Positions 1 to 64,000 of a stretch of DNA of 64,000 nt are shown piece after piece (the stretch's first letter is position 1; each line of letters begins with the position of its first letter). The DNA lies in assembly GCF_000687555.1 (NCBI RefSeq), contig NZ_JHWJ01000005.1, positions 248,001 through 312,000 on the forward strand. Reading direction: 5' to 3'. The position numbers and the translations under genes are program-made. The notes under the pieces are model-generated. The model was not told the DNA's origin. It ran no database searches and worked only from the letters and a program-made list of their open reading frames with translations. The DNA comes from [Clostridium] aerotolerans DSM 5434. Its GTDB lineage: Bacteria; Bacillota; Clostridia; Lachnospirales; Lachnospiraceae.

Positions 1-396
1 AAAGTCCATATTAACCACCATACTGATACCGATTGCGATGCAAAGAATCGCTGATACCAGGAGCACGATTTTTATCATGATACTTGGATTTGATATGATT
101 ATAAATTTATTATAAAAATCCACAATCCAGCCAAAAACAAAAGAAAAAGGAAACTGGAGAAGTACTTTGATTTTTATCTTACGATAAATGATGCACTGAA
201 ATAATACGTCTGCCAGATAAACTACGGTACAGGCTGTTCCCAGTGTCATTGAGCTGATTTTGCTGATAACAAACGGAACGGAATTTGTTGTAGATACTCC
301 AAGTAAGCATTTTGTGTTTAGTACGACTCCCAGTGCAAGTAAAAGAACCCCAATTACGTATACAGCGATGCGCTGTGCCATTTTAGTATAATTCAT
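1..396 (-). CDS. YczE/DUF6198-like integral membrane protein (3' end outside window)
   Basis: The first 132 residues of a hydrophobic protein whose gene runs off the left edge. It starts MNYTKMAQRIAVYVIG, with an AGGGG ribosome site eight bases upstream. Four hydrophobic stretches are visible (about residues 8-28, 40-66, 78-92 and 108-128). The opening transmembrane segment followed by a short LGVST-type loop resembles the YczE / DUF6198 family of small multi-pass proteins of unknown transport role. The family call rests on pattern only. The gene follows the redox operon on the same strand after a 52-base gap and may be its last gene. Confidence 0.55.
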   Translation of the reverse strand, partial: MNYTKMAQRIAVYVIGVLLLALGVVLNTKCLLGVSTTNSVPFVISKISSMTLGTACTVVYLADVLFQCIIYRKIKIKVLLQFPFSFVFGWIVDFYNKFIIISNPSIMIKIVLLVSAILCIAIGISMVVNMDF

Positions 397-448
397 ATGA
401 ATACCCCTTTTTTGTTGATATGAAATAGAATGAGATGAGACCGTTACT

Positions 449-2353
449 TTATCGCGTTTGTTTGGACTGGCGCAGCGTTCGATGCTCTGCCCATATTGTT
501 TCAAACCAGTCGTTTTTCTGGGGAACCGGGGTCACTTCTTCCGTAAGGCTTGTGAAGCGGCCATTTTCCTGCCTTGTAATCAGGCGCAGGTTCTTATCAT
601 GAGATTTGGTTGGCAGATACCCACCCGTCTCTTCTTTTACCAGGCAGCTTCCCCTGCTGCCAAATAAAGCTGCCGACTGCTCCATGGCCTCTAAAACAGC
701 ACACTGGGTCACAATCATATCGTATGTCTTTAATAAGATAGGAAGGGTTCTGATATTAGGAACCTTCACCAGGCTCTTAAAATGAATCCGGTAGTGTTCC
801 ACGTTCTCACGCAGTTCAGACAACCCCTTTAAATCACGGACCTGGGCTGCCACACAAGACATGGCATTTTGAAGGTCCTCTCTTACCGTAAGGGCGTTAT
901 TTTCTTCTCCTATCATGCTTAAAAGACTGTTTCCTATTTCCTCAGCCAGCTTGTCCGGGGATACCTTCCACAACGAAGGATCTGGTGTCTCCTCCTCACT
1001 GGTGTATGAAATATGCTGAGCGGCCCGCATAGAGCCTACCTGAGTGGAATTTAAAGCGGAGCCGCCTGGACGATGGACTCCAAAGGTACCTGCTGCCTCT
1101 CCTGCTGCAAACAGTCCTTTCATCGAAGTCTCCCAGTTGGCATCCACCAATATGCCCCCATTGTGATGCTGGGCACAAACACTGATTTCAAGCATTTCTT
1201 TTTCAATATCAATGCTGTGACTCTTATACAGGTCAATGGCAAGAGGATTCATGTGCTTTAACCGCTCAATGGGAGTGCCAAACAGAGCATTGGATTTTAA
1301 AAGATAGGAATGGGCCTCTTTTGACAGGCATTCAAACCCGCCCTCTAAACCAGCTGGATTATTCATGAAATCCAGATACACTCTGCGCCCTTTTATTGCA
1401 GTTTCCTCATAGACACATAAATCGATCCGTGAAGAAGCGTCTTTTTTGCTGGCATCAAAGGGCCATTGATAGCCTTTTAAGAACACCAGATTCAGTGCCT
1501 CTTCCTTACTCATATAGTCCGTAAGAAATTCACGTTCCACTCCCTCCTTATCAATGGATACATACCGTGGCAGCACCTGCTGATAAGTTCCTGATACATT
1601 CCAGCGAAACTTGATGGAAGCGAGTCCGTACTGCCATTCCTGAAGATTCACGCCCCTGACACCTGCATCAAGGAGTGCCCCTGACATTCCTGTATGACCT
1701 GCCGGATAGACCACATTTTTATAACAGGCGCTTGGTCCTCCGGTACACCAGATCACATGATTTGCTGCAACGACGACCAGTTCCAGCTGATTATCAGAAA
1801 GCTTATCTTTATTTAAGCAGATAATTCCCCGGATTTTATTGTCCTCTTCATAAATCTGAAAAGCCAGCAGCTCATTTAAAATTGGAATATTCTTTTTACT
1901 TACTGACCCTTCCAGGGCTTCTGTCATGTAGCGGGATGTTAGAGGCCCTGCGGAAGTTGCACGCTGACGCGGATCATGATCTGTCTTATAGCCAGTGTAT
2001 ACTCCAAACTCATCGGTGGGAAAATCCACTCCCAGATTCGCCAGCTTGTAAAAACAGCGCAGGGAATTGGCGGCCTCTGCCAGGGCAACGCTGCCGTCTA
2101 CCCCCTCCCCCTCATATAGTGTCTGAGCCATCTCGTACACAGAATCGTTTTCATGAAAACCCACGGAAAGCTTATAGTAGGTCTGCTTATCACTTCCTGT
2201 GTTCCGGGAGGTTCCCATGCGGATTCCTTCTGTCAGCAAGGCAATATTTCTCCGGCCAAGGTCATAGAGCCAATCGACCGCATTATAAGCTGCTGCACCG
2301 CTTCCCACTACGACTGTGTCATATTGTAAGAACTTATAACTAACTTTCTCCAT
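449..2353 (-). CDS. FAD-dependent oxidoreductase of the fumarate reductase / aspartate oxidase flavoprotein family
   Basis: A 634-residue flavoprotein. The N-terminus carries a dinucleotide-binding fold (VVVGSGAAA, residues 14-22), and the SDKQTYYKL stretch around residue 70 fits the FAD-contacting loop of SdhA/FrdA/NadB relatives. Toward the middle are HHNGG and then GLFAAGEAAG with GGSALNST, the second FAD segment typical of the family. The C-terminal helical domain with ESRG-like GSRGSC is present. No signal peptide or heme motif is seen, so it should be cytoplasmic with an unknown electron partner. The start MEKVSYKF was chosen because an AGAGG site lies upstream and it leaves a 13-base gap after the SDR gene. 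It is cotranscribed with the SDR and old-yellow-enzyme genes. Substrate unknown. Confidence 0.8.
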   Translation of the reverse strand: MEKVSYKFLQYDTVVVGSGAAAYNAVDWLYDLGRRNIALLTEGIRMGTSRNTGSDKQTYYKLSVGFHENDSVYEMAQTLYEGEGVDGSVALAEAANSLRCFYKLANLGVDFPTDEFGVYTGYKTDHDPRQRATSAGPLTSRYMTEALEGSVSKKNIPILNELLAFQIYEEDNKIRGIICLNKDKLSDNQLELVVVAANHVIWCTGGPSACYKNVVYPAGHTGMSGALLDAGVRGVNLQEWQYGLASIKFRWNVSGTYQQVLPRYVSIDKEGVEREFLTDYMSKEEALNLVFLKGYQWPFDASKKDASSRIDLCVYEETAIKGRRVYLDFMNNPAGLEGGFECLSKEAHSYLLKSNALFGTPIERLKHMNPLAIDLYKSHSIDIEKEMLEISVCAQHHNGGILVDANWETSMKGLFAAGEAAGTFGVHRPGGSALNSTQVGSMRAAQHISYTSEEETPDPSLWKVSPDKLAEEIGNSLLSMIGEENNALTVREDLQNAMSCVAAQVRDLKGLSELRENVEHYRIHFKSLVKVPNIRTLPILLKTYDMIVTQCAVLEAMEQSAALFGSRGSCLVKEETGGYLPTKSHDKNLRLITRQENGRFTSLTEEVTPVPQKNDWFETIWAEHRTLRQSKQTR

Positions 2354-2366
2354 TGTGTACCTCTGT

Positions 2367-3122
2367 TTAAAGTCGTTTGATGTGAAATCCTCCGTCCACA
2401 TCAATAAAGTTTCCTGTGGTATATGGGAATTTCCCTCCTGCAAACGCGCTTACGGCCAGTGCCACATCTTCTGGCAGTCCCCAGCGGCGAATAGGAAATA
2501 CGCCATCTTCAATCATCTTTTCGTATTTGGATTGCACGGTACTGGTCATATCCGTTAAGATAACACCCGGTCTGACTTCATAGACCAGAATTCCCTCACT
2601 GGATAACCGGTCCGCATAAAGCTTAGTCAGCATGCTGACACCAGCCTTTGATATACAGTACTCTCCACGGTTTACAGAGCTCACCTCTGCGGAGCAGGAC
2701 GAAACATTAATAATGATTCCTTTCTCCTCCTGCTTTATCATCTGGTTCGCAACCAGCTGGGTTAAAAACATATTTCCCCGAAGATTGACTCCCAGCACAT
2801 AATCAAAGCTTTCCTCGCTCATAGTAAGAAGATCTGCTCTAACTTTAGGAGCAACTCCCGCGTTATTTATAAGGACGTTTATTTTCCCGTAATGTGCCAC
2901 GCTTTCCTTTACAATATGAACTCTGTCTTCCTGGCTGGAGATATCTCCAGTCACATAGAAATAATCCTTATTATTATCATCAAACCACTTTAATTGTTCT
3001 GCATACGCTTCCTTTTCACGGGTTCCGACTATGACAACCTGAAAGCCGTCTTCTGAAAGCTGCTTTGCAATGGCTAATCCGATTCCACGGGTTCCACCGG
3101 TCACTACTGCTGTTTTTGCCAT
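2367..3122 (-). CDS. SDR-family NAD(P)-dependent oxidoreductase (FabG-like)
   Basis: A 251-residue classical short-chain dehydrogenase/reductase. It has the cofactor motif TGGTRGIG near the N-terminus, NNAG in the middle, and the catalytic Ser (NVSSCS) and Tyr-x3-Lys (YCISK) further on. The family interconverts ketones and alcohols on lipids, steroids or sugars. Start MAKTAVV is set by an AGGAGG site. It sits between the OYE reductase (13-base gap) and the FAD flavoprotein, so the three enzymes probably act on one substrate: C=C reduction, carbonyl/alcohol conversion and a flavin-linked step. FabG of fatty acid synthesis is an alternative by similarity, but the neighbours argue against it. 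Confidence 0.85.
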   Translation of the reverse strand: MAKTAVVTGGTRGIGLAIAKQLSEDGFQVVIVGTREKEAYAEQLKWFDDNNKDYFYVTGDISSQEDRVHIVKESVAHYGKINVLINNAGVAPKVRADLLTMSEESFDYVLGVNLRGNMFLTQLVANQMIKQEEKGIIINVSSCSAEVSSVNRGEYCISKAGVSMLTKLYADRLSSEGILVYEVRPGVILTDMTSTVQSKYEKMIEDGVFPIRRWGLPEDVALAVSAFAGGKFPYTTGNFIDVDGGFHIKRL

Positions 3123-3135
3123 TTGAATCCTCCTG

Positions 3136-4506
3136 TTATCGTTTCGCTGCTGCCAAAGCTTCTGCCGCCGCTCTTGCTTCTTTATATTTAGGAACGTATA
3201 CGGCTGAATCCCGGACCACGCAGCCTGTGCTTCCATGGTCTCTCATGATCTGGGTACATTTGCTGCAGCAAACGCATACTTTTTTAGAATCCATTTCACC
3301 ATTCGTAAAAATGTCATGGGCTGCATCCGGATATGCAAAGCTGGAACGGCCAAGACCTACCATGCTGCAGGAATGGGATTTAATATTAGCTGCGGCTGCA
3401 TTGGGAATATATTTACGAAGCCAGCTGTAGCCATTTCCAATAATGGGCACATCGCCAGCTGCCTCTTGTGCAATTCTGGTGTACTCAAATATCTTTTCAA
3501 TAATAGAAAGCTGGGATTCTTCCGGCTCCGGGACACCCAAGCTTGGAATATCAAAGGGACGTCCAAACTGAGGGTAAACAAAGTATGGGTTGCTGGAAGA
3601 GAGTGCAAATACATTCACTCCAGACTTAACCAGCATTTTGATTAATGCCACTGGCTCTGTGCTGTCAAATTGATAAATGTCATTTTTATCACATCCAAAT
3701 CCATATGGGTATGGGTGAACATCGAACACATTTAAGCGGCAGCCGATAATAAACTCATCGCCAACAGCTTTTCGGATGGCTTCCACCGTCTGAACCAGAA
3801 AACGGCTGCGGTTCTCCAAGCTTTCTCCGCCGTACTTTCCTTCCCTGGTAAATCCACCGAGAAGTTCACTTAAGAGATATTTATGGCATGCCTTGATATC
3901 AACTCCGTCAAATCCAGCTTCTTTGGCCAGCAGAGCAGATTCCACATATTTTTCAGTCAGGGAATCCAGATATTCATCGGTCACCACCTGATCATCACGA
4001 AATATGCCGCTTCTCTCATCTAAGATAGGATCACGGAATGCCACCATAGGAGCTCTTTCCTCTCCCGGACGGCTGTAGCGGCCAGAATGGGTCAGCTGAA
4101 GGATATGAATGAGAGAAACATCATTTGCTTCTTTTCCTGCTTTTCTGCTCTCTTTTAAGAACTCCTGAAAGGAACCGACATTCTCCTTTGTCAGCATTAA
4201 CGACTGGGGATTAGCCTTTCCTTCTTCTACCACTGCATTGGCTTCCCACCAGATCAGACTGGAACCGCCGGTTGAAAATCTCATATAACGGCGTTTGGTA
4301 AGCTCAGACATGGAGCCGTCTGGATTGCTGTCACAGCCTTCCATTGGCAGAATTGCCATCGCATTTGATGTTGTTAGGTGTCCTACTTTTACCTTGTTTT
4401 TAAGGGGGGATAAATCTTCTGTTAAATCAATGTTTACTTCCTGATTTTTTATCTCCTGTCTCAATTCCTCCAATGACATATACCGAAACATTTTGTGCTT
4501 TGCCAT
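3136..4506 (-). CDS. Old-yellow-enzyme family NADH:flavin oxidoreductase with C-terminal cysteine cluster
   Basis: A 456-residue FMN TIM-barrel ene-reductase. Visible family motifs are QLTHSGRYS, the FDGVDIKACHKYLL active-site strand, YGGESLENR and a phosphate-binding IIGNGYSW region. Near residue 415 the C-terminus has CVCCSKC followed eleven residues later by another Cys, close to the [4Fe-4S] ligand pattern of 2,4-dienoyl-CoA reductase and BaiCD-type enzymes. The NAD/FAD-binding domain of those longer (640-680 residue) enzymes is absent. Start MAKHKMF uses the GGAGG eight bases upstream. It is the first gene of the three-enzyme operon. Expected chemistry is reduction of an activated C=C bond; substrate unknown. 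Confidence 0.8.
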   Translation of the reverse strand: MAKHKMFRYMSLEELRQEIKNQEVNIDLTEDLSPLKNKVKVGHLTTSNAMAILPMEGCDSNPDGSMSELTKRRYMRFSTGGSSLIWWEANAVVEEGKANPQSLMLTKENVGSFQEFLKESRKAGKEANDVSLIHILQLTHSGRYSRPGEERAPMVAFRDPILDERSGIFRDDQVVTDEYLDSLTEKYVESALLAKEAGFDGVDIKACHKYLLSELLGGFTREGKYGGESLENRSRFLVQTVEAIRKAVGDEFIIGCRLNVFDVHPYPYGFGCDKNDIYQFDSTEPVALIKMLVKSGVNVFALSSSNPYFVYPQFGRPFDIPSLGVPEPEESQLSIIEKIFEYTRIAQEAAGDVPIIGNGYSWLRKYIPNAAAANIKSHSCSMVGLGRSSFAYPDAAHDIFTNGEMDSKKVCVCCSKCTQIMRDHGSTGCVVRDSAVYVPKYKEARAAAEALAAAKR

Positions 4507-4563
4507 GCTTATAACCTCCAAAGTTGAACTATTAATGTGAGTTAATTATAAAAAGTTTTATTC

Positions 4564-4591
4564 ATAATAGCTAGGCAATAAATTGTTGCAA
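4564..4591 (-). promoter_or_regulatory. Promoter of the OYE-SDR-flavoprotein operon
   Basis: On the minus strand TTGCAA (4586-4591) and TATTAT (4564-4569) are separated by 16 bases, about 60 bases before the OYE start. The 258-base region shared with the divergent AraC gene is AT-rich and should hold the regulator's sites; I could not define a repeated site. Confidence 0.5.
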
Positions 4592-4764
4592 AATACACCT
4601 TTCTTGTTTTCATGTTGACTTAATACAGATTTACGGTTGACTTCCACAAAAAAATGGTTATAATTTACAAAACAGCTTGTTTTTCTTTTATTTACTTCAT
4701 TTGTTAATGGTATTACTGTTATATAAAGCTATAGCATTCCATGTATAAGAGGAGGAGGTTTGGT

Positions 4765-5634
4765 ATGGGAGATAAGATAAATACGGCACAAAATGGGAAC
4801 TTTCACTCAAAAGATTTCGCTCATGCCTATTATGATGAAAGCAATCATAATGCTGCACTTACAAGGCATCATCACACCCAAAATGAAATTATATTTGTAA
4901 AGGAAGGTCAATGTACCTTTGACATTTCAGGAGAAGCATATACCATCAAAAAGAATCAGATTGTGCTCATCAGTGCACTTGAAAACCACTCCACCCATTC
5001 CATGCACACGCCTTATCATCGATACGTGTTTGTATCTTCCATGGACCTCTGTTCAGACTACATTCATGATCCCATCATGTCCTCTGCCTTTGTAAGGAGC
5101 AATCAACATCTGGGCGTCATTGACCTAACCCCTGAAACAGCAGACGAAATGGAAGGCTATTTTAAAACCCTTGTTTCAGAAACAGCAAGCCATGAAGTGA
5201 AATGGAAAGAGCGATGTGCAACTACTCTTTTTAATATATTAATATTACTTTACCGCAGTAATCCCGAAGCATTTGCAATTCAGAAAAATCCCGATGACCT
5301 GAATGTTATCTTTGCCATTAAGGATTACATTGACCATAACTACAGCCAGCCCTTAAGCCTTGAAACGGTGGCTCAGAGTTTTTACATCAATAAATATTAT
5401 CTATCTCATCAATTTAAGGAAATCATTGGCTATGGATTTAAAAAATACATTCAGCTGATTCGTATCAATAAGGCGAAAATACTATTGCAAAATACAAGCC
5501 TTACGGTGAATGAAATCTGCACTAAAATCGGCTATGACAATATCAATTACTTTATCCGCCTGTTTAAGGAAAAGGAAGAAATGACCCCTTATCAATATCA
5601 CAAGATGTTTTATCAACATCATTCAGGGAAGTAA
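4765..5634 (+). CDS. AraC-family transcriptional regulator, divergent from the redox operon
   Basis: A 289-residue regulator with an N-terminal cupin sensing domain (RHHHTQNEIIFV about residues 34-45, with a following histidine-rich NHSTHSMH loop) and two C-terminal helix-turn-helix units from about residue 185 to the end, including the conserved second-helix stretch IGYDNINYFIRLFKEKE and the closing TPYQY. Start MGDKIN was chosen because the GAGGAGGAGG ribosome site lies just before it; an ATG 24 bases upstream would put that site inside the gene. Divergent placement suggests it activates the OYE-SDR-flavoprotein operon in response to that pathway's substrate. Confidence 0.85.
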   Translation: MGDKINTAQNGNFHSKDFAHAYYDESNHNAALTRHHHTQNEIIFVKEGQCTFDISGEAYTIKKNQIVLISALENHSTHSMHTPYHRYVFVSSMDLCSDYIHDPIMSSAFVRSNQHLGVIDLTPETADEMEGYFKTLVSETASHEVKWKERCATTLFNILILLYRSNPEAFAIQKNPDDLNVIFAIKDYIDHNYSQPLSLETVAQSFYINKYYLSHQFKEIIGYGFKKYIQLIRINKAKILLQNTSLTVNEICTKIGYDNINYFIRLFKEKEEMTPYQYHKMFYQHHSGK

Positions 5635-5642
5635 GAAAACGA

Positions 5643-5673
5643 AAAAAAGCCGGCTGCATCTGCCGGCTTTTTT
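5643..5673. terminator. Bidirectional intrinsic terminator between araC and rbsB
   Basis: A-rich arm, GCCGGC stem, seven-base loop, GCCGGC and six T. The symmetric A and T tracts let it work for the plus-strand araC gene and for the minus-strand ribose operon that ends at 5686. Confidence 0.9.
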
Positions 5674-5685
5674 ATTGTACTGTCC

Positions 5686-6708
5686 TTATTCTTTTGTAAC
5701 TAATTTATCTACATTGTCAGCGGTGACCAGTTCATTGTCCAGAATTACATATTTTTCAACTGGCTTTCCTTCCAAGTAATCGTAAGCAGCGTTCATAATC
5801 GCCTTTCCAAGGAAGTAAGGAGGTTCCGCTATGGTTGCCTCTACCTTACCTGCTTTGATAGCCTTAATGGTATCATCAATGGCATCACAGCCGATCATAG
5901 TAATCTCATCAAGCCTGCCTGCTGCCTCTACCGCTTCTAACGCTCCCAGAAGCATCTCATCGTTGGCTGCATATAACCCGTCAATATGATCATTAGCCTG
6001 AAGAATGTTCTCCATGACACTCATGCCTTTCGCACGATCAAAATCAGCCACCTGGCAGGCAACGATTTTCATGTCAGGGTTCTGGCTGATGATCTCATTA
6101 AAGCCCTTAGATCGGTTCTGGGCTACATTGGTCCCCATAATGCCCTGAATCTCAACAATATTCCCTTTTCCCTTTAGGGTGTCCGCAAGATACTGCCCTG
6201 CAAGCTTGCCGGATTTTACGGCATCATAACCAATATGAGAAACCACTTCCCCGCCGCTGGCTTCCCGGTCCATCGTAAGCACCGGGATACCGGCTTCATT
6301 GCAGGCTTCTATGGAAGAAACGATGGCATCGGAGTCACAGGTATCAATTATAATACAGTCTGGCTTTTTGGTAATGAGATTTTCCACATCCTTCATCTGA
6401 ATGGTGGGATCATCCTGGGCATCTGTAATATAAAGCTCTACCCCCAGTTCATCTGCCGCCTTTTGCACCCCGTTTTTTACATCTACAAAGAAGGGATTCG
6501 TCTGGGTATTCATAGCAAGTCCCACCACATACTTTTTATCCCCCGATTTAGCCTCCGTCTTTGCTTTCGATTCTTCTGTCCTGGCCGTTGTAGTTTCTAC
6601 CGCTGTGTCCTGCTTCGTAGCTACTGTTTTTTCAGTACTGCACGCTGTAAGCGAAGCCAGAGCCACCCCTAAAAGTACCGATGCTGCCAAAAACCTTCTT
6701 TTCCTCAT
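5686..6708 (-). CDS. rbsB: Ribose-type ABC transporter substrate-binding lipoprotein
   Basis: A 340-residue periplasmic-binding-protein-like lipoprotein (Peripla_BP_4). The signal peptide MRKRRFLAASVLLG ends in the lipobox LTAC with Cys23, followed by a Ser/Thr/Lys/Glu-rich linker to about residue 58. The mature domain starts YVVGLAMNTQTNPFF and contains the DREASGG and IGCDAIDDT segments of ribose/autoinducer-type binders. It is the last gene of the operon, 35 bases after rbsC, ending at a strong terminator. Specificity for ribose is inferred from rbsD and rbsK; deoxyribose or a nucleoside is possible because of deoC. Confidence 0.88.
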   Translation of the reverse strand: MRKRRFLAASVLLGVALASLTACSTEKTVATKQDTAVETTTARTEESKAKTEAKSGDKKYVVGLAMNTQTNPFFVDVKNGVQKAADELGVELYITDAQDDPTIQMKDVENLITKKPDCIIIDTCDSDAIVSSIEACNEAGIPVLTMDREASGGEVVSHIGYDAVKSGKLAGQYLADTLKGKGNIVEIQGIMGTNVAQNRSKGFNEIISQNPDMKIVACQVADFDRAKGMSVMENILQANDHIDGLYAANDEMLLGALEAVEAAGRLDEITMIGCDAIDDTIKAIKAGKVEATIAEPPYFLGKAIMNAAYDYLEGKPVEKYVILDNELVTADNVDKLVTKE

Positions 6709-6743
6709 AATTTTTCCTTCCCTTCTCCATAAAAAATATTTAT

Positions 6744-7706
6744 TTACTCTGCTTTCGCAGATAAATCCTTTACCTTCTTGTCCACTAAAACTGCAATCAG
6801 TACCACTGCGCCTTTTACAATATAGGTTGCATGAGGATTTACGTTCATGAGCGTAAGAATATTATCGATGATCCCCATAATCATGGCACCTATCACTGTA
6901 GGAAGAACAAATCCAGTCCCTCCGCTTAAGCTGGTTCCCCCAAGTATAACTGCTGCGATTGCATCCATCTCAATCCCCTGTCCGCTGGTAGATTGTGCCG
7001 AACCCAGCCGGGCGGTCAGTACCACTGCTGCAACACCGCTTAGCAAGCCGTTTATGATGTAAACCATCCATTCTGTTCTTTTAACAGAAATACCCGATAG
7101 TCTGGCCGCTTCTCTGTTTCCTCCAAAAGCATAAACACTTCGCCCAAAACTGGTCTGTGTCAATACATAATGGGCCAGTAAATACAGCAGTATGAGTATG
7201 ATAACAGGCACAGGAATGGAAAGAATCATACCCTTACCTAAAAATTTATAGATATCTGCCTTCACTGGAATGGGAGACCCCTTTGTGAAAATTAAAACAC
7301 ACCCCCGAAGCAGAGTCATCATACCAAGAGTTGCGATAAATGGAGGAATCTCACAATGAGAAATGAAGAATCCATTGACTGCCCCACAGACAATCCCTAT
7401 GGCCAATGCAGTTAGAACCGCTAATCCAGTATTGCCGGTTGATTGAAGTACACCAGACGCCACCACACCAGATAATCCCAGGATAGAACCAACGGATAGA
7501 TCTATACCTCCAGTGAGAATGACAAAGGTCATACCGCAGGCTATAATCCCCGCAACAGTAATCTGTTTGAATACATTAAATAGATTTGATACACTTAAAA
7601 AGCTATTTGATAAAAATGCCGCAAAAATACAGATGACTACCAATATCAGAAATGAACGATAAATATTAATCTGATTCATCAGTCTTTTTTTAGTTTCCTG
7701 ATTCAT
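6744..7706 (-). CDS. rbsC: Ribose-type ABC transporter permease
   Basis: A 320-residue multi-pass permease (BPD_transp_2) with the conserved GGIDLSVGSILG loop and GGTSLSGGTG near the C-terminus, as in RbsC/XylH. Start ATG at 7706 lies nine bases after GGAGGGG and overlaps the end of rbsA by 17 bases; a GTG at 7712 is only three bases from the ribosome site and is less likely. It forms the channel with RbsA as the ATPase. Confidence 0.88.
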   Translation of the reverse strand: MNQETKKRLMNQINIYRSFLILVVICIFAAFLSNSFLSVSNLFNVFKQITVAGIIACGMTFVILTGGIDLSVGSILGLSGVVASGVLQSTGNTGLAVLTALAIGIVCGAVNGFFISHCEIPPFIATLGMMTLLRGCVLIFTKGSPIPVKADIYKFLGKGMILSIPVPVIILILLYLLAHYVLTQTSFGRSVYAFGGNREAARLSGISVKRTEWMVYIINGLLSGVAAVVLTARLGSAQSTSGQGIEMDAIAAVILGGTSLSGGTGFVLPTVIGAMIMGIIDNILTLMNVNPHATYIVKGAVVLIAVLVDKKVKDLSAKAE

Positions 7707-9201
7707 GTTCACTCACCCCTCCAGACGCATGTGCCAATATTGTCTCCTGATTCACCTCATGCCTTAAAACATCTAAAACCAGATGCCCCTCCCGCATGAC
7801 CAGAATCCGGTCGCTGATTCCGATTAATTCCGGAAGGTCTGTGGAAATGACCAGGATACTTTTTCCGCATTCCGTCAGCCTGTTTATTATGCTGTAGATT
7901 TCTGCTTTAGCGCCTACATCTACCCCTCGTGTAGGCTCAGCCAGTATCAGTATATCAGAATCAGCTTCCAGCACTTTTGCAAATACTACCTTCTGCTGGT
8001 TCCCGCCACTTAATTTCCCTGCCAGCTGTTGGTCAGAACTGATTTTGATGTTAAGCGCTTTCACCTGATCCTGTACGCATTTCATCTCAAGCTTTTTATT
8101 TAAGGAAACACCTCTGGTAAACTTCTTTAAGGAAGACATGGAGATGTTTTCCCGAATGCTTCTTACAAGAACAAGCCCCTCCTGCTTCCTGTCATCGGAA
8201 ACAAATCCAATGCCTGCCTTTAAAGCTTTTTTCGGAGAGGAGCAGTCCTTTTTCTCCCCGCCAATCATAATGATTCCACTCTCCATGGGAATTGCTCCGT
8301 AAATCAGCTTGGAAAGCTCAACGGCACCAGACCCTAATAAACCGGTGATTCCTAAAACTTCTCCCTTATAAAGCTTTAAGCTGATACCGTGGACTCCCCG
8401 GCCTGTTATGTCCCTGGCTTCAAAGACCACTTCTTTCGGAATATAATTCCTCACCGGGTATAGATTGGACACCTTTCTTCCCACCATCATGGAAACGACA
8501 TCCTCATAATCTGTCTCATCAATATTCTTTGTAGCTACAAACTTCCCATCCCGGAACACGGTGAGCCGGTCTGAGATCTTAAAAATCTCATCCATACGGT
8601 GTGATATGTAAATGACAGAAATCCCTTTCTTTTTAAGTTCTTCGATTGTCTGAAATAAAATCCGGATTTCTTCCTCTGCCAAAGCCGCAGTCGGTTCATC
8701 CATAATAATAATTTTGGCGCCGATGGTAAGGCATTTTGCGATTTCTGTCATCTGAGCCTCAGCCACAGATAAGGTTCTTACCTTTGCCTTTGCTGAGAAT
8801 GGTAAGCCAAGATGGTCTAAATGCTCTTGCGCGTCCTGATACAGACGATTCCAGTCAACCTTCCCCAATCGGTTGACCGGCAGTCTTCCCAGATACATGT
8901 TTTCAGCGACTGACAGTTCCGGAATCATGTTAAATTCCTGGTAGATCATAGCGATTCCATGCCTTTCGGCGTCTTTTGCTGAATGAAACACAACTTCCTT
9001 CCCATTTAATAGCATGGTACCAGAGGTATAGGGCTGGGCTCCTGCTATGATTTTCATTAAGGTGGATTTCCCTGCTCCGTTTTCTCCACACAGAGCATGA
9101 ACCTCACCTTTCTTGATCTCCAGATGTACTCCGTCCAGTGCTCTGACTCCAGGAAATACCTTCACTATGTTATCCAGTTTTAAAACGTACCCTTCTCCCA
9201 T
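7690..9201 (-). CDS. rbsA: Ribose-type ABC transporter ATP-binding protein (two ABC domains)
   Basis: A 503-residue duplicated ATPase of the sugar CUT2 class. The first cassette has Walker A GENGAGKST and Walker B IIIMDEPTAAL, with LSVAEAQ at the signature position. The second has the usual degenerate Walker A (GLLGSGAVEL), signature LSGGNQQK and ILAEPTRGVDVGAK. Length matches the family. It follows rbsD after 29 bases and overlaps rbsC, as expected for a transport cassette. Confidence 0.92.
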   Translation of the reverse strand: MGEGYVLKLDNIVKVFPGVRALDGVHLEIKKGEVHALCGENGAGKSTLMKIIAGAQPYTSGTMLLNGKEVVFHSAKDAERHGIAMIYQEFNMIPELSVAENMYLGRLPVNRLGKVDWNRLYQDAQEHLDHLGLPFSAKAKVRTLSVAEAQMTEIAKCLTIGAKIIIMDEPTAALAEEEIRILFQTIEELKKKGISVIYISHRMDEIFKISDRLTVFRDGKFVATKNIDETDYEDVVSMMVGRKVSNLYPVRNYIPKEVVFEARDITGRGVHGISLKLYKGEVLGITGLLGSGAVELSKLIYGAIPMESGIIMIGGEKKDCSSPKKALKAGIGFVSDDRKQEGLVLVRSIRENISMSSLKKFTRGVSLNKKLEMKCVQDQVKALNIKISSDQQLAGKLSGGNQQKVVFAKVLEADSDILILAEPTRGVDVGAKAEIYSIINRLTECGKSILVISTDLPELIGISDRILVMREGHLVLDVLRHEVNQETILAHASGGVSEHESGN

Positions 9202-9230
9202 TTAACTTCACCCTTCCCCACTATTTCCCC

Positions 9231-9629
9231 TTAATATGCGCAGCCAGAAATCAGGATCACATTGGTATACCCGGTAAATTCCCCTGTCAGGATGATGGCT
9301 TTTGCTTCCTCTGTCATCTTTTTTAATTCCTTATGGGAAACGTATTCCACAGGGATTCCTTTGGGGAGCAGATTACAGGCTTTTTCATGGAGAGCAGGGC
9401 ATACTGTCAAAGCCTCTTTTGCAAAGATGGCTTTTTCGGTTATCATGTATTTCTCCATTTCTTCCAACACCTCTAAATATGCTGGACTTCCAGGCTTCCA
9501 CCCTAAATCCACCCGCTCTACTCCTTTCGGAATGGGTAGTCCAGCGTCTCCAATCACCAGCATATCCATATGCCTTAGCTCAGCCATCACTCTTGCCAGC
9601 TGGGGATGGAGGATTCCGGTCTTTAGCAT
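9231..9629 (-). CDS. rbsD: D-ribose pyranase
   Basis: A 132-residue RbsD/FucU-family protein. The N-terminus MLKTGILHPQLARVMAEL carries His20, the conserved catalytic His, then IGDAGLPIP. The C-terminus GYTNVILISGCAY is typical. The enzyme converts the pyranose to the furanose form of ribose for the kinase. The start overlaps rbsK by seven bases and is preceded by GGAGAG; longer in-frame versions would lie inside rbsK. Confidence 0.92.
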   Translation of the reverse strand: MLKTGILHPQLARVMAELRHMDMLVIGDAGLPIPKGVERVDLGWKPGSPAYLEVLEEMEKYMITEKAIFAKEALTVCPALHEKACNLLPKGIPVEYVSHKELKKMTEEAKAIILTGEFTGYTNVILISGCAY

Positions 9630-10570
9630 AAGCTCCACTCTCCTTTTCCATGCTCTGCCACAAACCGATCGATTTCTTCCCGGTCTGGCATAGATGTTGT
9701 GGTCCCCAGTCGCTGCACAGATATAGCAGCAAGTGCATTGGCAAATTGTGCTGCTTCCCATAGATCCTTTCCTTCTGAAAGGGCTGCTGTCAGCCCTCCA
9801 TTAAAGGCATCCCCTGCTCCAGTGGTATCAAAAGCCTTTATCTTATATGCTGGCAGGAAGCCTCTCTTTTGTGGTGTGGCAAGGAATACTCCGCTGCCTC
9901 CCATGGTAATCAACACATTCTTAACGCCCTTATGAAAGAAGTAATCGGCTGCTTTTTTTGCACCTTCCACACCATCAACTTTAATTCCACTTAAAATTCC
10001 AGCCTCCACCTCATTGGGTGTAATTAAATCGACCCGGCTTAAAACAAAATCACTGATTGGTTGGATAGGAGCTGTATTTAATATTATTTTCACTCCCTTT
10101 TCATAGGCCATGGTAATGATCTTTTCTACGGCTGAAACATTGGTTTCAAGCTGGGTCAGCAGATACTCTGACTGGTCCAATAGATCAGAGAGTGATTCTA
10201 CCTCCTCATCCGTGATGTTACCACAGGCTCCTAGCACCACTACAATTTCATTTTGTGCCGTATTCTCATCTACCAGAATCAGTGCGCTGCCAGTTACAGT
10301 CTCACTTGTCTGAAAGATTCGTTCTGAATTCATACCAAGTTTTTTCATGGTATTTAGGGCCACCTCTGCAAAGGCATCACTTCCAAGCTTCGTCACCATG
10401 GTAACATCTGCTCCTGCCTTATGGGCTGCTACGCCCTGGTTAAACCCCTTTCCTCCAGGCCCCATCTGAAAAACACTTCCCTTTACCGTCTCTCCCGGTG
10501 CCGGGAGATGGGGACATCGTCCCATTAGATCAACTACAAAGCTGCCAAAAACTGTTACCTTCTTTCCCAT
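9623..10570 (-). CDS. rbsK: PfkB-family sugar kinase, ribokinase or deoxyribokinase
   Basis: A 315-residue carbohydrate kinase. The N-terminal GSFVVDLM and GPGGKGFNQ match PfkB signature 1 and the ribose-contacting loop; DTTGAGDAFNG near residue 255 is signature 2 with the catalytic Asp. It phosphorylates the imported pentose at O5. It lies 17 bases after deoC, so the product could feed DeoC if the substrate is 2-deoxyribose; rbsD favours ribose. The sequence alone does not separate ribokinase from deoxyribokinase. Confidence 0.85.
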   Translation of the reverse strand: MGKKVTVFGSFVVDLMGRCPHLPAPGETVKGSVFQMGPGGKGFNQGVAAHKAGADVTMVTKLGSDAFAEVALNTMKKLGMNSERIFQTSETVTGSALILVDENTAQNEIVVVLGACGNITDEEVESLSDLLDQSEYLLTQLETNVSAVEKIITMAYEKGVKIILNTAPIQPISDFVLSRVDLITPNEVEAGILSGIKVDGVEGAKKAADYFFHKGVKNVLITMGGSGVFLATPQKRGFLPAYKIKAFDTTGAGDAFNGGLTAALSEGKDLWEAAQFANALAAISVQRLGTTTSMPDREEIDRFVAEHGKGEWSLC

Positions 10571-10586
10571 ACTATTTCTCCTTTTC

Positions 10587-11222
10587 TTAGAGCAGTATAA
10601 CTCCGTTTCCTGCTCCGATTCTGTCTGCCCCGGCTTCTATCATTGCCAGTGCCTCTTCTCTGGTACGAATTCCTCCGCTGGCTTTTACCTTTGCTCTCGT
10701 TCCCACAGTCTCTTTCATCAGCGCTACGTCTGAAACTTCTGCTCCATTCGTACTAAAGCCTGTAGAAGTCTTTACAAAATCAGCTCCAGCCTCCACGGAA
10801 AGCTCACAGACCTTTATGATTTCTTCTTTGGTCAAAAGACATGTTTCTAATATGACCTTTACAACCCGCCCCTGAGAGGCTTCTGCCACCGCTTTTATAT
10901 CTTCTCTTACCAGATTATAATTCTTATCTTTCAGTGCCCCGATATTGATTACCATATCCACCTCAGTGGCTCCTGCCTTTACAGCTTCCATGGCCTCAAA
11001 GGCTTTAGCCTTCGTAAGCATAGCACCAAGGGGAAAGCCTACCACGCAGCATACTCCTACTTCGCTTCCCTTTAACTCCTCCGCTGCCAGAGGCACCTGA
11101 CATGTATTGACGCAAACCGATGCAAACCCGTATTCTTTTGCCTCCTTACAATATTTTTTAATCGTTTCTGAGGTAGCATCTGCCTTTAACATTGTGTGGT
11201 CAATCATTCCTGCTAGATTCAT
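10587..11222 (-). CDS. deoC: Deoxyribose-phosphate aldolase
   Basis: A 211-residue class I aldolase that splits 2-deoxyribose 5-phosphate into glyceraldehyde 3-phosphate and acetaldehyde. Visible active-site elements are DHTMLK at the N-terminus, EVDMVIN with the conserved Asp (D89), the Schiff-base Lys in VKTSTGF (K151), and VKASGGIRT with the second Lys. Close to the family's normal length. First structural gene after the regulator; the 36-bp palindrome lies 40 bases upstream of its start. Confidence 0.92.
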
Positions 11223-11261
11223 CTTTCTTTCTCCTTTTGTTATTTCTTGGTTTTTATTATC

Positions 11262-11297
11262 TCCGGCAAATATGTAACCGGTTACATATTTGCCGGA
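11262..11297. promoter_or_regulatory. 36-bp perfect palindrome, probable RbsR operator before deoC
   Basis: Every base from 11262 to 11297 pairs with its mirror base. The central 16 bases, ATGTAACCGGTTACAT, are identical to the core upstream of rbsR, which supports a LacI-family operator. No T-run follows on either strand, so a terminator is unlikely. It lies between rbsR and deoC and would let RbsR control the transport and catabolic genes separately from itself. Confidence 0.85.
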
Positions 11298-11319
11298 AAA
11301 ATAAACTGCTACATGCAGC

Positions 11320-12333
11320 TTATTTTATAGTTTCGGAACCGCGCAGTACCACCTGATACGGAACATATATCTTTTTTCCGGTACTTTTGCTTTCTTTTTG
11401 GGACAGTTTATCAATGAGCATTGCCATTGCCTCATATCCCTGTTTTTTGGCATCTCTTTCTATGGTGGAAAGCCTGTAATCTATGATTTTAAGGGACTCG
11501 ATCTGGTCAAATCCTACCATGGAAAGGTCCCTTCCGATCTTCAGCTTATGCTCTGTTAAATATTTTAAAACACCAAGGCTGGTCTGGTTGTTGGAGGCAA
11601 AGATCGCAGTAGGCGGTTCCGGCAGCTCAAGCAACGCTTTGGTCTGTTCATACGCTTTCATGGTTTTAAAATCTCCGGAAACTACGTATTCCATTTTAAG
11701 TTCGATCCCATAATCAGCTAAAGCGGCCTTATAGCCTTCATAGCGGTCTTTTCCAGGCATGGAAGTACTTGGTCCTTTGATAATGGCAATCTTTTTGTGC
11801 CCTGCCTTTATGAGCGCCTCTACCCCCTCATAAGCGGCTTTGGCATTCTCTACAAAAACTCCATCCAAAGTGGAATCTTTTATATTCCGGTCAACTAAGA
11901 CAACTGGGATTCCCTTGCTTTCAAATTGCATCAGTTTATCCCGGGTCTCCATATCAAGCTCAGATACCGGAGTGATTAAAAGCCCGGAAAGTCTCTGACG
12001 CTCTGCAATCTGAAGGCATTGATGCTCCCTCTCCTGCATCTCTCCAGTATCAAAAAGAACAATGTTATACTGATTACCGGAAGCCTTTTCTCCCATACCG
12101 CTGATTATTCCTGAAAAAAATTCATTGGCAATATCCGGGACAATCACTCCTATACTGGACGAATCGTTGATACTTAAGCTTCTTGCTATTGCATTAGGGA
12201 CAAAGTTGGTTTCTTCAATGGCCTCCAGTACTCTCTGCTTCGTTTCCTCCTTTACATATCCGGATTCGTTGATCACTCTGGAAACTGTTGCAGACGATAC
12301 TCCTGCCTTTTTTGCTATATCCCGTATATTCAT
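11320..12333 (-). CDS. rbsR: LacI-family repressor of the ribose operon
   Basis: A 337-residue repressor with an N-terminal LacI helix-turn-helix ([20 protein letters not shown]) and hinge helix PNAIARSL, then a periplasmic-binding-protein-like sensor domain with [12 protein letters not shown] at its start. It is transcribed ahead of deoC and the rbs genes. Copies of ATGTAACCGGTTACAT 15 bases before its own start and before deoC point to autoregulation and repression of the operon, relieved by the sugar or its phosphate. Confidence 0.9.
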
Positions 12334-12347
12334 GTAGATTCTCCTTT

Positions 12348-12363
12348 ATGTAACCGGTTACAT
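12348..12363. promoter_or_regulatory. 16-bp operator in the rbsR leader
   Basis: The perfect palindrome ATGTAACCGGTTACAT ends just before the AAGGAG ribosome site of rbsR. It is the core of the longer palindrome at 11262-11297. Binding of RbsR here would block its own transcription. Confidence 0.85.
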
Positions 12364-12436
12364 GTATAACATTACCACAATTTTCTAAAACTGTAAAGCC
12401 ATTTTGTGCAAATGATATATTCTATTTTCTTAACAA

Positions 12437-12886
12437 TCAAGAGAAAGCTTCTAAAAGCTCTTCGTAGCTTTTGGCTGTCTGAAGCTTTTCCATTGTTTTT
12501 GAATTTCCAAGCTTTCCTGCCAGCTCGGAAATCAGGCGAAGGTGCTCTGATGCCCCCTGACTGTCAGAAGGGACTGCAAACAGGAAAAACAGATCAGAAG
12601 GTTCTCCATCGTAGGACTCCCATTCTACCATCTCTTTGGTCCGTCCAACGGCAATGCCTACCTGACTAACGGAATCTGACTTGCCGTGGGGAATGGCAAC
12701 GTGACTGCCAATCCCCGTCACTCCTTCCGATTCTCTTAAGTATACATCTTTTAAATACGCTTCTTCATCCTCTATATATCCAGCTTTTTTTAATAGCCCG
12801 GATAAATGCCTTAAAACCTCATCCTTATTTCTTGCATCCATGCTAAGATCAATGACTCTCTGGTCTAAAATTTCTGTTACAGCCAT
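12437..12886 (-). CDS. PTS fructose-family EIIA protein
   Basis: A 149-residue stand-alone EIIA of the fructose/mannitol type. The phosphorylated histidine is His67 in HVAIPHGKS; the surrounding ESEGVTGIG is typical. It accepts phosphate from HPr and passes it to the IIB protein encoded at the other end of the operon. It follows the regulator gene after 11 bases and is the last gene; no clear terminator is seen in the 73 bases before the rbsR operator. Confidence 0.9.
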   Translation of the reverse strand: MAVTEILDQRVIDLSMDARNKDEVLRHLSGLLKKAGYIEDEEAYLKDVYLRESEGVTGIGSHVAIPHGKSDSVSQVGIAVGRTKEMVEWESYDGEPSDLFFLFAVPSDSQGASEHLRLISELAGKLGNSKTMEKLQTAKSYEELLEAFS

Positions 12887-12897
12887 AACATCACTCC

Positions 12898-14865
12898 TTA
12901 TCGAATAAAATACTGGTATACTTCCAGCGGGGAATTTAACTTCTTTAAACTTTCCATGTTTTTTTCATTTTCTGTCAGCAGTAAGAAGTCCTTGTAGAAC
13001 TGTTTTGTCCGTTTGATTTCATATTGGGAAGTCATTTTTACAGAGAGCAGAAATACAACATCCACAAGATCCCCTGCCCACTCAATGGGGCTGTCTAAGA
13101 TGGCTACTGCTATTCTGGATTCATTTACCTCCATCATGTTTCCGTGGGGAATGGCAATGCCGTGTCCAATACTGGTGGTGGTCGCTTTTTCCCGGTCAAA
13201 CACACTTTCTAAATATTTCCCGGTCACATCTCCTTTTTCCTCCAGTTTACCCACCATATGACGGAGCAGCTCCCCTTTCTCTTTTACAGGCGGTCGAAAG
13301 AAAATCAAGTCAATTTCAAATAGCTGATGACAAAGACTATGAAACTGAAAATCAGTAACTGGAATGCTTTTTCGTATTTCCTTTACTTTCCTGCGAATGA
13401 TATCAATATTTTCCTCTGACATTCGGTCACTGATGCTCACAATTCTGGAATCGGAATCGGACAGGGGGACGGAACTGATGATAAGATCCATGGTCCTGTA
13501 CTGGGAAAGCTTAAAATCATGATGGCTGACCGCCCGTATTTCAGAAATCTCCGGTATACTGTATTTAATCATCTCCATCATGAGCTGACTGGAAGCCAGC
13601 CCCTGCCTGCTGACCATAAGAGCTTTAAATGGACGCTCTCTGTTTAAACGGATCAGGGAGGCCTGAATATATAAGGCGATCCCAGCCAGTTCATCCTCCG
13701 TCACCTGAACTCCATAATATTCTTCAAACAAGTTGCTGGTAGACCATGTGGCGAGAAAGGTCTGTTTATATTCCTGCTTCACGTATTTACTGATGCTGTC
13801 GGAATTGGTCGTAGAATATTTCATGCGGAAAATGGCCGAGCGCATATGGCTTAAAAGACTATCAAACAGAATGTCATCTAAGGACAAATCCACATCCAGC
13901 ACCGAATCTATGGTTTCAATGACTAGCTTTACAAACTCTCTTAAATCCTCATCGTATTTTTTTGCAGACTCCCCGTCTTCCATGCCGGAAAACCCCTCAA
14001 TCTTCCTGGCAGACAGCAGTAACATGGACAAAAGACTTACGTCATCCGAATGAATGTTAATTCCATATTCCGACTCGATTCTCTGATAAATGGATTGAGC
14101 AAAGGAATATTCGTTATAATGCTGTACCTCTTCCTCTTCCCCCGGCGGGAAATGGCCAAGTGCTCCCGAATAGCCTCTGGAAAGAGAAAGGCATATCATG
14201 ATCCAGACCATATTAAAGGAAACATCCGCAAGCTCAATTCTCCAGGCGTTCTCCGCTTTTACAATAATCTTTCGAATTCTGGCGGCGTCAATGCCTGGTG
14301 CATAGGTACCAAGAAGAGCTTCCATAATATCCGGCATCATATAGAGAATATAATCCTTTATGGCGACCCGGTAGTTATACTCATCCCCAGCCACACAAAT
14401 TCCTTTGTTTCTTACGGAGGTAATCTGAAGATGGCGGGTCTCGAACCAGGGAGAAATCTTTTTTAACATAGAGGCAACCGTTGGCGGACTTAAATAAAGA
14501 CTGTCCGCCAATTGCTGCAGGGTAATGATTTCTCCAGGCTTAAGCTTTAAAAGCTTTCCGGTAAGCTGTCGGTTGCGATTTTCTAAATCAGCAGAGAGGT
14601 CAACATTTGAATGGTCAGAAAATGTCTCCTTTAAGACACTAAGCTGTTCCTTGGTACAGTCAAGCCAGATGCCCTGCCCCTGCTTTTTCGTAATGCTCCC
14701 AAGACCGTTTGACTTCATCCAGTCGTTTAGCTGGTCGGTCTTCGTCCGTATTGTTTTTTCAGATAGACCCATACCATCTGCCAGCTGCTTTACCGTGTAT
14801 GTCTTCCCTGAAAAAAGATATGATAATATTTGGTTGTAGTATCGTGTATTTTTGTCCTGCTTCAA
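12898..14865 (-). CDS. PRD-containing PTS-regulated transcriptional regulator (BglG/MtlR-like) with EIIA domain
   Basis: A 655-residue regulator. It has a first helix-turn-helix at about residues 18-45 (YTVKQLADGMGLSEKTIRT), a second at about 115-135 (LQQLADSLYLSPPTVASM), two PTS regulation domains between about 185 and 405, an EIIB-like domain (about 410-500) and a C-terminal EIIA-2 domain with a phosphorylatable His in GHGIAIPHGN. Such proteins activate their PTS operon when the sugar drains phosphate from the EII domains and HPr phosphorylates a PRD. No sigma-54 contact domain was seen. It is encoded inside the operon it probably controls. Confidence 0.85.
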   Translation of the reverse strand: MKQDKNTRYYNQILSYLFSGKTYTVKQLADGMGLSEKTIRTKTDQLNDWMKSNGLGSITKKQGQGIWLDCTKEQLSVLKETFSDHSNVDLSADLENRNRQLTGKLLKLKPGEIITLQQLADSLYLSPPTVASMLKKISPWFETRHLQITSVRNKGICVAGDEYNYRVAIKDYILYMMPDIMEALLGTYAPGIDAARIRKIIVKAENAWRIELADVSFNMVWIMICLSLSRGYSGALGHFPPGEEEEVQHYNEYSFAQSIYQRIESEYGINIHSDDVSLLSMLLLSARKIEGFSGMEDGESAKKYDEDLREFVKLVIETIDSVLDVDLSLDDILFDSLLSHMRSAIFRMKYSTTNSDSISKYVKQEYKQTFLATWSTSNLFEEYYGVQVTEDELAGIALYIQASLIRLNRERPFKALMVSRQGLASSQLMMEMIKYSIPEISEIRAVSHHDFKLSQYRTMDLIISSVPLSDSDSRIVSISDRMSEENIDIIRRKVKEIRKSIPVTDFQFHSLCHQLFEIDLIFFRPPVKEKGELLRHMVGKLEEKGDVTGKYLESVFDREKATTTSIGHGIAIPHGNMMEVNESRIAVAILDSPIEWAGDLVDVVFLLSVKMTSQYEIKRTKQFYKDFLLLTENEKNMESLKKLNSPLEVYQYFIR

Positions 14866-14878
14866 ATGACCACCTCAA

Positions 14879-15763
14879 TCATTCATATCCAATATGTCTG
14901 GTCTCCCCATAAATGTAACGCCCGCTGGAGCCAATCACTTTCATATAATCCTTTACAAAAGCTTTTATTCCAGTCTCGGCTGCCATGCATAAATGCATGT
15001 AATCTAAATCCGGCTTCTCCTCCAATGCTTCTAGCATAGAGCGTTTCCCAGCCTCAAATGCATCGGTGCACACATTGATTTTATTGATCCCGCATGCTAC
15101 CGCTTTCTTTAAATTTTCTTCTCCAGAGCCTGATCCACCATGAAGGACCAGAGGCATCCGGAGTGTTTCTTTTAACTTTTTAAGTCTCTCAAAGTCTAGC
15201 TTTGGTATTTTTCCCTTAGGATATGCACCGTGAGCCGTTCCAATGGCAACTGCCAGGGCATCCACTCCGGTTCTTTGTACAAAATCAAGGGCCAGACCGG
15301 GATCTGTATAAAGGTCAACATCCGTATCGTCGGAATCGATTGCCTGACCTACATGCCCCAGTTCTCCTTCCACCGAACAGCCCATTCCATGTGCCAATGC
15401 TGTGATGATGGCTGTCCGGCTTACATTTTCCTCATAGGGTAGGGAAGAACCATCAAACATAACATTGGTAAAGCCACGGTTAATACAGTCTGCGATCACA
15501 TTAAAGTCTGTACCGTGATCTAAATTAAGGGCAACAGGAACTCTCACTCTGGAAGCCAACTCCTTAATCACAGGAAGCATCTCTTCTGCATGAGCATGAT
15601 TTTTCATCTGGCCGGGGCCAAACTGAATGATAATAGGAGAATGTTCTTCCTCTGCTGCCATAATACCGGCCCTGGCCATTTCCATGTTGATGCTGTTCAT
15701 GGCCATAACACCGTAATTTCTTTTATTTGCGTCGTCAAGAATTGCTTTCATCGATACCAGCAT
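14879..15763 (-). CDS. Class II ketose-bisphosphate aldolase (fructose/tagatose type)
   Basis: A 294-residue zinc-dependent aldolase. Metal and substrate motifs seen are LNLDHGTD, VEGELGHVG, IGTAHGAYPKG and VLHGGSGSG, in the order normal for FbaA/GatY/KbaY. Here it sits in a PTS operon after the IIC gene (32-base gap) with no 1-phosphofructokinase, so it may split a ketose phosphate produced from the PTS sugar, or need a kinase encoded elsewhere. Fructose 1,6- or tagatose 1,6-bisphosphate are the usual substrates; the choice is not visible. Confidence 0.85.
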   Translation of the reverse strand: MLVSMKAILDDANKRNYGVMAMNSINMEMARAGIMAAEEEHSPIIIQFGPGQMKNHAHAEEMLPVIKELASRVRVPVALNLDHGTDFNVIADCINRGFTNVMFDGSSLPYEENVSRTAIITALAHGMGCSVEGELGHVGQAIDSDDTDVDLYTDPGLALDFVQRTGVDALAVAIGTAHGAYPKGKIPKLDFERLKKLKETLRMPLVLHGGSGSGEENLKKAVACGINKINVCTDAFEAGKRSMLEALEEKPDLDYMHLCMAAETGIKAFVKDYMKVIGSSGRYIYGETRHIGYE

Positions 15764-15795
15764 AATCTCACCCTTCCTCTCCTATACCTGGTCAT

Positions 15796-16902
15796 TTACT
15801 GGATCTGGATATCAAGATCAAAGTCCTGCTCCTCTTCCTTATCATCAGTACCTTCCTGACTTGGCCTTTTAATCGCTGCATAGATAATTCCTGTTATCAG
15901 AGAACCGATGAGTAAAGCAATGAGGAACCACATAGGGTTTTTCATCATTGGAACTACGAAAATACCTCCATGGCCTGCTGCTGATTCACAGCCCATACCT
16001 ACGGCTATAGCTCCGGCTACCGCTGATCCTATCATACAGCTGGGAATGACTCTTATAGGGTCTGCAGCTGCAAATGGAAGCACACCTTCCGTAATAAAGC
16101 ATAAGCCCATAGGGAATGCTGTTTTTGCTGTATCAAATTCTACCTTGGAGAAGCTCTTTCTTTTAATCAGTGCTGCAATGAAAATACCGATAGGAGGCGT
16201 CATACCGCCAATGATTTTCGCTGCCATAGGACCGTAGATTCCATCGGCGCCAAGTGCGTTTGCTGCCATGGAAGCCGTCTTATTCACAGGTCCCCCTAAG
16301 TCAAAGCCCATACAAGCTCCAATTACGCCGCCAATGACTGCCTTTGCCCGTCCATTTAAGGAAATGATCCACTGCTGAAACACATTCATCACATAGGCGA
16401 GAGGAATGGAAAATACACACAGGAAAATCATTCCGCAGACAAGGGTGGATAAAACCGGAATAAACATAACAGGCTTTAAGCCCTCACACCACTTCGGCAT
16501 TTTCCACTTCTTCATCCAGTTGACGAATCCGCCGATGATAAATGCCATAAGCAGTCCGCCCAGAAATCCGGCCTTCGATTGGGACGAACAATAACCGATT
16601 ACAATTCCCGGCACAATTCCCGGCCGCCCTGCAATGGAATAAGCTACCCCAGCCGTCATGACTGCTACTGCAAAGTCCATTGCGATGGAACCAAGCTTAT
16701 TGACTCCCCACCAGAAGCCAAGCCAGGTAAATGGATTTAAATTAGTAAATGGTGTGGCTCCAGCCTCTATGGCGCTTCCGATATCATATCCCCCAAAACC
16801 TTTTGCCAGTGCAGATAAGATCCCCCCACATACTACGATAGGTATCATATATGAAATTCCTGTCATAACATGCTTTTTGATTTCAAACTTCTGCTTTGCC
16901 AT
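15796..16902 (-). CDS. PTS fructose-family EIIC permease
   Basis: A 368-residue multi-pass membrane protein. Features are GISYMIPIVVCGGILSA at the N-terminus, the GIVPGIVIGY loop, and GFDLGGPVNKTA followed by GGMTPPIGI, all characteristic of fructose-type EIIC. The C-terminal tail is acidic. It transports the sugar while IIB phosphorylates it. The IIC stands alone here; in many systems it is fused to IIB. Confidence 0.88.
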   Translation of the reverse strand: MAKQKFEIKKHVMTGISYMIPIVVCGGILSALAKGFGGYDIGSAIEAGATPFTNLNPFTWLGFWWGVNKLGSIAMDFAVAVMTAGVAYSIAGRPGIVPGIVIGYCSSQSKAGFLGGLLMAFIIGGFVNWMKKWKMPKWCEGLKPVMFIPVLSTLVCGMIFLCVFSIPLAYVMNVFQQWIISLNGRAKAVIGGVIGACMGFDLGGPVNKTASMAANALGADGIYGPMAAKIIGGMTPPIGIFIAALIKRKSFSKVEFDTAKTAFPMGLCFITEGVLPFAAADPIRVIPSCMIGSAVAGAIAVGMGCESAAGHGGIFVVPMMKNPMWFLIALLIGSLITGIIYAAIKRPSQEGTDDKEEEQDFDLDIQIQ

Positions 16903-16939
16903 TGATATCCCTCCTCGAATACTTCGTTTCTGTCTCCTG

Positions 16940-17248
16940 CTATTTCCCCAGCTTTTCGTGAATTTTAGAAATTACACTTTTGGGAGACTTCATGATCATG
17001 CTGATGGGTACGTCAACCACTGCCTTTCCGGTAAAACGCTCCTTTCCTACCCGTATGTCAGCTGCAATTAAAATCACATCTGCCTCCTTAATTTCCTCCG
17101 GTGTCAGCTCATTTTCCACCCCAATGGACCCCTGAGTCTCAACCTTGATGAAATCTCCCATTTCCCTTGCAGCATTCTCAATTTTCTCCTTTGCAATGTA
17201 GGTATGGGCGATGCCTGCGGTGCAGGCTGTAATGGCCAGAATCTTCAT
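16940..17248 (-). CDS. PTS fructose-family EIIB protein
   Basis: A 102-residue IIB subunit with the phosphorylated Cys9 in ITACTAGIAHT. It is the first gene of the operon, 37 bases ahead of the IIC gene, with an AGGAGG-type ribosome site. It takes phosphate from the IIA protein at the distal end of the operon. Confidence 0.9.
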   Translation of the reverse strand: MKILAITACTAGIAHTYIAKEKIENAAREMGDFIKVETQGSIGVENELTPEEIKEADVILIAADIRVGKERFTGKAVVDVPISMIMKSPKSVISKIHEKLGK

Positions 17249-17282
17249 AACTGATACCTCCTTCTCTTTAAGTTACTTAAAG

Positions 17283-17311
17283 TTTACCATATCATGTACG
17301 CTTACGGTAAA
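17283..17311. promoter_or_regulatory. Inverted repeat upstream of the PTS operon
   Basis: TTTACC (17283-17288) and GGTAAA (17306-17311) form an inverted repeat 35-63 bases before the IIB start. It is a candidate site for the PRD regulator encoded in the operon. No convincing minus-strand promoter could be matched to it. Confidence 0.35.
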
Positions 17312-17374
17312 TATAAAAAGGCATATCGAAACGGTAATTTTTATGAAAAAGATTGTGTAAAATCAAAAAAAGGC

Positions 17375-17403
17375 TTGTAATTCATACTAAAAAGGTATAG
17401 TAT
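17375..17403 (+). promoter_or_regulatory. suf operon promoter with overlapping inverted repeat
   Basis: TTGTAA (17375-17380), a 17-base spacer and TAGTAT (17398-17403) fit a vegetative promoter. ATACTA (17384-17389) and TAGTAT (17398-17403) are mirror arms covering the spacer and -10 region, a place where an Rrf2/IscR-type repressor could bind. The regulator's identity is inference. Confidence 0.55.
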
Positions 17404-17418
17404 TATTATGAAAGGTAA

Positions 17419-17459
17419 GTTAGCATGTGCTAACCCCGTAATTGCCTGTGATCAGGCAA
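17419..17459 (+). promoter_or_regulatory. Two tandem hairpins in the suf leader
   Basis: GTTAGCATGTGCTAAC (17419-17434) and an 18-base repeat at 17442-17459 (TTGCCTG, TGAT, CAGGCAA) can each fold just before the AAAGGAGG ribosome site of sufC. Neither is followed by a T-run. They may stabilise the mRNA or affect translation. Confidence 0.5.
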
Positions 17460-17477
17460 AAAAAGGAGGTTGAAAAT

Positions 17478-18224
17478 ATGAGCAGACCATTGCTTGAAAT
17501 AGTAGATTTATGTGTATCAGTAGAAGATAAAGTAATTTTAGATGGAGTGAATTTAAAGGTGAATCCAGGCGAGCTCCATGTCCTCATGGGACCAAACGGA
17601 ACTGGAAAATCCACTCTTGTTTCCACGGTCATGGGAGATCCAAGATTTACCATCAGACGGGGAAGCATCCTCTTTGAGGGAAAAGACATTACAGATGATA
17701 AGGCAGATGCAAGGGCCAGGGCAGGACTTTTTCTCTCCTTCCAGGTTCCCGAAGAGATTCCAGGCATTACTATGGAGAACTTTCTCCGTACAGCCAGAGG
17801 AGCCGTCGAAGGGCAACAGCCTAAGATTCTCTCCTTCCGTAAGGAGCTGTTAGAGCAGATGAAGGCCCTGGATATGGATCCTTCCTATGCGGAACGTTAC
17901 TTAAACGTTGGATTTTCCGGCGGCGAAAAGAAAAAGGCAGAGATCTTACAGATGCTTATGTTAAAACCAAAGCTTGCACTGTTAGACGAAACTGATTCCG
18001 GCCTTGATGTGGATGCCGTCCGTACCGTGACAAAAGGAATCCGCACCTTCTCAAATAAGAAAAACGGACTTTTTATCATTACTCATAACGCAAAAATTCT
18101 GGAGGGACTTGACGTAGATGTGGTCCATATCCTAGAAGGCGGACGCATCATTCGTACCGGCGGAAAGGAACTCATCTCCTTAATTACAAACGACGGTTTT
18201 ACTATACTTGATAAGGAGGAATGA
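17478..18224 (+). CDS. sufC: Fe-S cluster assembly ATPase SufC
   Basis: A 248-residue ABC ATPase that energises the SufBD scaffold. Walker A is GPNGTGKST, the signature FSGGEKKKAE, and Walker B LALLDETDSGLD, the SufC-specific form. The start MSRPLLE follows AAAGGAGG. It heads the sufCBDSU operon, whose genes are separated by a few bases or overlap. Confidence 0.95.
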   Translation: MSRPLLEIVDLCVSVEDKVILDGVNLKVNPGELHVLMGPNGTGKSTLVSTVMGDPRFTIRRGSILFEGKDITDDKADARARAGLFLSFQVPEEIPGITMENFLRTARGAVEGQQPKILSFRKELLEQMKALDMDPSYAERYLNVGFSGGEKKKAEILQMLMLKPKLALLDETDSGLDVDAVRTVTKGIRTFSNKKNGLFIITHNAKILEGLDVDVVHILEGGRIIRTGGKELISLITNDGFTILDKEE

Positions 18225-18228
18225 GGCC

Positions 18229-19647
18229 ATGAAAGACTTTAACCAGGAAAAGACCCATATAAGTGAAGTAGACCGAAGCATTTATGACATCAAGGACAAA
18301 GTAGATTCTTCCTTTGAAGTGGATTCCGGCCTGACTTCTGCCATTGTTTCAAAGATATCCCAGGAAAAAAACGATCCGGAGTGGATGCGCATCTTCCGCT
18401 TAAAGGCTTTGGAGACGTATCACAAAACTCCCATGCCTGGCTGGGGGCCATCCTTAGACGGACTTGATATTGGAAACATCGTTACTTATGTCCGCCCTAA
18501 GACAGACATGCGCACCGACTGGTCTGACGTTCCCGACTACATCAAAAACACCTTTGAGCGGCTGGGAATTCCCGATGCAGAGAGAAAATCTTTAGCCGGC
18601 GTAGGTGCCCAGTATGACTCAGAAGTGGTCTACCACAGCGTAAGAGCTGAGGTGGCTGCCCAGGGAGTGGTTTATACTGATATGGAAAGTGCTCTCACAG
18701 GTCCTTATGCTGAAATGGTACGAAAGCACTTTATGCGGCTGGTACCGCCCTCTGATCATAAATTCGCAGCTCTTCACGGAGCTGTTTGGTCCGGTGGTTC
18801 TTTTGTATACGTTCCAAAAGGCGCTTCCGTAGAGATTCCTTTACAGTCTTATTTCAGGCTGAATGCACCTGGCGCCGGACAGTTTGAACATACCCTTATT
18901 ATTGTAGATGAAGGAGCCTATCTTCATTTTATCGAAGGCTGCTCCGCTCCCAAGTATAATGTGGCGAACCTTCATGCCGGCTGCGTGGAGCTCTATGTAG
19001 GGAAAAATGCCAGACTCCGCTACTCTACCATTGAGAACTGGTCAAAAAATATGTATAACCTAAACACCAAGCGTGCGGTTGTGGAAGAAGGAGGAACCAT
19101 TGAATGGGTATCCGGCTCCTTTGGATCCCACACCTCTTATTTATATCCCATGAGCATTTTAAAGGGGAAAAATTCCCGAATGGAATTTACGGGAATTACC
19201 TTTGCAGGCGAGGGCCAGAACTTAGATACCGGAGCCAAGGTACTTCATTCCGCACCTGATACGACCTCTCATATTACGACCAAGTCCATATCAAGAGACG
19301 GAGGCGTATCCACCTTCCGAAGTGCCATTACCGTTACCCCTCAGGCAACGGGAAGTAAATCAGCCGTATCCTGTGAATCCCTGATGTTAGACAGCATATC
19401 ACGCTCCGATACCATTCCTGTCATGGATATCCAGTGCGATGAAGTGGATATCGGACACGAAGCCAAGATTGGACGAATCAGTGAGTCAGCCATCTTCTAT
19501 CTCATGAGCCGGGGGCTTTCTGAGGAGGATGCAAGAGCCATGATCGTAGGCGGCTTTGCGGAACCCATTGCAAAGGAGCTTCCTTTGGAATATGCCGTTG
19601 AAATGAACAATTTAATCCATCTTGAGATGGTAGGAAGTATCGGATGA
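18229..19647 (+). CDS. sufB: Fe-S cluster scaffold protein SufB
   Basis: A 472-residue beta-helix scaffold protein. It has the SufB-like N-terminal helical segment (DPEWMRIFRLKALE), VYVPKGASVEIPLQSYFR, the KSISRDGG stretch and the C-terminal core ending HLEMVGSIG. Nascent clusters form at the SufB-SufD interface with sulfur from SufS/SufU. Start MKDFNQEK follows AAGGAGG; four bases separate it from sufC. Confidence 0.95.
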   Translation: MKDFNQEKTHISEVDRSIYDIKDKVDSSFEVDSGLTSAIVSKISQEKNDPEWMRIFRLKALETYHKTPMPGWGPSLDGLDIGNIVTYVRPKTDMRTDWSDVPDYIKNTFERLGIPDAERKSLAGVGAQYDSEVVYHSVRAEVAAQGVVYTDMESALTGPYAEMVRKHFMRLVPPSDHKFAALHGAVWSGGSFVYVPKGASVEIPLQSYFRLNAPGAGQFEHTLIIVDEGAYLHFIEGCSAPKYNVANLHAGCVELYVGKNARLRYSTIENWSKNMYNLNTKRAVVEEGGTIEWVSGSFGSHTSYLYPMSILKGKNSRMEFTGITFAGEGQNLDTGAKVLHSAPDTTSHITTKSISRDGGVSTFRSAITVTPQATGSKSAVSCESLMLDSISRSDTIPVMDIQCDEVDIGHEAKIGRISESAIFYLMSRGLSEEDARAMIVGGFAEPIAKELPLEYAVEMNNLIHLEMVGSIG

Positions 19648-19661
19648 GAGGAGGAGCTGGT

Positions 19662-20750
19662 ATGAACGAAAGAATTAATATACTGCCGGTTCCCACCTGG
19701 AACCGTATGGGAGTCAACTGGGCAGAGGCAAAAGCCGACCTGCCAAAAGCATTGTTACCAAAAGGAAAAAAAGAGCCCTACACCGGCTCAGTTTCCCACG
19801 GGATGCAGACCTTAAGAGAACTCCCCACTGAGGTGGCCCAGATCCAGAGCGGAATGGGTGCCTATTACGATGAATATATCATGGATCAGGCAGATAAGAC
19901 CTGTTTTTTACAGGTAAATGATGATGTAAAAGAACCATTTATTATTACAGAGCAATTAGATTCCTCCAATCCAGCAAGCCGGACCCATTGGGGAATTGTG
20001 GCGGAGGAAGGCAGCCGCCTTACTGTGGTACAGATAAGCAGAGGAGACGCTATGGATGGCGCAGCTATGACCCTGACCCAGATTCACGCCAAGGCTGGCT
20101 CCTTTGTACGGCTGATTCAGCTCCAGCTTTTAGGGGATAAGAGCCGAAGCTGGGAGGCGGTTGGCGCACGTATCGGAGAAGGTGCCAAGGTAGAGCTGGT
20201 TCGGGCCGTGCTTGGAGGTCAGGTAGCTGCCTCCGGCTCCCTTATGAAGCTGGAGGGCGCAAAAAGCGGATATGACTTAAACTCCGCCTATTTCGGCCAC
20301 AAAGAACAGTATCTTGACTTTAACGATACCGCGGAGCATATGGGAAGGGAATCTGTCTGCGAGATGTACACCTCAGGAGTGCTGGCTGATAACAGCACGA
20401 AGATTCTGCGTGGAACCATTGATTTTCGCAGTGGAGCTGTCCGTGCGGTGGGACATGAAAATGAAACGGTACTTTTACTCAGCCCCACAGCCCGCAACCG
20501 TACCACTCCTCTCATACTCTGCGGAGAAGAACAGGTAGAAGGCCAGCATGCCGCTACCCTTGGAAAATTTGATGAAAAACAGCTTTATTATCTCTGCTCC
20601 AGAGGACTTACCCCCACTCAGGCAAAGCGGCTTATGGTAGAAGCCCGTTTCATGCCGGTGCTGGATCTGCTTCCAGAGGAAGACTTGCGCACCGAAATAC
20701 TGGAGGGCATCGAAAGGAGGCTTGACCGCCATGAAAACAATCCAGGATGA
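19662..20750 (+). CDS. sufD: Fe-S cluster assembly protein SufD
   Basis: A 362-residue SufD, the partner of SufB. The N-terminal region is variable; the beta-helix core includes FRSGAVRAVGHENETVL-type segments, and the C-terminus carries LYYLCSRGLTPTQAKRLM, the helix shared with SufB. Start MNERINI follows GAGGAGG 14 bases after sufB. It overlaps sufS by 20 bases. Confidence 0.92.
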   Translation: MNERINILPVPTWNRMGVNWAEAKADLPKALLPKGKKEPYTGSVSHGMQTLRELPTEVAQIQSGMGAYYDEYIMDQADKTCFLQVNDDVKEPFIITEQLDSSNPASRTHWGIVAEEGSRLTVVQISRGDAMDGAAMTLTQIHAKAGSFVRLIQLQLLGDKSRSWEAVGARIGEGAKVELVRAVLGGQVAASGSLMKLEGAKSGYDLNSAYFGHKEQYLDFNDTAEHMGRESVCEMYTSGVLADNSTKILRGTIDFRSGAVRAVGHENETVLLLSPTARNRTTPLILCGEEQVEGQHAATLGKFDEKQLYYLCSRGLTPTQAKRLMVEARFMPVLDLLPEEDLRTEILEGIERRLDRHENNPG

Positions 20751-21951
20751 TTTCCCCATACTATCCATTTTAGAAAATGGAAAACGGCTGGTGTATCTGG
20801 ATAATGCCGCTACCACACAGAAGCCTCTGGCTGTTTTAAATGCGGTGGAGTCATATTACAACAAAGACAATGCAAACCCTCATCGCGGCGTTTATGAACT
20901 GGGCGCCCGTGCCACAAAGGCCCATGAGGATTCCAGAGGCATTGTTGGTGACTTTTTAAATGCTTCGCCTGATGAAATTATATTTACTCAGAATACCACA
21001 GAAAGCCTGAATCTCGTTGCATACAGCTACGGCATGGAATTTTTAAAGGAAGGGGACGAAATCGTCCTCTCCGTAGCGGAGCATCACAGTAATCTTGTTC
21101 CATGGCAGAGAGTCGCGAAAGTAACTGGAGCTAAGCTGGTTTATCTCTATCCCGATGCCTTCGGTCATTTGACAGAGGAAGAACTGGATCAAAAAATCAC
21201 TTCCAAAACCAGGCTGATTGCAGTTGCCCAGGTATCCAATGTTCTCGGTATCGAAATCCCCGTTGCCTCCATTGTCCGCCGGGCCCGTAAAGCCGGTGCA
21301 GTCGTTGTTTTGGATTGTGCCCAGAGTGTCCCTCATATGCCAGTGGATGTAAAAGCCCTGGACGTGGATTTTGCAGCATTCTCCGGCCACAAGCTTTATG
21401 CTCCCATGGGAATCGGAGTTCTGTACGGAAAGAAAGAGATTCTTGATAAAATGCCTCCATTTTTAACGGGAGGTGACATGATTGGAAACGTTCATGAGCA
21501 AAGCTCCACCTATGCTGAGGTGCCCCGCCGTTTTGAGGCAGGCACCAGAAATGTAGGAGGCGAAGCCGGTCTGGCTGCTGCCATCGGCTATTTGAATTCC
21601 CTGGGATGGGATAACATTCAAGCTCATGAAAGGGATCTTATGACACGGGCTTTAAAGGGATTGGCTGAAATTCCTCATCTAACCGTATATGGAGACCTCT
21701 CCCCGGATAAGAGGCACGGAGTTATCGCCTTTAATGTAGAGGATGTCCATCCACATGACACCGCTTCCCTTCTGGATTCAGACGGCATCACAATCCGTGC
21801 CGGTCACCATTGTGCCCAGCCGCTCATGGAGTATTTAAAGATCAACTCCTGTGTCCGTGCCAGCTTTGGAATCTATAATACGCCAGAGGATGTGGATGCC
21901 TTAATTAACAGCTTAAAGAATGTAAGGAGGTGGATGGGCTATGGATCTTAA
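20731..21951 (+). CDS. sufS: Cysteine desulfurase SufS
   Basis: A 406-residue group II cysteine desulfurase. PLP is held by the Lys in FSGHKLYAPMG, with AEHHSN and the DCAQS Asp nearby; the persulfide-forming Cys is in NSCVRASFGIYNT. Start MKTIQDDF follows AAAGGAGG inside the end of sufD. It removes sulfur from cysteine and hands it to SufU, encoded next. Confidence 0.95.
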   Translation: MKTIQDDFPILSILENGKRLVYLDNAATTQKPLAVLNAVESYYNKDNANPHRGVYELGARATKAHEDSRGIVGDFLNASPDEIIFTQNTTESLNLVAYSYGMEFLKEGDEIVLSVAEHHSNLVPWQRVAKVTGAKLVYLYPDAFGHLTEEELDQKITSKTRLIAVAQVSNVLGIEIPVASIVRRARKAGAVVVLDCAQSVPHMPVDVKALDVDFAAFSGHKLYAPMGIGVLYGKKEILDKMPPFLTGGDMIGNVHEQSSTYAEVPRRFEAGTRNVGGEAGLAAAIGYLNSLGWDNIQAHERDLMTRALKGLAEIPHLTVYGDLSPDKRHGVIAFNVEDVHPHDTASLLDSDGITIRAGHHCAQPLMEYLKINSCVRASFGIYNTPEDVDALINSLKNVRRWMGYGS

Positions 21952-22402
21952 GGCTTTGTATAATCAAATTATTGTAGAAAACAGCCGCGCTTCCCATAAC
22001 CGCCATAAGGTAGATCATGCAACAGCCGTTTTAGAGGGAGTCAATCCAAGCTGCGGCGATGATATTACACTGGAGCTAAAGGTTTCAGACGGAAAGATAA
22101 AAGAAGCAGGTTTTACTGGAACCGGCTGTGCCATCTCTCAGGCTTCTGCCTCTTTGATGATTGATTTAGTCACAGGAAAAAGTGTGGAAGAAGCAAAAGA
22201 ACTGCTTTCCACCTTTTATGGAATGATTAAGGGAGAGATCACCGATGATGATCAACTGGAAATCCTTGACGATATCGTTGCCTTAAAGGGAGTATCCCAT
22301 ATGCCGGGAAGAGTAAAATGTGCTGTGCTTGCATGGCATACCCTGGAAGAAGCCCTGGACGGAAGAACAGAATCAACAGGATGTAATGACGGCCATTCCT
22401 AA
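21941..22402 (+). CDS. sufU: Zinc-dependent sulfurtransferase SufU
   Basis: A 153-residue SufU. The three Cys (NPSCGDD, GTGCAIS, RVKCAVLAW) plus the Asp after the first Cys form the zinc site that swaps with the SufS persulfide. SufU-type length, lacking the extra residues of IscU. It starts inside the end of sufS (11-base overlap) and is the last gene of the operon. No SufA or SufE gene is present, as usual for Gram-positive suf operons. Confidence 0.93.
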   Translation: MDLKALYNQIIVENSRASHNRHKVDHATAVLEGVNPSCGDDITLELKVSDGKIKEAGFTGTGCAISQASASLMIDLVTGKSVEEAKELLSTFYGMIKGEITDDDQLEILDDIVALKGVSHMPGRVKCAVLAWHTLEEALDGRTESTGCNDGHS

Positions 22403-22441
22403 TACGGTTCAAATGTTTCTTAAGCAAATAACAAGTATATA

Positions 22442-22487
22442 AAAAATAAGCTCTGATGGTCCAAGGACCAGATCAGGGCTTATTTTT
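22442..22487. terminator. Bidirectional terminator between sufU and the sodium-pump genes
   Basis: Arms AATAAGC-CTGAT-GGTCC and GGACC-ATCAG-GCTTATT pair with small internal bulges, flanked by A-run and T-run. It serves two converging operons. Confidence 0.88.
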
Positions 22488-22498
22488 ATGAACAACTC

Positions 22499-23635
22499 CT
22501 ATCCAAACAGGGACAGGAGTATACCAGCAGCTACTGCAGAGCCAATGACACCAGCCACATTAGGACCTATGGCATGCATTAGCAGGAAATTGGCTGGATT
22601 GGCCTTCTGCCCCTCTATATGGGACACTCTGGCCGCCATGGGAACAGCAGAAACTCCCGCAGACCCAATCAAAGGATTAATTTTGCCTTTCGTAGCCCAA
22701 AACATTACCTTTCCAAGGATCAATCCCCCTATTGTACTGAAAACAAAAGCCAATAGTCCCAGTCCGACAATCATAAGAGTCTGAGGCCGCAAAAAGGTTT
22801 CCGCATTAGCAGTGGCTCCCACCGTAACGCCTAAAAATATAGTTACAATATTAATCAGGGCATTTTGCGCAGTATCTGACAGGCGTTCCACTACTCCGGA
22901 TTCCCGAAATAAATTTCCAAGCATAAGCATTCCAATGAGAGGAGCCACAGATGGAAGTAAAAGTACACATAAAATAGTAACAATCACAGGAAAGCATATT
23001 TTTTCCAGCTTTGATACCACCCGAAGCTGTTCCATCCCTGTCTCCCGCTCCTTTTTCGTCGTCAGCAGCCTCATGATGGGTGGCTGAATGAGAGGAATCA
23101 GCGCCATGTAGGAATAAGCCGCTACTGCTATGGCTGGCAATAATTCCGGAGCAAGTCTTGACGACAGGAAAATAGCCGTAGGTCCGTCGGCTCCTCCAAT
23201 GATTGCGATGGAGGCAGCCTCTGATGGCTGAAATCCCAAAGCATTTGCAAGTACAAATGCAACACAGATACCAAACTGGGCGCCAGCGCCAAGAAACAGA
23301 CTGCTGGGGCGGGCAATCAATGGGCCAAAATCAGTCATAGCTCCAATTCCCAGAAATATCAGCGAAGGATAAATTCCTAATTTGACTCCCTGGTATAGAT
23401 AATAAAGTAGTCCTCCAGGTTCTGAGCCAGCACCGGGCCCCGTCATTAAGCCTGTCAGAGGCAGATTAACGAGCATCATCCCAAAGGCAATCGGCATAAG
23501 CAAAAGGGGCTCAAATTTACGGACAATGGCAAGGTAAATCAAAAAACAGGCCACCACAACCATCATCGCCTGCTGCCAGGTAAGTGCAGCAAACCCTGAG
23601 CTTAACCACAAGTTTTTTAATGCATTTATAAACAT
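22499..23635 (-). CDS. Sodium-pump decarboxylase beta subunit (OadB/GcdB-like)
   Basis: A 378-residue multi-pass membrane protein of the sodium-transporting carboxylic acid decarboxylase beta family. The key GGADGPTAIF segment carries the conserved Asp used in sodium transport, and PPIMRLLTTKKER and LLGLGNLF-like segments match the family. It pumps sodium using decarboxylation of a carboxybiotin carrier. Start MFINALKN follows AAAGGAG, 13 bases after the small gamma-like gene. No alpha (carboxyltransferase) or biotin carrier gene is nearby, so the decarboxylase partner must be elsewhere, or the pump has another role. Confidence 0.88.
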   Translation of the reverse strand: MFINALKNLWLSSGFAALTWQQAMMVVVACFLIYLAIVRKFEPLLLMPIAFGMMLVNLPLTGLMTGPGAGSEPGGLLYYLYQGVKLGIYPSLIFLGIGAMTDFGPLIARPSSLFLGAGAQFGICVAFVLANALGFQPSEAASIAIIGGADGPTAIFLSSRLAPELLPAIAVAAYSYMALIPLIQPPIMRLLTTKKERETGMEQLRVVSKLEKICFPVIVTILCVLLLPSVAPLIGMLMLGNLFRESGVVERLSDTAQNALINIVTIFLGVTVGATANAETFLRPQTLMIVGLGLLAFVFSTIGGLILGKVMFWATKGKINPLIGSAGVSAVPMAARVSHIEGQKANPANFLLMHAIGPNVAGVIGSAVAAGILLSLFG

Positions 23636-23648
23636 AGTTTTTCTCCTT

Positions 23649-23810
23649 TTATATTTCAGGTTTTTTATTTTTATCCATTGACGTACTTCCCTTTTGAACC
23701 TTTTCCAGCAGAAAAGAAAACAATCGAATTGAAATGTACAGACAGAACAATACAAAAAACACAACCGCAAGCAAAAACAAGGAAACAGTCATACTTTCAA
23801 TAAAATTCAT
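23649..23810 (-). CDS. Small OadG/gamma-like membrane subunit (53 residues)
   Basis: A short gene: MNFIESMTVSLFLLAVV, one transmembrane helix (about residues 9-30), then a charged tail with LLEKVQKGS and a lysine-rich end. AAAGGAGG sits eight bases before the ATG. The size, single N-terminal helix, polar tail and place directly ahead of the beta subunit match OadG/MmdD-type gamma subunits, which anchor the complex. Sequence identity is low in this family, so the call leans on context. Confidence 0.7.
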   Translation of the reverse strand: MNFIESMTVSLFLLAVVFFVLFCLYISIRLFSFLLEKVQKGSTSMDKNKKPEI

Positions 23811-23856
23811 TCATGGTACCTCCTTTTATTTCTGTCGATCCCGGTTTCAAACACGC

Positions 23857-23893
23857 AAAAAAGGGCAGGAACTTCCAAAGAAGCCTCCACCCT
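23857..23893 (-). terminator. Terminator hairpin in the sodium-pump leader, possible attenuator
   Basis: On the minus strand a stem of about 14 pairs (one mismatch, several G-T) ends in six T. It lies between the promoter at 23971-23999 and the gamma-like gene, with a second hairpin (23914-23940, arms ACAGATA/TATCTGT) upstream. It could end transcripts of the sugar ABC operon or attenuate the sodium-pump genes. Confidence 0.65.
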
Positions 23894-23970
23894 AAAAGCA
23901 ACAATTCTTGAAAACAGATACAAAATACTGAAATATCTGTCCAACCGGATCAATCATATTTATTTTATAT

Positions 23971-23999
23971 ATCATATCGTACAACAGAGGATTTGTCAA
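23971..23999 (-). promoter_or_regulatory. Strong promoter of the sodium-pump genes
   Basis: On the minus strand TTGACA (23994-23999), exactly 17 bases, and TATGAT (23971-23976). The start would be near 23964, giving a leader of about 150 bases that contains the two hairpins. Confidence 0.8.
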
Positions 24000-24013
24000 T
24001 ACGGCGGTCCCTG

Positions 24014-24868
24014 TTACCCTTTTACTGCCCCTGTCGTCAGACCATCAACAATCTGATTGCTGAATATACTGTATACCACAATCGTTGGAGCAATTGCTAT
24101 GATGATTGCAGCAAACATTTGAACGTAGTTTGTCGCATAAGGTCCTACGAAAAAGGTCAAAGTAACCGGCAATGTCTTTTTTAGATTATCCGAAATAAAT
24201 ACCATTGCAAGCAACAGTTCGTTCCAGTTACCAATAAAAGTCATAAGCCCTGCAACAAACATACCAACTCTTGCCAGCGGAAGACAAATTCTTATAAAGC
24301 AGCCATAGATGGAGCAGCCGTCAATGCATGCCGCTTCCAGCAGCTCATTTGGCATACTTTTAAAGAACCCTACCATAAGAAATATTGTTATAGGAAGAGA
24401 AAAGGTTATGTAAGGTATAATAAGACCGATTAATTGATTAGTCAAATTCCAGCTTGAGAAACGAACAAACAGAGGAATCAATACGCAGTGAACCGGTACC
24501 ATCATACCAATTAAAAAATACTGCATAAGATAACGCATGATCTTCAATCTCATTCTTGCAATGGCAAATGCTGCCATAGAACCAATTAGCAGGCTGATAA
24601 TCAATGCCGCGCTACAGACAATCACGGAATTTAAGGTCGCAATTCCCAGCTTACCATTTACCCAAGAAAATATATAATTCCCTAATTGCAATACCCGGGG
24701 TATGGAAAATGGATTCGTCAGTACTTCCCGGTTGGTTTTAAAGGAAACACTGAGCATCCATAGCAAGGGAAGAATATAAATCAGTGCAAGAATAACAAGA
24801 AATAAATATATAATAACATCGACAATGGTAATTTGTTTTTTCTTCTTTACCAATTCATTTGTTTTCAT
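24014..24868 (-). CDS. Sugar ABC transporter permease, MalG type
   Basis: A 284-residue inner permease with six predicted transmembrane segments, starting IVDVIIYLFLVILALIYILP. The EAA loop is ELLEAACIDGCSIYGCFIRICLP. Start MKTNELV follows GGAGG. It pairs with the upstream MalF-type permease and the lipoprotein; no ATPase is encoded here, which is usual where a shared MsmK-type ATPase serves many CUT1 transporters. Confidence 0.9.
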   Translation of the reverse strand: MKTNELVKKKKQITIVDVIIYLFLVILALIYILPLLWMLSVSFKTNREVLTNPFSIPRVLQLGNYIFSWVNGKLGIATLNSVIVCSAALIISLLIGSMAAFAIARMRLKIMRYLMQYFLIGMMVPVHCVLIPLFVRFSSWNLTNQLIGLIIPYITFSLPITIFLMVGFFKSMPNELLEAACIDGCSIYGCFIRICLPLARVGMFVAGLMTFIGNWNELLLAMVFISDNLKKTLPVTLTFFVGPYATNYVQMFAAIIIAIAPTIVVYSIFSNQIVDGLTTGAVKG

Positions 24869-24881
24869 TCTGCCACCTCCC

Positions 24882-25769
24882 TTAAGCCTCATAAGTTTCA
24901 ACTTTTATGCACTTGCTGATTATAACTGTCGTGACCATACATAAGATCAATAAGACAATGGAAATCGAACTGGCATATCCGTATTTAAAAAACTTAAATC
25001 CCTGGGTATACAAATGAGATGCCAAAACCTCTGTTGTATGGTTAGGACCGCCTTGTGTCATGTTGTAAATCAAGTCAAAAAATTTCAAGGAACCAATGCA
25101 ATTTAAAGAAAGGGTGGTAACTAACATAGGCCGGATAAGAGGAAGCGTAATATGTATGAAAGCCCGGGATTTTGATGCCCCATCAATATAGGAAGCTTCG
25201 TAAATATCTCTTGATATTCCACTGATCTGCGCCATATAAAGCATCATTGTCTGCCCTACATACTGCCAGAGTGCTACAAACCCAATGACCCACATAGGAA
25301 GTGGAATCAGCCCCTTGGTAGCAAAAAGCCATTTTGGTCCCTCAACCCCAATCATACCTAAGAGCTGGTTTAATCCTATCTTAGGATTAAATAAAAATGC
25401 CCACAAAAGCCCAAGCGCTGCGGAAGACAGTACGCAAGGAAGATAATAGATATTTTTAAAAAGGTTTCTTCCCCATTTCAGATTTGTTAATATGACAGCA
25501 AGAAATAACCCTATTACCTGTTGCGTGATGCCAGAAAAAACCATAAAGAATATGGAGTTTTTCAAAGCAGTTTTCATTATATCATCACTGGTAAACAGAT
25601 CTATATAATTCTTTAGTCCCACGAAATCTGGTTTCGTAAGCCCCGTATAATCACAAAGAGAATAATAAATAACCTGAATGATTGGAACAAATAAAATCAG
25701 TGTAAACAAAAGGAATGCCGGTGCAAGAAATATAACTGCTGCTTTTTTATCTTCCAATAACTTGTTCAT
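24882..25769 (-). CDS. Sugar ABC transporter permease, MalF/UgpA type
   Basis: A 295-residue permease with six transmembrane segments and the EAA loop DIYEASYIDGASKSRAF followed by ITLPLIRP. Start MNKLLEDKK has AAAGGAAAGGG upstream. Thirteen bases separate it from the MalG-type gene. Confidence 0.9.
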   Translation of the reverse strand: MNKLLEDKKAAVIFLAPAFLLFTLILFVPIIQVIYYSLCDYTGLTKPDFVGLKNYIDLFTSDDIMKTALKNSIFFMVFSGITQQVIGLFLAVILTNLKWGRNLFKNIYYLPCVLSSAALGLLWAFLFNPKIGLNQLLGMIGVEGPKWLFATKGLIPLPMWVIGFVALWQYVGQTMMLYMAQISGISRDIYEASYIDGASKSRAFIHITLPLIRPMLVTTLSLNCIGSLKFFDLIYNMTQGGPNHTTEVLASHLYTQGFKFFKYGYASSISIVLLILCMVTTVIISKCIKVETYEA

Positions 25770-25844
25770 GTAATATCCCTTTCCTTTCAAAGCGAAGGTA
25801 TACGAATGTATTTCTGCACCGTATACCTTCTAATATCCTATGAT

Positions 25845-27203
25845 TTATTTCTTCCAGACATTTTTTGTATAAAAATCCTGAACCTTTTGGAATGCTTCTT
25901 CTGGAGTCGCATTACCAAGATAGATATCTACCATTGCATTATCAAAGAAATCTCCTGCTTCAACGCTAGCTAAAGATTCATTGTAAAAGCCTAAGGTTCC
26001 AGTAACATTCTTCATAATATCACTGATATAAGCAAACTGCTTTGGTGCCTTATCAAAATCGATCTTTACAGAAGTTACAGGAATCTTACCTGCTACTTCA
26101 GCCGTGTATCTCTGTGCAGTATCATCTGTAAACATCTTCAATAAAGCAAGGGAAGCTTCCTGATGCTTTGTAGATGAACTCATAACCAGGTTATCTGTCT
26201 TAACAATCATACGGTTAGGATTTGCTCCGCCTTCAATACCTGGAAACTGGAAGATACCACATTTGCTTTCAAACTCAGGATTGTTGCCGTTGATCTGAGC
26301 AATAGCCCAGGAACCCTGTACCAGCATTGCTGCTTCTCCATTATAGAAGTTAGCAGTTGCCTGATCATTGGAATCTCCAGCAGCAGAGTCCTGGAAATAC
26401 TGGGACAGCTCTTTTAACTTCGTTCCTGCATCAATAAAGCTTTTATTCGTCCAATCAAGCTTACCTTCATTGACAGCAATCAGATTATCTGGACCGCCTT
26501 CTCTATCACAAAGATATCCAGCAATCATGGATAAACACCAGGAAGTACCTGCGGAACAGGAAATTGGTGTGTAGCCTGCTTCTTTAATCTTCTTACAAGC
26601 TTCAATTAAATCAGTATAGTCCTTTGGTACCTCGACTCCTGCCTTTTCAAAGATCTCTGTATTATAAAATACACAGGCTGCGGCAAAGTTTGTAGGAACC
26701 GCCATAATCTTTCCGTCATATGTAATACGCTCAAAAATACCATCGTTAAATGTTTTATACCATTCAGATTCTTTGTTTTTCAGAATATCTGTTAAATCTG
26801 CTGCTACTCCTACCTCCACATACTTGGTAAGGTTTGGTCCTGGATCACAGATAAATACATCAGGTGTATTCCCTGCTGCAACCAAAGCATTCAGCTTGGT
26901 ATAGTATTCGTCCAGATTGGTTGTAACAACATTACAGTAGTATTTCCCCTTATACTGTTCATTGAAGCGATCAATGACCTGCTTGTACCCTTTCGTAATG
27001 AGATCCTCAGTTGCATCCAGGTTGTCCCAGAACATCCATGTAATCTGCTCTTCTGTGCCAGTAGCTTTTACAGCTGCAGCACTACTTTCTGTAGTACCAT
27101 CTGCTCCCTGGGTAGCCCCGGTATTAGTTGAAACCCCACAACCAGAAAGTGACCCAATTACCAGTCCTGCTGCTAAGAAGCCTGAAATGAATCTTTTCAT
27201 CAT
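25845..27203 (-). CDS. Sugar ABC transporter substrate-binding lipoprotein (CUT1)
   Basis: A 452-residue family 1 solute-binding lipoprotein. MMKRFISGFLAAG leads to the lipobox LSGC with Cys22, then a Gly/Thr/Ser linker. The body shows VDLTDILK-type and GEAAMLVQGSWAIAQING segments of oligosaccharide binders. GGAGG lies eight bases before the first ATG; MKRF three bases later is the alternative. First gene of the operon, divergent from an AraC gene. With GH43 and esterase genes nearby the likely ligand is a xylan- or arabinan-derived oligosaccharide (inference). Confidence 0.9.
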   Translation of the reverse strand: MMKRFISGFLAAGLVIGSLSGCGVSTNTGATQGADGTTESSAAAVKATGTEEQITWMFWDNLDATEDLITKGYKQVIDRFNEQYKGKYYCNVVTTNLDEYYTKLNALVAAGNTPDVFICDPGPNLTKYVEVGVAADLTDILKNKESEWYKTFNDGIFERITYDGKIMAVPTNFAAACVFYNTEIFEKAGVEVPKDYTDLIEACKKIKEAGYTPISCSAGTSWCLSMIAGYLCDREGGPDNLIAVNEGKLDWTNKSFIDAGTKLKELSQYFQDSAAGDSNDQATANFYNGEAAMLVQGSWAIAQINGNNPEFESKCGIFQFPGIEGGANPNRMIVKTDNLVMSSSTKHQEASLALLKMFTDDTAQRYTAEVAGKIPVTSVKIDFDKAPKQFAYISDIMKNVTGTLGFYNESLASVEAGDFFDNAMVDIYLGNATPEEAFQKVQDFYTKNVWKK

Positions 27204-27519
27204 ACCTTTCTCCTCCATGACTCACATGTTTCATGTTTATTTGATAAATTAACTTTAACAGAAATCACTTATTATTTCTTTAAAATTATTGCCTCTACAT
27301 TATCAATTATTGCTATCATTTATTTTTCGTATATATTACTTTTTTATGTTTTAGATATCATCGTAGGCATCAGAGGTGTTTTTTTATGCTTTTTCACAAT
27401 ATAACGCTTATTTGCTGTTACAATTTTCCTTTTATTATTGTAATTTTGACATATGCACCTTATAATATTTTTATTACTACAAGCAATTATTTATTGCTGT
27501 TTTTATAAGGAGCCGTAAA
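27204..27519. other. Divergent control region between the sugar transporter and its AraC regulator
   Basis: 316 AT-rich bases without a gene. Seen: the mirror repeat ACATG-TTT-CATGT at 27224-27236 close to the transporter start; a possible plus-strand promoter with TTGACA at 27446-27451 and a poor -10 (TTTTAT, 27469-27474); and AGCAAT-TATTT-ATTGCT at 27482-27498 just before the araC ribosome site. AraC sites are expected here, but no paired direct repeat was clear. Confidence 0.45.
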
Positions 27520-28380
27520 ATGATAGAGAATCTGAGAGGAATCCACGAAACAGTTAATTACAAAGAGTACACCAACATTCGTCTTTATGACAATACGGAG
27601 GCTGAAGATTACCCTGCCCACTGGCATACTCCCCTGGAGATCATCATGCCCATAAAGAACCATTACTCTGTGGTCTGTGATACCCATACCTTTGAAATAA
27701 ACCCAGGCGACATTATCTTGATCTGTCCAGGAGTCATTCATTCTTTAAAGGCACCTAAAACCGGACGAAGAATTATCTTTCAGGCAGAGCTTCCCATGTT
27801 TAACGCGATCAAAGAACTAGAATCCATTCTTACACTCCTAAGTCCGACCTTAATCATCACTCCACAGGGATTCCCTACCATTCACGACAAACTTTACCAC
27901 TACATGCTGGAGATTACAGAAGAATACAAAAAAGACATCCCTTTAACAGAGACAAAGATTTACTCTGCTCTCTTAGACATGTTCGCCCTCATCGGACGAA
28001 ATCACACAGAGCAGGTGAGCCTTCTGGATTCAGATAATATCAAACAGAAGAAATACACAGAAAAATTCATTTTTATCTGCAACTATATCAGCTGCCATTG
28101 TACCGAGGATTTATCACTGGAGGAGGTGGCCTCTCTGGTTGGATTCAGTAAATACCATTTTGCCCGCTTATTTAAGCAATTTGCAAACATATCCTTTTAC
28201 AAATACGTAAACAAAAAGCGGATAGCCACTGCCGAAACGCTGCTAATCAATCCCCAGCTTTCCATTACTGAGGTTGCTCTTCGTTCCGGCTTCTCAAGTC
28301 CATCCGCTTTTATCCGTATGTTTAAAATCGTAAAATCCTGTACTCCTACAGAATTTCGCCGTATGTACAACGACAGCTAA
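27520..28380 (+). CDS. AraC-family regulator of the GH43/ABC sugar locus
   Basis: A 286-residue regulator. The cupin domain is N-terminal (HWHTPLEIIMPIKNHYSV, then FEINPGDIILICPGVIHS) and the C-terminal helix-turn-helix pair holds SLEEVASLVGFSKYHFARLFKQ and ITEVALRSGFSSPSAFIRMF. AAGGAG precedes the start. It is divergent from the ABC transporter and its stop overlaps that of the GH43 gene by a few bases, tying the three units into one locus. Confidence 0.88.
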   Translation: MIENLRGIHETVNYKEYTNIRLYDNTEAEDYPAHWHTPLEIIMPIKNHYSVVCDTHTFEINPGDIILICPGVIHSLKAPKTGRRIIFQAELPMFNAIKELESILTLLSPTLIITPQGFPTIHDKLYHYMLEITEEYKKDIPLTETKIYSALLDMFALIGRNHTEQVSLLDSDNIKQKKYTEKFIFICNYISCHCTEDLSLEEVASLVGFSKYHFARLFKQFANISFYKYVNKKRIATAETLLINPQLSITEVALRSGFSSPSAFIRMFKIVKSCTPTEFRRMYNDS

Positions 28381-29903
28381 TCCATAAAGTCAAGATAAAG
28401 AGTGCCAAATGCAGCCATACGTTCCGATTCTCCCCGCTCTGATGCTGCATATACTCCAATGGTGCACCCGGTAAAGCCTCCTGCCATCTCCGAGGAAAGC
28501 TCCTTTAACCCCAGGGAATCGACAATGACCGTCTGGTCCGCTTCCCCGCGAAGCCGCTGGTCTTCCCCCTTTAGGTATATTGTATGCAGGCTGCCGGATA
28601 CGACAGGGTTCCCCCACTCCGTCACTTCATCTCCGCTTCGTTTTATCATAACTGCGTCTAAGCTTCCAGCCCGATTCTTTATGACTGTTTTTACATAATG
28701 ATTCTCATCATAGAAATAAATGAGCCCGGCCTCTTCTCCTTCCATCAAATCTGCATCTACCTCCACCCATGCCTCAAAGCTGCGGGACAGAAGTCTTGTA
28801 CAAATAAAGGAGGGAACCGAAAGATCCTCGATGGTTACTGTCTTAAATGGAAGATACAGCTTTCCCTGTTCTATCTTAAGGGGCAGCTTATCTGGATTTC
28901 CCCTTAAACCAAGACACCTCATATCAAGAGGGGATGTCCATAGGATATCACCCCTTGCAGCCGGCTTTGCTCTGTCACAACCAGGTAAGAACTTCATCTT
29001 TTGCTGCTCCATGACCGTTCCCACCATTGGGTTTACAACAGGCCAGTCTTCTTCCCATTCAACTTTCGCTAAAAATGTTTCCCTGCCAAGCTCCGCGCAG
29101 CCATTCTTCGGCCTTGTTCCCAGCATGACCATAAACCAGTCCCCGCTTGGGCTCTCCACCAGATCCCCATGACCAATATTTTGAATGGGGTGACTATGGC
29201 CCAGATTACGGTGAGTGAGAACCGGATTATGAGGACAGGATTCATAAGGGCCAAAGACAGACCGGCTTCTGGCAACTGCTACGCTGTGATCAAAGGCCGT
29301 TCCTCCCTCCGCCAGCATCAGATAATAAAAATCATCCTTGCGATATACATGAGGACCTTCCGCCCAGATCGTGTGCTTCATACTTCCATCAAAAACACCT
29401 ACTGGTTTTCCCACAAGCTTTCCTTCCTTTAAATCAAGCTCCTGAATCCATATCTCGCAGTCTCCATAATAAGCCGCGTTCTCTTTTGCTCTCTGGCCTA
29501 CATAATAGCAGGTATCATGATCGAAAAACAAACTGGGGTCAATGCCAGGGGCATTTTCTATAAAAATAGGATCCGACCACGGCCCATTTGCCGTCTCTGC
29601 TGTTACATAGAAATTCCCTCCGCCAGACACATTGGTGGTAATCACATAAAACCTTCCATTAAAATATCGGATAGTAGGCGCATAAATCCCCTGGGAGACT
29701 TTGGCACCATTCAAACGGAGCTGCTCTTCTCGTTCCAGCACATGGCCGATCTGTTCCCAATCTCTTAAATTATTGCTTTTAAAAACCGGTATTCCAGGTG
29801 CATATGTAAAGGTGGAATGAACCATAAAAAACTCTTCCCCCACCCGGCATATGGAAGGATCCGGGTAAAACCCCTTTTGAATGGGATTTGTAATCGTTAT
29901 CAT
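28377..29903 (-). CDS. GH43 glycoside hydrolase (beta-xylosidase / alpha-arabinofuranosidase)
   Basis: A 508-residue enzyme with a five-bladed propeller followed by a beta-sandwich (GH43 C2-like) domain from about residue 325. The three catalytic acids are visible: base Asp in GFYPDPSIC, pKa-tuning Asp in NAPGIDPSLFF and acid Glu in IWAEGPHVY. There is no signal peptide, so it acts on imported oligosaccharides. Start MITITNP has GAGGTG six bases upstream. Substrate (xylo- or arabino-oligosaccharide) cannot be fixed from sequence. Confidence 0.9.
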   Translation of the reverse strand: MITITNPIQKGFYPDPSICRVGEEFFMVHSTFTYAPGIPVFKSNNLRDWEQIGHVLEREEQLRLNGAKVSQGIYAPTIRYFNGRFYVITTNVSGGGNFYVTAETANGPWSDPIFIENAPGIDPSLFFDHDTCYYVGQRAKENAAYYGDCEIWIQELDLKEGKLVGKPVGVFDGSMKHTIWAEGPHVYRKDDFYYLMLAEGGTAFDHSVAVARSRSVFGPYESCPHNPVLTHRNLGHSHPIQNIGHGDLVESPSGDWFMVMLGTRPKNGCAELGRETFLAKVEWEEDWPVVNPMVGTVMEQQKMKFLPGCDRAKPAARGDILWTSPLDMRCLGLRGNPDKLPLKIEQGKLYLPFKTVTIEDLSVPSFICTRLLSRSFEAWVEVDADLMEGEEAGLIYFYDENHYVKTVIKNRAGSLDAVMIKRSGDEVTEWGNPVVSGSLHTIYLKGEDQRLRGEADQTVIVDSLGLKELSSEMAGGFTGCTIGVYAASERGESERMAAFGTLYLDFMD

Positions 29904-29931
29904 CTTTATCACCTCTCTTTGAATTCCATTC

Positions 29932-31443
29932 CTATAAGCACACCACAGAAAACGGTTTTACAGGAAGTCCAGCCTCATTAAACAGGTTCACCTCACAATA
30001 TCCCTCTTTTGCGAATTGAATTTCTATGGAATCTTCTGATAAGGATTCAAAGGTAAGTGTAACGGTTGTATCAAGACTAAAATCTTTTATTTCTTTTATT
30101 TGTTTCCCCTGCCAGATCTTCAGGCTTTTAATTTCTCGTCCTTTGAGGGTGAGGCTCTTACCTGTATCTGAGAAATGAAGAATGAGCTTATTCTCTATTC
30201 TCTCAGCCTTTATAAACTCCGGAGATTCACAAAGAATGTCTTCCCCATATATTTTCCCACGAGCCAGAAGGGCAAGCCTTTCCCCAACTTCCATTTTCTC
30301 CTTAGGATGGATATCCTCGTACATGCCCAGGTCCATGATAGAAACCATGTAAGCACCTGGAACAAGCTTGGAGACCAGTTCCTGCCGCTCTCTGACAGCC
30401 GGGTAGCCGTTGCCATCATTTCCAAGCCACCAGCCAAATGGAGCCAGCTGAACAAAAAGAAAAGGCAGTTCATCCTGCCAAAGCTTTCTCCAGCAGCGGA
30501 TCATGGTTTCAAAGGTCTTATCGTATATGTCTGCATGGCCTGCATCGGATTCTCCCTGATACCAGAGAACTCCCTTTACCGGAAAGGGTGCCAGCTTTTT
30601 AAGCATGGTCTCATAAAGGCCTGATGGGCGGTAATGATGGTACGGTCCCAGAGGAACTGCAGGGTCACCTGCATTTCGTTCCATCCATTCTTTCTGATCC
30701 TCTTCATTCATGCCATACATCATGGCTCTCCAGTCAATTTGATGCTCATAAGAGTCTTCAAATGCCCAGCCTTCCATGCTCTTATTCTTTATTTCTTCTT
30801 CTGACATAGAAGATAAAGCCTGTTGATACTCTTCTTTAAAAATATGTAACGGTTCTTCCTCAAAACAGGACCAGTCCATCCAGGCACAGGCAGGTGTCCC
30901 GCCCCAGTTACAGCCAATAACCCCCACTGGAACGCCAATGACCGGCTGCAGGGACTTAGCAAAGGAATATCCTGGTGCAGAAAAGGTCTCCCACTGAAAA
31001 TCATGCTCCAAAAACCAGCTCCCGGAATCTGGCAGCTCCCTCTTCTGGCCTTCAAATGCAATTCTCTTACAGTTGAACATATGTATATCATCATTTCTTT
31101 CCCATTTTCTTATGTCATTCCAGTGAGCGTCGTATCTTAAAAAATACTCCATGTTGGACTGACCTGCCGCAATATAGATATCTCCTATGCTTATATTGCA
31201 AATGGTGACTTCCGGAGCTTCCTCCTCATCCACAAAAATGGACAGAGTAAGTCCCACACCAGCATTCTGTTTTGAAAGCTCACAGTAAAAGGCATCTCCA
31301 TGGACCTCTGCCTCTGCCATATCATTGCAAAGACTTATGCGAAGCCGTTTTGCCCCTGTTGCTGTCCCCCATACTTTAATGGTCTTATCCCGTTGAAGCA
31401 TCATTCCATCTTGAAATATTTCAGGTAATTCAATTCGTGTCAT
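29932..31443 (-). CDS. Sialate O-acetylesterase-like SGNH esterase
   Basis: A 503-residue SASA-family esterase. The nucleophile motif is AAGQSNMEYF; WYQGESDAGHA and the catalytic DxxH-like EDIHPKEK follow. N-terminal and C-terminal beta domains flank the core. There is no signal peptide. Relatives remove acetyl groups from sialic acid or from xylan. Its place just before GH43 (28-base gap, same strand) favours de-acetylation of xylo-oligosaccharides over sialic acid; no sialic acid genes are in the window. Start MTRIELPE follows AGGGGG. A plausible promoter is at 31483-31511 (TTGATA, 17 bases, CAATAT). Confidence 0.82.
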   Translation of the reverse strand: MTRIELPEIFQDGMMLQRDKTIKVWGTATGAKRLRISLCNDMAEAEVHGDAFYCELSKQNAGVGLTLSIFVDEEEAPEVTICNISIGDIYIAAGQSNMEYFLRYDAHWNDIRKWERNDDIHMFNCKRIAFEGQKRELPDSGSWFLEHDFQWETFSAPGYSFAKSLQPVIGVPVGVIGCNWGGTPACAWMDWSCFEEEPLHIFKEEYQQALSSMSEEEIKNKSMEGWAFEDSYEHQIDWRAMMYGMNEEDQKEWMERNAGDPAVPLGPYHHYRPSGLYETMLKKLAPFPVKGVLWYQGESDAGHADIYDKTFETMIRCWRKLWQDELPFLFVQLAPFGWWLGNDGNGYPAVRERQELVSKLVPGAYMVSIMDLGMYEDIHPKEKMEVGERLALLARGKIYGEDILCESPEFIKAERIENKLILHFSDTGKSLTLKGREIKSLKIWQGKQIKEIKDFSLDTTVTLTFESLSEDSIEIQFAKEGYCEVNLFNEAGLPVKPFSVVCL

Positions 31444-31551
31444 ACACTTCCCCCTAAGTATAAAATATGAAACTATATTACTATATTGTAGCATAGATAT
31501 TTTTTTATCAAAACATAAAACTTGCTCTTTTTTTATAATTATAGGCAAATA

Positions 31552-31592
31552 AAAAAGCCGTCACCCGATACCGGGTAACAGCCTTCTTTTCA
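31552..31592 (-). terminator. Terminator of the yceD-rpmF operon
   Basis: On the minus strand an 11-pair stem (GCTGTTACCCG with CGGGTGACGGC, with G-T pairs) and a four-base loop is followed by six T. It isolates rpmF from the esterase operon. Confidence 0.85.
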
Positions 31593-31645
31593 CCATGTTT
31601 GTCCAGAAACTACATGACGCAGTTTCTGGTTACACAAAACTTGAA

Positions 31646-31828
31646 TTAAGCTTCAACGTTGATGATTTCTTTCTTGTTGTAAGAACCGCAAGCCTTGCAA
31701 ACTCTGTGAGGCATCATCAGCTCACCGCATTTGCTGCACTTCACTAAGTTTGGAGCGCTCATCTTCCAGTTTGCTCTACGTTTGTCTCTTCTTGCTTTAG
31801 AAGATTTGTTCTTTGGACAGATAGACAT
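31646..31828 (-). CDS. rpmF: 50S ribosomal protein L32
   Basis: A 60-residue protein, MSICPKNKSSKARRDKRR, with the zinc ribbon CSKC...CKAC. Normal length. AGGAGG lies inside the last codons of yceD, the usual partner. Confidence 0.96.
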   Translation of the reverse strand: MSICPKNKSSKARRDKRRANWKMSAPNLVKCSKCGELMMPHRVCKACGSYNKKEIINVEA

Positions 31829-31830
31829 GG

Positions 31831-32358
31831 TTACACCTCCTTAAACTGTTTAAAAATATCCTGGATGACTGCCATTCTAGGGTCTGTAGGCCTAATATCG
31901 CAGTCACAAGTCTCACGATTGAGATTTGTTCCACATCTATTACAAATCCCCTTACAGTTTTCACTGCAGAGAACCTTCATAGGCAGGTTCAGTATGAGTT
32001 CATCACAAACCAACTGGTCTACATCCAGATTATAACCATTAACATATGGTTGTTCATCGAGATCCTCTTCACGCTCTTCCTCTGATTCACTTAAGTCAAT
32101 CATACGAATGATATCAAAATCCAAATCAATAGGAACAGGTTCCAGGCAGCGGTCACATGGAATAACAAGGGTAAGCTCTGCTTTCCCTTCCACTTCCAGC
32201 TTTTTGCCTCCCAGATTGATAATCCGCAGTGTAACTGGTTTCTCAGCCACTACTTTATAATCACCGTATGGCCCATGATAGACTTTCATCTCGATATCTG
32301 GCGTATAAGTTTTCTCTTTCCCCTCCAGGGTAAACAACTCGGTTAAATTAATAAGCAT
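31831..32358 (-). CDS. yceD: YceD/DUF177 protein
   Basis: A 175-residue DUF177 protein. The typical CDRCLEP segment is near residue 90, and a C-terminal Cys-rich part (CSENCKGICNRCGTNLN, then CDCD) suggests metal binding. In many bacteria it is linked to rpmF and has been tied to 23S rRNA accumulation. It is the first gene of this pair. Confidence 0.88.
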   Translation of the reverse strand: MLINLTELFTLEGKEKTYTPDIEMKVYHGPYGDYKVVAEKPVTLRIINLGGKKLEVEGKAELTLVIPCDRCLEPVPIDLDFDIIRMIDLSESEEEREEDLDEQPYVNGYNLDVDQLVCDELILNLPMKVLCSENCKGICNRCGTNLNRETCDCDIRPTDPRMAVIQDIFKQFKEV

Positions 32359-32373
32359 ATTAGTCTCCTAATA

Positions 32374-32414
32374 CGCACCTATGTAATTATACATAGATGC
32401 GCACTATTTGTCAA
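32374..32414 (-). promoter_or_regulatory. Consensus promoter of yceD-rpmF overlapped by an inverted repeat
   Basis: On the minus strand TTGACA (32409-32414), 17 bases, TATAAT (32386-32391): a perfect consensus. Arms of 12 bases (32374-32385 and 32390-32401, one mismatch) with a four-base centre cover the -10 and spacer, so a repressor site or start-site hairpin is likely. Confidence 0.75.
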
Positions 32415-32469
32415 CAAAATATTTCCATATTTGATGTTACATCACTAGGATGTACCACCCTGTCCAGGA

Positions 32470-33663
32470 TTATACGAGAGCTTTTGTTTCTCTTGCGATA
32501 GCAAGCTCTTCGTTGGTAGGAATTACACATACCTTAACCTTGGATTCCGGTGCGGAAATCATGTTGTCAAATCCTCTCTTGCTGTTAGCTTCATCATCAA
32601 TCACAACACCAAGGTATCCTAAATAGGAACAGATTTCTTCTCTGATTGCTCTGTCATTCTCGCCAACACCTGCAGTAAATGCAATTGCATCAACACCGTT
32701 CATAGCTGCAGTGTAAGAACCGATGTATTTAGCTACACGGTATACATAAGCCTTGATTGCTGTATCAGCAAGGTGGTTTCCTTCTGCCTGAGCTTTCTGA
32801 ACATCACGGAAATCGCTGGAAATGCCACCGGACATACCAAGAATACCGGATTTTTTGTTTAAGATATCAATTACTTCAGTAACAGTCTTTCCTTCTTTAT
32901 CACAGATGAACTGTACAACAGCAGGATCAATGTCACCACTTCTGGTACCCATGATAAGTCCTTCTAATGGAGTCAGACCCATGCTGGTATCTACACATTT
33001 GCCGCCGATGGAAGCTGAGATGCTGGCACCGTTGCCTAAATGGCATACGATTACTTTGCCCTTGTTCTCATCAAGGCCACAGAACTTTAAGGTTTCCTTG
33101 GATACATAGTTGTGGCTTGTACCGTGGAAGCCGTAACGACGGATGCTGTATTTCTCATAATATTCTGTAGGGATTGCATATAAAGCAGCCTTCTCTGGCA
33201 TACCCATACCGAATGCTGTATCAAATACAGCTACGTTAGGAACGCCTGGCATAGCAGCTTCACAAGCTTCAATACCCATTAAGTTTGCAGGATTGTGAAG
33301 AGGTCCTAAATCGAAACAGTCACGTACTACTTTCTTTACATCTTCTGTTACAACGATAGAATCACTATAGATGGTTCCAGCATGGAGAACTCTGTGTCCT
33401 ACTGCGGAGATTTCACTTGTATCTTTGATTACGCCGTATTGAGGATCAACCAACGCCTTCATAACGTGCTCGATCGCTAAGGTATGGTTAGGCATATCTT
33501 CTTCGATTACCAGATCGTCTTTTCCTTCACCCTTATGAACTAACTTTGAACCAGGGATACCAATTCTCTCACATAAACCTTTTGCTAAAACTCCCTCATT
33601 CTCCATATCGATCAGCTGATACTTTAAGGAAGAACTTCCACAGTTGATAACTAAAATTTTCAT
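32470..33663 (-). CDS. ackA: Acetate kinase
   Basis: A 397-residue kinase converting acetyl phosphate and ADP to acetate and ATP. Motifs: VINCGSSSLKYQL at the N-terminus, VGHRVLHAG, FDTAFGMGMPE, GFHGTSH with the catalytic His, and HLGNGASI. It is 20 bases after pduL; the two make the acetate branch of fermentation. No clear terminator follows. Confidence 0.96.
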   Translation of the reverse strand: MKILVINCGSSSLKYQLIDMENEGVLAKGLCERIGIPGSKLVHKGEGKDDLVIEEDMPNHTLAIEHVMKALVDPQYGVIKDTSEISAVGHRVLHAGTIYSDSIVVTEDVKKVVRDCFDLGPLHNPANLMGIEACEAAMPGVPNVAVFDTAFGMGMPEKAALYAIPTEYYEKYSIRRYGFHGTSHNYVSKETLKFCGLDENKGKVIVCHLGNGASISASIGGKCVDTSMGLTPLEGLIMGTRSGDIDPAVVQFICDKEGKTVTEVIDILNKKSGILGMSGGISSDFRDVQKAQAEGNHLADTAIKAYVYRVAKYIGSYTAAMNGVDAIAFTAGVGENDRAIREEICSYLGYLGVVIDDEANSKRGFDNMISAPESKVKVCVIPTNEELAIARETKALV

Positions 33664-33683
33664 AAAAATAAATTCTCCTTTGA

Positions 33684-34253
33684 TTATTTAACGATTTCGC
33701 CGTGCTGCTCTCTACCGCAGCCAGCTGCGTTAGATTCATCAGTGTCAATATGCATAGCCAGAGCATAGGATTCGCTTACACGAACAACTACATCTCCAAA
33801 AACAAGGCTTCTGCCATCAGTGTCAATTTTTACAGATACGATCTCGCCGTTCTTTACGCCAAGCTGTTCTGCATCTGCAGGTGTTGCATGAATGTGACGC
33901 TTTGCAGCGATAACACCTTCTGCAAGTTCAATCTCACCTGCTGGTCCAACGATCTTGCAAGCACCGCTTCCAGCGATATCACCGGATTCTTTAACTGGAG
34001 CTGCAATTCCAACGGAACGAGCGTCGGTCAGGGAAAGTTCTACCTGAGTTGCTTTTCTTACGGGTCCTAAGATAGAAACGCCCTTGAACTCACCTTTGGA
34101 GCCAACAACCGCTACTCTCTCTTCACAGGCAAACTGCCCTGGCTGGGATAAATCCTTCTTCTTTGTGAGTTCATATCCCTTACCAAATAAAATCTCAAGA
34201 TCTTCTTGAGATAAATGTACATGACGTGCTGATGTTTCAACAATAAACTTCAT
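33684..34253 (-). CDS. pduL: PduL-type phosphate acetyltransferase
   Basis: A 189-residue phosphotransacylase of the PduL family, unrelated to Pta. Both zinc-binding parts are visible: ETSARHVHLS near the N-terminus and AAKRHIHA further on, with the final NAAGCGREQHGEIVK. No encapsulation peptide is present before MKFIVE, so it is the free housekeeping form. Start fixed by GGAGA upstream. It supplies acetyl phosphate to AckA. Confidence 0.93.
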   Translation of the reverse strand: MKFIVETSARHVHLSQEDLEILFGKGYELTKKKDLSQPGQFACEERVAVVGSKGEFKGVSILGPVRKATQVELSLTDARSVGIAAPVKESGDIAGSGACKIVGPAGEIELAEGVIAAKRHIHATPADAEQLGVKNGEIVSVKIDTDGRSLVFGDVVVRVSESYALAMHIDTDESNAAGCGREQHGEIVK

Positions 34254-34307
34254 GTTTCGATATTCTCCTGTTCTCTTCCTGAAAGTTTTTAAATTAACTC
34301 TCACTCT

Positions 34308-34336
34308 ATTCTATGAGCATTCCTCAAAATTTTCAA
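34308..34336 (-). promoter_or_regulatory. Promoter of pduL-ackA
   Basis: Minus strand TTGAAA (34331-34336), 17 bases, TAGAAT (34308-34313); about 55 bases before pduL. Confidence 0.65.
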
Positions 34337-34354
34337 GTCTTGTCTTTAAATTAT

Positions 34355-34383
34355 TTGCATTTTTTGCAAAACAATAGCATAAT
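34355..34383 (+). promoter_or_regulatory. Promoter of tmcAL
   Basis: TTGCAT (34355-34360), 17 bases, CATAAT (34378-34383). TTGCAA with TATAAA a little further on is an alternative at 18-base spacing. Confidence 0.55.
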
Positions 34384-34416
34384 AGAGTATAAAATATCAT
34401 AAAAAGGACTATTTTC

Positions 34417-35679
34417 ATGGCAAACCATACTCATTGCAGTGCCGTTGGCATCATTGCTGAATACAATCCATTCCACAATGGACATGCATATCATATCAAA
34501 AAAGCCAAAGAATTATCTAAAGCAGATTACTGTATCGTTGTTATGAGCGGGGATTTCGTTCAAAGAGGCGCCCCGGCCATATTCGACAAATATACCCGCG
34601 CCACCATGGCACTTTCCTGCGGGGCTGATCTAGTCATCGAACTTCCGTCTATCTTTGCTACCAGCAGTGCCGAAGACTTTGCTGCCTGCAGCATTGCCCT
34701 TCTTGGCAGTCTGGGGGTTGTAGATTCTGTTTGCTTTGGCAGCGAATGCGGAGATATTAAAAAACTTTCAGCCATCGCATCCATCCTGGCAGAAGAACCA
34801 GAGGAATACAAACAAATACTCCGCATGGAATTAAAAAAAGGGTTGAGCTTTCCTCAGGCAAGGAACAAGGCACTCATCTCCTGCGAAAACTTAGGCGAGG
34901 AAGATGGGGAGATCCTTCTGACTCCCAACAACATACTTGGCATTGAATACTGTAAGGCGATTCACCGTCAAAACAGCAGCCTGACTCCTCTTACCATTAA
35001 GAGAGCAGGAAGCGGCTATCATGATCCCCTGGTAACCCCGCACCAATATAGCTCAGCCACAGGTATTAGAAATCTGCTGAAAGAAAACGAAGGCGAAATC
35101 ATGGATACGGCTTCTCTTTATTTGCAAATTCCTGAATCAGCAAGACAGATAGCAAAAAACAGCCAGCCTGTATTTTCAGACGATTTCAGTTCCCTGTTAA
35201 ATGCAGCTCTTCTTCGCCTCTCTATGGAAGACATATCTCTGGAAAAGTATGCCGATGTCTCCAAAGAGCTGGCTGCCAGAATAAAAAAGCAACTGCCGGA
35301 TTTTCTTCCCTTCGAGGAAAAAATAAGCAGTTTAAAGACCAAACAGTATACCTATACAAGAATCAGCCGGGCGCTGCTCCACATCATATTAGGAATTACA
35401 ACGGAGCAGATAAGGGAAGGAAAAGAAGCGGGGTACGCTCCCTATGCCAGAATTTTAGGATTTCGAAAAGACTCCAAAGACTTATTAGGGCAAATAAAAA
35501 TGAGAGGGAGCATCCCTCTCATTACCAAAACAGCAGGCGCAGAACTCACACTTTCGGAAGCAGCCAGTTCCATGCTCCGGCAGGATTTTTACTGTTCCCA
35601 CTTATATCAGACCGTACTTCAGAACAAATATCATATTCAGAATAAGAATGAATTCACTCGTTCCGTCGTCATCTTATGA
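34417..35679 (+). CDS. tmcAL: tRNA(Met) cytidine acetate ligase
   Basis: A 420-residue nucleotidyltransferase-like protein. GIIAEYNPFHNGHAYHI is the HxGH core, and FGSECGD and NNILGIEYCKAI follow as in YlbM/TmcAL. The enzyme uses ATP and acetate to make N4-acetylcytidine at the wobble position of elongator tRNA-Met. It is divergent from pduL-ackA, whose product acetate is its substrate. It converges on, and overlaps by six bases, the Nudix gene. Confidence 0.9.
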   Translation: MANHTHCSAVGIIAEYNPFHNGHAYHIKKAKELSKADYCIVVMSGDFVQRGAPAIFDKYTRATMALSCGADLVIELPSIFATSSAEDFAACSIALLGSLGVVDSVCFGSECGDIKKLSAIASILAEEPEEYKQILRMELKKGLSFPQARNKALISCENLGEEDGEILLTPNNILGIEYCKAIHRQNSSLTPLTIKRAGSGYHDPLVTPHQYSSATGIRNLLKENEGEIMDTASLYLQIPESARQIAKNSQPVFSDDFSSLLNAALLRLSMEDISLEKYADVSKELAARIKKQLPDFLPFEEKISSLKTKQYTYTRISRALLHIILGITTEQIREGKEAGYAPYARILGFRKDSKDLLGQIKMRGSIPLITKTAGAELTLSEAASSMLRQDFYCSHLYQTVLQNKYHIQNKNEFTRSVVIL

Positions 35680-36183
35680 CGGCGGAACAAGGAATGCGTG
35701 GATGGCATCTTTATATAGAAGAAACCGGGTTTTGGGAACAACTATTCCTTGATCCCACATATCTAAAAGCTCTTGAAAGGTTACAAACCTTGCATCAACC
35801 ACTTCCTCTGGCTGAAGGACCAAATCCTTCCTTGTAACTTCCTGGCGGGTAATATAAGTATCTACAAACCGGTCCTTAAACTGGATGGTATGGATCAGTT
35901 TTAGCTCATCCTCCCCTACCAGTAATCCCGTTTCTTCCAATAGCTCCCTTACCGCTCCCTGAAGGCTTGTTTCTCCTGCCAGTACAGATCCTCCGCTGCA
36001 CTCCCACATCAGGCCGTAGGTTTTCTTTGGATGCCTTCTGGTGATTAAAACTCTTCCGGATTCATTGACAACCCAGATATCTGATATAAGATGATAATCC
36101 CCCTCCGGCATGGGAACCCCTCTCACATGGGTTTTCCCTGTCTTTTTTCTGCCTTCATCATAAACGTCCCAAAGCTCCATCAT
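35674..36183 (-). CDS. Nudix hydrolase
   Basis: A 169-residue Nudix protein. The box starts at GSVLAGE and continues to RELLEETGL, with all canonical residues. The family hydrolyses nucleoside diphosphates linked to another group. AGGAGG is five bases before the first ATG (36183) and eight before the second (36180); either could be used. Substrate unknown; the N-terminal LWDVYDEGR and GDYHLISDIWVVN resemble isopentenyl-diphosphate isomerase-like Nudix enzymes. Confidence 0.85.
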   Translation of the reverse strand: MMELWDVYDEGRKKTGKTHVRGVPMPEGDYHLISDIWVVNESGRVLITRRHPKKTYGLMWECSGGSVLAGETSLQGAVRELLEETGLLVGEDELKLIHTIQFKDRFVDTYITRQEVTRKDLVLQPEEVVDARFVTFQELLDMWDQGIVVPKTRFLLYKDAIHAFLVPPS

Positions 36184-36217
36184 CCATTCCTCCTGCCATA
36201 AAACTCAATCAGTATGG

Positions 36218-36562
36218 TTAAAAGTTTGTTCCATTCCAGCCCCAATGCTCTACTTCTTCATATTTAATATATATCTTATCCTGAGCAATCCCAACCGTAT
36301 CCCGGTAAATCTTGCTGATTTCCTCTGTCAGACGTTCATAATCGCGCTCTGTTGCTCGTCCGAATATTTTCACTTCGATAAAAGCCATCTTCGTATTGTT
36401 CTTCCCTTTAAAATAGAGGGAACAGTTGTCCTCAAGGCTTACCATGAGCCAGTTTTCCGATTTTCCCGGAATCAGGCTGATTGCTTGGCCAAGTTTCGTT
36501 TTTAATGCTTCTTTTACTTCTTCGGTTAATGGAACATTCACTTTTGAATTAATAAAAGGCAT
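36218..36562 (-). CDS. MIF/phenylpyruvate tautomerase-related protein
   Basis: A 114-residue protein beginning MPFINSKVN, leaving the N-terminal Pro that is the catalytic base of the tautomerase superfamily after Met removal. Length and the NWLMVSLEDN and IYIKYEEVEHWGWNG stretches match the MIF fold. GGAGG precedes the start. Natural substrate unknown. Confidence 0.8.
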   Translation of the reverse strand: MPFINSKVNVPLTEEVKEALKTKLGQAISLIPGKSENWLMVSLEDNCSLYFKGKNNTKMAFIEVKIFGRATERDYERLTEEISKIYRDTVGIAQDKIYIKYEEVEHWGWNGTNF

Positions 36563-36640
36563 GAGATACCTCCTTTATTTATATAATTTCCTTTCCGTGA
36601 TTATATCATATAATGAAGGAAATTTCTATCTTTCAAAGCA

Positions 36641-37813
36641 TTACACTTCTTTTTCTTCAAATAATTTTGGCAAGGTCAGATCACAGTGAAGAGATTCCAT
36701 AATTTCTTTGATCTCTTTTTGGTTGTCCTTCTTTCCTCCCTGCTTTACGGCACGAATCAAGATGTTTTTAGGAGTGTGCTCCATATCAATAAATTCAAGA
36801 ATCTGGGTCCGGTATCCCTGGTTTTCTAATACTTCCGCACGCAATGCATCCGTATAAAGGGCTGCTGTCCGTTCTTTAATGAGCCCATACTGGTAAATTG
36901 GCGCCATCAGATCGTTTTTTAGCTGGCGGTTCATCTCATGCTGACAGCACGGAACCGATAAAATAACAGATGCCCCCCAGCGGACCGCTTTATAAAGAGC
37001 ATAATCCGTAGCGGTATCACAGGCATGAAGAGTCACCACCATATCCACATGCTCGACGCCTTCATAGGAGGCAATATCTCCATGATAGAAATTTAGTTTA
37101 TCATAACCGTACGCTTCCTTTAGCTGGTTGCATTTATCTATAACGGTCTGTTTTAAATCCAATCCGATGATGCGAATGGGATATCCTTTTAACTCATGGA
37201 GGTAATAATACATGGCAAAGGTGAGATAGGATTTACCACAACCGAAATCTATGATTACATTTTCCCTGTCTGAATGAAGTCTTGGAAGAATATCTTCAAT
37301 AAATTCTAAAAAACGGTTAATCTGACGGAACTTATCGTATCTGGTTCTGACGATTTTGCCTTCCTCTGTCATAACACCTAAATCCACCAGAAACGGAACC
37401 GGGATTCCTTCTTGTAAAATATAGCTTTTCTGTCTGTTATGTTCTGGTATGAAAGGGGCAGCCTCCATTTTTGGCTGCTGCCTCTTTTCCTTCATACTTA
37501 AGGTTCCTTTTTTACTTACCAGAACCCTTACCTGGCCTTTACCAGAATCTAGCTCCATTTGCCGAAGCTTGTCCTCCAATAAATCAGCCAGATAAGCGGC
37601 ACATTCCATGACAGAAAGATTTTTGTGGAAAGCCTGGTTTCCCACCAATTCCTCTGCCTGAAATACCAAAGTCCCTTTCAACAAGAGAGGACGTATCTTT
37701 ACCTTTGAAACTCCCTCTTTTCCTGATGGATTGCTGACTACAATACGAAGCAGGGCCTCGTCAAGATATTTCTGGACAGTTTGAATGAAATGTTCTCTTT
37801 CCTTTTGTTCCAT
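36641..37813 (-). CDS. Class I SAM-dependent methyltransferase (Methyltransf_32 type)
   Basis: A 390-residue protein with a long N-terminal region (residues 1-165) and a Rossmann domain starting at FGCGKSYLTFAMYYYL, then YHGDIAS and VTLHACDTATDYAL; SVPCCQHEMN is characteristic of this group of putative RNA methyltransferases. Target unknown. The best upstream ribosome site (AAAGGAA) is about 11 bases away, so the start is less sure. Confidence 0.8.
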   Translation of the reverse strand: MEQKEREHFIQTVQKYLDEALLRIVVSNPSGKEGVSKVKIRPLLLKGTLVFQAEELVGNQAFHKNLSVMECAAYLADLLEDKLRQMELDSGKGQVRVLVSKKGTLSMKEKRQQPKMEAAPFIPEHNRQKSYILQEGIPVPFLVDLGVMTEEGKIVRTRYDKFRQINRFLEFIEDILPRLHSDRENVIIDFGCGKSYLTFAMYYYLHELKGYPIRIIGLDLKQTVIDKCNQLKEAYGYDKLNFYHGDIASYEGVEHVDMVVTLHACDTATDYALYKAVRWGASVILSVPCCQHEMNRQLKNDLMAPIYQYGLIKERTAALYTDALRAEVLENQGYRTQILEFIDMEHTPKNILIRAVKQGGKKDNQKEIKEIMESLHCDLTLPKLFEEKEV

Positions 37814-37874
37814 TGAACTAAGCGATTCCTTTCTCTACAGTTTCATGCCTTCTTCTGGCTGATAAAATCGAAAC

Positions 37875-39239
37875 TTAATTTTTAAAGCTATGAATAGGAG
37901 CCGGGATTCTTCCGCCTCTGTTTACGAACTTCTCACAGGAGTACTTATTTACCGGCATAACGGGTGCATATCCAAGGAGTCCACCGAATTCTACCGTCTC
38001 ACCTACGGACTTACCAACAACCGGAATAATACGTACTGCAGTTGTCTTCTGGTTGATCATACCAATGGCAGATTCATCTGCGATGATTCCGGAAATGGTA
38101 GAAGCAGGCGTATCTCCAGGAATTGCGATCATATCAAGACCAACGGAGCAGACACAAGTCATTGCTTCCAGCTTTTCTAAGTTAAGGGCTCCCATAGCAA
38201 CCGCATCGATCATACCCTGATCCTCGCTGACTGGAATAAATGCGCCGCTTAATCCTCCTACATAAGAAGAAGCCATAACGCCGCCTTTTTTTACCTGATC
38301 GTTTAAAAGTGCAAGAGCTGCTGTTGTTCCAGGAGCTCCCACTCTCTCCAGACCGATTTCTTCCAATATCTCAGCCACACTGTCTCCAACTGCAGGAGTC
38401 GGAGCAAGAGAAAGATCAATGATACCAAATGGTATATTAAGACGCTTGGACGCTTCCTGAGCTACCAGCTGTCCAACACGAGTAATCTTAAATGCTGTCT
38501 TTTTAATGGTTTCGCAAAGCACCTCAAAGTCCTGTCCTCTGGCTGACTCAATGGCAGTCTTTACAACACCTGGGCCGCTGACACCTACATTGATAATGGC
38601 ATCTGCTTCTGTCACACCATGGAACGCTCCCGCCATAAATGGATTGTCATCCGGCGCATTACAGAATACCACCAGCTTGGCGCAGCCAAGAGAGTCAATT
38701 TCCTTTGTTTCCTCCGCAGTTTCCAATACAATCTTACCCATAAGAGCTACAGCATCCATGTTAATACCTGTCTTTGTAGAGCCTACATTAATAGAGCTGC
38801 ACACCCTGTCGGTACAGGCAAGAGCCTTTGGTATGGAACGAATCAGGTACTCATCAGCGGTTGTCATTCCCTTACTTACCAGTGCAGAATAGCCTCCGAT
38901 AAAATTAACGCCCACTTCTTTTGCTGCACGGTCCAGAGTCTTTGCAATGGTCACAAAATCTTCTGGTTTTTTGCAGGCAGAACCACCTACCAATGCAATA
39001 GGAGTGACGGAGATTCTCTTATTTACAATGGGAATAGCGAAATCTTTCTCAATTTCTTTTCCTACGGAAACAAGATCCTTGGCAACGGTTGTAATCTTAC
39101 GATAGATTTTTTCATTCACTGCATTAAGATCGCTGTCACAGCAGTCAAGAAGGCTGATACCCATGGTAATGGTACGCACATCAAGCAGTTCCTGCTCAAT
39201 CATCTTATTGGTCTCGTTTACTTCAAACATATTTAACAT
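37875..39239 (-). CDS. DUF711 / PFL-like protein (UPF0210)
   Basis: A 454-residue protein of the DUF711 family, structurally linked to the pyruvate formate-lyase fold but with no glycyl radical motif seen. Conserved stretches include [19 protein letters not shown] and [20 protein letters not shown]. Function unknown. It is 39 bases after the ACT gene on the same strand, a pairing seen in many Firmicutes, suggesting an amino-acid-sensed or regulatory partner. Confidence 0.85.
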
Positions 39240-39278
39240 ATCGGGAACCCATCCTTTTCTTAAGCCTTGCAGTTATCA

Positions 39279-39551
39279 TTAGATACGGTGCATTTTTGTA
39301 AATATCTCTTCTCTCTGGCATTTTACCTTTACGCCGATCTCGTCACCGATTCCCTCCAGTTCATCAGCAAGCTCTCCAAAAGGCTTTGCAGATTCATCCA
39401 TATCGACAATCATCATCATATTGAAGTATCCCTGTACGATGGTCTGAGAAATATCCAGGATATTCACCCGGTTGTCTGCCAGGTATGTACAGATTTTTGC
39501 GATGATCCCAACGGTGTCTTTTCCAACTACTGTAATAATCGTCTTGTTCAT
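39279..39551 (-). CDS. ACT domain protein (UPF0237)
   Basis: A 90-residue single ACT domain: IITVVGKDTVGIIAKI, then NILDISQTIVQGYFNMMMIVD. ACT domains bind amino acids. GAGGAG precedes the start. It forms a likely two-gene unit with the DUF711 gene. Confidence 0.88.
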   Translation of the reverse strand: MNKTIITVVGKDTVGIIAKICTYLADNRVNILDISQTIVQGYFNMMMIVDMDESAKPFGELADELEGIGDEIGVKVKCQREEIFTKMHRI

Positions 39552-39568
39552 AATGATCTCCTCTTTGA

Positions 39569-40366
39569 TTATATAGTGATAATTTCCGACATCTGGTCTC
39601 TTTTCGCTACCGTAATAGAAAAATCAGATGCCCGAAATGGGTTATCGCCTTCTGTAATTTCCAGCTTTACTGTTTCATAAGCCAGTTCCTCATAATTGTT
39701 TTCCTTACTTAAATGACCCAGCAGAATCTTCTTTAGATTGTCATGGAGAATACAGCATAACAGCCGGCCTGCATTCTCATTGGACAGATGTCCGTGATCT
39801 CCCAGAATCCTGCGTTTTAAATAATAGGGATAAGGTCCTGCCTGCAGCATATTCACATCATGGTTGGATTCTAAAAGAAGAGCGTCCAGCCCTTGGAGAT
39901 GTTCGATGATATACTGGTCATAATGGCCCATGTCCGTAGCCACTGCTACCGATTTGCGTCCGTGCTGCACCCGGTAAGCCACTGGATTTGCCGCGTCGTG
40001 ATCAATGGAAAACGGCTTTACGTCAAGATCTCCGACCTGGAAATCCACGTCCGGGCGTATGGCGCAAAATAATTCCTTTGGATATTCTCCCAGATACTTC
40101 TGCTTTGATATTTCCTCCAGGGTTTCCTTTGTTCCATAAATAGGAACGCCGTACTTTCTGGCAAGTACTCCCAGTCCCTTGGTATGATCGGAATGCTCAT
40201 GGGTAATTACAATTCCTGTCAGTTCATTTCCCTTGACACCGATTTCATTTAACCCCTGCTCAATCCGTTTGTTGCTTATGCCTGCATCCACCAGGATATG
40301 GGTGGTGTCCGAGCCTACGTAGATGCAGTTACCACTGCTTCCGCTTGCAATGCTTACCAGTCTCAT
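39569..40366 (-). CDS. MBL-fold metallohydrolase (YycJ/WalJ-like)
   Basis: A 265-residue metallo-beta-lactamase-fold protein with the metal site ITHEHSDHTKG, a later ATDMGHYD and the GHLSKEN stretch. YycJ/WalJ relatives are linked to cell wall and DNA repair in Bacilli and probably act as nucleases. The ATG overlaps the coaE stop by four bases, so it is translationally coupled to coaE and polA. Confidence 0.85.
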   Translation of the reverse strand: MRLVSIASGSSGNCIYVGSDTTHILVDAGISNKRIEQGLNEIGVKGNELTGIVITHEHSDHTKGLGVLARKYGVPIYGTKETLEEISKQKYLGEYPKELFCAIRPDVDFQVGDLDVKPFSIDHDAANPVAYRVQHGRKSVAVATDMGHYDQYIIEHLQGLDALLLESNHDVNMLQAGPYPYYLKRRILGDHGHLSNENAGRLLCCILHDNLKKILLGHLSKENNYEELAYETVKLEITEGDNPFRASDFSITVAKRDQMSEIITI

Positions 40367-40956
40367 GATTCTTTCTGTCCCCTGTTTTTCAATATTTGCG
40401 CCAGCTGGTCCCTGATTTCTTCCATGGAACCATCATTTTTGATGACCCGGTCGCAACGGGCCAGATATTCCGACTCGGCTGCCTGGCTTGCCATTATTCG
40501 CTTTGAATGTTCCTCTTCATAACCCCTGTTTTCAAAAAGCCGGCGGATTCGAACCTCTTCCGATGCATAAACATACCACATTTCATCATAACCGACATCC
40601 GCCTTTTCACCCATAATTGCAAATTCTACCACAATAAGCTTCGCTTGGGAAGAAGAAATTTTACCCTTTATGAATTTCCATACAAGAGGATGAATAATTC
40701 TATCAACTGCATTCCTGATTCTCTCATCCCGAAAAATGCATTGGGAAAGAAGCTTTCGGTCTATGGAGCCATCCGGCTTTAAGATACTGTCTCCCAAAGC
40801 CGTGACAATGAGTTCATACCCTTCCTTCCCCGGTTCCATTAATTCCCTGGCTACTTCATCAGCCTTTATCACTTCTGCCCCATATTCATTCTCTAATATA
40901 GAAAGAACCAGGCTCTTACCTGCGCCTACCCCTCCTGTTAATCCAATTACTCTCAT
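40363..40956 (-). CDS. coaE: Dephospho-CoA kinase
   Basis: A 197-residue kinase of the last CoA step. P-loop is GLTGGVGAGKS; ADEVARELM and the LID-region VIKNDGS match the family. It follows polA after 17 bases, a common order in Clostridia. Confidence 0.93.
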   Translation of the reverse strand: MRVIGLTGGVGAGKSLVLSILENEYGAEVIKADEVARELMEPGKEGYELIVTALGDSILKPDGSIDRKLLSQCIFRDERIRNAVDRIIHPLVWKFIKGKISSSQAKLIVVEFAIMGEKADVGYDEMWYVYASEEVRIRRLFENRGYEEEHSKRIMASQAAESEYLARCDRVIKNDGSMEEIRDQLAQILKNRGQKES

Positions 40957-40973
40957 GCGTTGCCACCAGTTCC

Positions 40974-43517
40974 TTATTTTGCGTCAAACCAGGATTCTCC
41001 CACATTGGCTTCCACCTCAAGGGATACCTCTAGGTCAGCCGCATGGGTCATCTCATTTGTTAAAAGTTCCTTTACTGTCTCCAGCTCATCCTGATAGGCT
41101 TCAATCAGAAGTTCATCATGAACCTGAAGAACGATCCGGGATTTAAGGCCCCGTTTTTTTAGTGCCTGATCTACCCGTATCATAGCTATCTTCATAATAT
41201 CGGCTGCCGTTCCCTGTATGGGAGAGTTCATTGCTACTCGTTCTCCAAAGGACCGCTGCATAAAATTCGATGATTTCAACTCAGGAACCGGACGCCGTCT
41301 TCCAAACATGCTGACCGCATAGCCGCTTTCCTTTGCTTTTGTTACCAACCCATCCAGGAAGGATTTAACCCCTGGATACGTTTCAAAATATTTTTCTATA
41401 TATTCGGAAGCTTCTTTTCTGGTTATGCTTAAGCCTTCGCTTAGGCCAAAGGAGCTGATTCCGTATACAATTCCGAAATTCACTGCCTTGGCATTTCTTC
41501 TTTGCAGTGACGTCACTTCGTTAAGAGGAATGTGGAACACCTCTGAGGCAGTGATGGCGTGTATGTCCTCCGCCTGCTTATAAGCATTGATCAGACGGGT
41601 ATCTCCTGACATATGGGCCAGTACCCGAAGTTCGATCTGGGAATAGTCTGCATCCACGAACACGCAGCCTTCCTTTGGAACAAAGACCTTACGAATCTCC
41701 CGTCCCAGTTCCATTCGAACCGGAATGTTCTGGAGATTTGGCTCTGTACTGCTGATTCTTCCCGTCGCGGTGATGGTCTGATTAAAGGTTCCATGAATCC
41801 GTCCGTCTGGCCCGATATAAGCTGCCAGGCCATCGGCGTAGGTGGAATTTAATTTGGTCAGCTGGCGGTAGTCCAGAATAAGTGTGACCACAGGATAATC
41901 CTGGGCAAGCTTTTCCAGTACATCGGCGGCTGTGGAATAACCTGTTTTTGTCTTTTTCCCTCCCGGAATTTTCATATGGTCAAAGAGTACCTCGCCAAGC
42001 TGCTTGGGGGAATTGATGTTAAAGGTCTCTCCTGTCTCCTCATATATCTTCTGTTCCAATTCTTTGATCTGAACCTTTAACCGGTCTCCGTATTCCTTTA
42101 ACCGTTCCCGTTCCACCTGAATTCCGGCTGTTTCCATGGAGTAAAGGCTGTAGATCAAAGGCATCTCTATCTCATGGAAAAGCTTCTCCATCTCCGACTC
42201 TTTTAAGGCTTCTAAAAGGCGGTCTCCACAGAGGAAGGCAATGTAGGACATATAGCAGATACAGGAGACAACATTCTCCCGGTTATCAATAAGAGCACGG
42301 CTTATGGAGACCTTTCCTATCAGCTCTATCCTGGAAGGAACGGTCATATTAAGATAATCTTCGGCAAGATCCTTGTAGCTGTAGGAATCCTTTAATGGGT
42401 TTAACAGATATCCCGCAACTCCAGCATCAAACACCGGAGTTCCTGCCTCCAGTTTTAAATAGGGAAGCTGGCTCTTTAAATCAAGTACAGTAACATGTCC
42501 AGCCTTTTTGCAGATATCCTCTGCCTTGCCAGCCAGATAGTCTCCGCTTAATAAGCCTTCCGAAAGAATGCAATAGCAGTCTTCCTCTCCAAAACAAATG
42601 GACAGTGCAATTACTGTTTTATCTTCAATGATCAGCTGAAGGCCAAGACGGTCTGCTGACATACCTTTACCAAACACTGCTTCCGCTTCCGAAAAATCAG
42701 TAACTACATGAAAGCTAGTGGTTGGAGAAGATTCCTTCTCCGATTGATTCTCGTCATCCGGGAATTCTGCGGGTACAAAGTCCATATCCATGATTTCCTG
42801 AATTTCAGCTTCGGATATTGATTTTGTATCGTCCAGAGTTATATCGCAGTCTTCTTTTAAAAGAATTTTCTTTTCCTCCTCAAGGATCCTGTTTTCAAAT
42901 GTCTTTAAAATATCTTTGATTCTCTGGGATTCGATGCTTTCCAGATGTTCATATAAACCGGCGATGTTCTCATACTGTCTGATCAGCCCACAGGCGGTTT
43001 TTTCTCCAAGCCCATCAGCGGCTATAAGAGAAAAGACTTCCTTCAGGCCCACTGGCTCCAGTCCATACTCTTTCCGGATGGTTTCAGGATGGTAAGACTT
43101 AAAAATAAGCCCCTCTTCTCCCATAGCCGGAATCTGGACTGTCACATGCTCTGCTGCCGTCTGCAAAAGTCTTTGATCTTTCGTAATTATGGTAATATCA
43201 CTCTCTTCACTGCTGCACTTCTTAGCCAGGGAAGCCAGGATATCCGCAGATTCGTACCCTTCTTTTATAAGAACCTCTGCCTTAAGAGATGGTGCCATCT
43301 CCTTTAACAGCTCTTCCTGTATCGTTATCTCCTTTTCTACCATGGACTGGTCGGCACCGGTCGAAGAAAAGGCAACTGCCAGATAATCAGCTTCCTTTCT
43401 TTCAAGGATTCCTGTCATCAGGCTTTTGACTCCACCTGCGCCTTTGGCTGGAAGGCTGTAAAAGGCTTCCTTTATCATACTGCTTCCATCTATTAAAACA
43501 ATTCGTTTTCTGCTCAT
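40974..43517 (-). CDS. polA: DNA polymerase I with degenerate 5' nuclease domain
   Basis: An 847-residue family A polymerase. Polymerase motifs are intact: DYSQIELRVLAHMSGD (A), RRNAKAVNFGIVYG (B) and QVHDELLIE (C). The 3'-5' exonuclease region (about 290-455) lacks the DxE acids, as in most Firmicutes. More unusually, the N-terminal 5' nuclease region is short and degraded. D10 remains, but the Asp after VAF is Ser51, the acidic cluster is YESADI, the later D-x-D position reads KDQR, the GDxSDN loop is gone before GLGEKTA, and the arch segment is missing. The start MSRKRIV follows AGGAG. Klenow-like gap filling without flap removal is predicted. Confidence 0.93.
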   Translation of the reverse strand: MSRKRIVLIDGSSMIKEAFYSLPAKGAGGVKSLMTGILERKEADYLAVAFSSTGADQSMVEKEITIQEELLKEMAPSLKAEVLIKEGYESADILASLAKKCSSEESDITIITKDQRLLQTAAEHVTVQIPAMGEEGLIFKSYHPETIRKEYGLEPVGLKEVFSLIAADGLGEKTACGLIRQYENIAGLYEHLESIESQRIKDILKTFENRILEEEKKILLKEDCDITLDDTKSISEAEIQEIMDMDFVPAEFPDDENQSEKESSPTTSFHVVTDFSEAEAVFGKGMSADRLGLQLIIEDKTVIALSICFGEEDCYCILSEGLLSGDYLAGKAEDICKKAGHVTVLDLKSQLPYLKLEAGTPVFDAGVAGYLLNPLKDSYSYKDLAEDYLNMTVPSRIELIGKVSISRALIDNRENVVSCICYMSYIAFLCGDRLLEALKESEMEKLFHEIEMPLIYSLYSMETAGIQVERERLKEYGDRLKVQIKELEQKIYEETGETFNINSPKQLGEVLFDHMKIPGGKKTKTGYSTAADVLEKLAQDYPVVTLILDYRQLTKLNSTYADGLAAYIGPDGRIHGTFNQTITATGRISSTEPNLQNIPVRMELGREIRKVFVPKEGCVFVDADYSQIELRVLAHMSGDTRLINAYKQAEDIHAITASEVFHIPLNEVTSLQRRNAKAVNFGIVYGISSFGLSEGLSITRKEASEYIEKYFETYPGVKSFLDGLVTKAKESGYAVSMFGRRRPVPELKSSNFMQRSFGERVAMNSPIQGTAADIMKIAMIRVDQALKKRGLKSRIVLQVHDELLIEAYQDELETVKELLTNEMTHAADLEVSLEVEANVGESWFDAK

Positions 43518-43528
43518 CTGTTCTCCTA

Positions 43529-43876
43529 TCATAGTAAGCCCTGCTGCATCCAGATTCTGCATTGCAGGAGGACCGTGATTATCAATGCCATAACACTTAA
43601 GGTTGCGACAGAATACCTTGCTATTTTTATGAGCCTTATAGCCTGTATCCTTTGTCTTGACTGCTCAATGGCAGCTTCAAGCGCTCCCTTTATATTATAG
43701 TTCCCAGTTTCGGAGTCCAGCTGTCTGATTCCTACCTCAACGGTAAAATAAATCTCCAGTTCATCGCGACAGCCGGGACAGGATTCCATATGTTCCAGAA
43801 ATTCCTTCAGTTCTTCATCCGTAAGTTCATCTCTGATGTATGGCATGACGAGACGCTCTGCTTCTTTGCATGTCAA
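43529..43876 (-). CDS. Zinc-finger (zf-HC2) single-pass membrane protein
   Basis: A 115-residue protein. The N-terminal anti-sigma-like zinc finger has C3 and HMESCPGC, and one transmembrane helix lies near the C-terminus (about residues 85-105). The start codon appears to be TTG, ten bases after AGGAGG; no ATG or GTG fits. It ends 12 bases before polA. No sigma factor gene is adjacent, unlike typical anti-sigma pairs, so its partner is unknown. Confidence 0.75.
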   Translation of the reverse strand: MTCKEAERLVMPYIRDELTDEELKEFLEHMESCPGCRDELEIYFTVEVGIRQLDSETGNYNIKGALEAAIEQSRQRIQAIRLIKIARYSVATLSVMALIITVLLQCRIWMQQGLL

Positions 43877-43960
43877 AATCCCGACACCTCCTTAACAATT
43901 TCTTTCATCTATCATACAATATATTTTGCCTATTTTCAATTTAATAATCCAAAAAAGCAC

Positions 43961-43989
43961 TTGCCAAATGGAAATTCCTGTGATAAAAT
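43961..43989 (+). promoter_or_regulatory. Promoter of tRNA-Leu
   Basis: TTGCCA (43961-43966), 17 bases, TAAAAT (43984-43989), 20 bases before the mature tRNA. Confidence 0.75.
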
Positions 43990-44009
43990 AATCATCGTTG
44001 CAGACGAGA

Positions 44010-44092
44010 GCCGATGTGGCGGAACTGGCAGACGCACTGCACTCAAAATGCAGCGGACACTCTCCGTGCCGGTTCGAATCCGGCCATCGGCA
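44010..44092 (+). tRNA. tRNA-Leu (anticodon CAA)
   Basis: An 83-base cloverleaf: acceptor arms GCCGATG and CATCGGC, anticodon stem CTGCA/TGCAG around loop CTCAAAA (anticodon CAA, reads UUG), a long class II variable arm (CGGA/TCCG) and T arm with GGTTCGAATCC. The discriminator base is A; CCA is not encoded. Confidence 0.95.
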
Positions 44093-44105
44093 TTCTATTA
44101 TGGGC

Positions 44106-44140
44106 AAAAAGAAATCGGTTTTTAATCGGTTTCTTTTTTT
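44106..44140 (+). terminator. Terminator after tRNA-Leu
   Basis: AAAAAGAAATCG and CGGTTTCTTTTT pair around a nine-base loop, followed by more T. Confidence 0.85.
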
Positions 44141-44165
44141 ATTTCTATGATAAGTCAATTAACAT

Positions 44166-44216
44166 GAAAGAGGCGGAACCATGGGTCCACTTTACCCTAT
44201 CGGTGCCGCCTCTTTT
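44166..44216. terminator. Terminator of the nitrogenase-like operon
   Basis: AAAGAGGCGG and CCGCCTCTTT form a long stem with a large internal loop; A- and T-runs allow termination from the minus-strand operon that ends at 44218. Confidence 0.8.
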
Positions 44217-44217
44217 A

Positions 44218-45462
44218 TTACTCTTCTTCCTCTTCCTGCTCCAACAGAGCATTGAGCCATAGTCCTGCCAGATGAATGGCTCCATGAAATCCAACGAAGG
44301 GAGGATCATAAGGACTTAGTCTCCATCTGACATCTGGATTGCTGATTTGAAGTTCCAATCCTTTTCCTGCCCATTTTAAAGCTTCTCCACTTCCCATGAA
44401 GATTCCTTTTTTTCGATTTCTCACTGTTTTGGACCATTCCTCCTCTGAGAAGTATGGTATATCCTCATCTCCCATGTCCGGACTATCACACCAGCAGTCT
44501 CCCCGGTACAAAGACAGCTCCTTATGGCCATATTCCAGGATTCCTTTTACTATATCTGCGTGACCTCCCAGAGAAATAGTGGCTTCATCCGGGTGGGAAC
44601 GAATCATATGATTTAAAACAGGCATTGCAGGTCTTAAATGATTCCTGGCTCCATTGGCTTCCTGGTTCACAAAGTCACGGTCTGCCTCCACCCCCAGGGT
44701 ATTTGATATGTTTATAATCCAGGAAAGAGTTCCTTCTATTCCATAAGGCCTGCCGATCACATAGGGTGTGTCAAATCGTTTTTCTAAATATTTTGCCGCC
44801 TTTTCTCCTTCTCTTCTGACCACTATATTGATATGAGCTCCTCCCATATCCATTACCTGGCTTGCCGAGGTATGAGATGTCATCACGCAAACCGGGTCCA
44901 TGTTAAAAGCTCCTTTCAGGATTCTCACCATTTCTTCTGCATCAGCCTGAAAGCGAAACATATCTGCACAGGAACCAATGATATTAAAGGTAGGGTGAGA
45001 TGTTTTTTCCCGCTCTTTTGGAAGCTCCTTCGCCAGTAAAAGAAGGGCTTCTTCTACCCCTTCGTATCCATGGACATGAAAGCCTCCTGCCCCAAAGGGG
45101 AGTAAAGGAATATCCGGATATTCCGGCTGCAGTTCCTTACAGATCGCATTTAAATCCGTTCCAATGACGGTTGGAACGGAAGAAGGAAGGAAAAAGATGA
45201 TTTCCGGCTTATCTTTTTCTACGATTTCAGCAATTGTGCGGTTAAGCCGCTTGGTATCACCCATGGAAATATCTGTTTCGTCGATGTGCGTCGAGTACAG
45301 CCTGCACCCTTCTGCCACTCCTGCCTGATTTAAAAACACCCGGCTATACAGCATATGTCCCATACAGCCATATTCAATCAGAGCTGCACCGCGAATGGTC
45401 CCAAGGGTGCGTAAAGTGCCCATTCTGCCGGAAAGAGGCGGTCTGAATCTATGTAATCCCAT
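44218..45462 (-). CDS. Nitrogenase component 1-like protein, NifN/NifK-like subunit
   Basis: A 414-residue oxidoreductase component 1 homologue. Of the three cluster cysteines of NifK only one is kept, Cys33 in YGCMGHMLYS. The first position reads Pro, and the third is Ser in PSSVPTVIGTDLN, where NifK has Cys before VIGDD. This matches NifN, which gives a single Cys. The C-terminus has an acidic poly-Glu tail. Start MGLHRF is nine bases after AAGGAG; an ATG nine bases further upstream directly abuts that site. It is the last gene of the operon and the predicted partner of the NifE-like protein. Substrate unknown. Confidence 0.85.
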   Translation of the reverse strand: MGLHRFRPPLSGRMGTLRTLGTIRGAALIEYGCMGHMLYSRVFLNQAGVAEGCRLYSTHIDETDISMGDTKRLNRTIAEIVEKDKPEIIFFLPSSVPTVIGTDLNAICKELQPEYPDIPLLPFGAGGFHVHGYEGVEEALLLLAKELPKEREKTSHPTFNIIGSCADMFRFQADAEEMVRILKGAFNMDPVCVMTSHTSASQVMDMGGAHINIVVRREGEKAAKYLEKRFDTPYVIGRPYGIEGTLSWIINISNTLGVEADRDFVNQEANGARNHLRPAMPVLNHMIRSHPDEATISLGGHADIVKGILEYGHKELSLYRGDCWCDSPDMGDEDIPYFSEEEWSKTVRNRKKGIFMGSGEALKWAGKGLELQISNPDVRWRLSPYDPPFVGFHGAIHLAGLWLNALLEQEEEEE

Positions 45463-45487
45463 TTCAATCATCTCCTTACCTGTTGGT

Positions 45488-46738
45488 TTATTTTAAAGCG
45501 CTTATCAGTCTTTTTAATAATAATTCTGTCCGTTCGTAGCCAGCCTGTCCGTATAGTTCATCTAAGTGGGGGACAAAGGGAATCTTCCCATTTCCGCCAG
45601 GTATCTCTCCAAAAGAAACATCTGGGCTTAACTCCTCGAGCATCCTTGCATCGGATGGTTCATTTACCATATGGCAAAGATAGGGATTCTGTCCTTGTTC
45701 CAGAAGAAGCTTCGACCATCTTTTATCATCCGGATAAAACTCTTCCATGTGAAGCAGCAATGGGTCCATCCCCAGCTTTAACAGATAATGAGCCAGCGGC
45801 AGTGTCATTAAGGTGTTTCGATGGGTCGTGACAAAGCGGAGCCCTTTTACTATTTCTTTTGCCTCTGCCTCTGAATGGGCAGCTGCCTTTCTTGATTTTT
45901 GAAAACCATCTCCCCACTGAATGCCTAACTTTGCAGCAATGTCATGATATAGATGGTCAATACCATCTACGTCATAGACTTCATGAACACTGACAAAGGG
46001 GACTCCAAAACGCTTTTCCATCCGTTTGGCAAGAGGGTTCATATAAGGGGAAAGCACAAGATTCAGTGCTCCGTCTGGTGCGGAGACAAAATCTGTGATA
46101 TCAGATTTTGGTGCCAGATAACGAAGGGTCATATTTCTGGCTTCAAGTGCCTGTAAAAGCTCTGGCATAGGAATATGGTCTTCTTCTTTGCTCCTGCCCA
46201 GAATGTTTACCACATCCGGGCGTTTTTTAGAAGGCTCCATCATCTCTACAAAGGACTCCAGGGTTTTATAGAAACCGGAAGGATAGCTGTTACATTTAAA
46301 ATGAGGCATCTGCACATAGTTAAGTCTGGCTTCTGTTTCGGGCTGCAGCTCTCGAATGATCCCTTCCATATCTTCCCCTATGACTTCGGGAACACAGGTG
46401 GAAATCAGCATAATCGCCCTTGCTCCAGCTGCCTCCATTTCCTTAACAGCCTGCATGACTCCCTTTCTGCATCCAAAAACCACCTCATTGGAATCCAGCA
46501 CATACATCCAGTGGAGAGTATGATCGTCCGGCTTATTTTTCTCAATAATGCTGCGGCTGTAATTGCCGCATTCTGCCGTTCCGATCAATAGGGTGGACAT
46601 TCCTTTAATATTGGAACTCAGCGCCAATGCAGTGTGCATGGGACAATGATTGCCGGGAAAAGCGGCTGGAGTGAGGAATTTAATTCCTGCATTGGATTTA
46701 ACGGCAGATAATCTCTTTAAGTGCTTTAACTCAATCAT
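45488..46738 (-). CDS. Nitrogenase component 1-like protein, NifE/NifD-like subunit
   Basis: A 416-residue homologue with all three cluster cysteines in NifD/NifE register: Cys32 (GNHCPMH), Cys57 (AECGNYS) and Cys115 ([11 protein letters not shown]). FGCRKGV stands where NifD has GGDKKL. The FeMo-cofactor Cys position (NifD Cys275, HCYRS) reads LSPYM here, so cofactor binding of the nitrogenase kind is not expected. The start overlaps the NifH-like gene by eight bases, with GGAGG eight bases upstream. With the NifN-like protein it should form a tetramer holding a [4Fe-4S] cluster, fed by the NifH-like reductase. Confidence 0.87.
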
Positions 46739-47492
46739 CCTTAAGTCCTCCTTCCAGCAACAGCCTTGCTAAAGAACGGTAATGCTCTGCCATATCAGAA
46801 TCCGGCAAGGCCTCAATTACGGTCTTTCCTTCTGCCTCCGCCTGTTGAACGGCGCCATCTCTTGGCAGGCAGTAAAGAATTGAGGCATCGATTTCAGCGG
46901 CTGCTTTTTGAACCAGTTCCTCTTCCCGCTCAATATTCTTGGAATTTAATATAAGCCCTCTAAGACTTGCATAGCCCCGGCTTCCAAAGCTTTTCACCGC
47001 ATGAGCAATATTGGAAGCCGCATAGAGGGACATCATTTCCCCTGAGGTTACAATACATACCTCATCCGCATAGCCGCCGCGGATGGGCATGGCAAATCCT
47101 CCGCAGACCACATCTCCAAGCACGTCATAAAGTACTACATCCGGCCGGTATGTATCGTAAGCTTCCAGTTCCTCCAATTTCTCAAACGCAGTTATGATTC
47201 CTCTTCCGGCACAGCCGATTCCTGGCACGGGACCGCCTGCCTCCACGCAAAGCACTCCGGTACTGCTTTTGACCACAAAATCCTCCAATTCCGCATCTCC
47301 CTGATCTCTTAAAATATCCAGTACAGTAGGAATATTTTTTCCGCCAGTTAAGTTCCTTGTAGAATCCGCCTTTGGGTCACAGCCGATTTGCAGCACGGTT
47401 TTCCCCATTTCAGCCATGGCTGCCGATATATTTGAAACTGTGGTGGATTTTCCAATTCCGCCTTTTCCGTAAATTGCGATTTTTTTCATCAT
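46731..47492 (-). CDS. NifH-like nitrogenase reductase homologue
   Basis: A 253-residue Fe protein, shorter than NifH (about 275-295). It has the P-loop [18 protein letters not shown], the cluster cysteines in GIGCAGRGI and [12 protein letters not shown], and the switch regions around them. Two such subunits would share one [4Fe-4S] cluster and pass electrons to the NifEN-like pair with ATP hydrolysis. ATGs at 47492 and 47489 are both usable. It lies 41 bases after the second permease gene. No nifB, nifV or molybdenum genes are in the window. Confidence 0.9.
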
Positions 47493-47533
47493 TTTCCTGC
47501 CTTTCTTTGCTTATGCCTTATTTCCTATTTCAC

Positions 47534-48574
47534 TCAGTTTCTGCGCTTCCTTAGCAGATATAAAAAGTATGGTGCCCCTATGACAGCAGTTACCAGACCG
47601 GCCGGCAGCTCAGAGGGCTGAACAATGGTTCTTCCCACGGTATCCGCTGCCAGGACCAGGACCGACCCTGTCAGGGCACATACGGGCAAAAGGATTTGGT
47701 GACGTGATCCTACCAGTTTCGCCGCCAGGTGAGGTGCAATTAGTCCCACAAAGCCAATGCCACCACTAACAGCCACACAGGAACCAGCCAGCGCTACTGC
47801 TGACGAAAGGAGAAATATTCGCTGACGTGAAACTGAAATACCCAGTCCGCCAGCCACTTCTTCTCCCAGACTCAAGACATCAAGAACAAGAGCCTTTGAC
47901 CAAACATAGAATCCAAGTATAAAAATCCATGGCAGCAAAGCCATGACGTAGTTCCAATTTGCTCCCCATATGGTCCCTGCCTGCCAGGCGGCCACAAAAT
48001 TGTATTGGGTTTCGTCAAGCCTGACCACAGTTACCGTCGTCAAGGCAGTTAAGCCTGCCTGTAAAGCCACCCCCACTAAGATCAGACGAACCGGAGATGC
48101 TTCCCTTCGCCTAGCATACGCCAGAATATAAATGAAAAAGGACGTTACTCCTCCCCCAGCCATGGCGATGAAGGGCATGGTAAAGACAGACAAAAAGGAC
48201 TGTGTCCCAAGAAATAACACATACATGGTAACTGCAAAGCCAGCCCCGGCATGAATTCCCAGGAGCCCCGGATCTGCCAGGGAATTTCCCAGTACCGCCT
48301 GTATGATACGGCCGGAAATAGAAAGACCTGCCCCCACCAGTATGGAAATCACGATGCGAGGGAGGCGAAACTGAAATAAAACCAGATTTTCTTTCCCGCT
48401 GCCACCTCCAAAAAGAGTACGAAGCGTATCAAATGGAGATAGCCTTATTTGACCTGTATTCATGCTGACCAACAGTGTAAAGAGGAGTATTCCACATAAA
48501 ATCACCACCACTCCATGGGTTCGGGCAAGACGCCTGCCCCTGTCAGTCTTAACTAACTCTTTCATGCTATTCAT
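47534..48574 (-). CDS. FecCD-family ABC permease (second)
   Basis: A 346-residue permease with about ten transmembrane segments; RIIQAVLGNSLADPGLLGIHAG and GGIGFVGLIAPHLA are diagnostic for iron-siderophore / B12 / heme importers. Its ATG overlaps the previous permease's stop by four bases, with AGGAGG inside that gene. It probably forms a heterodimer with the preceding permease. Confidence 0.92.
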   Translation of the reverse strand: MNSMKELVKTDRGRRLARTHGVVVILCGILLFTLLVSMNTGQIRLSPFDTLRTLFGGGSGKENLVLFQFRLPRIVISILVGAGLSISGRIIQAVLGNSLADPGLLGIHAGAGFAVTMYVLFLGTQSFLSVFTMPFIAMAGGGVTSFFIYILAYARRREASPVRLILVGVALQAGLTALTTVTVVRLDETQYNFVAAWQAGTIWGANWNYVMALLPWIFILGFYVWSKALVLDVLSLGEEVAGGLGISVSRQRIFLLSSAVALAGSCVAVSGGIGFVGLIAPHLAAKLVGSRHQILLPVCALTGSVLVLAADTVGRTIVQPSELPAGLVTAVIGAPYFLYLLRKRRN

Positions 48575-49611
48575 ACGTTACGCCTCCTTTGGCTGCATGC
48601 CAGATACAGAAAAAACGGGCCTCCAAGCAAAGCAATCACAGCACCCAAGGGTGTTTCAAAGGGTGGATTGACCAGCCGGGCGCCTAAATCCGCTGCAACA
48701 ACCAACGCCGCTCCAAAGATGGCGGAGACAGGAAGAATGCTTCGATAATCCACACCAACAAAATAACGGACGATATGAGGGACCATAAGTCCTACAAATC
48801 CAATTCCGCCAGCAATGGATACCGCTGTACCCGCTAATATAAGCACCAAACAGGAGCAGACTGCATTTACTGCCCCAGTATTCACACCAAGTCCTTTTGC
48901 GGTCTCCTGACCAAGACTGAGCAGTGATATTGACCGGGCCAGAAGAAAGGCACCAATCAGTCCTGCTGCAATCCAGGGAGATACCCCTTTTATCTGCTGC
49001 CAGTTTGCGCCTGCCGTCCCTCCTGTTGTCCAAAACATTACCTTCTGGGAGACATTAAAATGCAAACCAATTCCCTGGCTGAATGCAGTCAATAGCGCAC
49101 TGACCGCTGCTCCTGCCAATACAATTCTTCCAGATTCATTTGTTCCTCCTCTCATGCCAGAGGCCCCAGTAACCATTCCTGCCCCCAGGGCTGCTCCTGC
49201 AAATGCCGCCCACATCATCTCCTGATATCCCAGACCAGGATAGAAGGCAAAGCAGACCGAAAGAGAAAAGACCGCCCCAGCATTGAGGCCCATAAGCCCG
49301 GAATCTGCCAAAGGATTCTTCGTCATTGCCTGCATCATTGCCCCGGCTACAGCAAGTGAAGCTCCAACCATTGCCCCAGTGACCACTCTGGGAAGCCGCA
49401 GATCCATAATAATTAAATGCTGGGACTTGCCGGCATCATACTGTGTCACTGCCTCCCACAAGGTCTTAACAGATATATCTGACGCCCCGCCCATCACGGA
49501 AGCTGTCATGGCGAAAAGAAGTAATAAGAGACCTCCTAAAAGAGCCAGACACGTCTTTCTCAAATGATTCTTTTGGTAACCGGTTTGTTCTGTAGAAATG
49601 CTCGGTTTCAT
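48571..49611 (-). CDS. FecCD-family ABC permease (first)
   Basis: A 346-residue permease of the same family, with MMQAMTKNPLADSGLMGLNAG and GGIGFVGLMVPHIVR. TAGGAGGG precedes the start. The pair would import an iron chelate, corrinoid or tetrapyrrole. The FecE-type ATPase expected next to these genes is absent; the nitrogenase-like genes stand in its place. Confidence 0.92.
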   Translation of the reverse strand: MKPSISTEQTGYQKNHLRKTCLALLGGLLLLLFAMTASVMGGASDISVKTLWEAVTQYDAGKSQHLIIMDLRLPRVVTGAMVGASLAVAGAMMQAMTKNPLADSGLMGLNAGAVFSLSVCFAFYPGLGYQEMMWAAFAGAALGAGMVTGASGMRGGTNESGRIVLAGAAVSALLTAFSQGIGLHFNVSQKVMFWTTGGTAGANWQQIKGVSPWIAAGLIGAFLLARSISLLSLGQETAKGLGVNTGAVNAVCSCLVLILAGTAVSIAGGIGFVGLMVPHIVRYFVGVDYRSILPVSAIFGAALVVAADLGARLVNPPFETPLGAVIALLGGPFFLYLACSQRRRNV

Positions 49612-49635
49612 CGATCCCTCCTAAATTAAGTATAC

Positions 49636-49674
49636 AAAAAGCCGGGCAACTCACTGTCTTAACGTCGCCCGGCT
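49636..49674 (-). terminator. Intra-operon terminator between the binding protein and permease genes
   Basis: On the minus strand AGCCGGGC with GCCCGGCT (extendable to 11 pairs with one mismatch), then five T. Placed after the lipoprotein gene, it should lower expression of the permease and nitrogenase-like genes relative to the binding protein. Confidence 0.75.
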
Positions 49675-49692
49675 AATCCTATGATAATTCCG

Positions 49693-50649
49693 TTACTTGA
49701 CCAATGATTCCGTCAGTCCCTTTGCTGCTGCCTGTATGGCAAGAGGACTTGTGGTATTCAAAGAGCCATCCAGATAAACGACTTGCTGGTTCTTGACCGC
49801 CGTTAGATTATTCCATACGGCAGACGCTTCCAGGGACGTTACAAGGCCTTTGGCATCGGAAATAAAGTCCTGAAAAATAATATAATCCGGATCCAGCTCA
49901 GAGAGAGTCTCTAATGAAATCACGCCCCATTCCTCAGGATATCCATCTGGTATGGAGAGTCCAAAGCCGGAGGCTTTATCATAATAGTAAGGATATCGGG
50001 AGGTTCCAAGGGCAAATACTCCACCCTTTCCATCGGAACGAACAAAAACCGCCGTCTTATCGCCTATGCCTGCGAGCTTTTCTCTTGCTTCCGACATAAT
50101 TTTTTCTGTTTCCGTAATTCGCTGCTCTGCTAAGTATTCCTTACCTACGATCTTAGCACAATCACGTATGGAATCCTGCCAGCTTGCTGTATAATCCAGC
50201 ATAACTACCGGAGCTATTTGCGTCAGCTGGTCATATATTTCATTTACTCCCCCTTGCCCGTTAAAGGTAACGATTACATCCGGATCGGATGCAAGAATTG
50301 CTTCTAAGTTAAGCTGGCGTGCGCTTCCTAAGTCAATAATATCCGCGGTTCCCTTAAAGGGGCGAAGTGTTTCGAATTCTTCCAGCGCTTTCATTGCTGT
50401 TCCTGTATTGGCGCCAGCCGAAGCAATTGGCGGCGTATCCAGTGCAAAGAAATACTCCAGATACATGGAATGCAGGATTGCAATTCTTTCCGGCTGTTTC
50501 TCTAAAACCACCTCATGCCCTGCCGCATCCTTAAAACTTCTTGGCCACTGGGAACCAGTGACTGCTGCCTCTTTGGGTGCTTTGGCACAACCACTGATCA
50601 GGCAGGAGAAAACTGCAATGGAAAGAAGTATTTTCATCATTTTTTTCAT
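49693..50649 (-). CDS. Iron-siderophore / tetrapyrrole-type ABC binding lipoprotein
   Basis: A 318-residue FecB/BtuF-type lipoprotein. Signal peptide MKKMMKILLSIAVFSCL ends in the lipobox ISGC with Cys21. The body has ERIAILHSMYLEYFFALD, DLGSARQLNLEAILASDPDVIV and LSELDPDYIIFQDF, typical of the cluster that binds metal chelates through two lobes joined by a helix. GGAGG precedes the start. Ligand class (siderophore, heme, corrinoid or other) is not resolved. Confidence 0.9.
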   Translation of the reverse strand: MKKMMKILLSIAVFSCLISGCAKAPKEAAVTGSQWPRSFKDAAGHEVVLEKQPERIAILHSMYLEYFFALDTPPIASAGANTGTAMKALEEFETLRPFKGTADIIDLGSARQLNLEAILASDPDVIVTFNGQGGVNEIYDQLTQIAPVVMLDYTASWQDSIRDCAKIVGKEYLAEQRITETEKIMSEAREKLAGIGDKTAVFVRSDGKGGVFALGTSRYPYYYDKASGFGLSIPDGYPEEWGVISLETLSELDPDYIIFQDFISDAKGLVTSLEASAVWNNLTAVKNQQVVYLDGSLNTTSPLAIQAAAKGLTESLVK

Positions 50650-50697
50650 GTCATATCCTCCAGGTACTGAATGATGTTTTCCGTATTCAACTCATAC

Positions 50698-50726
50698 AGT
50701 ATAACAATGGAAGCATTTGATTGGAA
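50698..50726 (-). promoter_or_regulatory. Possible promoter of the transporter/nitrogenase-like operon
   Basis: On the minus strand TTCCAA (50721-50726), 17 bases and an extended -10 TGTTATACT (core 50698-50703). The weak -35 fits activation by the AraC protein encoded just upstream. Confidence 0.4.
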
Positions 50727-50736
50727 TGGAATAATC

Positions 50737-51567
50737 CTAAGATGGACATGGATTATTCCTGAATTTTTCACGAAAGCCGCTGGGCGTTATTCCAAACTGC
50801 TTTTTAAACAACCTGCTAAAATACAGCGGATCGTCGTAACCAACCCCTCGGGCAACGTCACTGATGAAAGCATCACTTGTAATGAGGATTTCCTTTGCCC
50901 GATTCAGACGGTACCGGAGAAGATAATCTCCCGGTCCCATTCCGGCATAGCTTCGAAATACATAAAACAAACGGTTTACGGTCACTCCATTTTGTTCCGC
51001 CAGTCCTCCTACTGTCAGCCCTTCCATATAATAATCATGAATATAGGAACGGACAGATTTAAAAAGCATATGGGAGCTGTCACTTGTCTGGCTTGCAGCA
51101 CTGATGAACATTTCCTCCAAAATGCAGCGAAACAACACTTCTGACTGAAAGGAAGAAAGAGCCCCAGGTTCTGAAAAAACTCTGCGAAGACGCCATAAAA
51201 GACCAGTCAGCCTGGGGCTATGCCCTACCGTCAGCTCAAAATGGGTATCAGGAAGAAACTCTCCCTCCGGCCGCTTCCCTGTTATGTCATAAAAAACAGA
51301 TATGTATTCCCACCTTCTATCTCCCAGAACAAGCTTGTCTAACATCATATCCGGTACACCATGAATAATTTTCCGGGAATCTGTGGTATAGAGAGTTCCA
51401 TCAAAGGCATACTGCGCTCTTCCGCTGATGGGAAATATAAATCCACGAAATGGAGCCGTTTTCTGTCTGCCGGAAGATCCAGGCTCTATTGCATAGTGAT
51501 AAACCCCTTGTACACATATAGAGGCATTGGAATAACTTTTTATAAACTGTTCTAATTCTGCATCCAT
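50737..51567 (-). CDS. AraC-family regulator of the transporter/nitrogenase-like operon
   Basis: A 276-residue regulator with an N-terminal sensing domain (residues 1-150, GFIFPISGRAQYAFDG) and a C-terminal helix-turn-helix pair containing TVGGLAEQNGVTVNRLFYVF and DVARGVGYDDPLYFSRLFKKQFG. Genes of this layout often sense the chelate imported by the transporter next to them. It is codirectional with and 87 bases before the lipoprotein gene. Confidence 0.87.
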   Translation of the reverse strand: MDAELEQFIKSYSNASICVQGVYHYAIEPGSSGRQKTAPFRGFIFPISGRAQYAFDGTLYTTDSRKIIHGVPDMMLDKLVLGDRRWEYISVFYDITGKRPEGEFLPDTHFELTVGHSPRLTGLLWRLRRVFSEPGALSSFQSEVLFRCILEEMFISAASQTSDSSHMLFKSVRSYIHDYYMEGLTVGGLAEQNGVTVNRLFYVFRSYAGMGPGDYLLRYRLNRAKEILITSDAFISDVARGVGYDDPLYFSRLFKKQFGITPSGFREKFRNNPCPS

Positions 51568-51764
51568 ATTTTCATCTCTTTTCTGATCTCTTTAAGTTAG
51601 TCCTATCTAACTACTAAATTATACTATTTCTCCCGGTTTCACGCAAGCAAAGGTGTAAAAATGACGTAGAAATACAATCATTTCCACATTCTTTTCCCCA
51701 TATTTTCATACTTTATGATATACTGAACTTGAATGTGAACAAAAAGAAAGGTGGTAGTTCTATT

Positions 51765-52553
51765 ATGTTCCGCAAACAGCTTCTCTTTTTATCTGCTCTC
51801 TGTGTTCTAATTTTATCCGGGTGCAATCAGAAGAATTATATTAAAACCGTCTCCCCGGAAGCTTCCAAGGTGGAAAGCCAGGCAAGCACCATTGTCATCA
51901 GAGATTATTCAGAAAAACCAGTCACTCATCCAGGCATTACCACATCAATAAAAACCTATAAAGACAAAAATGTCTCCATTCAATACCCTGCTATTTCTAA
52001 TTTAGAAGACAAGAAAAAAGAAGAAAACGTCAATAAACTGCTGAAAGACAATGCCCTCAGCTTTCTAAGCATTGCTTCCGTTGATCCCTTAAAGGACACA
52101 GTGATTGTTGATGCTGAAATTATTTCTGCTGATCCCAAACGGATTACAGCCGTTTACACCGGCACCTTTTATGCAGAGGGAGCCGCACATCCCATTAATC
52201 TCTTTTACACAAATACAATTGATATCAACCAGGTGAAAGATCTTGGACTGACAGATTTTGCAAGCCCGGAAGCTCTGGCAGAGTACGTTCTTTCCGATCA
52301 GGTAAAATTCTACAATGCTTCCCCGGAACTTACAGAAGCACTTATGGATGCAAGAACCCAGATGGACCTTTCTTCATATGTCAAATTATTCCAGGAAGCT
52401 GACTTTCCTATTAAGACTAAGCTGCCCGATGGAACCCCGGCATTCCCGGATTCCTTTAGTTATGAAGACAAGGGAAACATCATTTTTTCCATTCCAGTCC
52501 CCCATGCTTTAGGCGATTCTGCCCTGGTTTCTTACACTCCTGTGACAAAATAG
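51765..52553 (+). CDS. Lipoprotein with DUF4163/DUF3298-like domain
   Basis: A 262-residue lipoprotein. MFRKQLLFLSALCVLIL leads to SGC (Cys20). The following SIQYPAISN, VDAEIISADPKRITAVYTG, FYAEGAAHPINLFYTNTID and DFASPEALAEYVL stretches resemble DUF4163-DUF3298 proteins such as the RsiV extracellular part. Function unknown; lysozyme or cell-wall contact is a family-based guess. AAAGGTGG lies upstream at a long distance. The 197 bases before it, shared with the divergent AraC gene, showed no clear site. Confidence 0.7.
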   Translation: MFRKQLLFLSALCVLILSGCNQKNYIKTVSPEASKVESQASTIVIRDYSEKPVTHPGITTSIKTYKDKNVSIQYPAISNLEDKKKEENVNKLLKDNALSFLSIASVDPLKDTVIVDAEIISADPKRITAVYTGTFYAEGAAHPINLFYTNTIDINQVKDLGLTDFASPEALAEYVLSDQVKFYNASPELTEALMDARTQMDLSSYVKLFQEADFPIKTKLPDGTPAFPDSFSYEDKGNIIFSIPVPHALGDSALVSYTPVTK

Positions 52554-52624
52554 GAAAAATAGTTGCCATTTACTCCTTTCTCTGTTAAAATAGGACGGAA
52601 AATAAATAGAAATGGAGTCGAAAA

Positions 52625-53965
52625 ATGAGTAATAAAGAAAAACTCACCACGCGAGATTATCTGCTCAGTATCCAGCATCTGTTCGCTATGTTTGGCGCAA
52701 CCGTACTGGTTCCTTTGCTGACTGGTCTCAACCCATCGCTGGCATTATTTTCTGCAGGCGTTGGTACCTTAATATTCCACTGCTGTACTAAATTTAAGGT
52801 TCCTGTGTTTCTTGGTTCTTCCTTCGCATTTCTGGCAGCCGTTACTACTATCGTCCGCCCGGAAGGAACCGTGATCCCAGAGAACGTACCTTTAGCACAG
52901 GGTGGAATTATTTTTGCCGGTTTTGTCTATCTTCTCTTTGCCCTTATTGTTTTTATCGTAGGTTCGGACAAGATTAAGAGGATATTCCCTCCGGTAGTAA
53001 CAGGTCCTGTCATCGTAGTAATCGGAATTAACCTTGCAAGTACGGCAATCAATGATGCTACCGGCAACCTAAGCCTTGCCGACGGATTGACTCCAGCCAT
53101 AGCGTTGAACCTGGGAATTGCCTTATTTACCCTGCTTGTAGTAATCCTATGCTCTATCTTCGCACACGGATTCTTTAAGCTTGTCCCCATTCTTATCGGA
53201 ATTGCGGCAGGTTATTTGTTGTGCATAATTTTAGGAAGCTTAGGCGTATTTCACATGGACTATTCCGCCATTACATCTGCAGCCTGGATCAACATTCCTT
53301 ATGTGACCAAAGATCTAAATGGAGTAGCTTTCATGACAGTTCCAAAATTCAGCCTGGGAGCCATTCTTTCCATCGCACCAATTGCCTGTGTTACTTTTAT
53401 GGAACACATCGGTGATATTACTACCAATGGTACGGTTGTAGGAAAAGATTTCTTAAAAGATCCCGGACTCCATCGCACCCTTTTAGGCGACGGTATTGCA
53501 ACTCTTTTTGCCGGTTTCACAGGCGGTCCAGCTAATACTACTTATGCGGAAAACACTGGAGTGCTTGCGACTACAAAGAACTATAACCCAAGACTTCTTC
53601 GTATTACCGCAGTGTTTGCAATCATTTTAGGTCTATTTGGAAAAATGGGCGCAATTCTTCAGACCATACCCGGTCCTGTAAAAGGCGGCGTTGAAATCAT
53701 GCTCTTTGGTATGATTGCTGCCGTTGGTATCCGTTCTCTTGCCGAATCAAATTTGGATTTTACACATAGCAGAAATTTATCCATTGTTGGACTCATTCTG
53801 GTGTTTGGTCTTGGATTTGGCCAGATCGGCGGTCTTAATGCAGAGATCGGTTCTGTTACTTTAAACATTTCAGGCCTTTTCATCGCAGTTGTGGTAGGTG
53901 TCATTATGAACCTGATTCTGCCGGAAACCCCTGATACAACAAGAGATTCAAGAAAGGACAAATAA
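52625..53965 (+). CDS. uraA: Uracil permease (NCS2 family)
   Basis: A 446-residue transporter with about 14 membrane segments. It has the [14 protein letters not shown] opening, [12 protein letters not shown], the catalytic Glu region [12 protein letters not shown] and [14 protein letters not shown], all typical of UraA/PyrP. It imports uracil by proton symport. The gene lies four bases before upp, an obvious salvage pair. Confidence 0.93.
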
Positions 53966-53969
53966 CATT

Positions 53970-54611
53970 ATGGATTTTTCAATGGACAATGTAACCGTTT
54001 TTACCCACCCCCTGATTCAGCACAAAATTTCTATCTTAAGAGACAAGAGAACAGGCACCAATGAATTCCGTGCTCTTATTGAAGAAATTGCTATGCTGAT
54101 GGGCTTTGAAGCCTTAAGAGATCTTCCTTTACAGGATGTAGAGGTAGAGACTCCAATCGAAACCTGCATGACTCCAATGATTGCCGGCAAGAAAATGGCA
54201 ATCGTACCGATTCTCCGTGCAGGACTGGGTATGGTGAATGGTATTCTGGCTCTGGTTCCTTCTGCAAAAGTAGGACACATTGGCTTATACCGCGACGAAG
54301 TGACTCATGAGCCACACGAGTATTACTGCAAGCTTCCAAGCCCAATCGAACAGAGAACCATCGTTGTCACAGATCCTATGGTAGCAACCGGCGGTTCTGC
54401 AGTTGAAGCAATCAATTTCATCAAGCAGTATGGCGGCAAGCACATTAAGTTCATGTGTATCATTGCTGCTCCAGAAGGCTTAAAGAAGCTTCAGGAAGCT
54501 CACCCTGATATCCAGATTTATGTAGGACATTTAGACCGTGGATTAAATGAGAATGCCTACATCTGTCCAGGCCTTGGCGATGCAGGTGACCGTATTTTCG
54601 GAACAAAATAG
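53970..54611 (+). CDS. upp: Uracil phosphoribosyltransferase
   Basis: A 213-residue enzyme making UMP from uracil and PRPP. The PRPP site is [12 protein letters not shown]; the uracil-binding C-terminus reads [20 protein letters not shown] four codons in is an alternative start. Cotranscribed with uraA. Confidence 0.95.
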
Positions 54612-54625
54612 AGATTTTAATAGAT

Positions 54626-54673
54626 AAAAACAGGGGTACAAGACTTCATTCAAGTTTTGTACCCCTGTTTTTA
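54626..54673. terminator. Bidirectional terminator after upp
   Basis: AAAACAGGGGTACAA and TTGTACCCCTGTTTT form a perfect long stem. Its right edge contains the stop codon of the converging MFS gene. Confidence 0.92.
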
Positions 54674-55918
54674 TGCTGTAAGATGATTATATACACGTTC
54701 CTTCCGGCACAATACCAGTAAAGCCCCGGTAATTAAAACCACTCCCATTAAGGCTGGTGATACATGGCCCAGCAATACATAGAGCTGGCCTCCAATGACC
54801 GGTCCTGCGATTCTTGCCAGGGATTGTATGGCCTGACTCCCGCCCTGTACTCTCCCCTGTTCGCTTGATTCCACCGACTTAGAAATCATACCATTAAAGG
54901 AAGGTCCAAAGATGGAATCACCAAATCCAAAGACAAACATACCTAAAATGAAAAAAGGATAGAAGGAAAACAAGGCTGATACTGCAATCAGACAATACCC
55001 TAATATCTCCGAACCCATTCCTAGGATTACAATCTGCATATCGCTGCACTTTTTAAGAAGTCTTGGCATGATAAAACCTTGAGATATAATATCCTGTATT
55101 CCGATAATGGAAAACATGAGTCCAATGATTACTGGCTGCCAATGGAAGGTATCTATGATGAATTGTGAAAAAACCGCCTGTAGTGATCCATTAGGTATCC
55201 AAAGTAAAAAAGCAGATAATAAAAGCCGTTTCAATTTTTTCATAGACAATACATTCATAAGCTGCTTAAGTGGATTTAAGCTTGTAAGAGAAATCATTTC
55301 AGATCTGAGACTTTTATGAAGACTCTCAGGCATAAAAAAGAATCCAAATCCAAAGTTCAACAAGGTTATGGCGGCTCCAAAGAACATAGGCACCGAATAA
55401 CCAAACCTGGCGAGCAATCCTCCTACGGCAGGCCCTATGGCAAAACCAGTTCCAGTGACCGCACTTACCCAGCCAAAGTATTTGGTTCTTTGCTCTCTGG
55501 GAGTAATGTCTGCAAAATAAGCAAAAATAGTACTTATGCTGCCTCCTGTTATCCCTTCAATGATGCGCCCGACAAATAATACCCACAAGGCACCTCCAAT
55601 ACCAAAAACAATATAACCGGCTGCCGATCCTAAAAGGCAAGCTAACAGCAAAGGCCTGCGCCCATACCTGTCGCTTAAAGCTCCTAAGCCCGGAGCAGCC
55701 AGAAAAACGCAAGCGGCATAAACGGAAGTTAAAAGAGTGACCATAATTGCCTGTTCCTCGGGGGATTTGACATATGGTGCTACTAAAAACGGAATTACTG
55801 GGGTTATAATACTAAACCCTAATCCACAAAGAAATACCATCATAAGGCCAAATATTAAAGCCTTTCTATCTACAGCTGTTTCATGATTTTCTTCTTTTTG
55901 CAATTTAATTGTAAACAT
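54671..55918 (-). CDS. MFS exporter (TetA-like drug:H+ antiporter family)
   Basis: A 415-residue 12-helix transporter. Motif A is GALSDRYGRRPLLL, motif C GTGFAIGPAVGG, and a long central loop separates the halves (about residue 200). Similar to TetA/multidrug exporters; the drug, if any, is unknown. GAGGAG precedes the start. A MarR gene follows on the same strand upstream, and a palindromic site overlaps the promoter. Confidence 0.85.
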   Translation of the reverse strand: MFTIKLQKEENHETAVDRKALIFGLMMVFLCGLGFSIITPVIPFLVAPYVKSPEEQAIMVTLLTSVYAACVFLAAPGLGALSDRYGRRPLLLACLLGSAAGYIVFGIGGALWVLFVGRIIEGITGGSISTIFAYFADITPREQRTKYFGWVSAVTGTGFAIGPAVGGLLARFGYSVPMFFGAAITLLNFGFGFFFMPESLHKSLRSEMISLTSLNPLKQLMNVLSMKKLKRLLLSAFLLWIPNGSLQAVFSQFIIDTFHWQPVIIGLMFSIIGIQDIISQGFIMPRLLKKCSDMQIVILGMGSEILGYCLIAVSALFSFYPFFILGMFVFGFGDSIFGPSFNGMISKSVESSEQGRVQGGSQAIQSLARIAGPVIGGQLYVLLGHVSPALMGVVLITGALLVLCRKERVYNHLTA

Positions 55919-55952
55919 AACAATTCTCCTCTCATTGTTTTATTGTTTCCTT

Positions 55953-55993
55953 GGACACATATTTATCTTAACTCTTTTTTGTGTCCTTGTCAA
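55953..55993 (-). promoter_or_regulatory. MFS promoter with flanking inverted repeat
   Basis: Minus strand TTGACA (55988-55993), 17 bases, TAAGAT (55965-55970). GGACACA (55953-55959) and TGTGTCC (55980-55986) are perfect mirror arms on either side of the -10; a MarR-type repressor is the natural candidate. The stretch 55994-56137 between it and the marR terminator showed nothing further. Confidence 0.65.
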
Positions 55994-56137
55994 CAATAAC
56001 AAAAAACAATTTAAAGAGTCTGCCTCGCCACACTCTGGCGCTGACCCGCTGTCAGATTAGGGAAAATCTTTCTTAAAACGCCATGTGCTCCCCGCCCGGC
56101 AGGACTTTTCATGAATAAATCGTATTTCTTGTTGTAT

Positions 56138-56169
56138 AAAAAAGCGGCCACACTTTGTTCGTTGGCCGC
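56138..56169 (-). terminator. Terminator of the marR gene
   Basis: GCGGCCA and TGGCCGC arms around a 12-base loop; on the minus strand six T follow. Confidence 0.85.
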
Positions 56170-56188
56170 CTGTAATTACAATATATAA

Positions 56189-56668
56189 TTAAATTTTTTC
56201 TGAATGAATATCAGAATCAAGTTTCTTTATTTCTTCATCCAAATGACTGCTGTAGCTTTCTATAAAACGAAGCATGCTGTCAAACTGTTCATCCGTAACT
56301 TGCTCAAAAACAGCCTCATCACGCTTCTTGAATTCTCTGTGAAGGCTCTCATGGATGTCATATAGTTCTTTTCCTTTATTGGTAAGCTTGAAATAGATTT
56401 CCTTCTTGTTATCTGGCTTTTGATAACTTTCAATAAAACCTTTTTCCATCAGTTTTTTTGTTATTTTACTCATGGCGCTTCTGGTCATATAGAAGGACTC
56501 TGAGAGTTTTGTCACGTTAGAATCTGAATTTCTACCAATATATTCAATGCAATGCACCTCGGAAGCCTTATAGTCCTTAAGTACGTCTTCCATCTTAATC
56601 TTATTCAGCCAGGACATCTTATTTAACAAATCCCTCAATCCCATAATGACATGTTCTTCTTTATCCAT
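56189..56668 (-). CDS. MarR-family transcriptional regulator
   Basis: A 159-residue winged-helix regulator. The recognition region includes SNVTKLSESFYMTRSAMSKI and the wing MEKGFIESYQKPDNKKEIYF, followed by a helical dimer end. Start MDKEEH has GGGAGG seven bases upstream; a longer in-frame version lacks a ribosome site. It likely controls the MFS exporter downstream, though a terminator separates the two. Confidence 0.87.
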   Translation of the reverse strand: MDKEEHVIMGLRDLLNKMSWLNKIKMEDVLKDYKASEVHCIEYIGRNSDSNVTKLSESFYMTRSAMSKITKKLMEKGFIESYQKPDNKKEIYFKLTNKGKELYDIHESLHREFKKRDEAVFEQVTDEQFDSMLRFIESYSSHLDEEIKKLDSDIHSEKI

Positions 56669-56744
56669 TGCCAAACCTCCCACTGTGAAGAAACAATTTA
56701 CACTATAAATAATTCTCTTCTTATCATGCGAAACCATTTTAAAT

Positions 56745-56773
56745 AGGGGCCATCTCTCACCGAGACAGCCCCT
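56745..56773 (-). terminator. Weak terminator after the topB operon
   Basis: GGGGC-TG-TCTC with GAGA-TG-GCCCC forms an 11-pair stem on the minus strand, followed by TATTT only. Confidence 0.5.
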
Positions 56774-56815
56774 CTCTTGCACGTTGTTCTATCTCTTATC
56801 TGAGATTACAATTCA

Positions 56816-57502
56816 TTACTCTTCTTCTGTTACAGTCTTCTCTACAACTTCACCCTGATTTTTGTAGATAGAGTTTGCATCTACACAGCTTCTTACAGAA
56901 GAAAGGGGATAAATGCTGGATTTTGGTCCGATTACAGTTCCTGGATTTAAAACTGCACCGCAGCCTACCTCTGCATAATCACCAAGGATGGCTCCAAATT
57001 TCTTAAGGCCAGTCTCGATATCTCCATCCTCTGCGTGTACAGTAACCAGAGATTTGTCTGATTTCACATTGGAAGCGATAGAAGAAGCACCCATATGAGA
57101 CTTATATCCTAAAATGGAATCTCCTACGTAGTTAAAATGAGGAACCTGAACGCCGTCAAAAAGAATGGAGTTCTTTACTTCAGAGGAGTTTCCAACCACT
57201 GCAAATTCACCAATGATGGCATTGCCTCTGATAAATGCACAATGACGGATCTGAGCTCCCTTACAGATAATTACGTGCTCACCCATACATGCTGTTGGCG
57301 GAAGATTTACAGATTTATGAATCCATACAGCCTTTCCTACATGTACAAACTCATCTTTAGGAAGACGCTCTCCTAAAGAAACAATGAACTCACTGATTTT
57401 AGGAAGAACTTCCCAAGGATATGTTGTCTGCTCAAATAATAATTTTGCAACAGTATAGTTTGTATCAAATAGATCTTGGTTTGTCATATCTTCTTTTTTC
57501 AT
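56816..57502 (-). CDS. Left-handed beta-helix acyl/nucleotidyl-transferase-like protein
   Basis: A 228-residue protein. After a 60-residue helical start, hexapeptide repeats run from about residue 57 to 200 (for example IICKGAQIRHCAFIRGNAII and GAILGDYAEVGCGAVL). They resemble the C-terminal domain of GlmU-type sugar nucleotide enzymes, but the pyrophosphorylase domain is missing. The YVGDSILGYKSHMG loop is GlmU-like. It follows topB after 12 bases; no substrate can be proposed from context. Confidence 0.75.
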   Translation of the reverse strand: MKKEDMTNQDLFDTNYTVAKLLFEQTTYPWEVLPKISEFIVSLGERLPKDEFVHVGKAVWIHKSVNLPPTACMGEHVIICKGAQIRHCAFIRGNAIIGEFAVVGNSSEVKNSILFDGVQVPHFNYVGDSILGYKSHMGASSIASNVKSDKSLVTVHAEDGDIETGLKKFGAILGDYAEVGCGAVLNPGTVIGPKSSIYPLSSVRSCVDANSIYKNQGEVVEKTVTEEE

Positions 57503-57514
57503 GTTTGTAATCTC

Positions 57515-59572
57515 CTATTTTTCTTTAATATAATTAGCTGCCGCTGCATCAAATACACTGCGAAGATCGTAGTGGTTATTGAGCCTGAGCACCCCAGAGG
57601 TGCGTCCGGCAACAAAATTCTCTAATTTCTGCATGTACTCTTCGGAGGTAATGGAACCTTCGGAAACATAAGTAAGACCCTTTTCCCAGCTTGCTGTAAG
57701 CTCTGGATTCAACAGCTGTTTAATAGATGCATTTACTACATCATAAATCAGCTCTCCAAGCAATGTTGGGGTAATTACCTGTGTTTTCGTATTCAGGGAA
57801 AGATATTTGATATTAAACAGCTTTTTCAAAATCTCCGCCCTGGTAGCACTGGTTCCAATGCCGCTTCCTTTGATCTGAGCCCTTAATTCCTCATCCTCAA
57901 TCAACTGTCCCGCATTTTCCATAGCAAGAATGATGGAACCGGAGGTATAGCGTTTTGGCGGGGATGTTTCCCCTTCCTTTATGGTAAATTCCTTAATGGA
58001 AAGAGCCATTCCCTTTTTTAAGGTGCCAAGCATGGCAATGAACGCAGGGTTATCCATATTCTTTTGAGGTGTATCAGTATCTTTCTCATCTGAATTTTCC
58101 TCAGGCGATGATTTTCCCCCGTCTTTATCCTCTTGAGCTTTCTTTTTCATGCCTGACACGTCAGCAATTTTTAAATATCCCGCTTCCAGCATGACCTTGA
58201 AACTGGAATAAAAATGCTCCTTGCCCACCACCAGCTCCAGGGAATATTTCTGATAAACAGCCGGCGGATAAAAAATGCTTAAAAATCTCCTGGTAATAAC
58301 TTCATAGACTTTATAAGTCAGGGGAGAAAGACCCTTCATTGCTCCCAGGCCCTGCCCGGTAGGTATGATAGCATAGTGATCTGTGATCTGCTTGTCATTG
58401 ACATATCTGGTCTTTTCTATATTACGGTAAGAACCTTTTTCCAAAACCTCAGAAGCTGCATCCTTTAACAGCTCAAAGCCTTTCAGCCCACCGATATTTT
58501 TATGGATTTCCTTTGCAACCGCACTGGAAAGCACTCTGGCATCGGTTCTGGGATAGGTAACCATCTTCTTTTCATAAAGCTCCTGTACTACCTTTAAGGT
58601 CTCATCAGGACTGATCTTAAACATCTTGGAACAATCATTTTGGAGCTCTGCAAGGTTATAAAGAAGAGGCGGATTTTTCGTTTCTTTTTTCTTTTCAATG
58701 GAAGCTACGGTTCCTTCCAGGGGCTCCGCAGAAGTTAAAATTTTAATCAATTCTTCCGCATGCTTTCGCTCCTTAAAACCATTCTCCTTATAAAGATAAG
58801 GGGACTCAAAATATTTAGACCCTGGAGCGCTTCTCCACTCTCCTTCAAAGTCCAGCTCGTCCTTTAAAAATGTACCCACAACCCGGTAAAAGGGAGTTTT
58901 TACAAAGCCTCTGACTTCCCTTTCTTTACGGATTACCATTCCCATGACACATGTCATGACACGGCCAACCGATATGACTGTATTTTTCCCACTCCGCATA
59001 TAGTTGGAAATATGCTGTCCATACCTTAGTGTAAGCAATCGGGAAAAATTAATTCCCATGAGATAATCTTCTTTTGCCCGTAAATATGCGGAAGCTGAGA
59101 GATTATCATATTCAGAAGAATCCTTTGCCTCACGAATTCCTCTTAAAATCTCATCTTCTGTCTGGGAGTCGATCCATACCCTCTTTTGGCACTTATCCTT
59201 AACTCCCGCCATCTGGGCAACCAGGCGGTATATGTATTCTCCTTCCCGTCCGGAGTCAGTGCAGACATATATCACGTCTACATCCGAACGGTTCAGCAGG
59301 CTGCTTACAATCTTAAATTGTTTTTCAGCGCTGGGAATTACCTCGTATTTAAACTCTTTTGGAAGAAACGGAAGGGTAGACAAGCTCCACCGCTTAAACT
59401 TCGGATCATAGCTTTCCGGATAACTCATGGTCACCAGATGGCCTACGCACCAGGTAATAATCGCCTCATCAGACTCAATATAACCATCACTGCGCCTTCC
59501 CTTTACTTTCAGAGCATTGGCAAATTCCTGCGCTACACTTGGTTTTTCTGCAATGTATAACGATTTCGACAT
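57515..59572 (-). CDS. topB: DNA topoisomerase III
   Basis: A 685-residue type IA topoisomerase. The TOPRIM domain has LYIAEKPSVA and CTDSGREGEYIYRL; the active Tyr is in MVTYPRTDARVLS. There is no zinc-finger tail, as usual for TopB. An acidic insertion near residue 480 (EENSDEKD) looks disordered. GGGAG precedes the start. Confidence 0.93.
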   Translation of the reverse strand: MSKSLYIAEKPSVAQEFANALKVKGRRSDGYIESDEAIITWCVGHLVTMSYPESYDPKFKRWSLSTLPFLPKEFKYEVIPSAEKQFKIVSSLLNRSDVDVIYVCTDSGREGEYIYRLVAQMAGVKDKCQKRVWIDSQTEDEILRGIREAKDSSEYDNLSASAYLRAKEDYLMGINFSRLLTLRYGQHISNYMRSGKNTVISVGRVMTCVMGMVIRKEREVRGFVKTPFYRVVGTFLKDELDFEGEWRSAPGSKYFESPYLYKENGFKERKHAEELIKILTSAEPLEGTVASIEKKKETKNPPLLYNLAELQNDCSKMFKISPDETLKVVQELYEKKMVTYPRTDARVLSSAVAKEIHKNIGGLKGFELLKDAASEVLEKGSYRNIEKTRYVNDKQITDHYAIIPTGQGLGAMKGLSPLTYKVYEVITRRFLSIFYPPAVYQKYSLELVVGKEHFYSSFKVMLEAGYLKIADVSGMKKKAQEDKDGGKSSPEENSDEKDTDTPQKNMDNPAFIAMLGTLKKGMALSIKEFTIKEGETSPPKRYTSGSIILAMENAGQLIEDEELRAQIKGSGIGTSATRAEILKKLFNIKYLSLNTKTQVITPTLLGELIYDVVNASIKQLLNPELTASWEKGLTYVSEGSITSEEYMQKLENFVAGRTSGVLRLNNHYDLRSVFDAAAANYIKEK

Positions 59573-59607
59573 ATAACTCCCTACTGCTCTTTTTTAGTAA
59601 CCTGACT

Positions 59608-59636
59608 ATTATACCATCAAACCCTTGGAATAGCAA
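59608..59636 (-). promoter_or_regulatory. Promoter of topB
   Basis: Minus strand TTGCTA (59631-59636), 17 bases, TATAAT (59608-59613). Confidence 0.75.
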
Positions 59637-59666
59637 ATATTTGACCGTTTAAAACTTATTATACCA

Positions 59667-59695
59667 TTGAAAAATAGGAATATCAATGGTACAAT
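59667..59695 (+). promoter_or_regulatory. Promoter of the ybaK-like gene
   Basis: TTGAAA (59667-59672), 17 bases, TACAAT (59690-59695), 34 bases before the start. Confidence 0.7.
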
Positions 59696-59728
59696 GGTTT
59701 ACAATTTTATTAAAAGGAGTGTTGAACC

Positions 59729-60211
59729 ATGTCAGTACAGAAGGTAAAAGAGTATTTAAAAGACTATGGCAGAGACTGCCAGGTAAAGGAATTCCCGGTA
59801 TCCAGTGCTACGGTCTTACTGGCCGCCAAAGCCCTTGATGTATCTCCCGCCCGCATTGCCAAGACCCTGTCCTTTCGTAAGGAAGATTCAGACAGCTGCA
59901 TTTTGGTGGTTACTGCGGGAGACACAAAAATTGATAACGCAAAGTTTAAAAAGACATTTGGCTACAAGGCAAAAATGCTGGCAGCTGAGGAGGTTTCCTT
60001 ACTAACCGGCCATGAAATAGGCGGCGTCTGCCCCTTTGCCAACCCGGAACAGGTTTCTACCTACTTAGATATCTCCATGCAAAGATTTGAAACCGTTTTT
60101 CCGGCTGCCGGAAGCTCCAATTCCGCCATTGAATTGACCTGTGAAGAGCTTTTCATGCTATCAGGTGCTTTGGAATGGATCGATGTGTGTAAAATAACAG
60201 ATGCATCCTGA
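59729..60211 (+). CDS. YbaK/EbsC-family aminoacyl-tRNA deacylase
   Basis: A 160-residue YbaK-fold protein. Key segments are AKTLSFRKED, VTAGDTKID with the conserved Asp, and HEIGGVCPFA. Relatives remove mischarged amino acids (Cys or Ala from tRNA-Pro). AAAGGAG precedes the start. It stands alone, convergent with the EamA gene 13 bases away. Confidence 0.87.
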   Translation: MSVQKVKEYLKDYGRDCQVKEFPVSSATVLLAAKALDVSPARIAKTLSFRKEDSDSCILVVTAGDTKIDNAKFKKTFGYKAKMLAAEEVSLLTGHEIGGVCPFANPEQVSTYLDISMQRFETVFPAAGSSNSAIELTCEELFMLSGALEWIDVCKITDAS

Positions 60212-60224
60212 TTGATCACACCGA

Positions 60225-61109
60225 TCATGCTTTCTTCTTTCTCTGATATTCTGACAGGATTACAGAGGCGAACAATAAGATACACCCTGCCATGAGTTTA
60301 GGGGTTACCTCTTCTCCCAGGAATATGACTGAAAATACCAGGCCAAATACTGCTTCAAAGGACAGTATAATAGAAGTAGTATTTGGGCTTAGGTGCTTCT
60401 GTCCCACATTCTGAAGCAGAAAGCAGATCATGGTACTGAATATACCAAGATACAATAAGCCAATGAGCATGGAACCATTGATGACGGTAAAATCCTGTGT
60501 TCCTTCCATAATCGGTGCCAAAATCCAGCTAAGGATTGCAGCTGCCACCATCTGAATCACGGTCAGCCTCACCGGATCGTGATGATCCGTATACCGGTCT
60601 ACAAATACGATATGGAACGCAAAAAACAGACCGCAGAAAAGTGTCAGTAAATCACCTATGTTAATAGAAAGATCGCCTTCCAGTGAAATAAGGGCCAGTC
60701 CGAATACAGCGATGACGGCTGCGCCTATATTGTTCACAGAGGGCCTTTTTTTATTAAAGAACCAGTGCAGAAAAGGTACTATAATCACGTATAGCGTAGT
60801 GATAAATGCATTTTTGCTGGCAGTGGTATACTTCACCCCATAAGTCTGAAGCAGATAGCTGACGAACAAAAACACGCCCAAAAGGCTGCCGCATAGTATT
60901 TCTGTTTTATTTACCAGCTTAAGGCGATTAAAAAATACTGCGACCAGTGCCATAGAAGCAATGGTAAAACGCAGAGCCAGTAAATAGGTGGGAGAAATAA
61001 TATCGACTGAATTTTTCATCACCACAAACGCGCTACCCCATATTATTGTGGTCACTATAAGACCAAGGGCTGACAGTGCCTTAATTCCTTTTCCGTCCTG
61101 TATATTCAT
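60225..61109 (-). CDS. EamA-family (DMT) transporter
   Basis: A 294-residue ten-helix protein with two EamA repeats: GLIVTTIIWGSAFVVMK opens the first, and LPFAFHIVFVDRY-like and SFEAVFGLVFSVIFLGE segments mark the second. Metabolite exporter of unknown substrate. AAAGGA lies about 13 bases before the ATG. Confidence 0.85.
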   Translation of the reverse strand: MNIQDGKGIKALSALGLIVTTIIWGSAFVVMKNSVDIISPTYLLALRFTIASMALVAVFFNRLKLVNKTEILCGSLLGVFLFVSYLLQTYGVKYTTASKNAFITTLYVIIVPFLHWFFNKKRPSVNNIGAAVIAVFGLALISLEGDLSINIGDLLTLFCGLFFAFHIVFVDRYTDHHDPVRLTVIQMVAAAILSWILAPIMEGTQDFTVINGSMLIGLLYLGIFSTMICFLLQNVGQKHLSPNTTSIILSFEAVFGLVFSVIFLGEEVTPKLMAGCILLFASVILSEYQRKKKA

Positions 61110-61138
61110 ATGTATAGCAAAGTCCTTTCACATAAGTT

Positions 61139-61164
61139 CAGGGGCGCAGCACCCTGCGTCCCTG
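61139..61164. repeat. Hairpin between galM and the EamA gene
   Basis: CAGGGGCGCAG and CTGCGTCCCTG pair around a four-base loop. No T-run follows on the minus strand, so termination is uncertain; on the plus strand only GATTATTTT follows. Confidence 0.5.
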
Positions 61165-61185
61165 GATTATTTTCTATGTATGATA

Positions 61186-62247
61186 TTATTCTGCGATAGA
61201 AAATTTATAAATCGTTACGGTCTGATATTCATCTCCAGCTTTTAATAGGGGAGATGGAAACTCAGGATTGTTGATGGCATTGGGATAATACTGGGTCTCA
61301 AAACAGTAGCAGCAGCGTTTTTCATAAACAGCTCCGCCTTTTCCTGTCATCCCGTCCTTTAAAAAGTTAGCGGTGTAGAACTGCATTCCTGGTAAATCGG
61401 TGTATACCTCCATACGGATGCCTGTTTTATCAGATTCTGCTGCAGCACATAAGGAAACTTCTCCCTCTGGATGATTAAGCACCCAGTTGTGGTCAAAGCC
61501 GCCGCCAAAGATCAATGCTTCGTAATCCTCATTAATATCCTGCTCAATTGGCTTCATCTGGGTGAAATCCATTGGAGTTCCCTTTACAGGTGTAATCTCG
61601 CCGGTTGGAATGGAGCCTTCATCTGCTCTGGTATAAGTATCTGCATCGATCCAGACACGCTGTTTCATTGCATTTTTGCCATCCTGACCATCAAGGTTAA
61701 AATAGCTGTGGTTGGTAAAATTAGCCACTGTATCCTGGTCGCAAACCATATGATAGGAAAGAATCAGGCTGTTATCCTGAGTCAGGGTATAGGCTGCTGT
61801 AATGGTAGCATTTCCAGGGAATCCCTGATCTCCGTCAGGTGAGAAAAGAGAAAAGCTGATTTTCGTACCTTCCTCTGCCTCCTCAACTTCAGCCTCCCAC
61901 AGCCGGGAGTGATAAAGATCAGAACCGCTATGTAGATTGTTGACACCATTATTGGCTTCCAATTGATACTCTTTGCCGTTGATTTCAAATGCAGCATTTG
62001 CGATCCGGTTGGCATTTCTACCAATGGGTGCTCCAAAATGAGGGGGATTTTCCAGGTACTGGGCTACGGTATCATACCCTAACACCACATCCTTCTTATT
62101 TCCTTCCCGATCCGGCACCAACATACTGACCCACACGGCTCCTAAATCTGTAAATGAAGCAGAAACTCCATTTCCATTTTCCAGTGTATACAAATACACT
62201 TCTTTGCCATCCGGCATGTTTCCCCAAAGTTCTTTTTTGTATGCCAT
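61186..62247 (-). CDS. galM: Aldose 1-epimerase (galactose mutarotase)
   Basis: A 353-residue mutarotase. Catalytic His in TNHSYFNL and Glu in FETQYYPNAINNP are present, with GRNANRIANA and GGGFDHNWVL as sugar-binding loops. It interconverts alpha and beta anomers. GGAGG precedes the start. No gal operon genes adjoin, so the physiological aldose is open. Confidence 0.92.
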   Translation of the reverse strand: MAYKKELWGNMPDGKEVYLYTLENGNGVSASFTDLGAVWVSMLVPDREGNKKDVVLGYDTVAQYLENPPHFGAPIGRNANRIANAAFEINGKEYQLEANNGVNNLHSGSDLYHSRLWEAEVEEAEEGTKISFSLFSPDGDQGFPGNATITAAYTLTQDNSLILSYHMVCDQDTVANFTNHSYFNLDGQDGKNAMKQRVWIDADTYTRADEGSIPTGEITPVKGTPMDFTQMKPIEQDINEDYEALIFGGGFDHNWVLNHPEGEVSLCAAAESDKTGIRMEVYTDLPGMQFYTANFLKDGMTGKGGAVYEKRCCYCFETQYYPNAINNPEFPSPLLKAGDEYQTVTIYKFSIAE

Positions 62248-62275
62248 TTTGCTTCCTCCATATACCTTTTCCTAA

Positions 62276-62297
62276 AAGCCCCTTATAAAAGGGGCTT
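62276..62297 (-). terminator. Terminator of asd
   Basis: AAGCCCC and GGGGCTT arms with a short AT loop; on the minus strand four T follow, 10 bases after the asd stop. Confidence 0.75.
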
Positions 62298-62307
62298 CAT
62301 GGTTTTA

Positions 62308-63396
62308 TTATTTCCCAGCCGATATATATCCTTTGGCTGTTAAAAGCTCTGCACAGAGAACGGCTCCGCCTGCTGCCCCACGGACGGTGTTGTGAGACAT
62401 TCCCACAAATTTATAATCGTAAACCGTATCTTCACGTAAACGGCCCACGGAAATTCCCATGCCGTTTTCATAATCCACATCAAGTGTGATCTGTGGACGG
62501 TTATCTTCTTCCATATATTGAATAAACTGCTTTGGCGCACTTGGAAGCTTAAGCTCCTGTGGAAGGCCACTGAACTGGCGGATGCGGTCAATCAGTTCTT
62601 CTTTGGTTGGCTTTTTACGGAATTTTACAAACACAGCGGCTGTATGTCCATTTAAAACGGGAATACGGATACACTGACATGTAATAGCCGGTTCACTGGC
62701 TTTTACGATCTGTCCGTCTACGACCTCACCCCAAAGACGCAGCGGCTCCTGCTCGCTTTTTTCTTCCTCGCCGCCGATAAATGGAATCACATTGCCTACC
62801 ATCTCCGGCCAATCCTTAAAGTTCTTGCCTGCACCGGAAATCGCCTGATAAGTGGTAGCCACTACTTCATAAGGCTCAAACTCTCTCCATGCGGTAAGTA
62901 CGGGAGCATAGCTTTGAATGGAACAGTTTGGTTTCACTGCAATAAAGCCTTTTTTAGTGCCCAGACGGTCTCTCTGATCTTTGATCACTTCAAAATGCTC
63001 TGGATTGATCTCAGGAATTACCATCGGTACATCCGGAGTCCATCTATGGGCACTGTTGTTGGATACAACAGGTACTTCTGCTTTTGCATAAGCTTCTTCA
63101 ATGGCCTTAATCTCGTCTTTTGACATGTCGACTGCGCTGAATACAAAATCAACGCCAGAAGCCACTGCTTCCACTTCGTTCACATTCATGACCGTTAACT
63201 TTTTCACAGATTCAGGCATTGGTGATGTCATTTTCCAGCGGTCACCCACAGCTTCCTCATATGTTTTTCCGGCAGAGCGTGGACTTGCTGCTACTGTCAC
63301 TACCTCAAACCAGGGATGATTTTCAAGCAGAGAAATGAATCTCTGTCCTACCATTCCGGTTGCTCCCAAGATGCCAACTTGCAATTTCTTTTCCAT
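62308..63396 (-). CDS. asd: Aspartate-semialdehyde dehydrogenase
   Basis: A 362-residue enzyme reducing aspartyl phosphate for lysine, threonine and methionine synthesis. It has NADPH motif GILGATGMVGQ, the catalytic Cys in KPNCSIQ and the later ISGAGKNF and RIPVLNGHTAAV. Its length and motifs fit the archaeal/fungal-like class found in several Firmicutes. GAGGAG precedes MEKKLQV. Confidence 0.93.
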   Translation of the reverse strand: MEKKLQVGILGATGMVGQRFISLLENHPWFEVVTVAASPRSAGKTYEEAVGDRWKMTSPMPESVKKLTVMNVNEVEAVASGVDFVFSAVDMSKDEIKAIEEAYAKAEVPVVSNNSAHRWTPDVPMVIPEINPEHFEVIKDQRDRLGTKKGFIAVKPNCSIQSYAPVLTAWREFEPYEVVATTYQAISGAGKNFKDWPEMVGNVIPFIGGEEEKSEQEPLRLWGEVVDGQIVKASEPAITCQCIRIPVLNGHTAAVFVKFRKKPTKEELIDRIRQFSGLPQELKLPSAPKQFIQYMEEDNRPQITLDVDYENGMGISVGRLREDTVYDYKFVGMSHNTVRGAAGGAVLCAELLTAKGYISAGK

Positions 63397-63453
63397 CGCT
63401 TTCTCCTCACTTCTTTCCAAATTGTAATATCCTAATACGCTAAATTCTTAACT

Positions 63454-63482
63454 ATCCTATAACAAAGTGAAAGAAAAATCAA
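63454..63482 (-). promoter_or_regulatory. Promoter of asd
   Basis: Minus strand TTGATT (63477-63482), 17 bases, TAGGAT (63454-63459). Confidence 0.6.
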
Positions 63483-63498
63483 TATTTATTCGCGATAA

Positions 63499-63544
63499 AA
63501 ATACATTTGTTCGTGTCACAAAGACATTTCTTTAAAATGTATTT
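63499..63544 (-). terminator. Possible terminator of the topoisomerase A gene
   Basis: AAATACATTT and AAATGTATTT arms separated by 26 bases, with T-run on the minus strand. AT-only stem, so weak. Confidence 0.4.
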
Positions 63545-63556
63545 CGTGGTAACGTA

Positions 63557-64000
63557 CTAAAGGCGAACTTTGCTGCCTTTTCCATCTCGCTTACCTGCTT
63601 TCAGCCGGTTTAAGTGAACCTCTTTTTCTTTGTAACGAATCACAGGATCTTCTCCCAGAAGATACACAGCTTCCAGTTCCTCTCCCGGAGACAGCTTAAT
63701 TCCCCGGACACCCCTGGCATTCTTTTTCATCTCAGATATTTCTTCCACACGGAAGCGCAGGAAAATACCTGCTGATGTCTGGAGTACCACATCCTGCTGT
63801 TCATTTAAAAGCTGTATGCTGATAACGGAATCATCGTCCTGAAGCTTTGTTGCAGCTACCATTCGGTTATTGGTCTCAAACTCTTCTCCTGGAACAAGCT
63901 TAATAAGAGCCTGTTTCGTTGCAAACAGGAATTTATGCCCCTTTAATCCTTCCGCATGACATAAGTATATGATTTGTTCCCTTGTCCCGTCAAACTTGCT
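63557..64000 (-). CDS. Type II topoisomerase subunit A, C-terminal part (GyrA/ParC)
   Basis: The last 147 residues of a GyrA/ParC homologue whose start lies beyond the right edge. Beta-pinwheel blades are visible: FLFATKQALIKLVPGEEF, VVLQTSAGIFLRFRVEEI and the ARGVRGIKLSPGEELEAVYLL repeat. The end GKRDGKGSKVRL is basic. The GyrA box is not within this portion, so gyrase and topoisomerase IV cannot be told apart. Confidence 0.88.
   Translation of the reverse strand, partial: SKFDGTREQIIYLCHAEGLKGHKFLFATKQALIKLVPGEEFETNNRMVAATKLQDDDSVISIQLLNEQQDVVLQTSAGIFLRFRVEEISEMKKNARGVRGIKLSPGEELEAVYLLGEDPVIRYKEKEVHLNRLKAGKRDGKGSKVRL

Follow-up and report, generated by a model that had tools for sequence, protein, structure and literature searches.

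Gene order and regulatory sites

Within the window, the whole 64-kb stretch of [Clostridium] aerotolerans DSM 5434 DNA analyzed here, seven separate, adjacent open reading frames occupy positions 44218–51567 of the minus strand. The Pfam domains encountered along the operon are AraC-type HTH, Peripla_BP_2, FecCD, FecCD, Fer4_NifH, Oxidored_nitro, and Oxidored_nitro. An initial annotation had placed genes for an AraC regulator, FecB, two FecCD permeases, and NifH-, NifE-, and NifN-like proteins on one strand at these positions, which the reading frames and Pfam domains bear out. Its description of the operon as “fused” to an importer does not hold, as the genes are separate.

The AraC-family regulator (50737–51567) carries a C-terminal HTH_18 domain; at its N-terminus, no domain is recognized by Pfam. 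Upstream of the gene is a palindrome, AGTTAG-N6-CTAACT (51595–51612), predicted to be the site of an iron-dependent DtxR-family repressor. A direct repeat on the minus strand, TTCAGGAATAATCCATG / CTTAGGATTATTCCATT with 22 bp spacing (50725–50763), overlaps the end of the AraC gene and precedes FecB, and is the predicted AraC operator. The importer is represented by a FecB-type substrate-binding lipoprotein (49693–50649, Peripla_BP_2) and two FecCD permease subunits identified by profile match (48571–49611 and 47534–48574). The top NCBIfam model for the lipoprotein is the enterobactin binding protein, at 88.9 bits where the cut-off is 205. With its FecB/FecCD genes, an iron-type promoter motif, and an AraC-type regulator, the locus has the makings of a siderophore-uptake operon; the importer proposed earlier is incomplete in one part, as no FecE ATPase gene is present in the 64-kb window. 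The remaining genes encode a NifH-like ATP-dependent reductase component of 253 residues (46731–47492, Fer4_NifH) and two component 1 subunits with Oxidored_nitro domains, one NifE/BchN-like (45488–46738) and one NifN/BchB-like (44218–45471).

Predicted cluster ligands and place in the nitrogenase superfamily

Ligand columns were counted in 43 sequences per protein, including that of the window. The NifH-like protein retains the P-loop GKGGIGKS together with Cys94 and Cys130 in all 43, as the initial annotation had led one to expect. In the NifE-like protein, the predicted cluster ligands Cys32 and Cys57 are kept in 42 of the 43 (one gap) and Cys115 in every one. These residues align with the cluster cysteines of NifD, NifE, BchN, and BchY, the register first proposed for them. 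The column of the FeMo-cofactor Cys, also noted earlier as lacking that residue, is a gap throughout (43/43), as it is in BchN and BchY.

The NifN-like protein had been credited with a single cysteine, Cys33, as the fourth ligand in a 3+1 cysteine scheme, and here the alignment disagrees. The 417-residue reading frame contains seven cysteines; Cys33 in numbering from MGL is Cys36 of the reading frame, just as His36 is His39. The Cys36 column is Cys in 25 of 43 sequences, Ser in 9, Pro in 7, and Ala in 2, and stands three residues ahead of the column that holds the Cys of NifK, NifN, and BchZ and the Asp of BchB. This fourth-ligand column is His39 in the window protein and His in 35 of 43 sequences, with Thr in 7 and Cys in 1; Thr is the residue of clade B. 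The columns of the two other NifK cysteines are Ser (43/43 and 34/43). In a profile alignment with MarD, an alpha-type chain, it is Cys36 that would fall opposite a cluster Cys, so placement of His39 in the fourth-ligand column is likely rather than certain.

Pfam scores of 167.8, 240.9, and 322.9 bits (cut-offs 28.6, 28.6, and 25) place the three proteins in the nitrogenase superfamily. The two component 1 proteins form clades of their own (support 100/99 each) outside the Nif, Anf, Mar-like, group IV, BchNB, and BchYZ rows of a tree built without CfbD and Isr. Mar-like enzymes are represented there by own-genome Mar-like and Chlorohelix rows, with R. rubrum MarDK itself left out, and Bch by one Roseobacter row per subunit, whose own position is unsure owing to long branches. 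Domains and clades alike agree with the earlier prediction of a NifH-driven two-component reductase, apart from the characterized families compared. The NifH-like protein does not reach the NCBIfam cut-offs for NifH, CfbC, BchL, and BchX.

Nitrogenase proper (NifDK, VnfDK, AnfDK), with six P-cluster Cys and a FeMo-cofactor Cys, does not fit the three cysteines of the NifE-like protein, the Ser, His, and Ser of the NifN-like columns, and the missing FeMo-cofactor Cys. The NifEN scaffold, after which the initial annotation called the subunits, is similar in having two component 1 paralogues and a three-Cys alpha-type subunit. However, the NifE model gives only 80 and 48 bits against a cut-off of 505, the NifN cut-off is not reached, His replaces the NifN Cys ligand, and the FeMo-cofactor Cys column is lacking. 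Relatives also occur where NifB is not found (9 of the 20 host genomes gave no hit at E 1e-20), so the L-cluster is seemingly unneeded.

DPOR (BchL-BchNB) and COR (BchX-BchYZ) of group V resemble the window enzyme in a NifH-like ATPase with two component 1 subunits, three cysteines in the alpha-type subunit, and no FeMo-cofactor Cys; their substrates are tetrapyrroles (PMC11423573). The fourth ligand of DPOR is likewise not a cysteine, but it is the Asp of BchB, whereas the beta-subunit column here holds His, neither Asp nor Cys. Separate clades (100/99) and scores of 21 to 89 bits for the BchN, BchB, BchY, and BchZ models (cut-offs 324 to 912) also set them apart, and DPOR and COR are tied to chlorophyll genes whereas the window enzyme is tied to a siderophore-type importer. 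Of the CfbCD models, CfbC gives the NifH-like protein its highest NCBIfam score (340.4 bits, below the cut-off of 402), while CfbD gives 24.2 and 21.2 against 268.4; CfbD is homodimeric, in contrast to the two paralogues here.

Mar and Isr (group IV) are also nitrogenase-like enzymes. Mar cleaves C-S bonds and contains an [Fe8S9C] cluster besides its P-cluster (PMC12552129), and the window proteins do not group with its MarDK-like stand-in rows. Isr is encoded with an ABC transporter for its own substrate and requires a radical SAM partner (PMC11423573). Its pattern, a single Cys in IsrD against three in IsrK, together with the partner IsrB, differs from that of the window operon, which has no radical SAM gene. 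Neither Mar-type clusters nor an Isr-type partner is expected for the window enzyme. Elsewhere, the same genome has a Mar-like cluster adjoining an ABC transporter.

Recurrence and promoter motifs

The survey covered 45 distinct loci, window included. A FecCD gene stands beside NifHEN-like genes in 41 of them (40 by BLAST plus Treponema), the exceptions being L016, L020, L089, and L105. Hosts of the combination include several Bacillota families, Seleniivibrio (Deferribacterota), Sporomusa, and Treponema. A FecE ATPase gene is found in 34/45 loci (33 by BLAST, Treponema by annotation), and 36/45 have an AraC-type gene no more than 10 kb from the one for the NifH-like protein. The pairing of importer and NifHEN genes recurs, then, and regular separation of the two is not seen, which supports co-inheritance of the Nif-like genes with a metal-chelate importer. 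A flavodoxin-type gene follows directly downstream in the clade B loci L050 and L041. The genes upstream in L017 include SufB-core and class-V aminotransferase genes, which have homologues in L018.

A Fur box (at least 12 of 14 positions) occurs in 16 of 108 operon promoters versus 4 of 313 control promoters, and the exact palindrome in 29/108 versus 7/313. Ten of 42 loci scored neither a Fur box nor a palindrome, yet two of them, L009 and L085, hold an exact palindrome. In the organism's own genome, RGTTAGN6CTAACY has 16 sites, versus 2 for the reversed control. Nine of the 16, the window operon included, are at siderophore-import, AraC-SBP, or FeoB/DtxR genes; among these, four sites fall at three FecB/FecCD loci, and others at three AraC-SBP fusions and in a FeoB-DtxR-family intergenic region. 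The palindrome is also present at an ABC ATPase gene that has a SufB-like gene after it. In 13 of 20 scanned loci, a half-site of the direct repeat (at most two mismatches) precedes FecB, FecCD, or NifH.

Substrate and proposed function

With no TonB receptor or esterase gene at the window locus, the type of substrate is extrapolated from relatives. Their NifE-like proteins are 48–57% identical to that of the window. TonB receptor genes were found in 3 of 45 loci by BLAST against two reference receptors. The best PDB matches of the Sporomusa plasmid receptor are FemA (9e-146) and BauA (3e-132), and those of the Seleniivibrio receptor are Cir, the colicin I receptor (1e-91), and PirA (3e-59), followed by other ferric-enterobactin receptors at about 1e-54, versus 5e-21 for BtuB and 2e-20 for PhuR. 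L019 and L052 carry second TonB receptors beyond the two compared. No TonB receptor was found in the examined stretches of L054 (Treponema) and L105, which belong to diderm groups. Esterase-like hydrolase genes occur in two of the 45 loci. The Sporomusa hydrolase is closest to an IroE-like protein (1.6e-14), then to a ferulic acid esterase (1.3e-6) and further siderophore esterases (3e-5). The Scatolibacter hydrolase best matches BES (4e-9) and IroE (5e-5), although its gene is convergent and may be a mere neighbor unrelated to the operon.

FecBCD relatives also transport heme and cobalamin, and the initial annotation had named a corrinoid or other tetrapyrrole beside an iron chelate as the imported substrate. 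Such a tetrapyrrole (heme, corrinoid, or similar) would be reduced at the ring, as by DPOR and COR, or at the metal, releasing iron or opening the macrocycle. These two enzymes, likewise without the FeMo-cofactor Cys, do act on tetrapyrroles (PMC11423573), the FecB-type protein is weakly similar to IsdE (28.6 bits), and iron-regulated heme uptake would give the same promoter motifs. However, both searched receptors fit siderophore receptors best: for the one from Seleniivibrio, the E-values of BtuB and heme receptors trail by about 70 orders of magnitude, and neither kind is among the 22 listed matches of the Sporomusa receptor. The two IroE/BES-like hydrolases point the same way, neither the window nor any of seven loci has a cobalamin riboswitch that reaches the Rfam gathering score, and no tetrapyrrole gene is present among scanned neighbors. 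Receptor types, esterases, and promoters favor the iron chelate, and a tetrapyrrole substrate is unlikely. It is quite unlikely that the siderophore ligand is attacked in place of the iron, with a hydroxamate N-O bond, an ester, or a catechol ring being cleaved reductively so that affinity drops and the metal is freed. Import and regulation fit that equally, and bond cleavage is known in the superfamily (Mar, C-S; PMC12552129), but the two receptors searched suggest chemically distinct siderophores, a mycobactin/acinetobactin type and catecholates, which share Fe(III) and no one obvious bond, and a one-cluster enzyme would suit single electron transfer.

Very improbable is a NifEN-like scaffold that assembles or donates Fe-S clusters from iron brought in by the importer, with no chelate reduction. 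The suf-type genes at L017 and L018 and the palindrome near the SufB-like gene would suit it, but suf genes are often iron-regulated, which could explain the link, and importer genes are conserved far more often than suf genes. The lack of a FeMo-cofactor or L-cluster Cys column and of detectable NifB in some hosts also argues against a scaffold. Least probable is reduction of organic sulfur or another small substrate supplied by the importer, as in Mar or isethionate reductase. Isr does work alongside an ABC transporter that takes up its substrate (PMC11423573), and the own-genome Mar-like cluster lies by one, but the clades stand apart from Mar-like and group IV rows (in the tree without Isr), and the operon combines a FecBCD-type importer and iron-type motifs with no radical SAM gene.

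The reading we favor, a reasonably probable one given the sequence comparisons, is that the operon imports a ferric siderophore and frees its iron by ATP-driven reduction, the NifHEN-like proteins acting as a ferric-siderophore reductase. No description of a nitrogenase-like reductase of this kind was found in the literature searched. The siderophore, probably made by other organisms, would be carried as its Fe(III) complex to the cytoplasm by FecB and the two FecCD subunits, powered by an ATPase whose gene would lie elsewhere in the genome. A ferredoxin or flavodoxin would reduce the NifH-like dimer, which would couple ATP hydrolysis to delivery of single low-potential electrons to a putative [4Fe-4S] cluster at the NifE-like/NifN-like interface, with three Cys supplied by the NifE-like subunit and, probably, a His by the NifN-like one. 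Seated in the cavity equivalent to the FeMo-cofactor site of nitrogenase and the protochlorophyllide site of DPOR, the siderophore would have its Fe(III) reduced by the cluster, and Fe(II) would dissociate. AraC would sense the siderophore, and a Fur- or DtxR-type iron-responsive repressor would shut the operon when iron is plentiful.

FhuF and SIP share the predicted role, cytosolic reductive iron release from imported siderophores, but are unrelated proteins, and neither is known to use ATP. FhuF has a [2Fe-2S] cluster and SIPs a flavin (PMC11357680). FhuF is found in 2 of 20 host genomes and FAD_binding_9 (SIP) in 0 of 20, an absence that may be common among anaerobes with or without the operon.

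A broader proposal is more tentative, somewhat short of an even chance. The family may be an undescribed branch of the superfamily, ATP-gated reductases of intact, very stable ferric siderophores, with a 3Cys:1His [4Fe-4S] cluster (open-site in clade B) reaching potentials beyond NAD(P)H or ferredoxin alone, by which anaerobes would raid foreign catecholate and mixed-ligand siderophores. Substrates assigned to nitrogenase-like enzymes in the literature consulted are N2, tetrapyrroles and F430 precursors, and C-S compounds. An iron-acquisition branch, if true, would extend that list to metal complexes, a substrate of a new kind, and would suggest a route for anaerobes to open ferric siderophores without FhuF or SIP. 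It would also offer a simple cluster inventory for study of ATP-coupled electron transfer and bear on the link between nitrogenase and iron metabolism.

The operon and its recurrence

The window operon comprises seven ORFs on the minus strand (44218-51567), which encode an AraC-family regulator, a FecB-type lipoprotein, two FecCD permease subunits, a NifH-like protein, and two component-1 proteins (denoted E-like, for NifE/BchN-like, and N-like, for NifN/BchB-like). The genes lie where the initial annotation placed them; no ABC ATPase gene is among the seven ORFs, and the fourth cluster ligand it named is corrected below. Among named relatives, the closest returned is Clostridium sp. 12(A), whose NifE-like protein is 92% identical. 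Elsewhere in the window, Rfam places a Na+ riboswitch aptamer (DUF1646) at 23882-23946, with 42.5 bits vs. 40.5.

The genome (4.73 Mb in 50 contigs) holds ten component-1 matches: two in the window operon and eight elsewhere, split evenly between a nif cluster (contig 12) and a Mar-like cluster (contig 3). The nif cluster includes a NifN-NifB fusion protein (L026:5175-7826), of which the N-terminal half is NifN-like and just under the NifN cut-off and the C-terminal half is over the NifB cut-off. The contig 3 cluster (L025:4725-12376) contains a NifB-like protein under the NifB cut-off, a maturase-like component-1 pair, a NifH over the NifH cut-off, and a MarD-like protein (best PDB match 9fmg, methylthio-alkane reductase, 1.4e-91) with a second component-1 protein. 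The component-1 genes are followed by an ABC transporter of the amino-acid type and a protein resembling glycerol dehydrogenase.

With the own genome counted, a profile of the E-like protein finds 9/398 genomes of the phylum (E 1e-60), 5/299 of the family (1e-50), and 16/25 of the genus (1e-60). It also finds 3/50 genomes of the Seleniivibrio phylum and 1/45 of the G346 family (centre genomes counted), and a scan of named genomes yields 16 loci. The E-like gene of Sporomusa termitida is on a plasmid, and a Treponema plasmid carries a divergent version. Removal of four duplicates with identical NifE-like proteins (L086 = L009, L087 = L020, L088 = L023, and L036 = L021) from 49 loci leaves 45 distinct ones. 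The order of importer and NifHEN-like genes recurs: FecCD adjoins the latter in 41/45 loci, counting two Paenibacillus loci with a divergent importer and the Treponema locus with a downstream one. The loci that lack FecCD are L016, L020, L089, and L105, and FecE is present in 34/45. There are two main arrangements: clades A1 and A2 of the component-1 proteins have the order AraC-FecB-FecCD-FecCD-(FecE)-NifH-E-N, and clade B has NifH-FecB-FecCD-FecE-E-N.

A Pfam scan covered a subset of the other neighbours. PhoU/Pst genes, aldo-keto reductases, a PFL-like protein, a DsbD-like protein, GMC oxidoreductases, and biotin genes each occur at one or a few loci and were set aside. Genes for a SufB-core protein and a class-V aminotransferase (cysteine-desulfurase-like) lie upstream of AraC at L017:136-4368 (Pfam) and L018:135-4367 (BLAST cluster). 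Seleniivibrio woodruffii encodes AnfD and AnfK of an Fe-only nitrogenase (L024:17854-21216) about 5 kb from the operon.

Relationship to nitrogenases and predicted cluster ligands

The E-like and N-like proteins fall far under the cut-offs of the NCBIfam component-1 models touched at E 1e-3, with at best 88.5 bits vs. 490 (BchB). The NifH-like protein reaches 340 bits vs. a cut-off of 402 (CfbC) and 336 vs. 394 (NifH). The best PDB sequence matches are distant (E 2e-14 at best): the E-like protein is closest to NifE and VnfK, and the N-like one to BchB and the Mar alpha chain (9fmg, given as a Mar structure in PMC12552129).

In a careful IQ-TREE phylogeny (64 rows, 401 columns, 23 loci), the 23 E-like rows form one clade and the 23 N-like rows another, each with support of 100/99. 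The NifDKEN, AnfDK, Mar-like, group IV, and Bch references lie outside both clades in this tree, built without CfbD, Isr, and R. rubrum Mar, so the grouping with Mar that would have counted against a separate family failed to appear among the rows compared. Both clades show the same A/B split. L105 shifts place: among the E-like rows it joins A2 (weak, 89/61), and among the N-like rows A1 (99/90). The long-branched L054 was omitted from the careful tree; in a quick tree of 24 loci, it stays with the others for the E-like protein (92) but not for the N-like one. The enzyme is filed as an undescribed branch of the nitrogenase superfamily, under no named enzyme. Among the matches listed, open-access titles and the starts of abstracts name no nitrogenase-like siderophore or iron-chelate reductase. 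One paper reports that N2-fixing Paenibacillus carry nitrogenase-like genes of unknown function (PMC3961195).

Component-1 ligands were counted in 43 sequences, window included and the incomplete L022 and L043 excluded; NifH-like counts exclude L013 (split ORF) and L043. Cys32, Cys57, and Cys115 of the E-like protein are present in 42, 42, and 43 of the 43, in the columns of the cluster cysteines of NifD, NifE, BchN, and BchY. The fourth ligand was thought to be Cys33 of the N-like protein (Cys36 of the 417-aa ORF). The N-like motif of the window, EYGCMGHMLYSR, compares with HGSQGC in NifK/NifN and HAPQGD in BchB, and in the ungapped register His39 occupies the fourth-ligand column. That column holds His in 35/43 sequences (clades A1 and A2, and L105), Thr in seven (clade B, PAGTT), and Cys in one divergent Treponema row. 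The Cys36 position is Cys solely in clade A1 (25/43); it is Ser in A2 (9), Pro in B (7), and Ala in L105 and Treponema. Profile alignments differ: the NifN half of a NifEN chain gives His, while the alpha-type chain MarD, aligned with gaps, would pair Cys36 instead. The cluster ligands are therefore predicted to be three Cys and one His, with Cys36 as the fallback.

The column of the FeMo-cofactor Cys is a gap in all 43 E-like sequences. In 9/20 host genomes (contigs of at least 3 kb searched), NifB has no match at E 1e-20; these hosts include P. sanguinis, T. pigra, A. nitritogenes, S. rhodanostii, C. tetanomorphum, and C. hydrogeniformans. From this gap and the NifB result, a single [4Fe-4S] cluster per half is predicted.

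Iron-type promoter motifs

Promoters were counted at the 42/45 loci with a gap of at least 50 bp. Fur boxes (at least 12/14 letters of a consensus from general knowledge) occur in 16/108 operon promoters vs. 4/313 control promoters of the same loci, and two are exact. The window operon has no Fur box at 11/14 or more; its promoter carries the palindrome AGTTAGATAGGACTAACT instead (51595-51612). The exact palindrome is found in 29/108 operon promoters vs. 7/313 controls, a count that is partly in-sample since the motif was first spotted by eye in these loci. Fisher p values for these promoter counts overstate independence because many genus loci are close kin. L009 and L085 have exact palindromes in AraC gaps too short for scoring. 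One motif or the other, with palindromes counted from 11/12 letters, is present in 32/42 scored loci. No cobalamin riboswitch or other Rfam signal reaches gathering score at the operon in the window and seven loci. In two Paenibacillus loci, a luciferase-like monooxygenase gene between AraC and FecB lies under a 13-of-14 Fur box (L010:6757-8070, by Pfam; L011:6703-8016, by BLAST cluster); seen in few loci, it was set aside.

A scan of the own genome is a freer test and finds 16 sites for RGTTAGN6CTAACY vs. two for the reversed pattern. Besides the window operon, sites accompany a FecB with FecCD, a divergent FecCD/FecB pair (two sites), another FecB, three AraC-SBP fusions, an AraC gene, and an Fe/Mn superoxide dismutase. 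One site is between FeoB (576 bp away) and a DtxR-family gene (103 bp away). Another (window 17418-17435) lies a short way ahead of an ABC ATPase gene, taken for SufC since the gene after it shares 67% identity with a SufB-core protein. Sites also accompany genes for a flavodoxin-fold protein, DUF3793, an HD-domain protein, and a topoisomerase. As a set, these genes look like an iron regulon.

A half-site, TTCAGGAATAATCCAT (at most two mismatches), precedes FecB in 13/20 loci scanned. The window, L009, L013, and L015 have a second copy 22 bp further along; in L022 the distance is 21 bp. In Tissierella, where FecB now lies on the opposite side of the operon, a weaker pair with 22-bp spacing is upstream of the moved gene. 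Such a pair, moving along with FecB, is what an AraC operator would do, and a putative operator is predicted.

Substrate and proposed mechanism

The substrate was proposed to be an iron chelate, corrinoid, or tetrapyrrole. The best reading narrows this to a ferric siderophore and demotes heme or corrinoid to the main rival, and the neighbours in relatives bear on both. For the upstream TonB receptor of Seleniivibrio, Cir and ferric-enterobactin receptors are the closest matches, and both BtuB and heme receptors match far less well; the S. woodruffii copy is 90% identical. The TonB receptor flanking the Sporomusa operon is annotated as a siderophore receptor and best matches FemA and BauA in the PDB. 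A flanking hydrolase there is closest to an IroE-like serine hydrolase, followed by ferulic acid esterase, and the convergent hydrolase of Scatolibacter is closest to BES and IroE. The importer genes of L037 and L096 include a protein with the ABC-exporter fold, the fold of mycobactin and yersiniabactin importers, and L097 and L098 have similar ORFs.

For a ferric siderophore as substrate, the host genomes add context. FhuF is present in 2/20, both Paenibacillus, and FAD_binding_9 (SIP) in 0/20. The DHB-AMP ligase of siderophore synthesis is over its cut-off in 0/20, with weaker matches at E 1e-60 in 6/20, so that the siderophore taken up is still only inferred to be foreign, made by other organisms.

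Catecholate siderophores hold Fe(III) at a potential too low for NAD(P)H (about -750 mV in the case of enterobactin); this is why E. coli relies on Fes to hydrolyse enterobactin. Electrons from a NifH-type ATPase have a lower potential than those from ferredoxin. In the proposed mechanism, the operon enzyme would reduce the intact Fe(III)-siderophore and set Fe(II) free, and the esterases of some loci may assist with the tightest ligands.
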